DNA of 50,625 nt from Acidobacteriota bacterium (GTDB lineage Bacteria > Acidobacteriota > Blastocatellia > UBA7656): positions 1-50,625 of the forward strand of contig JACQDB010000156.1 in NCBI GenBank assembly GCA_016201275.1. The letters are read 5' to 3'. Below the pieces are notes generated by a model that worked only from the letters and a program-made list of their open reading frames with translations, was not told where the DNA came from and did not search any database. Below, one piece after another: positions 1 to 50,625 of this stretch (position 1 is the first letter of the stretch; each line of letters begins with the position of its first letter). The translations under genes were made by a program, and so were the position numbers.

Positions 1-1
1 A

Positions 2-320
2 GTTAGGCGGTTGGCTTCAACTGGCGAACTCTCCGCTGGCGCTCTGGACTTCAATTCCACACGCCTCATTTCTTGCTTTCGCGGTTAGCTCACTTCGAGT
101 CACTGCGAAGCTGATCGCTGGTGCTGGCGATTCATTCCGAGTCACTGCGAAGCTCAAGGCTTGCGCGGTTGACTCATTTCGAGTGACGGCGCAAGGCATC
201 GGTGGTCAGGTGATTCGGCCTTCCATCGCACCACATCGCGCTGCACATTGATTTCGAGTGCCGCCGTGAAACTGGCTCCTGTAGCCGATTCTGTGTCACG
301 TCGCTTTTCCCCTGCCTAAC
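2..320 (-). other. Possible remnant integron cassette (two core-site heptamers)
   Basis: Read on the minus strand, GTTAGGC occurs at 320-314 and GCCTAAC at 8-2. They fit the integron core-site consensus GTTRRRY and its complement RYYYAAC, and lie on the side of the integrase gene where cassettes are expected. The 8-bp arms AACATAAA (318-325) and TTTATGTT (338-345) form a hairpin beside the right heptamer. No full attC fold is demonstrated: the left one would run off the window, and I found no matching second core to the right. Each heptamer has about a 1 in 1000 chance per position, so coincidence is possible. The interior has no convincing gene. Confidence 0.25.
91..216. repeat. Three degenerate 42-bp tandem repeats
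   Basis: Units start at 91, 133 and 175 and share the core TTCGAGTCACTGCGAAGCT or a close variant (TTCGAGTGACGGCGCAAGG in the third). A truncated, more diverged unit may precede them (about 49-90). Because 42 is a multiple of three, the minus strand reads as a 14-residue repeat beginning FAVTRNES, but there is no ribosome binding site and nothing else protein-like, so I treat it as non-coding DNA. Confidence 0.6.
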
Positions 321-362
321 ATAAATTCGGCCTTGATTTTATGTTTCCATTCGTGGAAACAA

Positions 363-426
363 GTTTCTGCATCTACAAATTTGTTTCCGCTTGTACCAAC
401 TCCCTGGTTTCCATATCTACAAATTT
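363..426. repeat. Pair of 20-bp direct repeats
   Basis: GTTTCTGCATCTACAAATTT at 363-382 recurs at 407-426 with two differences. The second copy overlaps the 3' end of the neighbouring minus-strand gene. Function unknown; it could be a recombinase-related site given the adjacent integrase, but nothing shows this directly. Confidence 0.4.
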
Positions 427-767
427 TGGCGCTTGATGATGCGGCGCTCGATCCGGAGTCTTTTGGCTTGGTCATAGCGGAGTTCCCAAGCCTGCTGTTT
501 GCGATTCCATCTGCCGCCCGCGCTTTTCACTTTGTTTTGCAGCGCACTCTCGGTCAGCGAGACTTTGACGTTTACAATGTCACTGTCTTTCAGCGCTCGC
601 GGCTTTGGTTGCCAATCGCTCTCTTCAACGATTAACTCGACGGTCTTGTAACGCTTGCCTTGCTTTTCATCGTAGCGGTAACGAACGCATACAAGCTTTT
701 TGCCATATTGTAAGAGAAGCTTTTTGCTGCCTCTCTGTCCTGGATTTACTGTTGACCCTGTTCGCAT
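417..767 (-). CDS. Small basic protein of unknown function next to integrase
   Basis: A 116-residue, lysine/arginine-rich soluble protein with no signal peptide or membrane segment. I chose the ATG at 767 (MRTGSTVNPGQRG...) because AAAGGA lies just upstream; an upstream in-frame ATG at 848 would add 27 residues without a convincing ribosome binding site. The first half has a KKLLLQYGKKLVCVRYRYDE segment followed by a strand-rich stretch; the second half reads as a DNA-binding-like basic region (GGRWNRKQQAWELRYDQAKRL). Similar small proteins are, as far as I recall, scattered in acidobacterial and related genomes, often near mobile DNA. The gene points away from the integrase, as a first integron cassette would. 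Function not known. Confidence 0.6.
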   Translation of the reverse strand: MRTGSTVNPGQRGSKKLLLQYGKKLVCVRYRYDEKQGKRYKTVELIVEESDWQPKPRALKDSDIVNVKVSLTESALQNKVKSAGGRWNRKQQAWELRYDQAKRLRIERRIIKRQNL

Positions 768-915
768 ATTTTCCTTTGCGAAACAGACTTCTTGAAATAA
801 CAAAGAATAAAGCAGCGCCATCATACCTTCATTGTTTTCATCTGGCAAGTTGACCTTGAACTTTTTTCGCTTTACACTTGCGGCAATTTTTTAAGTCAAC
901 GACGAAAGGCGCTTT

Positions 916-1872
916 ATGTCTGAACTTCTCAACGCAGTGCGCGGCATCATACGGGCAAAACATTACAGCTACCGCACCGAAGAAGCTTATCTTGACTGGA
1001 TCAAACGGTTCATACTCTTTCACGACAAACGCCACCCGAAAGATATGAGTGAACCCGAAGTGACACGATTTCTGACTCACCTTGCCGTAGATAAACAGAT
1101 CGCTGCCTCGACGCAAAATCAAGCGATGGCTGCCATACTCTTTCTCTACAAAGAAGTTTTGAAACAACCGCTCGACTGGCTAGACGATGTGGTGCGCGCC
1201 AAACAACCGGAGCGTCTTCCGGTAGTGTTAACCAAAGAAGAAGTGCGTTCACTACTCCATCAACTCAAGGGCGAAAAATGGTTGATCGCCAGCCTGCTCT
1301 ACGGCGCGGGTTTACGCTTGCTCGAAGCTCTACGGCTGCGCGTCAAAGATGTTGATTTCGGTTATAACCAAATTGTCGTGCGCGATGGCAAAGGCCATAA
1401 AGATCGCATCACGATGTTGCCTGTCGCCTTGAAAGAGCCGCTACGGAAACAACTCAAAAGCGTCAAGGCGTTGCACGAGGCCGATCTAGCCGAAGGTTTC
1501 GGCGCGGTCTATTTGCCTTACGCTTTGGAGAGAAAATATCAAAAGGCGAACCGGCAATGGGGTTGGCAATATCTCTTTCCATCTCGACAACGCACGCTTG
1601 ATCCGCGCTCCGGTCTCAGCCGTCGCCATCATCTTTCCGAAAGCGCCATTCAATCGGCGGTTCACCAAGCTGTACAGAAAGCCGGTATCGTCAAGCCCGC
1701 TTCCTGTCATACGCTGCGGCACAGTTTCGCTACCCACCTGCTCGAAGCCGGTTATGACATACGCTCCATACAGGAACTGCTAGGTCATCAGGATGTCAGC
1801 ACCACCATGATCTACACACACGTTGTGCAGCGCGGCAGTGCAGTCGTTCGCAGCCCTATGGATGAAGGGTGA
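916..1872 (+). CDS. Integron-type tyrosine recombinase (IntI-like)
   Basis: A 318-residue site-specific recombinase with the usual N-terminal SAM-like core-binding domain (about 1-95) and C-terminal catalytic domain. The tyrosine-recombinase residues are visible: Arg134 in [10 protein letters not shown], His265-x-x-Arg268 in CHTLRH, His291 in LGHQD and the nucleophile Tyr300. Residues about 203-222 ([19 protein letters not shown]) match the extra patch that separates integron integrases from XerC/XerD. The ATG at 916 follows AAAGG. No other integron machinery is certain: there is one divergent small gene and two cassette-like heptamers to the left. It could therefore be a solo or degenerate chromosomal integron. 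Integron integrases normally recombine attI with attC sites as folded single strands. Confidence 0.88.
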
Positions 1873-1908
1873 CAGGGGGAAGGGGAGACGGGGAGAAAAG
1901 GAGAGGTG
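1870..1908. repeat. Purine-rich GGGGAGA tract, left copy
   Basis: An almost pure G/A stretch (GGGGGAAGGGGAGACGGGG...) right after the integrase stop. It is the inverse complement in composition and motif of the pyrimidine tract at about 2081-2163, so the two bracket 1909-2080 as a loose inverted repeat. Confidence 0.5.
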
Positions 1909-1911
1909 GTG

Positions 1912-1933
1912 ATAACCTACAGCCGTAGGTTAT
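1912..1933 (+). terminator. Hairpin after the integrase gene
   Basis: ATAACCTAC (1912-1920) and GTAGGTTAT (1925-1933) form a perfect 9-bp stem with an AGCC loop, about 40 bp after the integrase stop. The following TTTGTT is only a weak U-tract, so termination is plausible rather than certain. Confidence 0.45.
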
Positions 1934-1942
1934 TTGTTCAAA

Positions 1943-2027
1943 CAGATTCAATTCAAGCGTAGGTGCCTGAACGGTACAGCAAATACGCTGTGCAGAATTA
2001 TGAATTTAACCAGATTCAATTCAAGCG
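1943..2027. repeat. Pair of 17-bp direct repeats
   Basis: CAGATTCAATTCAAGCG occurs exactly at 1943-1959 and 2011-2027, 68 bp apart, between the integrase and the polypyrimidine tract. It is followed by a short GCGGCTGCGA duplication. Possible footprint of an element or a recombinase site; no gene in it. Confidence 0.55.
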
Positions 2028-2062
2028 GCTGCGAGCGGCTGCGAATGGTTATCTGTAAACCG

Positions 2063-3238
2063 TTAAGCATTCCTGATGCGCCCTGTCTCCCCGTCTCCCT
2101 GTCTCCCTGTCGCCCCTTCTCCCTTTCTCCCTTTCTCCCCCTCGCCCCTTCTCCCTTTCTCTTCTTCACGATGGGTGTGCCATAAACCATCGGTCAGCTC
2201 GGCCAATTGCGCTTTGATTGCGATGTACTGACGGGCGAAGCGAGAGCGTTCGTCATCGGTCAGCGACGGAGTGCCTGCGGCGACGCGGTCGCTTTCAATC
2301 ACGCCATCCAGTTTTAAAGCGTACTTCAAACAGGCGAGCAGCTTTTCCTGCTGGCCGAATTTACAGGCCGCGCCGAATTGCTCGAAAGCGGTGCGGTAAA
2401 TTTGCATCAAGCGTTGGTCGCCGGTGAAGGCGGCACGCCAAGCTCTCTGCCACTCTCGCGGCAAGACATTGGCCGGGCCACTTACTACGCCTATCGGCAA
2501 TTCGTTGTGCAACAGATACCGATTCCAGTATTCGCGCACAAGTCCGCTGATGCCGTCTTCGAGGTGGAAGACCTGAAACATCAACATGGCATTGCCTATG
2601 TAGATGCCGAACTCGCCCTTGTCTTTGAAATGCAAAGCGCCTTTGGTGTAATTGCCTAAAACTTTGCGCGACGCCGACACTTTGATGCCGCGTATAAACG
2701 GCAGGCGGCTCAACTTCTTGACGTCGCGTGTGCGTAGGTGCGCGTGTTTCGGGTCAACGGCGAGGTCTGCGTTATCGTATAAAAAGAGCGGCAGGGATTT
2801 GCCCATATAATCGAATAGGTTGCTGACCTGGCGTTGAAAAAAATTCTGCATATCGCTGAGATCGGCAATTGACAGCGGCGCGATGACGGCGGCATCGGCT
2901 CCCGCTTCCAGCGCGCAGACGATGTTGGCCAACGCCTCGCTGCACGTTTCGGCGGTTACGCCTACCCACGCTTCGACCGCTTGGCGGTTTTGTTTTTTTA
3001 TCTGGCGGTTGAGTTTTGCGACTTCGTCCACTTCGAGAAGGATCAGGCGCTGGCGTTCGCGGTTGCTGATGCGATTCCATTCGCCCGTGGTGCCGACGCC
3101 GAAAATAATATCCGCACCGTAACCTTGCTGCGCGTTGTGACGAAAGACGCGACGTTGCTCGGCTTCGATCACCCGCCCCGCTGCATCCAGTACGGTGATG
3201 CTGGGAATGCTCAAACCGCGTCTGGGCGCATCGTTCAA
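2063..3238 (-). CDS. DapA/N-acetylneuraminate lyase family aldolase
   Basis: A class I (Schiff-base) aldolase of the dihydrodipicolinate synthase superfamily. Visible hallmarks are the GVGTTGE motif near residue 50, the FLYDN tyrosine near 155 and the Schiff-base lysine in RGIKVSAS near 185. The substrate cannot be read from sequence, and divergence from true DapA makes a sugar-acid aldolase equally possible. I place the start at TTG 3238: AGGAGG lies five bases upstream and the codon overlaps the preceding gene's stop as TTGA, implying coupling; a GTG at 3253 is the alternative. The last 25 or so residues (EEEKGRRGEGEKGRKGEG...) are translated from the polypyrimidine repeat, so the native protein has gained a low-complexity tail. 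Confidence 0.82.
   Translation of the reverse strand: MNDAPRRGLSIPSITVLDAAGRVIEAEQRRVFRHNAQQGYGADIIFGVGTTGEWNRISNRERQRLILLEVDEVAKLNRQIKKQNRQAVEAWVGVTAETCSEALANIVCALEAGADAAVIAPLSIADLSDMQNFFQRQVSNLFDYMGKSLPLFLYDNADLAVDPKHAHLRTRDVKKLSRLPFIRGIKVSASRKVLGNYTKGALHFKDKGEFGIYIGNAMLMFQVFHLEDGISGLVREYWNRYLLHNELPIGVVSGPANVLPREWQRAWRAAFTGDQRLMQIYRTAFEQFGAACKFGQQEKLLACLKYALKLDGVIESDRVAAGTPSLTDDERSRFARQYIAIKAQLAELTDGLWHTHREEEKGRRGEGEKGRKGEGATGRQGDGETGRIRNA
2081..2163. repeat. Polypyrimidine CCCTGTCTCC-type tract
   Basis: A run of CCCTGTCTCCC/CTTCTCCCTTT units on the plus strand. It is the inverted counterpart of the purine tract at 1870-1908 and encodes the low-complexity tail of the aldolase on the minus strand. 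Confidence 0.6.
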
Positions 3239-3873
3239 GCCCACCTCCTGCACGCTTCCAGATAATTCATTACTGCGAGATGGCCTGCCGGTTGCAGTTC
3301 ATGCAACAAGCGCTCGACGCCTTCGCGCTCGACGGCGTGCAGCGATATGGATTGCGTGCGGTGTTTGGGAAAAGTGACCTCGGCCAACTCCACCCAGCCG
3401 CACGCCATTTCATATTGCGAACGAATTTTGCCAATCAACAGAGTCTCAACCGAAGGCTTCGACTGGCGCAAGGTCTCTACAAAATCATCGGCAGTCAATG
3501 TCGCATCATTCGCCAGCGACGACGGTAAATTTACCTGTAACAATTCGGCGGTCTCTGCAAGGACGGCTTGAGCGACCGGAAAGTGAAAGGTCTTTTTATT
3601 GCTCTCGTGGTACAACTCCAAATCCGGAGACTCTTTTCTGAGCAGCAGTTTGAATTTCAACAACCAGTCGCTGTCCGCAGATTTTCGCAGCTTGAGGTTG
3701 TGGTCGCTCACAGGCGAGAGCAGATAGAGGTCTTGGCCGAAAAGTTTTGCCAAGGTGTTGCCGTTCGGGTCTAAGCGATAAGGCTGCTTGGTGATTTTTG
3801 TAATCAAGGTTTGCGGCAGCGCGCCAAACGCCCGCCACTCCCAAACATAACCTTCTTCCGCTGCTTTCCTCAT
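3235..3873 (-). CDS. Unrecognised soluble protein between sbcD and aldolase
   Basis: About 212 residues, no signal peptide or membrane segment. It opens with YVWEWRAFG and contains PVSDHNLKLR and LLKFKLLLRKES segments: alternating charged residues on strands, which loosely recall the CYTH/VTC tunnel fold of phosphate-chain enzymes, but I cannot confirm the family and assign no function. The ATG at 3873 is preferred; a GTG at 3903 would add ten residues but lacks a ribosome binding site. It follows sbcD by 50 bp and overlaps the aldolase start by four bases, so the three genes are probably one transcript and translationally coupled. Confidence 0.7.
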   Translation of the reverse strand: MRKAAEEGYVWEWRAFGALPQTLITKITKQPYRLDPNGNTLAKLFGQDLYLLSPVSDHNLKLRKSADSDWLLKFKLLLRKESPDLELYHESNKKTFHFPVAQAVLAETAELLQVNLPSSLANDATLTADDFVETLRQSKPSVETLLIGKIRSQYEMACGWVELAEVTFPKHRTQSISLHAVEREGVERLLHELQPAGHLAVMNYLEACRRWA

Positions 3874-3922
3874 GGTTTTTTTCTTCCCAACTTTCTCTCC
3901 CACAAATTGTCGGTCTCGCTAT

Positions 3923-5239
3923 TCAATCCGCACCTTCGGCCTGCGCGCTTTCCGGCGCAGCGGGCAGCCCAGGGAACAACCGCGCTTCCAGCAGGTGTAG
4001 AATCTTTTCCGGCGACTCGCCTTCCAATGCCATGCGTTTGGCTTCGACCACCAACGGCGCGAGTTCCGCCGCCTGACTGGCAAAGCGCGAATCCTGTTTA
4101 ATCAAATCTTCTATGACGCGCAATTCGCGTTCGCTGCGCGGCATATCTCTGGACAAACCGACAGCCACGGCCAGTTGCCTGGGAATCGTTTTGTTATTGA
4201 TAATCAAGCCCAGCGGGTGGAGTTCGTCTATCGCTTGCTCTTTCAATTTGTCCAGTCGCAGCAGGGAATTCTTGAATCCCAGTTGTCCGCGCAGCGTCAA
4301 TTCTATTACCGGCTTCTGCTGGTCATCCAACTCGTTGGTCAGCGCGCCGACCTGTCTGAGGGTTTCCAAAATTTCAGCGCGAACCACTTCCGGGTCTTCG
4401 GCATTGCCGACTTCGTGAGCCAGCCGTTTGAAGGGGCGTTGAAAATAATCTGCGCCTGCCGCAAAGAATTCGGTTTTGATATTCGTGCCGTCGGTTTCCA
4501 CTAAGAATGCGCCGCGTGGCGCTTCAACTTCATCCACGCTACAGGCTTCGAGCGAACCCGGATTATAAGCCCAGCCGTCAATCTCAAAACGCTTGTGAGT
4601 GTGGCCTAATGCCAGATAATCAACCGCCTCGCGCATGGTCACCAGTTTGGCTATGGATAAAGCGTTTTGCACACGGTGATTGAGTTGGCCCTCAACGTCG
4701 GAATGCAGCAGCATGATGTTAGTGGCGTCGGCGCGTTTTTTTTCCAACGCCGCCTGTGCCAGCAGCGGCAGCACGTTGCCAGTGGTTGCGCCGTACCAGT
4801 TCGAGCCGAAGATGCGTGCATCGGCGATGTCTATGAAAGAGCCTTTTTTCTGGTCATCGTCCCACTCAATCATGGTGGCTACGCCGTCATCATCCCAATG
4901 CGGTTCGAGCAGTTTGATATAGCCCCATTGCGAAAAACTGCGTAGCCAACTGAAGCGCGAAGTCGCTTCGTGTTGATCGTGATTGCCTTCGATGACGACC
5001 ACTGGAATGCGCGCTTCGGCCAACTTCATCAGCATGGCCATAGCGTGATTGGCGGCCTGCGGTTCGACCAGGCGACGGTCAAATAAATCTCCAGCTATCA
5101 ACACGAAATCAACCCGACGATTGAGGGCGTAACGCTCTATGACATCGCACCAGGCGCGAAAAAAATCGCCGGTGCGGTCGGGCAGATTGTAACGCTTGAT
5201 GCCTAAATGTATATCGGCTATGTGTAGAAACTTTGCCAT
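3923..5239 (-). CDS. sbcD: SbcD/Mre11-type DNA repair nuclease
   Basis: A 438-residue metallophosphoesterase of the Mre11/SbcD family. The phosphoesterase motifs are in order: FLHIADIHLG at the N-terminus, DFVLIAGDLFD, VVIEGNHDQHE, then MLLHSDVEG and LALGHTHKRFE before residue 220. These bind two metal ions, usually manganese, for DNA end processing. The C-terminal third lacks recognisable motifs and would cap the nuclease or bind an SbcC/Rad50 ATPase. No SbcC gene follows, although sbcC often does; here an unknown protein and an aldolase do. The partner may be encoded elsewhere. Confidence 0.88.
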   Translation of the reverse strand: MAKFLHIADIHLGIKRYNLPDRTGDFFRAWCDVIERYALNRRVDFVLIAGDLFDRRLVEPQAANHAMAMLMKLAEARIPVVVIEGNHDQHEATSRFSWLRSFSQWGYIKLLEPHWDDDGVATMIEWDDDQKKGSFIDIADARIFGSNWYGATTGNVLPLLAQAALEKKRADATNIMLLHSDVEGQLNHRVQNALSIAKLVTMREAVDYLALGHTHKRFEIDGWAYNPGSLEACSVDEVEAPRGAFLVETDGTNIKTEFFAAGADYFQRPFKRLAHEVGNAEDPEVVRAEILETLRQVGALTNELDDQQKPVIELTLRGQLGFKNSLLRLDKLKEQAIDELHPLGLIINNKTIPRQLAVAVGLSRDMPRSERELRVIEDLIKQDSRFASQAAELAPLVVEAKRMALEGESPEKILHLLEARLFPGLPAAPESAQAEGAD

Positions 5240-5338
5240 AATTATTCTTCAATGATTCTACTATAAAGAACGCTCGCGGTTCGAATCAAACAGGGTTTGG
5301 TTTGGGCTTACGGCTTGACAAGGCAAGGTCGGGGTTTT

Positions 5339-5404
5339 GCTTGGCGTATCTTGGCGACTTGGCGCGAATCGGTTCGCGCCAACATACGCCAAGATACGCC
5401 AAGC
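5339..5404. repeat. Nested inverted repeat (18-bp outer arms)
   Basis: Outer arms at 5339-5356 and 5387-5404 are exact 18-bp complements (GCTTGGCGTATCTTGGCG). Inner arms TTGGCGCGAA (5359-5368) and TTCGCGCCAA (5373-5382) form a second hairpin, so the whole 66 bp can fold into one rod. Confidence 0.75.
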
Positions 5405-5455
5405 AATTCAGATGAACAAGCGTGGGTAGTGCCCTAAAGTTGTGGTGGTCGGTAA

Positions 5456-5580
5456 GGATGGTGGATGAAATAAGACGCAGTTTTTGAGGTTCAGAGGTAC
5501 GCCTTTAGGCGTGAGTTGACACAGACGCTTCACGCCTAAAGGCGTACCTCTGAATTTGCACTTGATTTGATCCACCATCC
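5456..5580. repeat. Palindromic element with 11-bp ends and 24-bp internal arms
   Basis: Outer arms GGATGGTGGAT (5456-5466) and ATCCACCATCC (5570-5580) enclose exact 24-bp complementary arms at 5490-5513 and 5531-5554, centred on GTACGCCTTTAGGCGTG. The terminal inverted repeats suggest a small non-autonomous element. Confidence 0.7.
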
Positions 5581-5657
5581 TAAGAACCCGCCAAGCGAGT
5601 GACCGCCTAAAACCCCGTGCGTCAGCGCTGGGGGTGCGAATCGTAATTGTCTCTTAA

Positions 5658-5703
5658 CCCGCCAAGCGGGTGATAGCTAATTGGCTATCACCCGCTTGGC
5701 GGG
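5658..5703. repeat. Perfect 20-bp inverted repeat
   Basis: CCCGCCAAGCGGGTGATAGC (5658-5677) pairs exactly with 5684-5703 around a 6-base loop. The first arm itself begins with a smaller palindrome (CCCGCCAAGCGGG). Confidence 0.75.
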
Positions 5704-5726
5704 CTAACCATACGAATATCAATCGT

Positions 5727-5833
5727 CCACGGGCTAACGCCCGTGGCTTTATGCTTGCGCCCACGGGCGTTAGCCCGTGGCTTTATGCTTGCGCCCACTT
5801 CGTGGGCTAACACCCGTGACTTTATGCTTGCGC
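5727..5833. repeat. Three tandem hairpin units ending CTTTATGCTTGCGC
   Basis: Units at 5727-5760, 5761-5794 and 5795-5833. The first two are 34 bp and carry a CCACGGGCTAACGCCCGTGG-type palindrome in alternating forms; the third is 39 bp and degenerate. Each ends in (C/A)TTTATGCTTGCGC. They resemble REP-like palindromic units. Confidence 0.75.
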
Positions 5834-5942
5834 TCACGAAGTAGGCGCTCCAACCGCACCATATAATTAGGACACTACTCAAGCGTGAAGCCAGTCGCTT
5901 TTGCCGTTTGAAACTCGCAAGTGATATTGATACTCTTGCGCC

Positions 5943-6983
5943 GTGAAAAATCCCGACGCGGCCAAGCCTCCCGTAATCGCTTTTCTGTTCGTCTGGATGC
6001 GCCGTGCCACGAGCATCGCGCTCTATACGATTTTGGGTTTGCTGTTGCTGGCATTGTTGCCGGGGTTGTTGCCGTTGGCCTTGGTCGTTGACCGCATACG
6101 CGGCCAAGCCTTGGTCTTCAGTCGTTGCGTGTTGTTCTTCACCTTCTTTTTCGGCTGCGAAATTTTTGGCATCTTCATGAGTTGGGTATTGTGGCTAGGC
6201 TATCTTCCGGGGCGTGATGAGGAAAAATTTTTAAACTGGAATTTCGCTTTGCAGAAATGGTGGGCGAATGCTTTAGCGCAAGGCTGTCAAAAACTTTTCG
6301 GCCTGCGTTTAGCGGTCGAAGGCAGAGATGAATTGACCAGCGGCCCGGTCATCGTTTTTGCGCGTCACGTCAGCGCTGCCGATTCCTTGTTACCGGCTTT
6401 TTTTATTGCCAATCCGAACGGCCTGCGGCTGCGCTATGTTTTGAAGCGGCAACTGCTGTGGGACCCTTGTCTGGATATTGTCGGCAACCGTTTGCCCAAT
6501 TGTTTTGTGCGCCGCGACGCCGGGGAAGCGGATATGGTCAATCGGCTGATGACCAATTTGACAAAGCGCGACGGGGTGATGATTTTTCCCGAAGGAACGC
6601 GCTTTACCCGTGCGAAACAGGCCAACATACTGGCGCGCTTGCAAGCCAAAGGCGAGATGCGACTTTATGAACAGGCGGCGGCTTTGAAACACACCTTGCC
6701 GCCCAGACTCGGCGGGGCGTTGAATCTGTTACAGCGCAATGAAAATGCCGATGTGATTTTCTGCGCTCACGCGGGCTTTGATAGCGTTCTCAATCTGCGC
6801 GATTTTCTCAACGGCTCGTTGATTAATCGAACCGTGCGCGTGCGTTTCTGGCGCGTCGCGTTTGCCGACATCCCCGCTACCCGCGAAGCGCAGATGGATT
6901 GGTTGTTGACGCGTTGGCAAGAAATAGATGAGTGGATAGAAATCCAATTGCGCGCCGGTCACGAAATAGCCAGCGTAAATTGA
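5943..6983 (+). CDS. Membrane 1-acylglycerol-phosphate acyltransferase-like protein
   Basis: A 346-residue PlsC/AGPAT-superfamily protein, likely transferring an acyl chain to a lysophospholipid or related acceptor at the inner membrane. Two hydrophobic stretches fall in residues 20-95. The catalytic HX4D motif appears as RHVSAADS near residue 137 and the phosphate-binding FPEGTR near 215. It is longer than a minimal PlsC (about 240), with an N-terminal membrane module. The start is GTG without a clear Shine-Dalgarno; an ATG at 5997 is possible. The gene stands alone between two repeat-rich gaps. Confidence 0.8.
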   Translation: MKNPDAAKPPVIAFLFVWMRRATSIALYTILGLLLLALLPGLLPLALVVDRIRGQALVFSRCVLFFTFFFGCEIFGIFMSWVLWLGYLPGRDEEKFLNWNFALQKWWANALAQGCQKLFGLRLAVEGRDELTSGPVIVFARHVSAADSLLPAFFIANPNGLRLRYVLKRQLLWDPCLDIVGNRLPNCFVRRDAGEADMVNRLMTNLTKRDGVMIFPEGTRFTRAKQANILARLQAKGEMRLYEQAAALKHTLPPRLGGALNLLQRNENADVIFCAHAGFDSVLNLRDFLNGSLINRTVRVRFWRVAFADIPATREAQMDWLLTRWQEIDEWIEIQLRAGHEIASVN

Positions 6984-6995
6984 ATCGAGGGGAGC

Positions 6996-7227
6996 TTGGT
7001 GTTTCGCCTACAGGCGGCGGTTGCCGTATAGGAAACAAGCCGCCTGTAGGCCAATGGCGTTAAGTTAAGAAAAACGGTACCGCAGACGGTCTAGTTTGCG
7101 GCTGACAGCGGCAAACTAAGACTGGGATTTCGTGCGCTTCTGCCACCAAATCCGCCGCAGGCTAGACCGCCTGCGCTACATCTATGTCGCTTAACTTCAT
7201 GCCATTGGCCTGTAGGCGAAACACCAA
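6996..7227. repeat. 230-bp nested inverted-repeat element
   Basis: TTGGTGTTTCGCCTACAGGC (6996-7015) is the exact complement of 7208-7227. Inside, 7033-7060 pairs with 7190-7216 with a few mismatches (GCCTGTAGGCCAATGGC...TTAAG), and CGCAGACGGTCTAGTTTGCGG near 7081 pairs with the GCTAGACCGCCTGCG region near 7170. The stretch could form a long branched stem. It ends 24 bp before the DUF1295 gene and holds no convincing gene. Confidence 0.75.
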
Positions 7228-7250
7228 ACCCTGAACAGGAGAACAGGCCT

Positions 7251-8033
7251 ATGCAATTTGGAATGTTGATACTGGTGAATCTGGGCGTGGCTTGGGGACT
7301 GATGGGGGTGTTGTGGCTTTACAGTCTGGCGAAACGCGACGCCAGCATCGTAGATAGTTTCTGGGGGCCGGGCTTTGCGCTCATCGGCTGGGTGAGTTTT
7401 TTTCTGACCAACGGTTATCAACCGCGCCAACTGTTGCTCGTCGCCTTGGTGACGATTTGGGGTTTGCGTTTAGGCGTGCATATCTTCACGCGCAATCATG
7501 GGAAAGGCGAAGACTATCGCTATCGGGCGATGCGAAAACAGCACGGCGATAAATTTCCTCTGGTCAGTCTGTTCACGGTGTTTGGCTTTCAAGGCTTGTT
7601 GATGTGGTTCATCTCGTTGCCGCTGCAAATCGCTCAGGTCTCGACGCTGCCGGACAAGTTGACGGGGTTCGATTATCTGGGCGCGATGGTTTGGGCTATA
7701 GGGTTTTTGTTTGAAGCGCTGGGTGATTATCAATTGAAGCAATTTAAAGCAGACCCGAAAAATAAAGGCAAAGTGATGGAGGCGGGATTGTGGCGTTACA
7801 CTCGTCATCCGAATTATTTCGGTGACGCGACGCTGTGGTGGGGATATTTTTTAATTGCCTGCGCCGTCCCGTATGGCGTTTATACTTTGCTCAGTCCGTT
7901 GACCATGACGATTTTTTTGATGAAGGTTTCAGGCGTCAGCCTACTCGAAAAATCTTTGCAGAAAAACAAATCGGGTTATGCGGAATACATCGCTCGCACG
8001 AGTTCGTTTTTTCCACTGCCGCCGAAAGCTTGA
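7251..8033 (+). CDS. DUF1295 / steroid 5-alpha-reductase-like membrane protein
   Basis: A 260-residue integral membrane protein with about six hydrophobic segments. It has the family signature: RDASIVDSFWGPGF near residue 29, GxHIFTRN with a following EDYRYRAMR, and the C-terminal GLWRYTRHPNYFGDATLWWG at about 180, which binds NADPH in the steroid reductase/isoprenylcysteine methyltransferase superfamily. The bacterial substrate is not known. The ATG follows AGGAG at good spacing. It converges on the SEC-C gene with a 27-bp gap and no strong terminator. Confidence 0.83.
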   Translation: MQFGMLILVNLGVAWGLMGVLWLYSLAKRDASIVDSFWGPGFALIGWVSFFLTNGYQPRQLLLVALVTIWGLRLGVHIFTRNHGKGEDYRYRAMRKQHGDKFPLVSLFTVFGFQGLLMWFISLPLQIAQVSTLPDKLTGFDYLGAMVWAIGFLFEALGDYQLKQFKADPKNKGKVMEAGLWRYTRHPNYFGDATLWWGYFLIACAVPYGVYTLLSPLTMTIFLMKVSGVSLLEKSLQKNKSGYAEYIARTSSFFPLPPKA

Positions 8034-8060
8034 AATTATGGCGAAGCCGTTTTCAGAAGA

Positions 8061-8999
8061 CTACGCGCCGCAGCATTTTTTATACTTCTTGCCGCTGCCG
8101 CAAGAACAAGGATCATTGCGACCAATTTTCTTGGGCGCTTTGTAAGGCAGTTGCGGTTCCTCGGCTTCGAGGCGTGAAGCAACTTTGAAAGGTTTTTCCA
8201 ACTGTGGTGCAAGCAGAGATTCCATGAGCGTATTTTGCAACTCTTTCGTAGCCGAAGTAGCAGGTTCAGTAAAGCAAGCCCATCCTTCTATTTCTTGAAT
8301 GCTATCTTCGATAAGGTGATAGTCTTTTCTAAGCTTTGACAATAGCGCCTCTTTGCCAAGAGCCATCTGTTTATCTACCCAAGCAAGATCAGCCACCGTT
8401 TCATCTGCTAAACCTTCTTCAAAGGCTTGCTTAATATCTTCGTAAACTTCTTCAGGGTATAAATATGTGGCGCTGCCGATCAAGCCGTCCCACACGAAGG
8501 AGGGTTCCTTTTCAAGTTTGCCGCGAAACAAACTTTTGTAGTATGCCAAAACCTCCTCGCGCGATTTTTCTCCTACGGCTACCAACACCAGCAAAGCTTG
8601 CAACCCAGCATCGCGCACAAACTCCTCTGCCTCGCGGTTTTCCGCCAGACTTTCAATCAAACTGCTGTCGCCTTGACAAACTGATGCGAGGATCGAGGGC
8701 AGCCCCTCGGTGATGGTATCTCCCAGTAATTCATTTACCAGGGAGGCGGGAAGGGCGGCGAGTTTGACAATCAAAGGGTAGGCGCGCTGCTCACGGCACT
8801 GCGCGAGAAGATGTATCGCGTATAAAAATGAATAGTCATTTTTGGCAAGCGTCTCTTCGGGGTTGTCGGCGGTTCTTTCTACAATGTCCAACAGATGCGG
8901 AATGATTTCATCCCGATTTGCAATTGCTTGTTCTAATGCTTGACGCGGGAATTTGTTGTCGGTGTGCGCCAACGCCTGCAAAATCTCTGGTATCTCCAT
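8061..8999 (-). CDS. DUF1186-type helical repeat protein with SEC-C zinc motif
   Basis: A 312-residue soluble protein. The bulk is alpha-helical and HEAT-like (DUF1186 type: EIIPHLLDIVERT, NDYSFLYAIHLLAQ, SFVWDGLIGSATYLYPEEV). The last 20 residues are a SEC-C zinc-binding motif, GRNDPCSCGSGKKYKKCCG, known from the SecA tail. The ATG at 8999 is chosen over one at 9032 because AAAGGAGAG lies just upstream. The role is unknown; SEC-C motifs often mediate contact with ribosomes or partner proteins. Confidence 0.85.
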   Translation of the reverse strand: MEIPEILQALAHTDNKFPRQALEQAIANRDEIIPHLLDIVERTADNPEETLAKNDYSFLYAIHLLAQCREQRAYPLIVKLAALPASLVNELLGDTITEGLPSILASVCQGDSSLIESLAENREAEEFVRDAGLQALLVLVAVGEKSREEVLAYYKSLFRGKLEKEPSFVWDGLIGSATYLYPEEVYEDIKQAFEEGLADETVADLAWVDKQMALGKEALLSKLRKDYHLIEDSIQEIEGWACFTEPATSATKELQNTLMESLLAPQLEKPFKVASRLEAEEPQLPYKAPKKIGRNDPCSCGSGKKYKKCCGA

Positions 9000-9023
9000 T
9001 GCCTCTCCTTTGATGGCAAAACA

Positions 9024-9063
9024 ATAAAGCACAGAGTCGAATCACTTCAACTCTGTGCTTTAT
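9024..9063 (-). terminator. Strong hairpin terminator after the first pyrophosphatase
   Basis: ATAAAGCACAGAGT (9024-9037) and its exact complement (9050-9063) form a 14-bp stem with a 12-base loop. On the minus strand the stem is followed by TGTTTTG, as expected downstream of the pyrophosphatase stop at 9085. It also lies 25 bp upstream of the next minus-strand start, insulating that gene. Confidence 0.8.
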
Positions 9064-9084
9064 ATCGCTCGTCTCAACTTACTT

Positions 9085-11634
<2,550 letters not shown>

Positions 11635-11768
11635 ACAATTTTTTTTATTCACTCCTTTTTTAGTCGTCCTTCGTCCGGGGTCCGGTGTCAGCGATTTGAA
11701 CTTTTGAAGATGCGCGTTCCTGGCGGCACATTCCTCCAAACTTCAAACCCCGGACGCTGGACTGCTGA

Positions 11769-13835
11769 TTAAAAAATTCCATCTTTCAAGATTGGCGCGA
11801 TGACCAGCGCGACGATGGACATCAACTTGATGAGGATGTTCATCGCCGGCCCCGAAGTATCTTTGAAGGGGTCGCCGACCGTATCGCCAACTACTGCGGC
11901 CTTATGTGCGGGAGAATTTTTGCCTCCCAAGTGGCCTTGTTCGATATATTTTTTGGCGTTGTCCCAAGCGCCTCCGGCATTGGCCATAAACAACGCCAGC
12001 ATCACTCCTGCCAGAGTCGCTCCGGCAAGCAAGCCGCCGAGCGCCGCTTTGCCAAACAGCAAACCAATGGTCGGCGGCAACAACACCGCTACCAATCCCG
12101 GCAAAATCATTTCGCGCAATGCCGCGTCGGTTGATATGGCTATGCAACGCGCCGTATCGGGCTTGGCTGTGCCTTTCAATAAACCCGGAATCTGTTTGAA
12201 TTGACGGCGCACTTCTTCGACCATTTGATTAGCGGCGCGACCGACCGAAGACATGGTGAGCGCTGCTATGAAAAACGGCACGACGCCGCCCAGCAACAGG
12301 CCAACGATGACTCGCGGTTCGGTTAAATCTATGCCGGAACGCAAAGCCGCTTTTTCCTGATAGGCTGAAAATAAGGCCAGCGCCGTAAGCGCCGCCGAGC
12401 CTATGGCAAAGCCTTTGCCCATGGCCGCAGTGGTGTTGCCCAAAGCGTCCAGGCCATCGGTGATGTGACGGGTTTTTGGTCCCAGCCCGCTCATTTCGGA
12501 AATGCCTCCGGCGTTATCGGCAATCGGCCCGTAAGCATCAACCGCCATGATGATGCCTGTGGTGGCAAGCATTCCTACGCCGGAGAGCGCGATGCCGAAA
12601 AGCCCTGCGGCATTGTGCGACACCAACAGCGCTATGCAGATGATGATGACGGGAATGGCGACCGAGTGCATACCGGTAGCCGTGCCTGTGATGATATTGG
12701 TTGCCGCACCAGTTGACGAGGCTTTGGCAATTTTCAAAACCGGCGACCCCGAAGTGTACCACTCGGTAATCGCGCCGATGACGATACCGGCGATGGCTCC
12801 GGCCAACACCGCCCAAAACGAACCCCACGGGCGATAATGACTGGCTTGCAAATTGAGCAGTCCGACCACGGCAGCGCTGCCGCCCAGCATCAACGCCGTA
12901 GCGATGTAAGTGGCGTTGCGAAGCACAGCGGCGGGATTTTGTTTACTCATCAAGCGCACCGAAGCGATGCCGATTAACGAAGCAAAAGTGCCGATAGTGG
13001 CGATGGCCAACGGCAACATCATCCAGGTGAAACGCTGGCGCGAGTATTCGCCGGAGGTCGCGGCAATGGCAATAGCGGCGACGATGGAACCAACGTAAGA
13101 TTCAAATAAATCGGCGCCCATGCCAGCGACATCGCCAACATTATCGCCGACGTTATCGGCAATCGTAGCAGGGTTGCGCGGGTCGTCTTCGGGAATACCG
13201 GCTTCGACTTTGCCCACTAAGTCTGCGCCTACGTCGGCGCTCTTGGTGAAAATGCCACCGCCGACGCGGGCAAACAAAGCGATGGAACTTGCGCCCATAG
13301 CAAAACCGGAAAGTACGGCAGCGGCTGCGCCTTCGGAGGAAAAGCCCGCTTGTGGCGCGAGCTTGCCGATATAGACGGCTAGATAAACGATGATTGCTAT
13401 GCCTACGAGTCCGAGACTGGCAACCGATATGCCCATAACGGAGCCGCCGCTGAAGGCTATGAAGAGCGCTTCGCCAGGGTTTTGCAAGCGCGCTGCTTCG
13501 GCGCAACGCACATTGGCTCGTGTGGCGGCTTTCATGCCGAAAAAGCCTGCCAGTATGGAGAACAGCGAGCCGGTAATGAAGGCGGCGGCGGTCGGCAAAC
13601 CGTAAGGCAAAAAACTGTAGATGAGAATGGCGACGACGACGATAAAAGCGAGAAGGATGCTATATTGGCGTTTCAAAAAGACCATAGCACCGTCGTGAAT
13701 GGTGTCGGAAATCTCCCTCATGCGTTCGTTGCCTGCGGGTTTTCTGACGATTTCAAAAAAGGTGTATGCGGCGGCGGCTAGCCCCAGCAGGCCCAGCACA
13801 CAGGCAGTTAGTGGATTGATAAATAGTTCCGTCAT
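11769..13835 (-). CDS. hppA: Membrane ion-pumping pyrophosphatase, K+-dependent signature
   Basis: A 688-residue paralogue of the downstream pump with about 16 transmembrane segments. Canonical motifs: [20 protein letters not shown], then [16 protein letters not shown] and [23 protein letters not shown] has alanine at the position that makes the family potassium-dependent. The ADLFES aspartate and glutamate sit where sodium-pumping and many prokaryotic enzymes have them, so Na+ or H+ transport are both possible. About 135-170 bp separates it from the next pump gene, and no terminator is obvious between, so co-transcription is plausible. Confidence 0.93.
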
Positions 13836-13948
13836 TCAGGCGAATTCTGCTTTAGGTCGTCTGATTCGTTTCAACTGTTGCAGGGCGAGCGATGCCTGCT
13901 TGAAATGCCTACACCGATAGCTACTTCTCGGTCACAGTGAAGGAAGGC

Positions 13949-13977
13949 TTATAGCATATCGCAGAGACGGTGAGCAA
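13949..13977 (-). promoter_or_regulatory. Candidate sigma-70 promoter for the pyrophosphatase pair
   Basis: On the minus strand TTGCTC (13977-13972) and CTATAA (13954-13949) are separated by 17 bases, about 115 bp upstream of the 688-residue pump gene. Matches are four of six and five of six with consensus; predicted by eye only. Confidence 0.4.
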
Positions 13978-14086
13978 GTTTGTTACGAAAAGGTTGCTGT
14001 TTGCTGCGCCTTTTTTAGAGCTTGGCGATTTTGCCATTCGCTGTAGGAGGCGGGACAGCTTGAGGTCTTCACTTTGGTGTTTGGCG

Positions 14087-14638
14087 TTATGGTTTGTGCG
14101 CGGCGTTGGCTAATTCGGTGATCGGGGTGAAGGTTTTTTGTTGCGGGTCCACAATCCAATCGGCGCTGCGTTTGCCGCTCTTCTCTTCAAAAGAAAAACT
14201 GATCATCAGAGTGCCTTTGTTATAAGGCTTCACCGTCCAGCCTTGATAGTTGAGCAACTGTCCGGCGTCTTTGGATTTTTTCAATTCGGCGTTCATGCAA
14301 TCGTCTATGGTTTTGCCCTCTTCTTTCGAGGGCAGCTTGCGTAGTTCCGTCATGGCGGCCAGCGCCGCTGTCGGATTGACCATCGCGGCAGAATAGATGT
14401 ACCAGTAAACGCCCACTCCGAGTCCCACGAATAACACGCCCAGTAACGCCCACTTGCTCGCTTTGCCGGGTCGCCAAGCGCGTATCTGCAAGTGGAATTT
14501 TGGTATCGCACTCTTTTTCGTTTTGGTGGCTTTGCCTTTTCTGGCGCTGACCTCTTTGCCCTTCGGCGTAGGCAGATGACAGGATGGGCAATTCAACGCA
14601 TCGGCATCAGTTTCCGTGTAGCACTTCGGGCATCGCAT
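14087..14638 (-). CDS. Zinc-ribbon single-pass membrane protein (paralogue A)
   Basis: A 183-residue protein with three parts: an N-terminal zinc ribbon (CPKC...CPSC, residues 3-20), a basic linker, one transmembrane helix (about 64-84, KWALLGVLFVGLGVGVYWYI) and a C-terminal domain. That domain matches the next gene upstream on the same strand: TIDDCMNAELKKSKDAGQL, a GWTVKP turn, and a strand pair ending in DWIVDPQ. The topology suggests a cytoplasmic zinc ribbon and an external domain, but no family is recognised. It is probably a tandem duplicate of the 14851-15411 gene. Confidence 0.75.
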   Translation of the reverse strand: MRCPKCYTETDADALNCPSCHLPTPKGKEVSARKGKATKTKKSAIPKFHLQIRAWRPGKASKWALLGVLFVGLGVGVYWYIYSAAMVNPTAALAAMTELRKLPSKEEGKTIDDCMNAELKKSKDAGQLLNYQGWTVKPYNKGTLMISFSFEEKSGKRSADWIVDPQQKTFTPITELANAAHKP

Positions 14639-14850
14639 CGTTATTTATTTCCTCAGCAAATTTATGACAACTATGAAAGCGCAAATGGAGATCGCAGGAT
14701 TGTCAAAACGGTATCTAATCACGATCAGGGGCAGGTGCAGCAAGGCGTAGTCATTATTTTCTGGGCAGCGAAAATAAGCAACCGTTTTATGACCGAAACT
14801 GGTACGACTGGGCCAAGCTATCCGCCGTTGTCTGCCATAGCGGCGGACGC

Positions 14851-15411
14851 TTACGGCTTAAAAATCGTTTCGGCAGCATCGTTCTGAGCGCTGTAGGTTT
14901 CCGACAGCGGGTCAACTTTCCAGATGAAATACTGTTTTTTTCCGGTTTCCTGAAAGGTAAACGAAACGATAAACCCGACATCTTCTGCCGGTCTGACATC
15001 CCAACCTTCGGCCTCTTTCAAACGTCCGGCCTTGCGGCTTTTTTCGACTTCATTTTCCAACGCTTCATCAACCGTCATCCACGGTTGCGTGGAAATTTTG
15101 GCGCGCAGTTTGTCGAGCGCGATTTGATGCAGCGGCACATTGGTCGGTTCCGGTTGGTTGAAGTAGCGAAAGCTCAGATAGCTGCCCAGTATGCAAACCC
15201 CCAGAGTCAGCAGAATCAACGACCAGGAAAGCCATGCCGGGATGTGTTTGACCGTCGGTTTGTGATCGGCAAGTATATCTTGAAATTTCTGGCGCAAGTC
15301 CGAAGTCGGCTCAAACTCTTCCTGTAAACGCCCTCTGGGAGTCTTGCTTTTACAATTCGGACAGCACAGCGCCTCAGCCGGCGTTGCAGTTTTGCATTTC
15401 GGACAACGCAT
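14851..15411 (-). CDS. Zinc-ribbon single-pass membrane protein (paralogue B)
   Basis: 186 residues from the ATG at 15411, which is preceded by GGAGG at six bases; an upstream in-frame start at 15456 lacks a site. The N-terminus MRCPKCKTATPAEALCCPNC is a four-cysteine zinc ribbon, followed by one transmembrane helix (about 62-83) and a domain with MTVDEALENEVEKSRKAG, GWDVRP and FIWKVDP motifs shared with paralogue A. A 212-bp gap without a gene separates the pair. Role unknown; the third zinc-ribbon protein at 20407 has the same N-terminal design. Confidence 0.78.
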   Translation of the reverse strand: MRCPKCKTATPAEALCCPNCKSKTPRGRLQEEFEPTSDLRQKFQDILADHKPTVKHIPAWLSWSLILLTLGVCILGSYLSFRYFNQPEPTNVPLHQIALDKLRAKISTQPWMTVDEALENEVEKSRKAGRLKEAEGWDVRPAEDVGFIVSFTFQETGKKQYFIWKVDPLSETYSAQNDAAETIFKP

Positions 15412-15800
15412 AAGAATCCTCCGGGCGAACGGATCGCATCCGTGGTTTTGTAGCATTTCTCAGGCCACAAAGCGAAGCGCCATGCAGACCAGAGAATTCG
15501 CAGCGAAAACCGTGTTTACGCTTCTCTGAGCAGGGAAGGAGTAAGTCGTGATTACCATTATTTGTCACTTGGCAAGTTTGTTTTATGACAAAAGCTGCAA
15601 GCCTGTTGGTCTGGTTGACGATGGCCAAAGGCTTTGGGTGGTTTGCTAGACTGGCAGATTCAGGGGAGAAAGGCTGGTTTTTGAGCGGTTGTTGGTAACC
15701 TGCTGAGAATTTTTTTTACGCGCAGGTAAATAAAAACTCTTACGGTCTATAGATTGCTCATAGTAAATTGTAAACGCATCAGCCTTGAAAGGGCGGGAAT
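15412..15800. other. 389-bp gap between divergent genes
   Basis: I see no gene, strong repeat or convincing promoter here. It must carry regulatory DNA for the zinc-ribbon genes (leftward) and the pilin-like gene (rightward). The AT-rich stretch at about 15700-15775 is the likeliest promoter area for the latter. Confidence 0.5.
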
Positions 15801-16250
15801 ATGAAAGAAGATGGATTTTCACTGATAGAACTATTAATTGTTGTTGCCATCATGGGAATTCTTGCCTCCATAGCCGTGCCGCATCTGCTGCGTTCCCGCC
15901 AGGCCGCTTACGAGGCCAACGCCATGCGCTACATACGTTCGTGGTCGCCCGGTCAGGAACTGTATAAACGGGCGCACGGTTATTACGCCGACACCGATGA
16001 AATAATGGTCACCGAAGGTTTCATCAGCAAAGGCTTGAAGGCCGGTTCTGCTGACGATGCGGCGTACAATTATTCAATTGATTCGGAAAGTCGCAACCCC
16101 GACAACACGCCCAATACCACCTTGTGGTGGGGACGCGCCCGACGCAAATCCGGCTACACCGGCATGAACTCTTACTACGTAGATCAAACCGGAGTGATTC
16201 GCTATGCCTTGGGCGGCAATGCCAATTCCACCGATCCGCCTATCGAATAA
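15801..16250 (+). CDS. Type IV pilin-like prepilin
   Basis: A 149-residue prepilin. The short leader MKEDG is followed by the prepilin peptidase site and hydrophobic helix GFSLIELLIVVAIMGILAS with glutamate at position 5 of the mature form, as needed for assembly. The globular part has WSPGQELYKRAHGYYADTDE and a C-terminal strand region typical of minor or major pilins of acidobacterial and related bacteria; no disulfide cysteines are present. No pilus assembly genes are nearby. The ATG follows GGGCGGG. It may function in a pilus or a type II secretion pseudopilus. Confidence 0.87.
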   Translation: MKEDGFSLIELLIVVAIMGILASIAVPHLLRSRQAAYEANAMRYIRSWSPGQELYKRAHGYYADTDEIMVTEGFISKGLKAGSADDAAYNYSIDSESRNPDNTPNTTLWWGRARRKSGYTGMNSYYVDQTGVIRYALGGNANSTDPPIE

Positions 16251-16317
16251 ACGACAATTTCATCAACGACAAGCTCATAAAACCGCCTCGGCATTTCAAA
16301 CGTGGCAGGCTCTTTTC

Positions 16318-17370
16318 CTATTTGCTGCGCTGGCTCTGTTCGTGTATGCGAAGCAGATCGCTCAACAACGCATAAGCGGTTTGCGTCAAGCGCGGGTGAA
16401 TCTCCAGCACGGCGATTTCGCCCATCAAATCGGTAGCGATGACGAGGGCGCTGGAAGTCCCTTTGATATTGGCAAACCAGGAATCAAGAGCAACGGCTTG
16501 CGGCGCGACTTCTATATGAACGCCGGTGTCGCCAAGCGTGGCGCTGGCCAGCAGCCGATAGGTTTTGCCTTGCTGTCGGGCTTTGGCAAAATCCGCCAGG
16601 CTGAGGCCGCCTATGCCTTGCGGTTGCACCTCGCGTGGATGCCGATTGGCATTCATCAACACATTGGCCAGTGCTACGGCTTTGACTGCCGCATCCCAGC
16701 CCTCAAGGTCGTAATCGGCATTGGCTTCGGCGATGCCCAGACGTTGCGCTTCCGCCAGTCCCTCGGCAAACGTGCGCCCCTCTTCCATGCCGGTGAGAAT
16801 CACATTAGTGGTGCTGTTGAGGACGCCTGTAAAACTTTTGATGGCAACCGCCGGAAGGCAAAACTCTTGTAGATTAAAGATCGGTGTGCCGTCCATCACC
16901 GTGCCTTCAAAACGCCATTGGGCGTTGTGCTGTTTGGCCAACTCCTGCAACTCCTGATAGGCGCAAGCGACCGGCCCTTTGTTGGCGCTGATCACATCTA
17001 TGCCGCGCTGCAACGCCTTGCGAATGTAAGTTGCCGCCGGTTCGCCATCCATAGGCGATAGCGGCGTGGTCTCGAACATCATATCGGCATCGCAAACGTC
17101 AACGAAACTTTCCGTGTCCGCCACCGCAGTGGTTCCCGACAACTGTACAAGGCTCTGAGCCTTTTTCATGCAGTGCAAGGCTTCTTGCAGATTGATGCCG
17201 GAAGCGGAGACCACACAACCGTGACTGCCAGTCGCTATGCCGGTGATGCGCCAGTCGAGGTGGTAGGTTTGCGCCAGCAGCGCCTGACGCGACAACAGCA
17301 TACGGGCGAACTCCTGCGCCACCTTGCCGAAACCTGTGAACGCTAGTTTCCATTGCATAACGCGCCTCAT
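16318..17370 (-). CDS. hom: Homoserine dehydrogenase
   Basis: A 350-residue NAD(P)-dependent oxidoreductase that reduces aspartate semialdehyde to homoserine on the way to threonine and methionine. Visible features: Rossmann start LAFTGFGKVAQEFARML, the SANKGPVA segment, GTVMDGTPIFNL, LNSTTNVIL and the catalytic AEANADYDLEGWDAAVK with its lysine. It lacks the C-terminal ACT domain of longer enzymes, so threonine feedback may be absent. Its ATG overlaps the hpt stop as ATGA, so the two are translationally coupled; an ATG at 17358 is an alternative start. Confidence 0.88.
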   Translation of the reverse strand: MRRVMQWKLAFTGFGKVAQEFARMLLSRQALLAQTYHLDWRITGIATGSHGCVVSASGINLQEALHCMKKAQSLVQLSGTTAVADTESFVDVCDADMMFETTPLSPMDGEPAATYIRKALQRGIDVISANKGPVACAYQELQELAKQHNAQWRFEGTVMDGTPIFNLQEFCLPAVAIKSFTGVLNSTTNVILTGMEEGRTFAEGLAEAQRLGIAEANADYDLEGWDAAVKAVALANVLMNANRHPREVQPQGIGGLSLADFAKARQQGKTYRLLASATLGDTGVHIEVAPQAVALDSWFANIKGTSSALVIATDLMGEIAVLEIHPRLTQTAYALLSDLLRIHEQSQRSK

Positions 17371-17903
17371 GTTTCTCGGCTATGCAGCACGGCGATGTGC
17401 GGCAGGTTGCGATAAAGTTGCTGATAATCCATGCCATAGCCGACGACAAAGACATCGGGGATTTCAAAGCCGCGATAAGTGATGGGCAAATCAATGAGCC
17501 GTCGAGCCGCTTTGTCCAAGAGGGCGCAGACCGTGAGGCTGGCAGGCTGGCGCTCGCGCAACACCCGCAACAGATAATTGGCCGTCAACCCGGTGTCAAT
17601 GATGTCTTCGACCAGCAGGACGTGGCGATGCATCAGACTGTCGCTTAAATCTTTGGTGATGCGAACGACGCCGGATTTCGGATGGTTGGCATAACTGGAG
17701 ATCGCCATAAAATCTATGGTGGCGGGAAGGGTGATGGCGCGCAGCAGATCGGCGGCAAAAATAAACGAACCGTTGAGGATAGCAACGATGGCCAAATCAC
17801 GCTCGGCATAGTCTGCGGAAAGCGCCGCACCCAATTCCGCTATGCGGTTTTGCAGCGCTTCCTGAGGGATGAGAACTCTTCCGATTTCGATTATTTTGGG
17901 CAT
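17367..17903 (-). CDS. hpt: Hypoxanthine phosphoribosyltransferase
   Basis: A 178-residue purine-salvage enzyme converting hypoxanthine (and often guanine) with PRPP to IMP or GMP. The PRPP-binding motif is LLVEDIIDTGLT near residue 97; AILNGSFIFAADLLR near 42 and VVGYGMDY near 150 are also typical. Length is normal for the family. It is the first gene of a two-gene unit with homoserine dehydrogenase and is divergent from the repeat/RNA region, sharing a 45-bp start-proximal AT-rich spacer with it. Confidence 0.92.
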   Translation of the reverse strand: MPKIIEIGRVLIPQEALQNRIAELGAALSADYAERDLAIVAILNGSFIFAADLLRAITLPATIDFMAISSYANHPKSGVVRITKDLSDSLMHRHVLLVEDIIDTGLTANYLLRVLRERQPASLTVCALLDKAARRLIDLPITYRGFEIPDVFVVGYGMDYQQLYRNLPHIAVLHSRET

Positions 17904-17947
17904 AAATTTTTACTGAATTTTTTTTTGCATAGAGGTGAATTTTTTGG

Positions 17948-17975
17948 TTGACATAAGAAATTGCTGTGATAATAT
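17948..17975 (+). promoter_or_regulatory. Sigma-70-like promoter facing the hairpin array
   Basis: A perfect TTGACA (17948-17953) is followed after 16 bases by TAATAT (17970-17975); GATAAT at 17968 is an alternative -10 with a short spacer. It points rightward into a region with no coding sequence, so its product would be a non-coding RNA. Confidence 0.6.
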
Positions 17976-17979
17976 CACA
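17965..17979. promoter_or_regulatory. 15-bp palindrome overlapping the -10 box
   Basis: TGTGATA and TATCACA flank a single central A, a perfect 7-1-7 palindrome lying on the -10 region. This is the size and placement of a repressor operator. The regulator is unknown; the TGTGA half-site recalls CRP/FNR-type sites, though at shorter spacing. Confidence 0.45.
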
Positions 17980-17984
17980 CGCGC

Positions 17985-18520
17985 TCGGTTGGCAACAACT
18001 GAGTCACGATCCCGAGAGGTTGATGTTGAAATCTCCAGATTCGCAAGCTGTTCAAGGCTTCGCAAGGAGCGGCGAACGGAAGGCGAAACTTCAGCACGCA
18101 AACTGAAGCTTGAGAGAACAGAGGAAAGCCAACGCTTCGCAAGAAGTTGAGGCCGACTGCAAGCTTGACGAAACAGCACGAAAGCCAAAACCCGCAAGGG
18201 CAGAGGCCGCCGCCAAGCTCGAAGCAAGGGAAGGCTGCCAAGGTTCGCAAGAACGGCGGCGGTCGGAAGTTGCCGAGAGCAGAAGAAAGTCAAGGTTCGC
18301 AAGAACCGCGACCGCCCGAAGTTTTGTCAGGCAGAGGAAGTCCAAGGCTCGCAAGAGCCGAGAACAACCGAAGTTCACCAGAGCCGAAGACGTTGCGGTT
18401 TTTCGGAACCACAACGGGTACGATTTCGCAAGGAATCCGAATTTGTGCCGAAGGTCAGGAGAGGACAGCAAAGGTCACTCGGGATCGTTGCTGTTTGCCG
18501 GTAACTTTCCCCGCTGACTG
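17985..18520 (+). ncRNA. Candidate structured RNA: array of GCAA-tetraloop hairpins
   Basis: A degenerate repeat whose best units start at 18242, 18294 and 18346, exactly 52 bp apart, each opening with GGTTC-GCAA-GAAC(C) or GGCTC-GCAA-GAGCC. Looser units occur leftward with GCAA at about 18194, 18139, 18098 and 18062, and rightward at 18428 (GATTTC-GCAA-GGAATC). The arms differ in sequence but keep pairing, while the GCAA loop stays fixed, a sign of selection on RNA structure (GNRA tetraloop). Between hairpins come CCGAAGTT and AGAGGAAG-like purine segments. The 52-bp period shifts reading frame, which argues against a protein. Boundaries are estimates; no clear terminator was found. Confidence 0.5.
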
Positions 18521-18994
18521 CACCTGAACTTTTTATCTCGTCCTTCACCCTTGTAATATAGCGGCGTGCGACTGGCGCGAATGTCAGCCAAGCTCCTGTA
18601 GTCCCTGATCGTTAAGCAGCGACCTCTTCGGCTTCTACTTTTCATCGCGTCGGACTGAACGGTATTTTGGCATCAACAAAAGAGCGATGACAGGAACCGC
18701 AAAGGACTGAAGATCGGAGGCGCTTGCTAATCCGTGTATGGCAGACGCGACTATCTGTCATACCGCGAATTGAAAAGCGCTCTAAGGATTCAATAATCTC
18801 TTGTGAGTTCGTCATCAGGCGATATAAACTGATGGACGTATGATCGAAAGCGCTGCACAGATATGCTTGAAAGAAGGCACCTCGCCGTAACCGCGATGGT
18901 TCGTCAAACCTTCGGTGCAGACGGTAAACTCTCATATCCATTTTCTTACTCAAGCTATTTTGGGAATGATATTTTTCAGCGGATTATGTTGCTT

Positions 18995-19465
18995 ATGACT
19001 GATGATTTGAAACAACGAATACAAGAAGAACTCCGTCAGTTGGAATCGGAGTTGAGAACGGAAATTCCGGCGGAACTGAAAAAGGCCGTCGCGTTGGGCG
19101 ATTTGTCGGAAAATGCCGAATACGAATCGGCGCGCAATCGCCAGGATTATGTGCGCGCTCGCATCGCCAATTTGCGAAAGCGGCTTGCCGACCTTTCCAT
19201 GATGGATTTGTCGCGGCTGCCGAAAGACCGCATTGCCTATGGCTCGACGGTGGAATTGTATGATGTGGACAGCGGCGAAGATGTGATCTACAAACTGGTG
19301 ATGGCCGAAGATGCCAACATCGCACAAAATACTATCTCGACCTCCTCGCCCATCGGCAAAGGTTTGATGGGACACCGGGAAGGCGAAGAAGTCGTCATCG
19401 TCACGCCTTCCGGCAAACGTCGTTTCGAGATTGTCAAACTGGTCACGGTTCATGACCAAGCGTGA
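18995..19465 (+). CDS. greA: Transcription elongation factor GreA
   Basis: 156 residues, the usual length of GreA, which rescues backtracked RNA polymerase by stimulating transcript cleavage. The N-terminal coiled coil carries the acidic tip with GDLSENAEYESAR (about residues 32-44), and the C-terminal FKBP-like domain has ISTSSPIGKGLMGHREGE. I start at ATG 18995; ATG 18986 is three codons upstream and the open frame continues to 18863, but that extension does not resemble GreA. The ribosome binding site is weak. The 470 bp upstream to the hairpin array hold nothing else I recognise. Confidence 0.9.
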   Translation: MTDDLKQRIQEELRQLESELRTEIPAELKKAVALGDLSENAEYESARNRQDYVRARIANLRKRLADLSMMDLSRLPKDRIAYGSTVELYDVDSGEDVIYKLVMAEDANIAQNTISTSSPIGKGLMGHREGEEVVIVTPSGKRRFEIVKLVTVHDQA

Positions 19466-19601
19466 CGCCCGGCGCAACCGCTTGCATCCCGGTCGGCGGT
19501 TAGCGCATCTGAAACCCGGCTCTATCTTGACAAGCGACAGGCGCTTTGCCATAGTAGCGCCTCTGTAGAGCGTAAAGGCCGAATTTGTTGGAGACCCGGC
19601 A

Positions 19602-20309
19602 ATGATAAGCGAAGCCATCGGGGCGGCTTGCAAACGAATTATAGATGCTATCGTGCGAACCCTCGCACGCAGCCGCATCAACCCCAACGTGCTGACCTTC
19701 ATTGGGCTGTTGATCAACATTGGCTGTGCCGTATTATTCGGCTATGGCAAGTTTTTTGCCGCCGGTTTGTTGATGATCTTTGCCAATCTGTTTGATATGC
19801 TCGACGGCCAGGTGGCGCGCCTGCGCGGACGAGTGACGCAGTTCGGGGCGTTCTTTGATTCAACCTTGGATCGTTATTCCGACATCATCGTGTATGTCGG
19901 CATCATGATTTTTTATGCACGGGACACGGTGGCGCATTCGACCTTGCTGGTAGCCTTGACGGGGCTGGCGCTGGTCGGTTCGGTGATGGTGAGTTATTCA
20001 CGCGCACGCGCCGAATCGCTCAACATCGCCTGCAAAGTCGGCTTTCTGGAAAGGCCGGAGCGCGTCGTGCTGTTGATTATCGGGGCGCTGACCGAGATCG
20101 GGCAACAGAATTATTTTCTGCATAAAATGCCGCAGGTCTTGTGGGTGATTGCGGTGCTGTCGCACTGGACGGTGATGCACAGAATTTATCACACCTGGCG
20201 GGAATTGCGCGAAACCGACCGCGCCCAGGTGGAAGCGGCACAGATCAAATTGCGGAGCGCGCAATCCGGCGAAAAAGTAATCGGCACAGATTACTCGGTG
20301 CAGAATTGA
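19602..20309 (+). CDS. CDP-alcohol phosphotransferase family membrane enzyme
   Basis: A 235-residue integral membrane enzyme that swaps CMP on a CDP-lipid or CDP-alcohol for an alcohol acceptor. The signature DX2DGX2ARX8GX3DX3D is complete: DMLDGQVARLRGRVTQFGAF then DSTLDR, residues about 65-90. Several transmembrane helices follow, and about 35 charged residues close the protein. The small soluble N-terminus and lack of a PgsA-like pattern suggest a phosphatidylinositol-phosphate or similar synthase, but the substrate cannot be fixed. GGAGA lies eight bases before the ATG. Confidence 0.87.
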   Translation: MISEAIGAACKRIIDAIVRTLARSRINPNVLTFIGLLINIGCAVLFGYGKFFAAGLLMIFANLFDMLDGQVARLRGRVTQFGAFFDSTLDRYSDIIVYVGIMIFYARDTVAHSTLLVALTGLALVGSVMVSYSRARAESLNIACKVGFLERPERVVLLIIGALTEIGQQNYFLHKMPQVLWVIAVLSHWTVMHRIYHTWRELRETDRAQVEAAQIKLRSAQSGEKVIGTDYSVQN

Positions 20310-20406
20310 AGCAGCAGATTTCTTAAACAAAGATTAGCGCCACAGCGTTAATTGGCAGTTGCAGTTGATTGAAAATACCCAGGCAGAATAGAGGAGCGGA
20401 TTCACC

Positions 20407-21129
20407 ATGCTTTGTCCCTGTTGCGGAAATGGATTGAACGAGGGGGTGCAGGAATGCCGTTGCGGCGCACGTTTTGTTGGCAAGCCCCTTGATGAAAAAC
20501 CTGTGAAGATTAAAAGCTATGGCGCATTGATGAACACCTTTGGCCTGCTGGCATTGGTTAGCGTAGCGGCTTTGACCTTCACCAAATTCCTGGCCATTGG
20601 CGCAGTCGTCGTGATCTGGTCGGCACGTCGCGCTATGAAATTAGCTAAACAAGACCCCGAAGGTTACGGCGGTTATCGTGTCGCCAGCGCCGCCTTGACC
20701 ATGACTGTCATCGTCAGCCTCGGCCTTGTCGGGTACACCGTCGCTTCGGTGCCGAAATTTTTAGCCGACCGCCTGGCCAAACGTGATGCCGCAACCAAAG
20801 CGGAAATGCTCCACTATCAAGCAAGCGTGCTGGAAGAATACAAACGCACGCATCATGGCTCGTATCCGCTCAATGAACAGGAAGCCTTAAAGAGCATCAA
20901 AGAGGCTTTGCCTGCCGATTACTGGCAACACCGAATTCGTTACGAAAGCAAAGCCGCGCCAGTGGCCACGCTGGGGAAAACCGAAATCTCGTACAGCAAT
21001 TTTGAATTGCGCTCGAATGGGCCGGACGAGATTGCCGGAACCGATGATGACATCATTATGCGCGATGGAATTTTTTATACCGGAGCGGAAATCAAATCCC
21101 AAACCTCCGCCTCCATAGAAAAAAAATAG
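20407..21129 (+). CDS. Zinc-ribbon membrane protein with pseudopilin-like C-terminal domain
   Basis: 240 residues. The N-terminus LCPCCGN...CRCG is a four-cysteine zinc ribbon; two or three hydrophobic helices follow (about 38-125). The C-terminal part matches the type II secretion GspG layout: a helix (AEMLHYQASVLEEYKRTHHG), then YPLNEQEAL, a tryptophan-containing middle and a final SNFELRSNGPDEIAGTDDDI, the calcium-binding loop style of GspG. It has no prepilin cleavage site, so it is not a normal pseudopilin but seems to reuse that fold outside a pilus. GAGGAG precedes the ATG. Confidence 0.75.
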   Translation: MLCPCCGNGLNEGVQECRCGARFVGKPLDEKPVKIKSYGALMNTFGLLALVSVAALTFTKFLAIGAVVVIWSARRAMKLAKQDPEGYGGYRVASAALTMTVIVSLGLVGYTVASVPKFLADRLAKRDAATKAEMLHYQASVLEEYKRTHHGSYPLNEQEALKSIKEALPADYWQHRIRYESKAAPVATLGKTEISYSNFELRSNGPDEIAGTDDDIIMRDGIFYTGAEIKSQTSASIEKK

Positions 21130-21157
21130 GCAAGGCGATGCTGATTCATGGCAAGCG

Positions 21158-21185
21158 AGGGCGGGCGTGACGGCTCGCCCTTTTT
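21158..21185 (+). terminator. Rho-independent terminator
   Basis: AGGGCGGGC (21158-21166) pairs with GCTCGCCCT (21173-21181), a nine-pair stem with one G-T wobble, followed by TTTT. It closes the zinc-ribbon gene transcript. Confidence 0.75.
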
Positions 21186-21287
21186 CATGCGGCAAGCTGC
21201 GGTCAAGCACGCTTCTTGATCGTTTGATACGCGCTGCGATTGCCCGCGCCACAGACCGACGAAGCCTTGGTTTCGCCGAAGAGTTTT

Positions 21288-22820
21288 ATGTTTAAGAAAA
21301 TCCTGATTGCCAATCGCGGCGAAATCGCCGTCCGCATCATCCGCGCCTGTCGCGAGATGAGCATTTCGCCGGTCGCGGTGTATTCGGATGCCGACCGCAC
21401 GGCGTTGCACGTTCGCCTTGCCGACCAAGCCGTACATCTGGGCGCGGCTCCATCGAGCGAAAGCTATCTCTGCGGCGACAAAATTATTGCAGCGGCCAAA
21501 CAGACTAGCGCCGAAGCCATTCATCCGGGCTATGGCTTTCTGTCCGAAAACGCAGCCTTTGCCGAAGCCGTTGAGCAAGCGGGGCTGGTATTGATTGGCC
21601 CACCGGCAGCGGCGATGAAGATGATGGGATCAAAGACCAGCGCCCGTCGTGCCGCGCTTGCCGCCGGTGCGCCGGTCGTTCCCGGCACTACTGCGCCGAT
21701 TGCCTCGGTCGAAGAGGCCATCAACATCGCCGAAGAGATTGGCTATCCGGTGATGTTGAAAGCGGCCTCCGGCGGCGGCGGCAAAGGGATGCGACGGGTC
21801 GGCTGTCGTGATGACATCAGCAGCGCTTTTACGATGGCGCAATCGGAAGCGTTGGCGAGTTTCAAAGACGCTGCCGTGTATCTGGAAAAATATATCGAAC
21901 GTCCGCGCCACATCGAGATTCAATTGATGGCCGATCAATTCGGCAACACGGTTTATCTAGGCGAACGCGAATGCTCTTTGCAACGCCGTCATCAAAAGGT
22001 GGTGGAAGAATGTCCGTCGCCAGTGGTGGATGAAGAGTTGCGACACCGCATGGGCGAAGCGGCGGTCAAGATCGCACGCGCCGCCGGTTATGTTAATGCA
22101 GGGACGATAGAGTTTCTGGTTGATTCGCAAAAGAATTTTTACTTTTTAGAGATGAACACGCGCTTGCAAGTCGAGCATCCGGTAACTGAAATGGTGACCG
22201 GGCGCGATCTGGTTCACGAACAGATTCGCGTGGCGGCAGGCCAGCCGTTATCGTTTTCGCAGACAGATGTGTGGCTGCGCGGCGCGGCTATCGAATGCCG
22301 GATTTACGCCGAAGACCCGGAGCATAATTTTATGCCGAGTCCGGGCTTGATAAAAAAAATCAAGACGCCTGCCGGTCCCGGCGTGCGCGACGACAGCGGC
22401 GTGTATGAAGGTTGGGAAGTGCCGGTGTTTTATGATTCTCTGTTGGCGAAGTTTTGCGTCTGGGCAGAGACTCGGGCCTTGGCGGTCAAGCGTCTGGCGC
22501 GGGCGCTCGACGAATATGAGATGAGCGGCATACGCACGACGCTGCCGTTCTTTCGCGCTATTGTTCGCAATGAAGATTTCCAACAGGGAAATTTTGATAC
22601 CGGTTTCATAGACCGCTTTTTGCAAACGCAAAATCACAACCCAGCGGCCAGCGCAGCCGATGACGACGCGATGGCGGCGCAGCAGGAGCTTGCCGACCTC
22701 GCGGCAATCGCTGCGGTGTTGCATAGTAAAACCACCGCGCAGCAACACCGCGACGCGACGCCGCAGGCAACCGAAAGCCGTTGGAAAACCTATGGCCGAA
22801 TGGCGCAACGCAGATTTTAA
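21288..22820 (+). CDS. accC: Biotin carboxylase subunit of an acyl-CoA carboxylase
   Basis: 510 residues from ATG 21288 (MFKKILIANRGEIAVRIIRAC); a TTG at 21240 is not family-like. ATP-grasp biotin carboxylase: GYGFLSENAAFAEA near 80, the GGGGKGMRRV glycine loop near 165, GERECSLQRRHQKVVEE and EMNTRLQVEHPVTE near 285. It carboxylates biotin on the partner carrier using bicarbonate and ATP. The core ends near residue 445, and a 60-residue Ala/Gln-rich tail of unknown role follows. The biotin carrier gene starts 56 bp downstream, but no carboxyltransferase gene is in the window, so acetyl-CoA or propionyl-CoA specificity cannot be told. Confidence 0.93.
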   Translation: MFKKILIANRGEIAVRIIRACREMSISPVAVYSDADRTALHVRLADQAVHLGAAPSSESYLCGDKIIAAAKQTSAEAIHPGYGFLSENAAFAEAVEQAGLVLIGPPAAAMKMMGSKTSARRAALAAGAPVVPGTTAPIASVEEAINIAEEIGYPVMLKAASGGGGKGMRRVGCRDDISSAFTMAQSEALASFKDAAVYLEKYIERPRHIEIQLMADQFGNTVYLGERECSLQRRHQKVVEECPSPVVDEELRHRMGEAAVKIARAAGYVNAGTIEFLVDSQKNFYFLEMNTRLQVEHPVTEMVTGRDLVHEQIRVAAGQPLSFSQTDVWLRGAAIECRIYAEDPEHNFMPSPGLIKKIKTPAGPGVRDDSGVYEGWEVPVFYDSLLAKFCVWAETRALAVKRLARALDEYEMSGIRTTLPFFRAIVRNEDFQQGNFDTGFIDRFLQTQNHNPAASAADDDAMAAQQELADLAAIAAVLHSKTTAQQHRDATPQATESRWKTYGRMAQRRF

Positions 22821-22875
22821 GCCTTCACCATGACAGCGCAGGATTCCCAATTTCGCTACAGAAACCCAACTTGAA

Positions 22876-23370
22876 ATGAAATACGAAGCAGAGATAAACG
22901 GACAAACGGTGCATCTGGAACTGGAAGAAAAAGACGGGCGTATGGATGTGGTCATTGCCGAGCGGCGCTACGCAATAGAGGTCGCGCACCCGGAAGCGGG
23001 CGTCTATCAATTTTTCGTCGGCGATAAAATTTATGAAGCGCGAGTTGTCAATGCGCCGCATCAAGCTATGGAAATCCAACTGCGCGGCCAACCGTTCACC
23101 GTCCGCCTCATTGACCGCAAGCATCGTCGCGCTGGCGCAGAGCATAGCGATGATAGCCAGCAACAACTGCTTGCGCCGATGCCCGGTAAAGTAGTTCGCG
23201 TTCTGCTCAATACCGGCGATGAAGTCAAAGCCGGACAAGGCGTGGTGATTGTCGAAGCCATGAAGATGCAGAACGAAATCAAATCACCCAAAGACGGACA
23301 CCTGTTAGAGGTGCGCGTCAACGAAGGCGATACCGTCACCGGCAATCAAGTGCTTGCCGTTGTCGAATAG
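22876..23370 (+). CDS. Biotin carboxyl carrier protein
   Basis: A 164-residue biotinyl-lipoyl carrier. The C-terminal 75 residues form the swinging-domain barrel, with the biotinylated lysine in VEAMKMQNEI (about residue 132) and APMPGKVVRVLL before it. The N-terminal half (KYEAEINGQTVHLELEE...) is the small beta domain seen in carriers associated with propionyl/acetyl-CoA carboxylases rather than the Pro/Ala-rich linker of E. coli AccB. It receives a carboxyl group from the biotin carboxylase encoded just upstream. There is no clear ribosome binding site, so translation may be coupled. Confidence 0.92.
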   Translation: MKYEAEINGQTVHLELEEKDGRMDVVIAERRYAIEVAHPEAGVYQFFVGDKIYEARVVNAPHQAMEIQLRGQPFTVRLIDRKHRRAGAEHSDDSQQQLLAPMPGKVVRVLLNTGDEVKAGQGVVIVEAMKMQNEIKSPKDGHLLEVRVNEGDTVTGNQVLAVVE

Positions 23371-23398
23371 ATTTTCTTCGTCCGCCGTTTTTCGTTCT

Positions 23399-23525
23399 TA
23401 GAGCGGTTTTCATATGGGTGTACGGAACGCGCTATCGTTGAGCAGCGGTCTTCGACCGTGCGAAGGTCTTCGACCGCCGCTCAACGGGTTTGAGGTTTCC
23501 GTAATCTCAAACCCAAACCGCTCTA
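23399..23525. mobile_element. 127-bp TA-flanked MITE-like element, copy A
   Basis: Terminal inverted repeats TAGAGCGGTTT and AAACCGCTCTA, each starting or ending in TA, enclose a palindromic core built on TGAGCAGCGGTCTTCGACCG and its partner. A second copy lies in opposite orientation at 44191-44318. TA target duplication and ends of this type fit non-autonomous derivatives of IS630/Tc1-mariner elements. No transposase is present here. The rest of the 23371-23798 gap holds nothing else I recognise. Confidence 0.8.
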
Positions 23526-23798
23526 GTTTTTCAATCCAACAATTTAGACGAAGCGCACCAGACAACTCACCTGCTAAGGACTGCTGACTACTGACTCTAA
23601 AGAAGTATCCCATTTGGTTGATACCGGTTCGCAATTAGTATTTCAAAGCTTTTTTCGATAAATGAATTTCTTGCAAATTCCTTGATTTTGCGGCCTGTTT
23701 TCAATTCTTCACCCGTTTCCTTCTTGTGGCACATCAATTGTTGATACAGACAACGGAACAAGCCTAGAGATGAGCTTGGATCACATAGGAGGGACGAA

Positions 23799-24662
23799 AT
23801 GAGATTACATAATATGATGAAAAAATTGAGCAGCATCGCAATGATTTCCACTATGCTCTTGGGCATAGCCGTTGTGGCGAATGCCCAGTCGAGAGATGGG
23901 CAATACGGACAATACGGGCAATACGGGCAATACGGACAATACGGAGATGATAATCAGGTGCGTTGGTCGAAAGACCGCACCAGACAATACGCCTTCTTGC
24001 TGGGCTATCATCAGGCTTATACCATAGGCAGCGATTTGCGCGACCGAGGTTTTCGCGGCAACGTGAAAGACACGCAAGACTACCGCAACGACACCAACGG
24101 CTTTATGAGTTGGATGGGCTACCGCGATGATTATCGTGACCGCTATCGCAAAGGTTATGAAGAAGGTTTCCGCGATGCCCAGAATTATCGGCAGCGTCGC
24201 TATGACCGCGATGACGTAGAGCGCGTGCTGGGCGCGAGACTGAAAGATGTGTACGGCGATGGCAACGACTACAGCAATGACCGTTATGGACGCGGCAGAG
24301 ATGACCGTTACCGCGACCGCGATGATCGTAATCGCGACCGCGATGATCGCTACAGAGATCGTGATGATTATAACCGCGACCGCGACGACCGCTCTGGGCG
24401 CTACAATCGTCAAGAGATTTTTCGTCTGGCGCAACAACAGGGTTATCAAGACGGTTTGCATCGCGGCCAGGATGACCGCCGCTACAATCGCCGCAGCGAC
24501 ATAGACCGCATCAGCGAATATCGTGATGGATTGCGCGGCTATCGCTCGGAATACGGCGACCGCTACAATTACCAACAAGGTTATCGGGAAGGTTTCCGGC
24601 GCGGCTATGACGAAGGCTACCGCAACAATGGCGGCAGTCGTTGGCCTAGATGGCCTTTCTAA
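23799..24662 (+). CDS. Secreted Arg/Asp/Tyr-rich low-complexity protein
   Basis: 287 residues. A signal peptide (MMKKLSSIAMISTMLLGIAVVANAQ) is followed by five tandem GQY triplets encoded by near-identical 9-bp repeats, then a conserved-looking segment (LGYHQAYTIGSDLRDRGF) and a long RDRDD/YRDRDD region. The C-terminal half repeats GY..G motifs (QGYREGFRRGYDEGYR). Proteins with such GYxxG helices appear in acidobacterial secretomes, without known function. GGAGG lies six bases before the ATG, and a strong terminator follows. The alternating charge suggests a disordered or gel-like envelope protein. Confidence 0.8.
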   Translation: MRLHNMMKKLSSIAMISTMLLGIAVVANAQSRDGQYGQYGQYGQYGQYGDDNQVRWSKDRTRQYAFLLGYHQAYTIGSDLRDRGFRGNVKDTQDYRNDTNGFMSWMGYRDDYRDRYRKGYEEGFRDAQNYRQRRYDRDDVERVLGARLKDVYGDGNDYSNDRYGRGRDDRYRDRDDRNRDRDDRYRDRDDYNRDRDDRSGRYNRQEIFRLAQQQGYQDGLHRGQDDRRYNRRSDIDRISEYRDGLRGYRSEYGDRYNYQQGYREGFRRGYDEGYRNNGGSRWPRWPF

Positions 24663-24705
24663 AATTGCGCCGAATGGAAAATCGGCCTGACCAGGATGGG
24701 GATAG

Positions 24706-24746
24706 CAGAAGGCGGCGAGAATTTCTCGCCGCCTTCTGTGCTTTTG
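24706..24746 (+). terminator. Strong rho-independent terminator
   Basis: CAGAAGGCGGCGAGA (24706-24720) and its exact complement (24724-24738) form a 15-bp stem with a three-base loop, followed by TGCTTTT. Confidence 0.9.
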
Positions 24747-24851
24747 CGGCAAGCCATTCCCTGCGATTCGGAAACCGTCGCGCTTGAATGGCAGGCGCAG
24801 GCGTGAGATAGTTAGCCCGTAAACACGCTGTATCCAGGTAAGGAAATTTTT

Positions 24852-25289
24852 ATGTCTGAACTGATTACCCAACCTCATCTGCACCTTCACTACACGCTGT
24901 TGTGTGAAGACGTGCGGCTTGAGGTCAATCATAAACTGAGTTTAATGGGCATTTTTTACGGCATACAGGTGCCGCAATTTCCCGTCACGCTCTTAAAAAT
25001 GGTGGTCTTGAATCACTGGTCGGGCGACGGTCAATTCCTTTCCGAAGTTCGCATACTGTCTCCCGACAAGGTGCAACCCATAGCCGTGTCGCCGCCCTCG
25101 CCTTTTGAAGTTCCCGCCGAAGGCTTTGCTGATAACGTGACGATTTTTGCAAACCTCACTTTCCCAGTGCCGGGCAATTATTATTTGCAGACCTTAATCA
25201 ACTCGAACCTGTTCGCGGAACAGATTATTGGGGTCACCGATTTAAGCGGACAACCGCAATCCTTCATGGCTTCGGAAGTGATTCAGTGA
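24852..25289 (+). CDS. DUF6941-like protein of unknown function
   Basis: 145 residues, soluble, beta-rich, with no signal peptide. It begins with a strand reading LHYTLLCEDVRLEVNHKLSLMGIFYGI, in the style of DUF6941 proteins (a phrase like VTLVGVF after an E-V pair), then FPVTLLKMVVLNHW and a C-terminal FANLTFPVPGNYYLQTLINS resembling an extracellular beta sandwich. Assignment to that family is from memory and uncertain. AAGGAA precedes the ATG. It sits 25 bp upstream of the Clp-like gene, so the pair may be co-transcribed. Confidence 0.7.
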   Translation: MSELITQPHLHLHYTLLCEDVRLEVNHKLSLMGIFYGIQVPQFPVTLLKMVVLNHWSGDGQFLSEVRILSPDKVQPIAVSPPSPFEVPAEGFADNVTIFANLTFPVPGNYYLQTLINSNLFAEQIIGVTDLSGQPQSFMASEVIQ

Positions 25290-25314
25290 GAAAACCCTTG
25301 CGCCAACGAAATCT

Positions 25315-27684
25315 ATGCAGAAGGAAGAACTGCTCAATTCATTATCCAGAGACGGACGCGAAGCGTTAGAGCAGGCCAAACAATTGGCTTTGCTCAGAGG
25401 CGGCGTGTTGTCGCCGTTGCATTTATTAATCGCGACGCTTGAATATCTGTGCGCTTCTACTATTTCAAGCAGCAGCGCACAGACGCGCTTTTTGCAAGCC
25501 TGCCACGAGAGTTTGGCGGAGCGCTTTCCACTGCAAGGGCTTTCCATCACCATTACCAGAGACACGCAGGCGGTCATTGTCGCGGCTATCGAATTGGCGA
25601 AACAGGACAACCGTTCACAGGCGTCGCCGCTGCATCTGCTGCGCGCCAGTCTTGCTCAGGCGATGGTCAAAGAGGCGTTGCCGCAATCCGCCGAGCATCA
25701 AACGGCGCTCGCCGAATTGCAGCAAAAACTGCATACCGATTTTTCCACGAACGCGCAGGCCGTGATTGCACCAGCGACGCCACAGCAAGCTCAAGCGAAC
25801 GCCGTTTCATCAACGGAAAATTTGCCCCCGTCGCCTGCTCGTCCCAAAGTGACGCCACCTTTGCAGGGCGCGCTGGCGGAATTTTGTGCCGACCTAGCGG
25901 AAGAATCAATTGCTTCGGCTTCGCATCAATTTGTCGGGCGCGAACGCGAAATGACTGCGGTGCTGGAAACTCTATGTCGAAAGTTGAAGAATAATCCGCT
26001 GCTCATCGGCAAGCCCGGGGTTGGCAAAACCGCTCTGGTCGCAGCCGTCGCGTCGCGTTTGTGCGAAGGCAATGTGCCGCAACGTCTGCGCGGCAAACGG
26101 GTGTTGGAAGTATCACGCCTGCGCCTGCTGGCCGATGCCAAATTCGCTGGCGATCTGGAAGAACGCTTGAAAAATCTGCTCGAAGAGGTACGCCGCGCCG
26201 GTGATGTGATTTTATTCTTCGATGAAATTCACACGCTGTTGAATGCCGGTGGCGCAGGCGGAACCGGCGATATAGCCAACCTCTTGAAGTCGTCGCTTTC
26301 CAAAGGCGAAATCACCTGCATAGGCGCGACCACGTTGGCCGAATATTATAAATACATCGCCCGCGATGAAGCGCTTGCACGGCGCTTCAGCACCATCACC
26401 ATAGAAGAGCCGTCACCCGATGAGACGCGGCGCATTCTGATGCAATCGCGCAGCGCCTTTGAGCAATATCACAGCATCAACATTGGTGATGAAGCGATTG
26501 CCTTGATTGTTGATCTGGCTGACCGCTATCTGCATTTTCGTTCTTTTCCTGACAAGGCTTTTGATTTGATGGACAAGGCCGCCGCCAAAGCGACGATTGC
26601 CGGTTACGAAACTTTATCCCGCGAGTGCGTCACCGAAACGCTTTCGGAAATCACCGGGCTGCCGCTGGAAATTATGGACGAAGACCCCGCCGAACGTCTG
26701 CAACGACTGGAAGATTTTTTGAACGCTGCGGTACCCGGACAAGCGCGTGCCGCCCGCGATATTGCCCGCGTTGTACGCATCGCCAAACTGCATCTGGAAC
26801 TGCGACCAGAAAGACCCGACGGCGTGTTTTTATTTGTCGGCGTCGAAGGCGCAGGCAAACACGAGATGGCCAGCGCCTTGGCCAAGTTTCTCTATGGCGC
26901 TTCGCAAAAGATGCTGGATTTCGATATGAACCAGTTCAGCGAAAGCCATTCGTTATCGCGGCTCATCGGCGCAGAGCCAGGTTATGTGGGCTTTGGTGAA
27001 CGCAGCGGACTGTTAGCGAAAGCCGCCGAAGATCATCCGCATTCGGTGTTGTATTTTCGCAACCTAGACCTGGCGCATCCGGTCATCCAACAATTTCTCG
27101 GCGAAGCCTTCGAGTTAGGCCGCTTCACCGACGCCAACGGCGCACGCATCGCTTTATCAAACACCACCATCATTGTGGCGTTGTCGCAAATTGGCGAACA
27201 CGGCAAACACGCACCCGTAGGTTTTTTTGCCAACACCGAAGACCACGACGAGCGCCGCATCACCGGCAATTTGAAACTGACCGGCAGCCTCAAACTGCGC
27301 GAACGCGGCAGCGGTTATAACCTTGTCGAATCGCTGGTCACGGCAATTGATGAAGTCATCGAATTTCAAGTGCTGGATCGTGAAGCGACGGAAAAAATTA
27401 TCGCTGAACGATTGGAATCCCTACGCGGACGGCTCGAATCAGCGCAGCCCGTAACCGTGAAAATAGATGCGGCGCTGGTCGCCTACTTCACTGACAAACT
27501 TACTGCGGAGCGCAAAAGTTTGGCGCAGCTTGAGCGTTGGTGGAAAGAAACCATCGTCATTCCGTTTACCAATCTGCAAACGGGCAAGCGCAATCACGGC
27601 GCGAAAACCCTGGTCACGATCAGCATTGAAAATCATGAGGTCAAGGTTGCTGCAACCAACGCCCCTGATTCATTGGCAGGTTGA
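25315..27684 (+). CDS. ClpA/ClpC-like AAA+ protein with a degenerate second ATPase domain
   Basis: 789 residues with the Hsp100 class I layout: two Clp_N-type helical repeats (about 1-150), D1 and D2. D1 is intact, with Walker A GKPGVGKT near 231, Walker B ILFFDEIH near 300 and an arginine finger in ARRFSTI. D2 keeps the SESHSLSRLIGAEPGYVGF segment, but Walker A is GVEGAGKHE, Walker B reads LYFRNLDLAHP where active proteins have LFDEIEKAHP, and sensor 1 is ALSQIG instead of TSNLG. D2 probably cannot hydrolyse ATP. A VGF tripeptide near 636 aligns with the ClpP-binding loop of ClpC, so it may still unfold substrates for ClpP. Confidence 0.85.
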   Translation: MQKEELLNSLSRDGREALEQAKQLALLRGGVLSPLHLLIATLEYLCASTISSSSAQTRFLQACHESLAERFPLQGLSITITRDTQAVIVAAIELAKQDNRSQASPLHLLRASLAQAMVKEALPQSAEHQTALAELQQKLHTDFSTNAQAVIAPATPQQAQANAVSSTENLPPSPARPKVTPPLQGALAEFCADLAEESIASASHQFVGREREMTAVLETLCRKLKNNPLLIGKPGVGKTALVAAVASRLCEGNVPQRLRGKRVLEVSRLRLLADAKFAGDLEERLKNLLEEVRRAGDVILFFDEIHTLLNAGGAGGTGDIANLLKSSLSKGEITCIGATTLAEYYKYIARDEALARRFSTITIEEPSPDETRRILMQSRSAFEQYHSINIGDEAIALIVDLADRYLHFRSFPDKAFDLMDKAAAKATIAGYETLSRECVTETLSEITGLPLEIMDEDPAERLQRLEDFLNAAVPGQARAARDIARVVRIAKLHLELRPERPDGVFLFVGVEGAGKHEMASALAKFLYGASQKMLDFDMNQFSESHSLSRLIGAEPGYVGFGERSGLLAKAAEDHPHSVLYFRNLDLAHPVIQQFLGEAFELGRFTDANGARIALSNTTIIVALSQIGEHGKHAPVGFFANTEDHDERRITGNLKLTGSLKLRERGSGYNLVESLVTAIDEVIEFQVLDREATEKIIAERLESLRGRLESAQPVTVKIDAALVAYFTDKLTAERKSLAQLERWWKETIVIPFTNLQTGKRNHGAKTLVTISIENHEVKVAATNAPDSLAG

Positions 27685-27851
27685 CACTTTTTTCCTCGCC
27701 TGATTTCTCGTCGAACAACTCCGCGTGCGGGAAATTCATCCGTGTAAAGTTGGTTTGCTGGAAAAGCCGACTGTGCTACACTTTTGAACGTGAGCGAAAT
27801 CAGTGCCCGTGCTGAACACTCAGCAGTTCTTCCCCAATAGGAGTAACGACA

Positions 27852-28955
27852 ATGAACAGACGCCTTTTGAAGCGTGTTGCCATTTTGCTTTTGGCAGCGA
27901 TGATCGGCTCGCCCGCGACTTTATTTGCCAGGGACAAGAACGATTCGAAAGATACCAAGAAGCCCGACCCGCCCGCCGCCGCTGCCACCAAAGGCAAACT
28001 CAGCGAAAAAGAAAATCCCGAATTAATCGGCAAGCGCAATATCAACAAACAACTGCTGCCGAATTTTTATTCGCTGGAAAAAGAGGTCGCCCTCGGTCGC
28101 CAACTGGCGGCGCAGGTTGATCGTCAAGCCAAATTTATTGATGACCCGATGGTGGTCGAATACATCAATCGCATTGGCCAGAACATCGTGCTGCACTCGG
28201 ATGCCAAAGTGCCGTTCACCATCAAAGTTCTGGACTCTGATGATGTGAATGCGTTTGCGCTTCCCGGCGGATTTTTCTATGTCAACAAAGGTTTGATTCT
28301 TGCTGCTGACAATGAAGCGGAGATTGCCGGAGTGATGGCGCACGAAATCGCTCACGTTGCCGCACGGCACGGCGTCGAACAGGATTCCAAAGCCCAGCTT
28401 GCCAACTTCGCCATGATTCCGCTGATTTTCATGTCGGGCGGACTGGCGGCGATTGCTTATCAGGCGGCGCAGATTGGCGTGCCTCTGGCCTTTTTGAAAT
28501 TCAGTCGCGGCGCAGAAAACGAAGCCGATATGTTGGGCGCGCAATATTCGTGGGCTTCCGGTTATGACCCGAATAATCTGACCACTTTCTTTGAGAAACT
28601 TGAAAAGAAAGACAAGAGTAAACCCGGCACGTTGTCGAAATTATTTCGCACGCATCCGTTGACTCCTGACCGCATAGAGAATGTTCGCAATCTGGTGGCG
28701 CGCTTCCCTGAACGCGATGAATACATCGTCAATACTTCCGAGTTTCTTAAAGTGAAAAATCACTTGCTGGCGATTACCAATGCGCGAGTCGTTGACCAGG
28801 CGGGCAATCGTTCCGATGGGCCGCAAAGACCAACGCTCAAACGTCGCAAAGAAGGCGAAGACCCGCAGGCCACACCTGGTGAAGAACCGCCGAAAGAGAA
28901 GCCTACGTTGAAGCGTCGTGATAGCGATGGCACGAAACCTCCGAGCAATCCCTAA
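27852..28955 (+). CDS. M48-family periplasmic metalloprotease
   Basis: 367 residues with an N-terminal signal segment (KRVAILLLAAMIGSPATLFA) and a BepA/LoiP-type catalytic domain. The zinc motif is HEIAHVAARHG (residues 164-174) and the third ligand is in ENEADMLGAQY near 225. Such enzymes trim or clear misfolded outer-membrane proteins. The C-terminal 60 residues are Pro/Lys/Arg-rich with a repeated PTLKRR motif, likely disordered. AGGAG precedes the ATG at eight bases, and a terminator follows. Confidence 0.9.
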   Translation: MNRRLLKRVAILLLAAMIGSPATLFARDKNDSKDTKKPDPPAAAATKGKLSEKENPELIGKRNINKQLLPNFYSLEKEVALGRQLAAQVDRQAKFIDDPMVVEYINRIGQNIVLHSDAKVPFTIKVLDSDDVNAFALPGGFFYVNKGLILAADNEAEIAGVMAHEIAHVAARHGVEQDSKAQLANFAMIPLIFMSGGLAAIAYQAAQIGVPLAFLKFSRGAENEADMLGAQYSWASGYDPNNLTTFFEKLEKKDKSKPGTLSKLFRTHPLTPDRIENVRNLVARFPERDEYIVNTSEFLKVKNHLLAITNARVVDQAGNRSDGPQRPTLKRRKEGEDPQATPGEEPPKEKPTLKRRDSDGTKPPSNP

Positions 28956-28983
28956 AGCGTTTTCTCTCTCCTCCGTATTCGTT

Positions 28984-29025
28984 TGCCGACTGCTGATTGG
29001 ATAAGTGGTCGGCATTTTTCTTTTT
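28984..29025 (+). terminator. Rho-independent terminator after the M48 protease
   Basis: TGCCGAC (28984-28990) pairs with GTCGGCA (29008-29014), followed by TTTTTCTTTTT. Confidence 0.8.
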
Positions 29026-29151
29026 GTCTCGCTGCCTGACCGCCTAGTGTGATGGTTGTGGCCTTGGGTTATTTCACCGGTCTGCTTGCGACAAGGCGCT
29101 TTAATCCTCTATGCTGCGCTTGCCCCACAAATCACTCTCACGGGTTTTCTG

Positions 29152-30468
29152 ATGAACGACAAACGCGAGTTGCGCGGCTGGTACTTTTACGATTGGGCGA
29201 ATTCCGCTTTTTACACCACAGTGGTCACGGTCTTTCTAGGTCCGTACTTGACCGAAATCACCAAAGCCGCCGCCGACGCTGGCGGCTTCGTTTATCCTCT
29301 GGGCATCAAGGTCGCCGCCGGTTCTTTCTTTCCCTACATGGTCTCGCTGTCGGTCGCCTTGCAGGTTTTTGTGCTGCCGGTGCTGGGCGCAGTCGCCGAC
29401 TATTCGCATATCAAAAAACAGATGCTGGCTTTCTTTGCTTACTTGGGAGCCTTCACCACCATGGGATTGTACTTCGTGCAAGGCAACCGATATATCTTGG
29501 GCGGCGTGTTGTTTTTAGTCGCAAACCTGAGCTTCGGCGCGAGCATCGTCATCTATAATTCTTTTCTCAATGACATTGCCAGCGAAGACAAACGCGATGA
29601 AGTTTCTTCCAAAGGGTTCGCCTTGGGCTATGCGGGCGGCGGCCTGTTACTGGCGTTGAATCTATGGCTGTTTGCTCGCGCTGAATCATTCGGTTTAAGC
29701 ACCGGGCAGGCGGTGCGTATCAGTCTGGTGTCCGCTGGCGCGTGGTGGGCGATCTTCACTCTCATTCCCATGGTCTGGTTGAAATCGCGGCAAGCCTTAA
29801 AGAGTTTGCCCGATAACAAAAACTATTTGACCATAGGCTTTTCGCAACTCGGTCATACCTTGAAAGGCTTGCCGCGCTTTCCGCACACGCTGCTCTTTTT
29901 GTTGGGCTTCCTGCTTTACAACGACGGCATTCAAACCGTGATTGCGGTCGCCTCGCAATTCGGTCAGGAAGAATTACATCTCGATATTTCCACGCTCACC
30001 ACGGTGGTGTTGATGATTCAGTTCATCGCTTTTTTCGGTGCCAATATTTTTAACTACATTGCCAAAGCCGTAGGCGCGAAGCGCGCCATCATCATCAGCA
30101 TAGCGATCTGGACCGCGACGCTGCTTTACGCCTACGCCTACTTGCAAACCAAGCGTGACTTTTTCGTGATGGGAGCGATCATCGGCATCGTCCTGGGCGG
30201 CAGTCAGGCGTTGAGCCGTTCGTTGTTTTCCTTGATGATTCCCAAAGGCCAGGAGGCGGAATTTTTCAGCCTCTATGAAGTCAGCGACAAAGGCACCAGT
30301 TGGATAGGGCCTTTGCTGTTCGGTCTGACCTTTCAATTGACCGGCAGCTATCGCTTGGCTATTTTATCGCTCGCCATATTGTTCATACTGGGCTTGCTGT
30401 TGTTGACTCTCGTCAATGCCCGCAAAGCGATACTGGCGGCAGGCAACGAACTTCCGGCAAAGGTGTAA
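29152..30468 (+). CDS. UMF1-type major facilitator transporter
   Basis: 438 residues with twelve predicted transmembrane segments. The N-terminus RGWYFYDWANSAFYTTVVTVFLGPYLT is the hallmark of the UMF1 (Atg22-like) branch of the major facilitator superfamily, whose bacterial substrates are mostly unknown. RALKSLPDNKNY lies in the central loop and LGGSQALSRSLFSLMIPKGQEAEFF near 350. I start at ATG 29152; an upstream frame to 29056 adds residues not seen in the family. It converges with the Fe-S scaffold gene on a shared terminator. Confidence 0.87.
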   Translation: MNDKRELRGWYFYDWANSAFYTTVVTVFLGPYLTEITKAAADAGGFVYPLGIKVAAGSFFPYMVSLSVALQVFVLPVLGAVADYSHIKKQMLAFFAYLGAFTTMGLYFVQGNRYILGGVLFLVANLSFGASIVIYNSFLNDIASEDKRDEVSSKGFALGYAGGGLLLALNLWLFARAESFGLSTGQAVRISLVSAGAWWAIFTLIPMVWLKSRQALKSLPDNKNYLTIGFSQLGHTLKGLPRFPHTLLFLLGFLLYNDGIQTVIAVASQFGQEELHLDISTLTTVVLMIQFIAFFGANIFNYIAKAVGAKRAIIISIAIWTATLLYAYAYLQTKRDFFVMGAIIGIVLGGSQALSRSLFSLMIPKGQEAEFFSLYEVSDKGTSWIGPLLFGLTFQLTGSYRLAILSLAILFILGLLLLTLVNARKAILAAGNELPAKV

Positions 30469-30496
30469 GCGAGTGCCGCGCCCGTCCTGAAAAAAC

Positions 30497-30541
30497 GCAA
30501 AGGCTTGAAACTGGCTACTGTAGCCGGTTTCAAGCCTTTGC
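30497..30541. terminator. Bidirectional hairpin between converging genes
   Basis: Arms GCAAAGGCTTGAAACTGGCTAC (given as two parts: GCAAAGGCTTG and AAACTGGCTAC) pair with 30520-30541 over 22 bases with one wobble and almost no loop. It lies between the MFS and Nfu stops. The 21-bp core recurs at 267-287, so it may be a dispersed palindrome recruited as a terminator. Confidence 0.65.
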
Positions 30542-30564
30542 TGTGTTTTGGAAAAACGTATTCT

Positions 30565-31158
30565 CTACTTCGATGGCGCGTAAAACGGATTCTGTCCGGC
30601 GGCGTGATCGGTCGCGTCGAAGACGTTTTGAATTTGCGGCAGTTCTTCGCGCAACAATTTTTCGACGCCCATCTTCAAGGTCACGTCTGCCGCGCCGCAC
30701 CCCTGACAACCGCCGCCCATTCGCAGAAAGACGTTGTTATCGGTGACATCCAACAATTCCACATAACCGCCGTGCGAGGCGACGCCGGGATTGATCTGCT
30801 CGTCGAGTATGCGTTGAATGCGCTCTTTCAATTCCTGTACGGCAACCATTTCGCCTTCAGGAATCGGCGGCGGCGGATTCAAAAATAAACGAATCGCTCC
30901 GCCTATACGTTTGCCGACCTGCCGCCAGTCATCGTGTCCGGCTTTGGTGACGGCGACCAAATTATCGTTGATCTCGACTTTCGCAATGCCGGGGATGGCA
31001 AAAAGATTCAACGCCAGTCGGTTGTCTTTTGCCTCTTCCTTGCTGGTGAAGACTGCGGGCGAGCCTTCGTAAACCGTGCGGTCAACGGTGAAGCGGCAGA
31101 TGTCGGCGTCTTGCTGATCTACTTCGGCTCTGATTTTAATCTCTGGTGCTGCGCTCAT
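30565..31158 (-). CDS. NfuA-type iron-sulfur scaffold protein
   Basis: 197 residues in two parts: an N-terminal Nfu-type scaffold domain (residues 1-90) and a C-terminal NifU-like domain with the CxxC cluster-binding motif in GGGCQGCGAAD (about 150-160). It carries Fe-S clusters to target enzymes, and its location beside a radical SAM gene and an endonuclease III-like gene is suggestive, though it is separated from them by 140 bp. AAGGAG precedes the ATG. Confidence 0.88.
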   Translation of the reverse strand: MSAAPEIKIRAEVDQQDADICRFTVDRTVYEGSPAVFTSKEEAKDNRLALNLFAIPGIAKVEINDNLVAVTKAGHDDWRQVGKRIGGAIRLFLNPPPPIPEGEMVAVQELKERIQRILDEQINPGVASHGGYVELLDVTDNNVFLRMGGGCQGCGAADVTLKMGVEKLLREELPQIQNVFDATDHAAGQNPFYAPSK

Positions 31159-31298
31159 TTTGATTGCTCCTTTTTGTGCGAACGAAATTCGCTTCGTCCA
31201 TGATTCACTCTGCTGTAAAGCGAAAATTCATTATACCCTCTTGGCGTAGAGGTTTCCAAATTCGCGGTCATCATTCATTTTTGAATTTGCCGTTTCCC

Positions 31299-32810
31299 TT
31301 AAAGCTGTGAGCGTTTTTCCAAAAGACCAAACTGGTCTCGTGTCGGCTCGGCTCAACAAAACCACGCTTCGGTTAAACGCGGTGGCTTGCTAGGCGACGC
31401 GGAAAGATGCGCTCTGGCAAGGCTCGCGGTTTCCTTGCCGCGCCTTTGCTCAACCAAATCGCGCAGGCGATAAAACGTCACGGCGGCGTCTTCATTGATT
31501 TGCGCGGCGCGTTCGACCAATGCCGCTACGCGCTTGTGCAATTCGTCCATGCGCGGATCGGGATGCTGCCATACGTATGTAAACGCCGGTTGATTCAACT
31601 GACCAAGCCACGATGGAGTTTCTTCGCGTTGCAAGAGCAGAGAACCCGGCGGCACCAATAAGCGAATGGAATACTGCACCGGATCAAGCGCGTCAATCAG
31701 ATTTTCGCTTTCGACGAAATTCAGCACCTCCAGAAAATCATCCAGCGTCGTCCACGGCGTGAACGACACCAGCGACGGGCGCAAGGCAATACCGGCGGCG
31801 CGCAAAATTCGCAAAGCGGTAAACACATCGGCGCGGGTGTGGCCTTTTTCCAGATGATGCAACACCTTGTCGCTCAGAGATTCCACCGCCGATACTACAA
31901 AGATGCAGCCGCAGTTAGCCAACTCCGTAAATAAATCTTCGTGCTTGATGATGTGTTCAACCTTCACCGTGCAATCGAAAGTCAGACGCGGGAATTCTTC
32001 GTGCATAGCGCGCACCAGGCGCAAGGCGTGCGTCGGGCCATTAAAAAAATCGGGGTCGCCAAAGGTGATATGCGCTGCGCCTGCGGCCACCAACTGGCGA
32101 ATGTCTTGCAGCACCACGTCCACAGGCACGATGAAAAACCGGCCTTCATAAACCGGCGGTATCGGGCAATGCGTGCAATGATGCAGACAACCGCGACTCG
32201 CTTCTACATAACCGACCAAGCGTTGTTCGCCGCCATATTCCAAGCGCGCATAACGATTCAAAGCCGGTAAACCATCGCGCTCCGGTTTGGCAAAATTCAA
32301 GCGCACGAGCAGCGGCGCAGCCTCAGCCGTGGTGGTCTTCACGCCTGTAGGAAAGACTTGAGGGCTGGAATTTCTACTCGCTAAAACGCTTTGGATTAAT
32401 GCCACCAGAGGCGCTTCAAACTCGCCGCCGATGATCGAATCGGCAATCGTCGCCAGCAAATAATCGGCATTGAGCGCAGCGTACAAGCCATAAAAACAGA
32501 TGTGGCAATCGGCGTTGAGTCGGCGTATCTCTTGCGCGATTGCCACTCCCAGACGCAAGGCCGTGTGCATCGGCACGGAGATGCCTACGAATTTCGCCTC
32601 CATCACTTTCGCGGCCTCGAAGCCTTCGAGGGAAACATCCAGCGTATCGGCTTCTATGCCTTCGCGGCGCAGAAACCCCAGCGGCATAGCCAGACCCGCA
32701 GGCTGATGTCCAAGCTCGTAACACGAGACCAGCAACACCTGATTTTTCGCGCTGGCCGTTGCGTTGTTGAGGTTATTTTTTTGAAGCGTTAAAACTGTCA
32801 TCACTTTCAT
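31299..32810 (-). CDS. CUAEP-tail radical SAM selenoprotein (UGA read as Sec)
   Basis: A radical SAM enzyme with a B12-binding-like Rossmann N-terminus (about 25-140), lacking the DXHXXG cobalamin ligand, and the CX3CX2C cluster motif at Cys208, Cys212 and Cys215. The ORF ends in ...EAWFC at residue 485, and its TGA (31355-31353) is followed in frame by GCC GAG CCG, giving Cys-Sec-Ala-Glu-Pro, the signature tail of the CUAEP/CCAEP radical SAM family. The frame continues 17 codons to TAA at 31301-31299. A hairpin begins 16 bases after the UGA. If read as stop, the protein ends in Cys485. Substrate unknown. It lies 57 bp after an ATP-grasp gene. Confidence 0.8.
31323..31339 (-). promoter_or_regulatory. 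Bacterial SECIS-like hairpin
   Basis: On the mRNA GAGACCA pairs with UGGUCUU (seven pairs, one G-U) around a GUU loop. The loop starts 20 bases after the in-frame UGA and has G first; bacterial SECIS models expect an apical loop 16-37 bases downstream with a G in its first two positions. The fit supports selenocysteine insertion but is not proof. Confidence 0.6.
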
Positions 32811-32867
32811 TGTAGAGTAAGTTGTTCATCGGCTCTACCTTCAGGCTCTTTCGTAAATCGCCTTGAA

Positions 32868-34103
32868 CTACTCAATGACAAACTCAATCTTCCTGTGCGC
32901 CTCGCGCAAGGCTGCTTCGGCAAGCTGCGGAGTGGCGGCGCGACTGAAAATAAAGCCTAAATAACTTGCGCCTTCCGGCGGCGGCAACAGTTCCTGCGTC
33001 AAGTGTGCCGTGATGAGGACATCTTCAACAGCGGCAACTTGTCGAGCCTCTTCGACGCCGCGCACCTCGCGCAAAATTCCGGCTCGCGGAATCGGTATCA
33101 TCATCGCGCCTGCCGCCAGCGTTTCCCTGTTGCATGGCAACACCTCCTGGCCGAGCGCTTGACGCAAAATTAATTCTTCCAGTGAAATTTTTTCGTCACC
33201 AAATCGCAACGCCCGCGAACATAATCCGCCGATGGCTCGCGCTGCCACTTCGATCACCCATGCGCCTGCGTCATTGATTCGCAACTCGGCGTGAATCGCG
33301 CCTTTCGTAAGTCCCATAGCCCGCGTTGCCGCCTGCACCATTGCGATAATTTCTTGTTGCACGGTCGCAGACAAACGCGAAGGCGTCACATAAATCGTCT
33401 CTTCAAAAAACGGTCCGTCCAAGGGGTCAGGTTTATCAAATATCGCCAGCGGGTTCAGAGTTCCTTCGGTGAGCAAGCCTTCAACGGCAACTTCAAAACC
33501 GGGGATGAAAGCTTCAATAAGGATTTCACGTTGTGCCGCGCCGCCTTTTTTGGCGATGTGCGGCAGCCGCAAAATATTTTCCAAGCGATGAAAAGCTTGC
33601 ACCAATTCCGTGTGATTATCGGCGCGCATCACGCCGCGACTGGTTGACAGAAACACCGGCTTCAGCACGCAAGGATATTCGATGCGGCGCGCCATCTCCG
33701 CTACGTCATCATCAAGCGTGAACGGCCAGAAGCGCGGCACGCGAACGCCTGCTTGACGAAGCGTTTCGCGCATCAGATGTTTGTTCTTTGCCCGTTGCAC
33801 CGAAGCGATGGAGTTGTGCTGCAAGCCCAAAGCCTGCGCGATAAATCCGCTGACAACGGCGGTGTCTTCATCAACCGGAATCACTGCATCAATCGGGAAA
33901 CGCCGAGCATATTCGGCAGCCTGTGCAGCGGCTTTTTCGGGATGGAAAAAATCGAGAGTCAACAAATTTTCTGGATTGCGATTTTCCAGCGAACTGGAAA
34001 TTTCCGACGCCGCTACGACCTCAACGCCGAGTTTCAAAGCGGCATCCAGGTACGCCTTCGTGCGATAGGTCGTCGTCGGTAATAACAAAAGGACTCGCGG
34101 CAT
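32868..34103 (-). CDS. ATP-grasp ligase paired with the radical SAM gene
   Basis: About 411 residues from ATG 34103; an upstream ATG at 34157 is not favoured. It has a pre-ATP-grasp Rossmann domain (VLLLLPTTTYRTKAYLDAAL), then an ATP-grasp fold: CVLKPVFLSTSRGVM near 150, EAFIPGFEVAVEGLL near 200, and HAELRIND...VIEVAARAIGG near 285 with metal ligands. This is the carnosine synthase/BacD/PurT-like branch that joins a carboxylate to an amine through acyl phosphate. It ends 57 bp before the radical SAM gene, likely in one transcript, so the two may modify a common small molecule or peptide. Confidence 0.85.
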   Translation of the reverse strand: MPRVLLLLPTTTYRTKAYLDAALKLGVEVVAASEISSSLENRNPENLLTLDFFHPEKAAAQAAEYARRFPIDAVIPVDEDTAVVSGFIAQALGLQHNSIASVQRAKNKHLMRETLRQAGVRVPRFWPFTLDDDVAEMARRIEYPCVLKPVFLSTSRGVMRADNHTELVQAFHRLENILRLPHIAKKGGAAQREILIEAFIPGFEVAVEGLLTEGTLNPLAIFDKPDPLDGPFFEETIYVTPSRLSATVQQEIIAMVQAATRAMGLTKGAIHAELRINDAGAWVIEVAARAIGGLCSRALRFGDEKISLEELILRQALGQEVLPCNRETLAAGAMMIPIPRAGILREVRGVEEARQVAAVEDVLITAHLTQELLPPPEGASYLGFIFSRAATPQLAEAALREAHRKIEFVIE

Positions 34104-34233
34104 AAACCTAAATCGTAGCGATGCCTCGCGTGAAAAGCAAAGCCGCGATTTTTTCATGCAACCTGGCGACGCACAGTTTTTCGGTTCGAGTTCAGCAGGC
34201 GCAGGCGCGAGGACCGACGTGCGCTTTCAATTA

Positions 34234-35016
34234 TCAAAATTGATTTTGATAATAGTGGCAATAATCAACCAGACAACATTGCTCGCACAGCGGATTTTGC
34301 GGACGGCAAACCGTGCGCCCGTGGCGTATGAAATTGATGTGCGCTTCATAAAAATGCTCTTGCGGAATGATCTGCTCCATCAGTTGATGAGCGTCCGCAT
34401 CGCTGCCTTTTTCCGGTAGCCAGCGCAGGCGGCGGGCGATGCGAAAGATGTGCGTGTCAATGGGAAAGACCGGACGATGACAGGCGAACAACAAAACACA
34501 GGCGACGGTTTTCGGGCCGACACCTGTGAACGAGGAGAGAAAAGCTTTGGCTTCCGCGAGCGACGCATGGCGCAGAAAAGATAAATCCAGCGAGCCGCGT
34601 TGTGCTTTGATGTCATGGAGCAGACGCTTGATGACGAGCGATTTCTGTCTTGCCAAACCGCCCGAACGAATTGCTGCTTCGATGGTCGCGGGGCGTGCGC
34701 GCCGGGCGTCTTCCCAATTCGGGAAGCGTTGTTTGAACGCGGCAAAAGCGCGTTGGCTATTGATATTGGAAGTGGATTGCGAAAGGATGGTTTCGATCAA
34801 CACATCAAGCGGATCGAGATTTTTTTCCAGTTGCGGCAAGCCATAAACCGTTCGCAGATTTTGCCGCACGAAAGGAAAGACGCGCCGCGCCTCTTCTACG
34901 TTTTCGATAGTGGACGATGCAGAAAGTTTTGGTTGAGTGGTTTCATCTTCTCGACGCATGGTTCTATCGTCGGACACATTTTTCGTTTGATGCGAAATCG
35001 TTTTCTTCATAGCCAT
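34234..35016 (-). CDS. Endonuclease III-like DNA glycosylase
   Basis: 260 residues. After a 40-residue charged, disordered lead, an HhH-GPD core: FTGVGPKTVACVLLF carries the helix-hairpin-helix and the catalytic lysine, FPIDTHIFR the catalytic aspartate (corresponding to Lys120 and Asp138 of E. coli Nth). The C-terminal CRPQNPLCEQCCLVDYC is the CX6CX2CX5C 4Fe-4S ligand set. Both residues kept suggests a bifunctional glycosylase/lyase acting on oxidised pyrimidines. It precedes the ATP-grasp gene by 130 bp on the same strand and may be transcribed with it. Confidence 0.9.
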   Translation of the reverse strand: MAMKKTISHQTKNVSDDRTMRREDETTQPKLSASSTIENVEEARRVFPFVRQNLRTVYGLPQLEKNLDPLDVLIETILSQSTSNINSQRAFAAFKQRFPNWEDARRARPATIEAAIRSGGLARQKSLVIKRLLHDIKAQRGSLDLSFLRHASLAEAKAFLSSFTGVGPKTVACVLLFACHRPVFPIDTHIFRIARRLRWLPEKGSDADAHQLMEQIIPQEHFYEAHINFIRHGRTVCRPQNPLCEQCCLVDYCHYYQNQF

Positions 35017-35159
35017 CAGCGTTCAATAACCCATATCCTATAACTCGCGGGGGATTTTCTTCAATGCGTCGCTCTACTTGTCACTCGTTGGGGTTTAATG
35101 CGAAACTCACTAGCTTACCCTTGCGGTAAGATTCAATTCACGATGATGGAGAGGTTATC

Positions 35160-37022
35160 TTGTCTAGCGTTCTGCCAATTGTTGAACTTCGCAACGCTCG
35201 TTTGAGCAAAGTAGAAAAGCTGCGCGAAAAGGGCATCAATGCGTATCCTTCGCGCTCGCATCGCACGCATTACACGAAAGAGATCGTCAACAACTTTGAC
35301 GCCTTTGAAGGTCAGACCGTCACCGTTGCCGGGCGCTTGATGGCCTTCCGCGATTTCGGCAAATTGTCCTTCGGCCCGATTCAAGACCAGACCGGACGCA
35401 TACAACTCTACTTGCGCCAGGACACTTTAACGAGCGAGCAAGGAGCTATCGCTTATGAAGATTTGCATCTGCTAGATGTCGGCGATTTCATTGAAGCGAC
35501 CGGCAAAGTCACCAAAACCCAGCGCGGTGAAATATCGGTCGCGCCCGTCATCGTGCGAATCCTTACGAAGTCTCTGCGTCCGCTGCCCGACAAATGGGCC
35601 GGACTCAAAGACCGCGAAGCGATTTTGCGGCGCAGATATTTAGACACCACCTTTTCGCCCGAACACAAAGAGGTCTTTGAAAAAGTTGGGCAGATGCTGT
35701 TTGCCATACGCCGCTTTTTATACGAGCGCGGCTTTATCGAATTTCAAACGCCGATCATTCAACCGCAATACGGCGGCGGCACTGCGAAGCCTTTTTTGAC
35801 CCACGTCAATGCGCTCGATACTGATATGTTTCTGGCGATTTCGCACGAGTTGTATTTGAAACGCCTGATTGCCGCAGGCTATGACAAGGTGTTTACCATC
35901 GGCAGATATTTTCGCAATGAAGGCATAGACCGTTCGCATCATCCAGAGTTTTCGATGATCGAAACCATGACGGCTTATGAAAATTACGAATACAACATGG
36001 ATTTGATTGAAGCGATGTTTCGCTACATTGCCGAAACCGTCTTCGCCAAAACCTTGTTCGAGGTGCGCGGTCACAAAATTGATTTTGGCGAAAAGTGGAA
36101 ACGCATCTCGATGGCCGACGCAGTTCAGGAAGTCACTGGCCTCGATTTCCGCGATTGTCAATCAGTTGACGAAGCCAATGACAAGCTCATTTCGCTTGGC
36201 GTCAACGAACCGCAAGCGACGATTGGTCTGGCGATTGCCAAAGCCTTTGAAGCGAAAGTTGAAGAGACGTTAATCAATCCGACCTTTATTTATGGGCATC
36301 CGCTGGACATTTCGCCGCTGGCAAAACCTATGGATGACAATCCGAATTTCGTCGAGCGTTTTGAAATTTTTATCGCCGGTATGGAGTGCGGCGATAACTG
36401 GTCGGAGCAGAACGATCCGGTGGCGTTGCTTGAACGCTGGCAGAGCGCCATCAATGTTGAAGAGTTGGACGAAGAGAAATTTCATCCGCTCGATTACGAT
36501 TTCATAGAGATGCTCGAACACGGAATGCCGCCGACCACCGGCATCGGCCCCGGTATCGAACGCATGGCGATGATCTTCACGGGCGAAGAAGATATTTATA
36601 ACATCATCTTTTTCCCGATGATGAAACCGGTGTTGTCACAGGCCAACGCGGCGATCTTCGGCATAGACGAATTGCCCAGGTTCGGCTTCAAAGAAGATGT
36701 GTTGCTCGCCCAGGAAGAGTTCGAGTCGCTGTTGGCAGCAGGCGTGTTGCAGCCGGAAAGCGCCGCCATCAATCTGCGCCTGCATTTACGTCTTTGGGAA
36801 AAGCCGACGACGGAAGGCAACTGGAAAGCGACTGGATATTTGGAAGCGAGCGGCTTTTTGAAGAACAAGCGTTTGAAGATTTCGGGCTACAGCGCCGAGG
36901 CGAAAGAGAAGCTAAACAAGGCCGAAGCATTGAAAGCGTACAAGCAATTTGCGATTCAAAATTTCATCGTCAAGGTGAAAGAAAAATTCAGCGATTGCAA
37001 AGTGCGTTTTGAGGAAGACTAG
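35160..37022 (+). CDS. lysS: Lysyl-tRNA synthetase (class II) with C-terminal extension
   Basis: 620 residues; normal class II LysRS is about 490-510. An N-terminal OB-fold (VTVAGRLMAFRDFGKLSFGPIQD) binds the anticodon; motif 2 is RYFRNEGIDRSHHPEFSMIETM and motif 3 GIGPGIERMAMIF. The catalytic core ends around residue 500 (FFPMMKP...). The last 119 residues, charged and Lys/Glu-rich (LRLWEKPTTEGNWKATGYLE... and KAYKQFAIQNFIVKV), are not typical. Start codon TTG at 35160 follows GGAGAGG. Codes for Lys-tRNA charging; the tail's role is not known. Confidence 0.92.
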   Translation: MSSVLPIVELRNARLSKVEKLREKGINAYPSRSHRTHYTKEIVNNFDAFEGQTVTVAGRLMAFRDFGKLSFGPIQDQTGRIQLYLRQDTLTSEQGAIAYEDLHLLDVGDFIEATGKVTKTQRGEISVAPVIVRILTKSLRPLPDKWAGLKDREAILRRRYLDTTFSPEHKEVFEKVGQMLFAIRRFLYERGFIEFQTPIIQPQYGGGTAKPFLTHVNALDTDMFLAISHELYLKRLIAAGYDKVFTIGRYFRNEGIDRSHHPEFSMIETMTAYENYEYNMDLIEAMFRYIAETVFAKTLFEVRGHKIDFGEKWKRISMADAVQEVTGLDFRDCQSVDEANDKLISLGVNEPQATIGLAIAKAFEAKVEETLINPTFIYGHPLDISPLAKPMDDNPNFVERFEIFIAGMECGDNWSEQNDPVALLERWQSAINVEELDEEKFHPLDYDFIEMLEHGMPPTTGIGPGIERMAMIFTGEEDIYNIIFFPMMKPVLSQANAAIFGIDELPRFGFKEDVLLAQEEFESLLAAGVLQPESAAINLRLHLRLWEKPTTEGNWKATGYLEASGFLKNKRLKISGYSAEAKEKLNKAEALKAYKQFAIQNFIVKVKEKFSDCKVRFEED

Positions 37023-37025
37023 GCT

Positions 37026-37289
37026 TTATGTGCGCGGCGGTAAGACAGGTTTGAACACAGCTTCAAGCTGGCGTTCTATGCGATCCAGGCGTTGCTCAAC
37101 CGCCGAGAAGCGGTGATTGATGGAATCGAATCTTGCATTCATCGCGTCGAACTTGGCGTCAAAGCGTTTCTCCATTTGCTCAATCAATTTTTCCGTTGCG
37201 CGCTGGTTTAACCACGATGCGCCGAATATAGACAAAACGAGCGCCAGTATCGTTAAGCCTGCTGTAATGAATGCCGCATTGGGTGACAT
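37026..37289 (-). CDS. Small membrane-anchored coiled-coil protein
   Basis: 87 residues: one transmembrane helix (about 8-28, ITAGLTILALVLSIFGASWL) followed by a heptad-rich coil (RATEKLIEQMEKRFDAKFDAM... to RLDRIERQLEAV). Similar short proteins with one helix and a coil are common in bacteria and lack a known function. It converges with lysS, with a 3-bp gap between stop codons, and is preceded by AGGA. No clear partner. Confidence 0.6.
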   Translation of the reverse strand: MSPNAAFITAGLTILALVLSIFGASWLNQRATEKLIEQMEKRFDAKFDAMNARFDSINHRFSAVEQRLDRIERQLEAVFKPVLPPRT

Positions 37290-37358
37290 CGTGATTTCAT
37301 CCTAAACTTGCTGCCAGGACAATTCAAGCGCGAGTTGGGAAGAACTTTCCACAAACTT

Positions 37359-37910
37359 TCACAGCGCGCCGCGCAATTCCTCATCGGGCGCAATCGTCGT
37401 GACATATTTTTCTTCTTTGAACGGTTGAAAGCCGCGCTTCAAATAATTGGGCAGCGCCGCCGCGCCGTCCAGCGTGCAGGTGTGCAGCCACACTCGCGTT
37501 GTGCCATCGCGCCAAGCCTGATCAATCGCCGCGCTCAATAAATGTTTGCCTAAGCCTTTGCCAATGTACTCTGGTAACAAGCCGAAGTAGGCGAGTTCAG
37601 TTGCGCCGTCGGCCTCTTGCCTCAACTCAAAATAACCGGCGGGCGCGCCTGCGTAATACATCACGTAGAGCGTCAAACCGTCTTGCGAAAGATGCCGCAC
37701 CATCTCTGCATCCGTCCACGCCAGCCGATCCGTCCAATGATAAAACCGCCCGACTTCACCATAGAGATAGCGATAAAACGATGCCGGACAATTTTGCACC
37801 TGCACGATTTGCGCGCGCTCATCGTCAAGGTACGCCGCGTGAAAGTCCTCCCGACGGGTCAACTGCAAATAGGTTCGCGTGACTTCGATCTCTGTTCCTG
37901 GTTCGCTCAT
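37359..37910 (-). CDS. GNAT-family N-acetyltransferase
   Basis: 183 residues from ATG 37910 (MSEPGTEIEVTRTYLQL); an upstream frame to 38027 is probably not used. GNAT acyl-CoA-binding motif: LAYFGLLPEYIGKGLGKHLLSAAIDQAW (motif A, residues about 110-137) with R/Q-x-x-G-x-G/A pattern as YIGKGLGK, then RVWLHTCTLDGAAALPNYLKRGF (motif B). The substrate is not predictable. It lies alone; the 335-bp gap to the next gene holds nothing distinctive. Confidence 0.82.
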   Translation of the reverse strand: MSEPGTEIEVTRTYLQLTRREDFHAAYLDDERAQIVQVQNCPASFYRYLYGEVGRFYHWTDRLAWTDAEMVRHLSQDGLTLYVMYYAGAPAGYFELRQEADGATELAYFGLLPEYIGKGLGKHLLSAAIDQAWRDGTTRVWLHTCTLDGAAALPNYLKRGFQPFKEEKYVTTIAPDEELRGAL

Positions 37911-38246
37911 CGGCTGTAAATTTCCCCTTTCCGCTGTGTTCGTCACCCTCGAAAACAGCGACGCCGAAGCACAGGTCGTTACGCAGAATTGGTTAGGTAA
38001 ATTAAACGAAAAGCGCCTGAAGCGCAAATCTCTGCGCCCTACCCAGTCGCGCTAAGATGAAACCGGATGAAAATTTCATAACCGTGTTGCATAGTAAGGG
38101 CGTCGAAGGTTAGGTTTCCAACGACGAAGGAGAGCGTCTCGCCACGCCTGGGAGTGCAGTTGTCAAACCGCGCTTTTGAACAGAAGGGCGTGCGGCGGTT
38201 TGTACGCCTGAATTCGGCAAGCGGTTGCTTCATACTCGAATGAAAA
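37911..38246. other. 336-bp gap, nothing recognised
   Basis: No gene, strong palindrome or clear promoter seen between the divergent acetyltransferase and amidohydrolase genes. Confidence 0.5.
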
Positions 38247-40391
38247 ATGTTTGATCTCATCATCAAAAATGGTCTGGTGTTCGATGGGCTGGCGGCCTTG
38301 CCGGTCAGGTGTGATGTCGGCATCGCGCAAGGCAAAGTCGCGCTGATTGCAGCCACCATCGCGCCAACGGCAAAGGAAATCATAGACGCTGCGGGGCTAT
38401 GGGTTGCTCCCGGTTTTTTGGACATTCACACGCACTATGATCTTGAGTTGGAAATCGCGCCGACGCTTTTGGAATCGGTGCGCCACGGCGTCACCTCGGT
38501 TGTCATCGGCAATTGCAGTTTGTCGCTGGCGGTCGGCGATGCGCCAACCCTTGCCGATATGTTTCAGCGTGTCGAAACCTTGTCGCCGGTGTTGATTCAA
38601 AAATGGCTGCGCTCGTCTATGAACTGGACGACGCCGCGTGAATACCTTGAGCATTTGCGCCAACTGCCTTTGGGTGCCAACGTCGCGGTTTTATTCGGTC
38701 ACAGCGCCCTGCGCGCCAAGGTGATGGGGCTGGAACGCAGCTTGAAAGAAGCGGCAACCGATGAAGAACTGGAAGCGATGAAGCGCATCGCCAGTGCAGC
38801 GTTAGACGCGGGTTTTGCGGGCCTTTCGGTTGATATGGTGCCGTGGCACATGATGAGCGGCGAGTGGCGCGGCAGAACCATTCCGTCGCAACACGCTGAC
38901 TTTCGCGAGTACAAAATGTTGGCCGAGGTTTGCCGCCACTATGATGCGGTTTTTCAAGTCACGCCCAACCCGCAACAGCATCAATCGCTGGTTGATATTT
39001 ATCGCTTGAGTTACGGCGTGGTGCGTGCGCCCTTGCGAATCACCATTCTGGCGGCGCTCGACTCGGTAGCCAATCGCAAGTTGTGGCGAGTTTTCAAACC
39101 GCTGCTTGTGGTGATGAATAAAATCTGCGGCGGCAACCTGCGTTTTCAAACCTTGACCGAACCGTTCACGATTTATTCAGATGGCGCGATGACACCGCTT
39201 TTTGAAGAGTTCGCCAGCGGCGTCAAACTCAACGACTGCGCCAGCCGCGCCGAACGCCAAGGCTTGTGGCAAACGCCGGAGTTTCGCAAGCAGTTCACCT
39301 ACGAATGGACGAACGGCTATCGCAATACCTTTCATCGGCGGTTGGATTTGATGCGGATTGTCAGTTGCCCAGATTCAGCGCTTGCCGGAAAACTGTTCAC
39401 CGAAGTCGCCGCCGAACGACGCCTTGAGCCGGTTGATTTGTTCATCGAATTGCTCGCCCACTATGACACCGATTTGCGTTGGGTGGCGACCGGCGCAAAC
39501 GACAGATTGCCGCAGCGATTGGCTTTGATGAAGCAGGAATATGTTTTGCCCGGCTTCACCGATGCCGGGGCGCACGTACAAAATTTAGGCTTTTACGATG
39601 GCGCGATTTCATTGTTAAAGCAGGCAGTGCAGACGAAATTCATGACGCCCGAAAAAGCGATTTCGCGGGTGACGGGCGAAGCGGCACGCTGGTTTCGCCT
39701 CGACACCGGAGTGTTGCGGGAAGGCGCGAAAGCCGATGTCGTTTTGATAAATCCCGAATTTCTACACGACCCCATCAGCGAACAAATTGCCATCCACGAT
39801 GCGCTATTGGACGGCGCTATGCGAATGGTCAAACGCGGCTCCGACAAAATTATCGCAGCGGTTTTTATCAATGGCAGATGTGTGTTCAGAGATGGCCAAG
39901 CGAGCGCCCTTGCCGACCCCCAAAGCGTAGGCGAAGTGTTGCGCCCAACTCTTCCCTCGGCGGCTCTCGAAAAAACCAGGCGGCGCAATCGCATACGCCC
40001 AGAGCTTGAAGACCATCCGTTTACCGAGTATTGGGACATCTTCGTGTTGAAGCATCAACATCCCTTCAACCTCGCTTTGCACGCGCTGGGTGTCTTGTTG
40101 TTTTACGGCGTGTTGATTGCGGCGGTCGCCTGGCGAAATTACTGGTTGTTGCTGGTGCTGCCGTTGTCGCAAATCGTCGGGCTGCTTGGTCATCGGATTT
40201 TCGAGCGCAGCTATATTGATTGGCAGGACGCGGTGTTTTCGGTGCGCGCTTCGCGGTGTTTGAATAAAATGTTTTTCCTGCTCCTTAGCGGCAGATACTT
40301 TGCAGAGATCGAACAGAAGAACATGATTTTGCGCGACTACCAGACGGCTCAAGCGGCCTTGAGCCAAACAAAAACTGGTAATGGATCGTAA
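38247..40391 (+). CDS. Amidohydrolase (D-aminoacylase type) fused to a DUF962 membrane domain
   Basis: 714 residues. The first 560 form an amidohydrolase of the N-acyl-D-amino-acid deacylase branch: PGFLDIHTHYDLE at about 51 provides metal ligands, VIGNCSLSL and FTDAGAHVQN at about 440 are typical, and KADVVLINPE closes the second beta sandwich. The last 115 residues (PFTEYWDIFVLKHQHPFNLALHALG... to SGRYFAEI) match DUF962, a small Mpo1-like membrane domain with two or more helices and conserved histidines, related to alpha-oxidation of hydroxy fatty acids in yeast. Such a fusion could place a deacylase at the membrane. No ribosome binding site is obvious. Confidence 0.82.
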   Translation: MFDLIIKNGLVFDGLAALPVRCDVGIAQGKVALIAATIAPTAKEIIDAAGLWVAPGFLDIHTHYDLELEIAPTLLESVRHGVTSVVIGNCSLSLAVGDAPTLADMFQRVETLSPVLIQKWLRSSMNWTTPREYLEHLRQLPLGANVAVLFGHSALRAKVMGLERSLKEAATDEELEAMKRIASAALDAGFAGLSVDMVPWHMMSGEWRGRTIPSQHADFREYKMLAEVCRHYDAVFQVTPNPQQHQSLVDIYRLSYGVVRAPLRITILAALDSVANRKLWRVFKPLLVVMNKICGGNLRFQTLTEPFTIYSDGAMTPLFEEFASGVKLNDCASRAERQGLWQTPEFRKQFTYEWTNGYRNTFHRRLDLMRIVSCPDSALAGKLFTEVAAERRLEPVDLFIELLAHYDTDLRWVATGANDRLPQRLALMKQEYVLPGFTDAGAHVQNLGFYDGAISLLKQAVQTKFMTPEKAISRVTGEAARWFRLDTGVLREGAKADVVLINPEFLHDPISEQIAIHDALLDGAMRMVKRGSDKIIAAVFINGRCVFRDGQASALADPQSVGEVLRPTLPSAALEKTRRRNRIRPELEDHPFTEYWDIFVLKHQHPFNLALHALGVLLFYGVLIAAVAWRNYWLLLVLPLSQIVGLLGHRIFERSYIDWQDAVFSVRASRCLNKMFFLLLSGRYFAEIEQKNMILRDYQTAQAALSQTKTGNGS

Positions 40392-40744
40392 CGACCCAGC
40401 CGGTTTGAAAATTGCCGGCCACTTCGTTGTTGCGCTGTCGGCGCACAGCCAAGCCAGCGGTCTCTGACTACTGCTTAACGGGAATCATGGGATTATATGT
40501 TCTTCCCCTTCCCTTAGTTTTTGCGCCATAGGCGCACAGGAGATTAGCCCGTGGTGAAGCCACGGGAAGGCGCAGGCAGCTTGATGGTCGCGCCCTGAAA
40601 GGGTGCAGGAGGTTTGCAGCGTCGCCTCTCCTGCACCCTTTCAGGGCGCGCGGCATTTGCTCAACTTGATGCCAGTGCCTACCGCACTGGCTAATTTTCT
40701 ACACCCCTGCGGGGCAAATATGACTGGGTAGTTACCATGGAGCA
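40392..40744. other. 353-bp gap with palindromic repeats
   Basis: Contains the 23-bp inverted repeat listed separately and a smaller CCCGTGG..CCACGGG palindrome at about 40550-40566. No gene recognised. Confidence 0.6.
40589..40650. repeat. Perfect 23-bp inverted repeat
   Basis: The arm 40589-40611 (starts CGCGCCCTGAAAGGGTGCAG) is the exact complement of 40628-40650. Each arm contains the CCCT-GAA-AGGG-like mini-palindrome, so the segment can fold two ways. Confidence 0.8.
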
Positions 40745-41476
40745 ATGAAGGGAAGGAGTTCGTCGTCCCGCTTTCCGGCTATTAGCATGAAGGCGATACT
40801 ACGAAACCTTCTCCTTGGTGGCGTGATAATTGATAGCGATTCCCTCTTGATGAACCTGACACTTCCTGCACTTGACAGCGCAAAGAAATGGCGATGGGCG
40901 GCTATCGGCTATCTGCTGTTTAGCGTTGGCTATCTCCTCACAGGTAACTTGCATCTGCGAGCGCCCACCGTGCTTGCGCCTTCCGGCCTTGATAATTTTC
41001 TGCCCTTCACCAATTGGACGATCTGGATTTATCACTCGCAATTCGTCTTTCTGTGGTTGACCTTTTATCTGATTCAGGGCGCTGAAAATTTGACTCGCGT
41101 GGTGTACTCAATGGCGCTTGCCAGCCTGTTATCATTTGGCGTTTTCCTCATCTACCCGACCATCATTTTGCGTGCGGGGCAATTGCATAGCGGCCTCACG
41201 GCAAGCGCTTGGCAGTTTCTTTACGCGGTGGATTCGCCGTCAAATTGTTTTCCGTCGCTGCACGTTGCGCTGGCCGCATTAGCGGCAATGGGGATTTGGC
41301 GCGAGAAAAAATCGGCAGGCTATGTTGCCTTTGCCTGGGCGCTGCTCATCGCGCTTTCGACGATGACCACCAAGCAACATTACTTCATAGACGTAGTCGG
41401 CGGTTTGCTCATCGCCTTGTTTAGTTATGCGGTGATGAAAAAAATTAGCGGAAGCGTGCGCCAAGTTTACCGATGA
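40745..41476 (+). CDS. PAP2-superfamily membrane phosphatase-like protein
   Basis: 243 residues with about six transmembrane helices. The PAP2 signature is seen as SPSNCFPSLHVALAALAAMG (residues about 160-179) and TTKQHYFIDVVGG (about 209-221), giving the conserved Ser-x-His and His-x3-Asp of the acid phosphatase/inositol-phosphorylceramide synthase branch. It probably removes or transfers a lipid-linked phosphate at the membrane. Start position is uncertain: ATG 40745, 40787 and 40850 are all possible. Confidence 0.75.
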   Translation: MKGRSSSSRFPAISMKAILRNLLLGGVIIDSDSLLMNLTLPALDSAKKWRWAAIGYLLFSVGYLLTGNLHLRAPTVLAPSGLDNFLPFTNWTIWIYHSQFVFLWLTFYLIQGAENLTRVVYSMALASLLSFGVFLIYPTIILRAGQLHSGLTASAWQFLYAVDSPSNCFPSLHVALAALAAMGIWREKKSAGYVAFAWALLIALSTMTTKQHYFIDVVGGLLIALFSYAVMKKISGSVRQVYR

Positions 41477-41581
41477 TTGGCCGATGACCCGGCGCTGAGG
41501 CGCAAAGAACATTTAACAAAGCGCCTAGTCAAGGGCTACACTTGCACAGTAGAAATTCTTTCATCAGGAGGAAGCTGCCAT

Positions 41582-42193
41582 ATGGCGATGAATCGTATCG
41601 TTCGTTTAACTGGCGTGAAGTTGGGCGCTCTGGTGTTGCTGTTGATATGCAGCGCGACTGTAAGTTTCGCGCAGAGAAGAAGCCTCGCCGTGCCACGCGG
41701 CACGCAAATGAAGATTCGTTTAGAGACCACCATCAATTCCAATGAAGCACGCACCGGCGACCGTTTCAAAGCCACCGTGTTGTCACCGAAACGCTATGCC
41801 GATTCCATCCTCGAAGGCCACATCAGCCGCGTCAAACAATCCGGCAAATTCAAAGGCAAAACTTCCGTGGTGCTGGTCTTTGACCGCATACGATTTGATG
41901 AAGGCGGCAGTGCTTTGTTTCACGCCGACGTAGCGCGCATCTATGGCAACGACGCGAAGGTGGATGAAGAAGGCGAAATCAAAAGCGGCAGTCGCGGCGA
42001 ATCTACCGCCAAACGCACCGCCGGAGGCGCGGTCGCCGGAGCGATTATCGGCGGCATCGCCGGAGGCGGCAAAGGCGCAGCGATTGGTGCAACCATCGGT
42101 GCAGGCGTCGGCGCGGGTTCCAATTACATACGCGGCACCAACAAAGTGAAGATCGAAGCCGGCACCGAGATGTTGATTCGTGCGGCGCGATGA
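41582..42193 (+). CDS. Secreted glycine-zipper protein
   Basis: 203 residues from ATG 41582, which follows AGGAGG; upstream codons back to 41477 are unlikely. A signal peptide ending TVSFAQ is followed by a beta-rich domain ([23 protein letters not shown], then KATVLSPKR and [13 protein letters not shown]) and a glycine-zipper helix ([20 protein letters not shown]...), then [13 protein letters not shown]. Such proteins are exported and may insert in the outer membrane; no specific role is known. A terminator follows. Confidence 0.8.
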
Positions 42194-42254
42194 AGCGCTC
42201 AGAATACCAGCGAAGATTTGGCGTTTGGCGTTTAAGTTAGCGCTGGCTTTATGC

Positions 42255-42294
42255 AAGCAGGCGCACGCTTGACCTCTGTGCCTGCTTATTTTTT
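42255..42294 (+). terminator. Rho-independent terminator
   Basis: AAGCAGG (42255-42261) pairs with CCTGCTT (42281-42287), extended inward by GCAC/GTG pairs with a bulge, and is followed by ATTTTTTC. It overlaps the 3' end of the converging minus-strand glycosyltransferase gene. Confidence 0.75.
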
Positions 42295-44109
42295 CTTTGC
42301 CCAGACGCGGAGTAAATTTTTTCTCGGCGCGAGTTCGTAAGTTTCCAACAGCGTATAATTGGCGGTGAGTTGGTGAATCGCTTCGATCAATTCGCGCTGT
42401 CCGCTGCGCTGTCCGCCGCGAAACAGGTCCTCATTGTCGCGTATCTGCGCCTCGCTAAATTCCAGGTCAACAATGACGGCAGGCGGCTGCGCTAAAAGCG
42501 TCCGAGCATCCTGACGCGCTATGTCATCGGGGCAGACATCGAAAAAATGCACAGCAGCAAAAGTGTTAGGGCGGCGATGCGCCAGCACATAAAAGATAGG
42601 AAGATGCGGATACACGAAGACGGCTTCCTCGGCGGTGGAATTGTCCTTGATGAGTTGCACGATGTGTTCCACTTCATTGCGCGTCGCTGGCGACAAATTG
42701 AGACCTTCCAGCTCCCGCAACGAAGAATGCTCCGTCGCATATTGCACCGCCGCTTCGCTGGCACCTGCCCAACTGTACGGGCGCGATAATTTGCTCCACA
42801 CGGTCATCATAATCATCAAGGCGCAGGCCGTCATGATAGCCACACGCCAAGGGCGACTCTTCAAATAACTCAGCGCAAAAGCAATCAGAAACGGCAACGC
42901 CGGTATCAACATGGAAACGAAGATCGCCCACGACAACGACAGCGTGACGAGAACCACGAAGGTGGTAAATACATAAGCCCAGAGTTGCCATTGTTCACGC
43001 GTTAGCGCGCCGCGAAACCACCGCCGACTATAGTATAGAAACAGCGCCCCGATGCCGAATTCCGCAAGGTAGAGAGGCAGTTGTTCGGCAACGCTCATCC
43101 AGTAAGTGGTGAAAGGCGGCGTGCGAAATTGCGACAAGATTGCCCCGATCAGTAAAGCCAGAAAAGCGCTCAAGGTGAGAAGAAGAATTTGTTGATGAGA
43201 ACTTCGGCGCTCCGGCACTCTGTGGTTGCGATACAGGCCATAGCCGATGAGCGCCACCACCAAGACCGCCAGCACCGCATTGCGGCGCATATAAACATCT
43301 TCAAGCGTCATGGTGAGAGGGCGCAGCAGGGTTTGCGTTAAACTGCCTTTGCTCTTCGGGCCGCGCACAAAAATCTGTTCAACAAAAGCCGACAAGCCGC
43401 CTTGCGAACCCAGCCACAAACAGAGCGCGCCAAGCGGAAGCACCAATCCGCCAACATACGCCGCCAGCGCTTTGCTTACTTGTTGTCGGCTCTCTTGGCG
43501 CAAGGTCAGCAAAAGAAACATTGGAATGGCTGCGGTAATACCTATGCCGGAGGTCTGTTTCCCCAGAAAAGCCAGCCCCGCAAATACTCCTGCGGCAAAC
43601 GACCAGTGCAGAAAAAAGCGTTTGTAATACAACGCCGAGCTTAAACAGAAAGCGGCCAGCGTCGCCCAGAAAACCGCTTCGTGATGCAGCGAACTGAGCG
43701 TTTCCGAGGTGTCGGCAAGGTAGGCAACGGCGCTGCTGACTACGCCGATGAGAACATATTTGGCGGGGAACAAGCGACACAACCAGACGCACAGCACGGT
43801 AAACAACAGCAACCGCTCCAGCACTCCGAAGATTTGCGGGACGATGAAATAATTGCCGAACAGTTTTAATTCAAGGGCTAGGCGCAGAGGATGCAGCGGC
43901 GGAATAAAGAGGTAAAAATCTTTGTAGGGAGTTTTGCCGCTCAGGATTTGCTGGGCGTGAAAATAGTGCCAGCCATCATTGGTGATTCCCAGATAACGAT
44001 TCCACCACAGCAGAATAAAAGCCGTGATGAAGAGCAGTGTGGCGCTACAAGCCAATAGCACAGTTTTACGCGACAGGAGCAGTGGAATAATTTTTTTCAT
44101 GTTGACCAT
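42286..44109 (-). CDS. GT39/ArnT-like membrane glycosyltransferase
   Basis: 607 residues with about twelve transmembrane segments. The first periplasmic loop has NDGWHYFHAQQILSGKTPYKDFYLFIPPLHPL, the acidic-plus-PPL pattern of the dolichyl-mannose-type (GT39/ArnT) fold, in which an Asp/Glu near the N-terminus is catalytic; here it is the ND pair. A soluble C-terminal region (AVFVYPHLPIFYVLAHRRP... PAVIVDLEFSE) is typical of this group. It would transfer a sugar from a polyprenyl carrier to an envelope acceptor. No neighbouring sugar genes are seen. Confidence 0.78.
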   Translation of the reverse strand: MVNMKKIIPLLLSRKTVLLACSATLLFITAFILLWWNRYLGITNDGWHYFHAQQILSGKTPYKDFYLFIPPLHPLRLALELKLFGNYFIVPQIFGVLERLLLFTVLCVWLCRLFPAKYVLIGVVSSAVAYLADTSETLSSLHHEAVFWATLAAFCLSSALYYKRFFLHWSFAAGVFAGLAFLGKQTSGIGITAAIPMFLLLTLRQESRQQVSKALAAYVGGLVLPLGALCLWLGSQGGLSAFVEQIFVRGPKSKGSLTQTLLRPLTMTLEDVYMRRNAVLAVLVVALIGYGLYRNHRVPERRSSHQQILLLTLSAFLALLIGAILSQFRTPPFTTYWMSVAEQLPLYLAEFGIGALFLYYSRRWFRGALTREQWQLWAYVFTTFVVLVTLSLSWAIFVSMLIPALPFLIAFALSYLKSRPWRVAIMTACALMIMMTVWSKLSRPYSWAGASEAAVQYATEHSSLRELEGLNLSPATRNEVEHIVQLIKDNSTAEEAVFVYPHLPIFYVLAHRRPNTFAAVHFFDVCPDDIARQDARTLLAQPPAVIVDLEFSEAQIRDNEDLFRGGQRSGQRELIEAIHQLTANYTLLETYELAPRKNLLRVWAKKK

Positions 44110-44926
44110 AAAACAGGCGCTTCATAGGCGAAAGGTCAGTATAGGTTCTCTATAGCTTTTAAGAAAAATTTTCCGGTGAAGGAGTTCCGTTAGAGCGGTT
44201 TGTGTTTGAGATTACGGAAACCTCTAACCCGTTGAGCGGCGGTCGAAGACCTTCGCACGGTCGAAGACCGCTGCTCAACGATAGGGGGGTTCCGTACACA
44301 CATATGCAAACCGCTCTAAAGCAGTCGCCCAAGCGCAGACGGTGTTCACCAAAGCCCACGCTTGCGCTTGGATTACTGCCGAGGCGCTCCTTACCTTCAG
44401 GCCATTGGCCTGAAGGCGGGACGATGAAACTTTGGTAGGGCGAAAAAAGTAAGGCTGAAGTGGGAACGCTTGAACCTATGAGTAGCTGCGTAGGCGCGAC
44501 CTGTCTATAGAGATGGAGTACGCGAAGTTCTCTAGCTCCATAGGAGCGACACCGGCTGACGCGGTAATTAGGGGGCGCTCCTACGGCGCTAGAAAATTTA
44601 TTCTTCGCTACCTTCTATAGACCGGTCGCTGTTACGAAGTGAAGCCCTAGGTCGCTGCTACGAAGCGAATCCGGCGCAGTTGGTTGCCGGATTCGCCTTA
44701 CTGTTTTCGCACTACCGAAATTTTTTCTTAACATCTATAAGTTGACTCTATCCGTCTTCGGCGCGTGGCAGCATGAATGCTGAACCTTTCTTTACGCATG
44801 AACCTGACGAAGTGCCAATCAAACGAAATTTTACAGAGAAGAAATGCAGCCTCTTCAAGGTCAGGAAAAGTTTGAATTACCAAACAATTCCATTTTCTGT
44901 GAAGGATTTTTTGGGAACGCCAATAT
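44110..44926. other. 817-bp gap with a MITE copy and hairpins
   Basis: Besides the element at 44191-44318, it contains a 10-bp palindrome at 44394-44416 (CCTTCAGGCC-ATT-GGCCTGAAGG) and 11-bp arms at 44665-44675 and 44686-44696 (GCGAATCCGGC). A 62-codon open frame at 44773-44961 has no ribosome binding site and overlaps a real gene, so I do not accept it. Confidence 0.6.
44191..44318. mobile_element. 128-bp TA-flanked MITE-like element, copy B
   Basis: Starts TAGAGCGGTTTG and ends CAAACCGCTCTA. The sequence is the reverse complement of the copy at 23399-23525 over nearly its full length, including CGGTCGAAGACCTTCGCACG. Only a short variable stretch near GATAGGGGGGTTCC differs. Non-autonomous: no transposase. 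Confidence 0.85.
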
Positions 44927-45730
44927 TTATAGCTGCGCTGCCAGTCGTCGCACATCTTTAGCGGCAGCCCAAGCCAGAGAGGTTTCCGGCACTCGATACA
45001 GCGGAATCTTTTTGGCTAATGACTCCAGATAATCGGATAACGGTTTGAAGCGCCCCTTGCCGCCGTAATCGTGCCACATCACCAAGCCCCGTTCGGCCAT
45101 CATCACCGCAACCTTTTCGGTATCGTTCTTGACGTACTCATACGAATGCGCGCCGTCTATGAAACCCAGTTCGATGGTGCCGCTATACGGCGTCGGGTCA
45201 AACTCCATCGAATCGCAGAGGATTTGCCGATAGCGCGATTCCATTCCCAGTTCATAAACGTAGCGCGCCAGTTTGCGCCGTTTCACCAAATTGATGTCGG
45301 TGTCTATGTAATCGTTGGCAGAGTCGCTTCTGACTTCGGTTGCCGCTGGCAGGTCTAAAGTAATCACCGTAGCATCAGGGGGTGCGTTCATAATGAAGAT
45401 GCTGGTGGTGCGTCCGTTATAGGTGCCGATCTCGAAAATGGTTTTGGGTTTTAAGACTTTGGTGACGTTGGCCAAGTAGAGCAGTTCTTCGAGTCGTGTG
45501 CCGCCGTTGTCGCTTAATCGAGTCGGCAATTCGACGCGCTCGTGATTGGCAAACTCGCCCCAGCCTTGTTCGACGATGAATTCCACAGGGTCTTTTCCGG
45601 CCAGTCCGCGCCCTGCGAGTTCATCATACATTTGCAGGCATCTGGACATAAAGGCTCGCGCCAGTTCCAGGTCACGCAACGCCAGCCGGGTGGAAATAAA
45701 GTTCACACTCTTCAAAGCATCAGCAATCAT
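44927..45730 (-). CDS. Class I SAM-dependent methyltransferase (Methyltransf_24-like)
   Basis: 267 residues. An N-terminal helical part (residues 1-80) precedes a Rossmann core with IFEIGTYNGRTT (motif I, about 98-109), VITLDL (motif II) and LGFIDGAHSYEYVKNDTEK (about 190-208, with the acidic-histidine pair of the O-methyltransferase type); MWHDY follows. The acceptor is unknown; these proteins often act on sugars or lipids of surface polymers. AAAGGA precedes the ATG. It follows the other methyltransferase by 40 bp. Confidence 0.8.
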   Translation of the reverse strand: MIADALKSVNFISTRLALRDLELARAFMSRCLQMYDELAGRGLAGKDPVEFIVEQGWGEFANHERVELPTRLSDNGGTRLEELLYLANVTKVLKPKTIFEIGTYNGRTTSIFIMNAPPDATVITLDLPAATEVRSDSANDYIDTDINLVKRRKLARYVYELGMESRYRQILCDSMEFDPTPYSGTIELGFIDGAHSYEYVKNDTEKVAVMMAERGLVMWHDYGGKGRFKPLSDYLESLAKKIPLYRVPETSLAWAAAKDVRRLAAQL

Positions 45731-45770
45731 TATTCGATTTTCCTTTTACGCGAACCTTGATTCACGTCGC

Positions 45771-46511
45771 CTATTTGGTATAGACGCACAATAAATTGGT
45801 TCTAAGATTTTCAAAGGTAGGAGTGAGAGTCAAACGCACATAGGCCAATTCCAGAGACACTAAAATGCGCGAAAAATAGAGCGCGCAGGCCGTAGGGATG
45901 CACCAGAAGCGCTCTTTTTCAAAGCCTGCGCTTGATAAGATTTCGTCCAGTCGCCTGGGAGTATTGGCGCGGTAATGCGCCGGAAAGACATCTTCCGGTG
46001 GCCGACCTTCAAGTATGCCCGCGAGTTTGACTCTGGCGAATTGCGGAATCATGCGCGCCGCAATAGTTGGATAGCCATAGGCATTCGGCGTATGAATGAT
46101 GACTTTGCCGCCGGGTCGCAGGACGCGATGAAACTGGCTGAACACGGTGAGCGGATTTTCCAGATGTTCAACAACCATATTGCAGGTCACCAAATCGAAA
46201 CTCTCAGCCTCGAACGGCAGGGTTTCCAGATTGGCATAATAGGTTTCTTTTATGGCGCGATGTTTTTTGATGCCCTCGAAATCTAAGTCCACGCCGACCA
46301 CACGCCTGCACTTACCCACCAGCGTCTGCTCCTGCGCCAGTCGCCATTCAGGAAGGATTTGATGACCGCACCCGGCTTCCAGCCAGTCCATATCCGCTTG
46401 GATATATTCGCTCAACAATTCTTCATAAGTGGTTTGTGAATATTTTAACTCCGGGACGATATGGCGTTGGATGTTGTAATAACGCTGTTCCCACTTCTCT
46501 TTTCTAGTCAT
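45771..46511 (-). CDS. Class I SAM-dependent methyltransferase (type 11)
   Basis: 246 residues from ATG 46511, which follows GAGGA; upstream frame to 46544 is less likely. Core motifs: WLEAGCGH (about 42-49), VVGVDLD, FDLVTCNMVVEHLENP and LRPGGKVIIHTPN near 135. The sequence has a C-terminal LTPTFENLRTNLLCVYTK. Substrate unknown; together with the next methyltransferase and the upstream glycosyltransferase it may modify surface polymers, but that is inference from proximity only. Confidence 0.82.
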   Translation of the reverse strand: MTRKEKWEQRYYNIQRHIVPELKYSQTTYEELLSEYIQADMDWLEAGCGHQILPEWRLAQEQTLVGKCRRVVGVDLDFEGIKKHRAIKETYYANLETLPFEAESFDLVTCNMVVEHLENPLTVFSQFHRVLRPGGKVIIHTPNAYGYPTIAARMIPQFARVKLAGILEGRPPEDVFPAHYRANTPRRLDEILSSAGFEKERFWCIPTACALYFSRILVSLELAYVRLTLTPTFENLRTNLLCVYTK

Positions 46512-46737
46512 GGCGTTTCCTCTTTCAGCAGAGATTTCTCCCAAAAGAAGGTTGAATCGCTCAACGAAGTGGATACTGGTTCAAATGGTTTTGCCGCGTC
46601 AATGGATTGACACAGCAAAACGCCTCTTCAACCTGCGCTTGGGGGCTTCAGCAAACGGGTTTAATGAATTGCTAAAGACCCCGAATCATATCGGAAAAAT
46701 TTACAAGTTGCTACTCCCCGAACAGGTGAGTAGCGCA

Positions 46738-47994
46738 TTATCCTTTGCCTTTGATTTTGTCATCAGCATAAGGTTTCTTGATGTATTGCGCCGCTTGTTT
46801 GTGCGCGTCGAAAATATTTTCGCGCTGCAACACGGTTTGATACTCGGCGAGGGCGGCCTCGCGTTTGCCCAACGCATCCAGCGCTTGTCCGGCGTGCAGG
46901 TGCGACAAAGAGACCAGCGCCTTGTCCGCTTTCGGCCAGCGCGTCACCGCTTGGTAATGCTCGATAGCCGCCGCGAAATCTCCAGCCTTCATCAATGCTT
47001 CACCCCATTGAAAATTGATATGATCGGCGGCGACCTGCGCGATAGGCGCATCTTTGAGCAAGGCGGCAAAGCTTGCTGCGCCTTCGTCGTGACGCCCTCT
47101 TTGATACAACATATTGGCGCGTTCAACGCCCAATAAATAATTGCGCGGATATTTTGTCGCCAAGTAGCTGATCACTTCCAAAGCTTTTTCGGGCTGCTGT
47201 TCGCGGCTGTACAAGCCAATCAAAATCACCCGCGCATCATCGGCGGCGAAGCGGCCTTTTTGCGTCGCCAATTCCAAATTTGCGATGCCTTCTTTTTTCG
47301 AGCCTTTCAAACCGGCAAGCCTCGCCAGAGTGCGCCAGACAAACGGCAGGCTGTCAATGACGTATTGATAAAGCCCCAAACTGAGATAAGCGTCGCAATA
47401 ATTCGGATCAATTTTAACGACCTTCTTTTGAAGTTGAATCGAGCCGTTGGCATCGCCCATCGCCCGCCGAAAACTGCGTTTGACGGTGACGCTGTAAGCG
47501 GCGCGCAAACCTAAAGCGGCTCCCTGATAATAGAGCGCTTCGGTGTCCTGTGGATTTTTTTGCAAGCGCGCTTTGGCTACGCTTATGGCTTGACGCAGAA
47601 AATCGTTGAACTCTTTGTCGCGTTTCGGATCGAACTTGTCTTCTTCGGCATCCTGTTGATAAAACGCTTCGCCGTTATAAAGCGAGGCCGACAATCGGCG
47701 CGACGAATTCAACCATTCCAGCCACAGATTGTTTGCCAGATAGATGAAGCCTGCCGGATGGTCGGGCGCGAGTTTTACCAGGCGGTCGAATTTTTCCCGC
47801 GCCGTTTTGTAATCGAGATTGTAAACGGCATCGTTGCCCTCGGTGCGTAACCGATCAAACTCCGCCGCCGCAGATTCCGCACTCGCTTTCGAGACTTCAT
47901 TGACCGCCGGTTTTGGCGCTGGAGTTTGCGGTAACGCCACCCCGCTTGATGAAAAAATCGCCAGTATTACAAGAGCAATCACCATTGTACGCAT
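46738..47994 (-). CDS. Secreted tetratricopeptide-repeat protein
   Basis: 418 residues with a signal peptide (MRTMVIALVILAIFSSSGVALPQ) and at least six TPR-like helical pairs, for example NDAVYNLDYKTAREKFDRLVKLAPDHP and GDFAAAIEHYQAVTRWP. It probably mediates protein contact in the periplasm or at the outer membrane. AAGGAG lies nine bases before the ATG. The 194-bp gap on its left to the methyltransferase has no gene. Confidence 0.83.
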   Translation of the reverse strand: MRTMVIALVILAIFSSSGVALPQTPAPKPAVNEVSKASAESAAAEFDRLRTEGNDAVYNLDYKTAREKFDRLVKLAPDHPAGFIYLANNLWLEWLNSSRRLSASLYNGEAFYQQDAEEDKFDPKRDKEFNDFLRQAISVAKARLQKNPQDTEALYYQGAALGLRAAYSVTVKRSFRRAMGDANGSIQLQKKVVKIDPNYCDAYLSLGLYQYVIDSLPFVWRTLARLAGLKGSKKEGIANLELATQKGRFAADDARVILIGLYSREQQPEKALEVISYLATKYPRNYLLGVERANMLYQRGRHDEGAASFAALLKDAPIAQVAADHINFQWGEALMKAGDFAAAIEHYQAVTRWPKADKALVSLSHLHAGQALDALGKREAALAEYQTVLQRENIFDAHKQAAQYIKKPYADDKIKGKG

Positions 47995-48055
47995 TATAAA
48001 AACTCCTTCACGAAAAATCTCTCCGGTAAAATCCTCTTCATAAAAACGTCTCTGT

Positions 48056-48107
48056 TGAGGGACGGTCTCTGACCGCCCCTTTCGCGGTCAAAGACCGCTT
48101 CTCAACT
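48056..48107. repeat. Imperfect inverted repeat
   Basis: TTGAGGGACGGTCTCTGACCGC and its partner at the right end (GCGGTCAAAGACCGCTTCTCAA) form an imperfect stem; the TTGAG...CGGTC style matches the core of the MITE-like element. It lies between the TPR and lipid kinase genes. Confidence 0.5.
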
Positions 48108-48148
48108 CCGCATAGTTTGATTGCCCTTGGCTCTATGCCCATAAACCA

Positions 48149-49171
48149 TCACGGCACAATCACCGACAGCGCATCGGGCAACACTTCAAAAGTCATGGGC
48201 AGCGTGCCGACCACTTCGCCATCCAGTTCCACCCAAACCTCTTCATCCGAATCCAGCGTCACGCGATGGCTTTTGACGATGACGGCTTGGGTTTTTTCCG
48301 GGCGCTTGAAAAAACATTTGATGAGCGCGAACAGATACGCGAAGGTGGTTTTGAAGCGCGGTAAAATGAACACCTCAAACTCCGGGTCTTCCAAGCGCGC
48401 ATTCTTTGCTATCACCAGATTGCCGCCATAACTTTTGCCCTTGCCAATCAACGTAAAAGCGCTGTCGTAGCGTTGGCCATCCACGGCAACCGTGAACCGT
48501 TGGCGTTGCCACAACAACAGATGCCGAAGGCCGGACACCCAGAAAGCGAACTCACCCATACGGCGTTTCAATTTGCGATTGACGCCGCGCGCTATCGAAG
48601 CATCAAGCCCTATGCCTGCGAACATGAAAAAATAACGACGAGTCTGGTGTCTGGCGTCTGGCGTCTGGCGTCCGACGTTGACAGGCTCTGCTTGCTTCGC
48701 AGTTTTTCGTGTTTCCGGCACCGTAGCGGAAGTGTTGATTTGCTCATCAGACACCGGACGCCAGACCACCGACTCCAGACTGCGCGAAGCGACGCCGAGC
48801 GCTATGCGTTTGGTCTTGCCTGCGGCAATCACTGCGGCTAGAGGCTGCGGCTGGCGCGGCAACTCTAAATCGCGAGCGACGACATTGGCGGTGCCGCCTG
48901 CCCACACGCCCAACACCGCATCGCTGCCCACCATTGCCTGTATCACTTCGTTCAAGGTCCCGTCACCGCCATAGCTGATGATGAGGTTCGCGCCGTTGGC
49001 GAGAGCTTCGCGGGTCAAGCGCGTCGCGTCATCGGGCGCGTGGGTCGCTTGCGCGTCGGCCTTGATGCCGTGTGCTGCGAGCAAGCGCACCATCTGTGCC
49101 GCTTGCTCGGCACGTTTGCCTTTGCGCCCCGACATAGGGTTATAAATGATCGTTGCTTGTCGTTCTGCCAT
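48149..49171 (-). CDS. Diacylglycerol kinase-family lipid kinase with an inserted segment
   Basis: 340 residues from ATG 49171. Lipid kinase of the DagK_cat/LCB5 family: IIYNPMSGRKG binds nucleotide, YGGDGTLNEV (68-76) is the catalytic GGDGT motif, GGTANVVARDL follows and the C-terminal lobe has FAGIGLDA and LDGEVVG. It phosphorylates a lipid such as diacylglycerol. Residues about 129-178 (RSLESVVWRPVS... GRQTPDARHQT) are foreign to the family and come from an inverted, tandemly repetitive DNA segment at about 48638-48787, whose ends carry GTCTGGCGTCTGGCG and CCGGACGCCAGACC. The reading frame is preserved. Confidence 0.85.
   Translation of the reverse strand: MAERQATIIYNPMSGRKGKRAEQAAQMVRLLAAHGIKADAQATHAPDDATRLTREALANGANLIISYGGDGTLNEVIQAMVGSDAVLGVWAGGTANVVARDLELPRQPQPLAAVIAAGKTKRIALGVASRSLESVVWRPVSDEQINTSATVPETRKTAKQAEPVNVGRQTPDARHQTRRYFFMFAGIGLDASIARGVNRKLKRRMGEFAFWVSGLRHLLLWQRQRFTVAVDGQRYDSAFTLIGKGKSYGGNLVIAKNARLEDPEFEVFILPRFKTTFAYLFALIKCFFKRPEKTQAVIVKSHRVTLDSDEEVWVELDGEVVGTLPMTFEVLPDALSVIVP
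48638..48787. repeat. Inverted-repeat insertion inside the lipid kinase gene
   Basis: GTCTGG-type units repeat three times at about 48647-48672 (GTCTGGCGTCTGGCG), and their complement lies at about 48750-48780 (GACACCGGACGCCAGACCAC). The similar string TCCGGGGTCCGGTGTC occurs near 11672 beside the pyrophosphatase, so this is a dispersed repeat, here in frame with a protein. Confidence 0.7.
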
Positions 49172-49358
49172 GCTGAACATCATAGCGTAAGGCAAGTTGG
49201 ATGCCAGCCACAAAACGCAAAAAAACCTAATGAAATCGCGAGTTTTTTCTTAATAGCTTGGCGCTGCGGTGCAGGATTATTCCGACGATTGGCGCGTTCT
49301 TTCCCGCCTCGCGTTTGCAAAGGGGCGTCGCCAACAGGCATCATTCAATTCGCAATTT

Positions 49359-50414
49359 ATGGACGACCTTCTTATTGTTGAACACTTGGTCAAACACTTT
49401 CCCGTTCGCCAGGGCATAGTGCCAAAAACCGTGGGCGTCGTGCGCGCCGTTGATGATATTTCGTTTGTCATCAAACGCGGCGCGACGCTTGGACTGGTGG
49501 GCGAATCGGGTTGCGGCAAGACGACGGCAGGAAGAGCCTTACTGCGCTTGATCGAACCAACTGCGGGGCGCGTGGTTTTCGATGGGCGCGAAGTGTTTCA
49601 GTTGAAAGCCACAGCGATGCGCCAACTGCGCCGCGAAATGCAGATCATTTTTCAAGACCCTTATGGTTCGCTCAACCCGCGTATGACGGTTGGCGGTATG
49701 CTCGCCGAACCCTTGTTGGTTCATGGTATCGAAAATAGTTTACTCAATAACCCTTTGAAAAGTAACGCGGCAAAATCGCCTGCGGCGTCGCCCTCGCTAT
49801 CGAAAAAGCAGCGCGTTAAACAACAGGTCGCCGAGCTTTTGCAACTCGTTGGTCTTGCGCCCGAACACGCCAATCGCTATCCGCATGAATTTTCCGGCGG
49901 CCAACGTCAACGCATAGGCATCGCCCGCGCTCTTGCGCTGCAACCGAAATTCATCGTCTGCGACGAAGCGGTGTCGGCGCTCGATGTTTCCATACAGGCG
50001 CAGATTTTGAATCTGTTGCGTGAACTGCAACAACGCTTCCATCTGACCTACCTGTTCATCGCTCATGATTTAGCGGTGGTCAGACACATCTCTGACCGCG
50101 TGGCGGTGATGTACTTGGGCGAGATTGTCGAGGAAGCCGACACCGAAGAAATTTTTTCGCATCCTTTGCACCCGTACACGCAGGCACTGCTTGCAGCGAT
50201 TCCCATTCCCAAACCGCAAGCCAAACGTCCGCAAACGAAACTTGAAGGCGACGTGCCGACGCCCATCAATCCGCCCACCGGCTGCCGCTTTCACACGCGC
50301 TGCCCGATAGCGATTGACGAATGCACCCAAGCGCCGCCGCCGCTGGTTGAAATTTCGCCAGGCCACCGCGTCGCCTGCATACGCACAGAGGTTGCGGCGA
50401 CGAGGATTGATTAA
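49359..50414 (+). CDS. Oligopeptide/dipeptide ABC transporter ATPase (OppF/DppF type)
   Basis: 351 residues from ATG 49359; earlier frame to 49269 is not family-like. ABC ATPase: Walker [13 protein letters not shown] (near 53), signature [16 protein letters not shown], Walker [15 protein letters not shown], and HDLAVVRHI. The C-terminal CRFHTRCP...C region is the cysteine-rich extension of OppD/OppF, and the [28 protein letters not shown] segment is typical. A 25-residue insertion ([20 protein letters not shown]) after the Q-loop region is unusual. It powers uptake of peptides or similar solutes; the permeases are not in the window. Confidence 0.9.
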
Positions 50415-50436
50415 GGATTGTTGAAACCTCGAAAAC

Positions 50437-50470
50437 AGAAGTAGCGCAAGCTGGTCTCTTGCGCTACTTC
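50437..50470. terminator. Hairpin terminator between converging genes
   Basis: GAAGTAGCGCAAG and CTTGCGCTACTTC form a 13-bp stem with a CTGGTCT loop. On the minus strand it is followed by TGTTTTC, so it most likely ends the partial gene to its right; it may also serve the ABC ATPase gene. Confidence 0.7.
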
Positions 50471-50497
50471 AAAAAAGGAAAGAGTCAGGACTTTCGC

Positions 50498-50625
50498 TCA
50501 AACACCTTGAAAGACCGGGATTCGCGGATTTCTGAGTTCTGCGCGCAGATAGTCTCGAAACAAATCTGTGCGAACTTGATAGAGCGTTTTGCCCAACTCC
50601 TTCGCTTTTACTTTTAAGGACAACC
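50498..50625 (-). CDS. C-terminal fragment of an unidentified gene
   Basis: The last 41 codons of a minus-strand gene whose start lies beyond the right edge. The peptide ends LKVKAKELGKTLYQVRTDLF...RIPVFQGV before TGA at 50500-50498. A terminator follows at normal distance, which supports a real gene end. The fragment is too short to assign. Confidence 0.5.
   Translation of the reverse strand, partial: LSLKVKAKELGKTLYQVRTDLFRDYLRAELRNPRIPVFQGV

Follow-up and report, generated by a model that had tools for sequence, protein, structure and literature searches.

The Locus and Its Genes

The window, by which we mean the whole stretch of 50,625 nucleotides analyzed here (contig JACQDB010000156.1 of an Acidobacteriota bacterium), carries on its reverse strand a gene for a radical SAM protein, the standard reading frame of which runs from 32810 to 31353 and comprises 485 codons. 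This frame ends in PRLTEAWFC, the last residue being Cys485, followed by TGA; the TGT-TGA pair lies at 31358-31353 and the TGA itself, directly after Trp-Phe-Cys, at 31355-31353. Past the TGA the frame stays open for 17 codons, AEPTRDQFGLLEKRSQL, before reaching a TAA stop at 31301-31299. When the UGA, which is codon 486, is read as selenocysteine (Sec), the gene occupies positions 31299..32810 and its predicted product has 503 amino acids, with a tail (31299-31365, reverse strand) of the form Trp-Phe-Cys-UGA-Ala-Glu-Pro. The first-pass annotation had described an in-frame UGA within a Cys-Sec-Ala-Glu-Pro tail, and the frame indeed proceeds from TGT-TGA through AEP to TAA. The protein matches the Radical_SAM domain (PF04055) with 53.9 bits and contains the CX3CX2C motif (32166..32189, reverse strand), the cysteines of which, C208, C212, and C215, would be expected from the motif to hold the [4Fe-4S] cluster. 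In a comparison of 69 sequences the first two are invariant and the third is conserved in at least 90%.

Two genes on the same strand flank that of the radical SAM protein, and both are conserved neighbors of the family. At 32868..34157 lies the gene for an ATP-grasp protein with an L-amino acid ligase C-terminal domain, LAL_C2 (PF13535, PF18603), and at 30565..31158 that for an NfuA-like protein combining Nfu_N and NifU domains (PF01106, PF08712). Farther upstream, also on the reverse strand, a gene resembling HhH-GPD DNA glycosylases (34234..35016; PF00730) is absent from the 40 largest clusters of neighboring genes and probably lies outside the system. A terminator-like hairpin with a 20-bp stem (30497..30541), found by a consensus scan that does not amount to proof, separates the converging NfuA-like and MFS genes. 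Between the selenoprotein and NfuA-like genes there is also a perfect TATAAT with a TTGGAA box (31230-31259, reverse strand), because of which the NfuA-like gene may have its own promoter, even if such boxes occur at about the rate expected by chance (3 found in the region, 2.6 expected).

A Named Family and Its Tail among Relatives

The protein belongs to NCBIfam family NF040546, "CUAEP/CCAEP-tail radical SAM (seleno)protein", which it matches with 704.5 bits against a cut-off of 500, covering positions 1-467 of the 468 in the profile. This is the known family that the first-pass annotation had in mind, and since the score is so far above the cut-off, the window protein can be taken as an instance of a kind already named. 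It shares with the family the full-length match, the radical SAM motif, and the C-terminal C-U-A-E-P, and we found nothing to distinguish it from an ordinary Sec-containing member. The recoding as such is no surprise to the specialist, for NCBI already names the family as a selenoprotein. A 2026 inventory recognizes 119 prokaryotic selenoprotein families; its Table 1 does not include the CUAEP family, and the accession NF040546 appears nowhere in the text of that source that was available to us (PMC13188914). Literature searches for the CUAEP/CCAEP tail returned no paper on the family, which we do not thereby claim to be unpublished, and those for the RCCLKC tail of ArsL-like proteins, or for the combination of radical SAM, ATP-grasp, and selenoprotein, were equally negative. 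The literature and databases examined assign no reaction to NF040546.

To see how the tail varies, we have read 151 loci, comprising 30 matches from a phylum sample, the best 80 of at least 591 stretches from named genomes, 40 larger stretches, and one plasmid record. Four of these have no readable tail (L039, L049, L109, and L170) and 15 are duplicates, leaving 132 distinct tails, the window's own included. The codon at the site is TGA in 95 of them, opposite Cys in the other 37 (TGC in 28, TGT in 9), and no other codon occurs there, under a script that required either Sec or Cys at the site or else AEP or SEP after it, so that double deviants would have escaped. Ahead of the site the residues are WFC in 101 tails and WYC in 31. 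Past it, where the first-pass annotation had singled out the conservation of AEP in homologs as the point to examine, AEP is kept in 127 tails and replaced by SEP in only 5. The consensus is therefore C-[Sec/Cys]-[A/S]-E-P. Family members scoring over the cut-off are present in 60 of the 396 genomes of the phylum sample, and the titles of the best 80 of at least 591 stretches from named genomes include Acidobacteria, Nitrospirae, Rokuibacteriota, Poribacteria, Gemmatimonadetes, Chloroflexi, Planctomycetota, and others.

The SECIS-Like Hairpin

Downstream of the UGA, at 31323..31339 on the reverse strand, the transcript could form a SECIS-like hairpin, GAGACCA-GUU-UGGUCUU, with 7 bp in the minimum free energy fold and a GUU loop (31332-31330) that lies 20 nt after the UGA and has G as its first base. 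The published model of bacterial SECIS elements (bSECIS) specifies a loop of 3-9 nt, a stem of 4-16 bp, a distance of 16-37 nt from the UGA, G in the first two loop positions, and an energy of -7.5 kcal/mol or lower, at least in the portion of that source available to us (PMC13188914). With its GUU loop at 20 nt and a best energy of -13.4 kcal/mol including the lower stem, the window's hairpin satisfies these constraints, in agreement with the geometry that the first-pass annotation had proposed. Considered alone, its fold is unremarkable (-16.4 kcal/mol, z = -1.51, with 15 of 200 shuffled sequences as stable), and a special stability of this hairpin by itself is thus unsupported. What raises it above chance is the conservation of the tail and the covariation of the stem across the family.

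A hairpin fitting the model at -7.5 kcal/mol or below is present in 91 of 93 UGA genes versus 19 of 37 Cys genes (two of the 95 UGA genes were left out because bases were unread or the sequence was too short). This threshold is weak by itself, since 180 of 279 shuffled UGA sequences pass it. The mean best energy is -15.6 kcal/mol for the UGA genes versus -8.0 kcal/mol for the Cys genes (Mann-Whitney P = 1e-8, uncorrected for relatedness), and the loop starts 19 or 20 nt past the UGA in 88 of the 93. In the UGA genes, moreover, standard pairs make up 87.8% of the cells at the six stem positions, versus a mean of 68.6% when the 3' arms are reassigned among genes (1000 rounds, the highest giving 72.8%; this dealing-out does not preserve relatedness) and at most 57.7% when the arms are slid by 1-3 bases. 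For the Cys genes the corresponding values are 43.7% and, with reassigned arms, 42.6%. Single stem pairs run through G-C, C-G, U-A, and A-U among the UGA genes. Because the pairs vary and yet stay paired, the hairpin seems to be conserved as an RNA structure, and only in genes with a UGA to be decoded; its covariation appears specific to the UGA members.

The hairpins of two UGA genes are poor, at -2.9 kcal/mol in L125 and -4.5 kcal/mol in L127. L125, from Ktedonosporobacter rubrisoli, lies among Cys members on the family tree, in a genome that has selB, and perhaps represents a recent change or an odd SECIS element. In two members of a single genus (L166 and L167, from genomes G327 and G263) Ser-Glu-Pro-Leu comes after the UGA, then a TAG at +12, and the GUU loop of the SECIS-like hairpin is at +22; since the hairpin comes after the TAG, this element would lie in the 3' untranslated region. 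A scan of the window with Rfam returned no family at gathering threshold; the only weak match over the tail, to Proteo-phage-1 (E = 0.7, 16.4 bits against 42), we attribute to chance.

Selenocysteine Machinery and the History of the Site

The genes selA, selB, selC, and selD, which the first-pass annotation had named beforehand as those on which its reading depended, are all found over their cut-offs in the window's own genome, an assembly of 6.84 Mb that is 98.7% complete. There is one tRNA-Sec (66 bits against a gathering threshold of 47) with anticodon TCA, together with SelB (364 bits; cut-off 242.25), SelA (539.6; cut-off 267.9), and SelD (356.5; cut-off 125). The selD gene (L019) has one in-frame TGA of its own near the start of the match, in the context CAG-Sec-AAK that we take to be the usual Sec site of SelD, and a stem-loop follows downstream; the genome would thus encode at least two candidate selenoproteins.

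Across genomes, selB accompanies the UGA. In the phylum sample it scores over the cut-off in 45 of 48 genomes with a UGA member versus 5 of 10 with a Cys member (P = 0.0024); this count leaves out G188, G301, G001, G355, and G367, in which the members are cut off ahead of the tail, and takes the UGA state of G080, G128, and G213 from the table of phylum-sample matches alone. Among the 50 genomes behind the named loci the figures are 19 of 23 versus 10 of 27 (P = 0.0016), with fewer independent events behind the test than these numbers imply, because 15 of the 17 Cys genomes lacking selB are Nitrospirota. Pooled, 64 of 71 UGA genomes have selB versus 15 of 37 Cys genomes (Fisher P = 8e-8, genomes being treated as independent). 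Against the background of phylum-sample genomes without a family member over the cut-off, 50 of 63 of which have selB, neither group stands out alone (P = 0.054 for UGA, P = 0.11 for Cys). The seven UGA genomes without selB over the cut-off are G080, G287, G110, and those of L097, L119, L069, and L083; completeness is 75% for G080 and G287 and 95% for G110, an assembly of 260 contigs.

A tree of 103 members and two ArsL proteins, built by a quick method with the Sec/Cys letter masked, leaves out 29 of the 132 sequences (28 without a recognized N-terminal motif and one with an unread base). It calls for at least 11 switches between Sec and Cys, versus about 28-30 for shuffled labels, and a minimum of 6 or 7 is required even when only the starred branches are counted. 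The earliest forks past the ArsL root are Sec. The window protein groups with its two relatives from the same taxonomic family and another protein of Blastocatellia, all with Sec. These repeated switches offer natural variants for asking why selenium serves at this position.

Taken together, the conserved tail, the covarying hairpin, the sel genes, and the distribution of selB support the earlier suggestion that the UGA most likely encodes selenocysteine. We regard it as nearly certain, on the strength of these genomic data, that the UGA at 31355-31353 is decoded in this way and that the product is a selenoprotein of 503 residues. SelA, SelB, tRNA-Sec, and SelD would read the codon, steered by the hairpin 20 nt downstream.

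Relationship to ArsL and Gene Neighborhood

The nearest other NCBIfam family of the window protein is ArsL (NF040542), a radical SAM protein of arsinothricin biosynthesis, which it matches with 347.5 bits and thus under the cut-off of 450. The two ArsL proteins compared are 32 and 37% identical to it, and their C-terminal vicinal Cys-Cys aligns on its Cys-Sec. The likeness extends to the CX3CX2C core and to an ATP-grasp gene in two loci encoding the RCCLKC tail; the window protein differs in having about 50 residues more ahead of the tail, which reads WFCUAEP rather than RCCLKC. When arsL alone is expressed in Escherichia coli, hydroxyarsinothricin is reported to form from As(III), and in the part of that work available to us the reaction proposed is a transfer of the 3-amino-3-carboxypropyl group from SAM to As(III) (PMC8552651). 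Other Sec-bearing radical SAM proteins, TIGR04167 and TrsS (NF045646), are included in the accessible Table 1 of the selenoprotein inventory (PMC13188914); neither is among the window protein's 20 NCBIfam matches with E up to 0.001.

For the gene neighborhood we have considered 120 loci including the window, 79 of which have complete flanks (reaching 4.5 kb or more upstream of the site and 3 kb or more downstream), using profiles built from the clusters of neighboring genes themselves and run on six frames. An ATP-grasp gene lies near the radical SAM gene in 43 of the 79 complete loci (36 on the same strand) and is missing in 36, while a NifU-domain gene is present in 31, always on the same strand. 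One or the other occurs in 55 of the 79, and the window has both. The 60 best ATP-grasp matches begin between -3.6 and +1.7 kb, though many flanks reach about 10 kb, and the LAL_C2 domain is found in the window's ATP-grasp protein as well as in one representative of the ATP-grasp cluster. A DUF169 gene occurs in 10 complete loci, 9 of them with Cys members; it stands beside the radical SAM and ATP-grasp genes of Cys members in Nitrospirota (L062, L066, L072, L076, L080, L087, L088, and others). A formyltransferase-like gene on the opposite strand, some 2-3.6 kb upstream, recurs in 11 loci (L092, L097, L099, L100, L107, L114, L115, L124, L125, L130, and L135), and a cluster with one tested member matching Iron_traffic (PF04362) lies near 9 family members. 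Two further recurrent clusters of open reading frames, 59 and 33, run on the wrong strand across the radical SAM gene or the place of the ATP-grasp gene and look like antisense shadows.

The two ArsL-like loci with an RCCLKC tail and an ATP-grasp gene are those of Alicyclobacillus, beside arsM and arsN1, and Priestia, among arsR-type genes; the ATP-grasp protein of the latter, the only one compared, is 24% identical to that of the window. In the Pseudomonas amygdali ArsL locus we saw no ATP-grasp gene within 9.2 kb. The ArsR, ArsM, ArsQ, ArsN1, and arsenic transporter of one ArsL locus gave zero tblastn matches in the window (E 1e-5), and none of them matched more than 4 of the 120 loci. An arsenic operon as the general setting of the CUAEP family can thus be set aside, such genes being absent from most of the 120 loci, and since they are rare near CUAEP loci, arsenic is probably not the general substrate but may be that of some members. 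Among the 120, ArsM-like and ArsR-like matches are found together only in L097, a Sec member from a Chloroflexi metagenome-assembled genome; arsenic-transporter-like matches occur in L092, L099, L100, and L125.

The predicted fold of the window protein, with Sec modeled as Cys, is a confident one, with a mean pLDDT of 92.4 and a value of 84 for residues 481-490. Its best matches among solved folds are AprD4 (Z = 27.1), MgmA (26.1), OxsB (25.8), and TsrM (24.8), enzymes that act on carbon substrates. These are fold matches only, and none is accepted as the identity of the window protein.

What Might the Protein Do?

In functional terms the family poses a puzzle: What would a Cys-Sec pair contribute at the C-terminus of a radical SAM enzyme? 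The parallel with ArsL suggests that in ArsL-like and CUAEP loci alike the radical SAM enzyme may provide a ligase with an unusual amino acid. At the SAM/[4Fe-4S] site, the Cys-Sec pair would hold or activate a soft substrate atom, on which an amino acid would be built; the neighboring ATP-grasp ligase would then join the new amino acid to a second one. The Fe-S cluster would come from the NfuA-like protein. We offer only tentatively, as a possibility that may well prove wrong, this reading of the protein as an ArsL-like enzyme whose product, an unusual amino acid, is then capped by the ligase. Its ties to ArsL and to a gene resembling amino acid ligases nonetheless provide a first testable guess at the product. 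An extension that we consider rather unlikely is that the family represents a widespread selenium-dependent pathway, in which a Sec-tailed, ArsL-like enzyme adds an aminocarboxypropyl group to an element held by Cys-Sec and the ligase turns the outcome into a small peptide. The element in most hosts would then not be arsenic but perhaps another metalloid, a metal, or a chalcogen. If true, this would imply a new class of element-carbon natural product from many uncultured bacteria.

A different function for the same residue has a substantial chance of being correct, if somewhat short of even: the Cys-Sec pair could be a redox arm, forming a selenenylsulfide as the C-terminal Cys-Sec of thioredoxin reductase does, or a donor of hydrogen atoms, in an enzyme performing ordinary 5'-deoxyadenosyl chemistry on a carbon substrate. 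The carbon substrates of the closest solved folds and the lack of arsenic genes near most members are consistent with such a function, and most uncharacterized selenoproteins are thought likely to be redox proteins in the portion of the inventory available to us (PMC13188914). Yet the nearest other family by sequence is ArsL, with its vicinal cysteines at the aligned place, and that same source shows CU pairs recurring in families that deal with metals or organometals, namely HgcA, SaoL, and MbdU (PMC13188914).

That the protein is instead a B12-dependent radical SAM methyltransferase, Sec included, seems quite improbable. An N-terminal match to the B12-binding-like domain PF02310 and the fold resemblance to the B12 enzymes OxsB and TsrM would speak for it; the match, at 31.6 bits, remains under the gathering threshold of 32.1, and ArsL aligns across the N-terminal region also.

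There is next to no likelihood that the UGA is a true stop, with the protein ending at Cys485 and the AEP stretch leftover or untranslated: the frame does halt there under table 11, one record from Thermomicrobium roseum is annotated likewise, and L125, placed in a mostly Cys clade, combines a UGA with a hairpin of hardly any stability, but AEP or SEP is kept in the 95 UGA tails at a site occupied only by UGA or Cys codons, covariation is limited to the UGA genes, the sel genes are present, and selB accompanies the UGA, so that, tail, hairpin, and sel genes concurring, we reject both a true stop and a pseudogene. The T. roseum record bears also on the earlier statement that annotation truncates genes of this kind, which we can substantiate for this one relative: its CDS (L056, 9935-11371) is annotated as a CUAEP/CCAEP-tail protein, yet it ends exactly at the UGA despite the CUAEP encoded downstream, and the AEP tail is lost.
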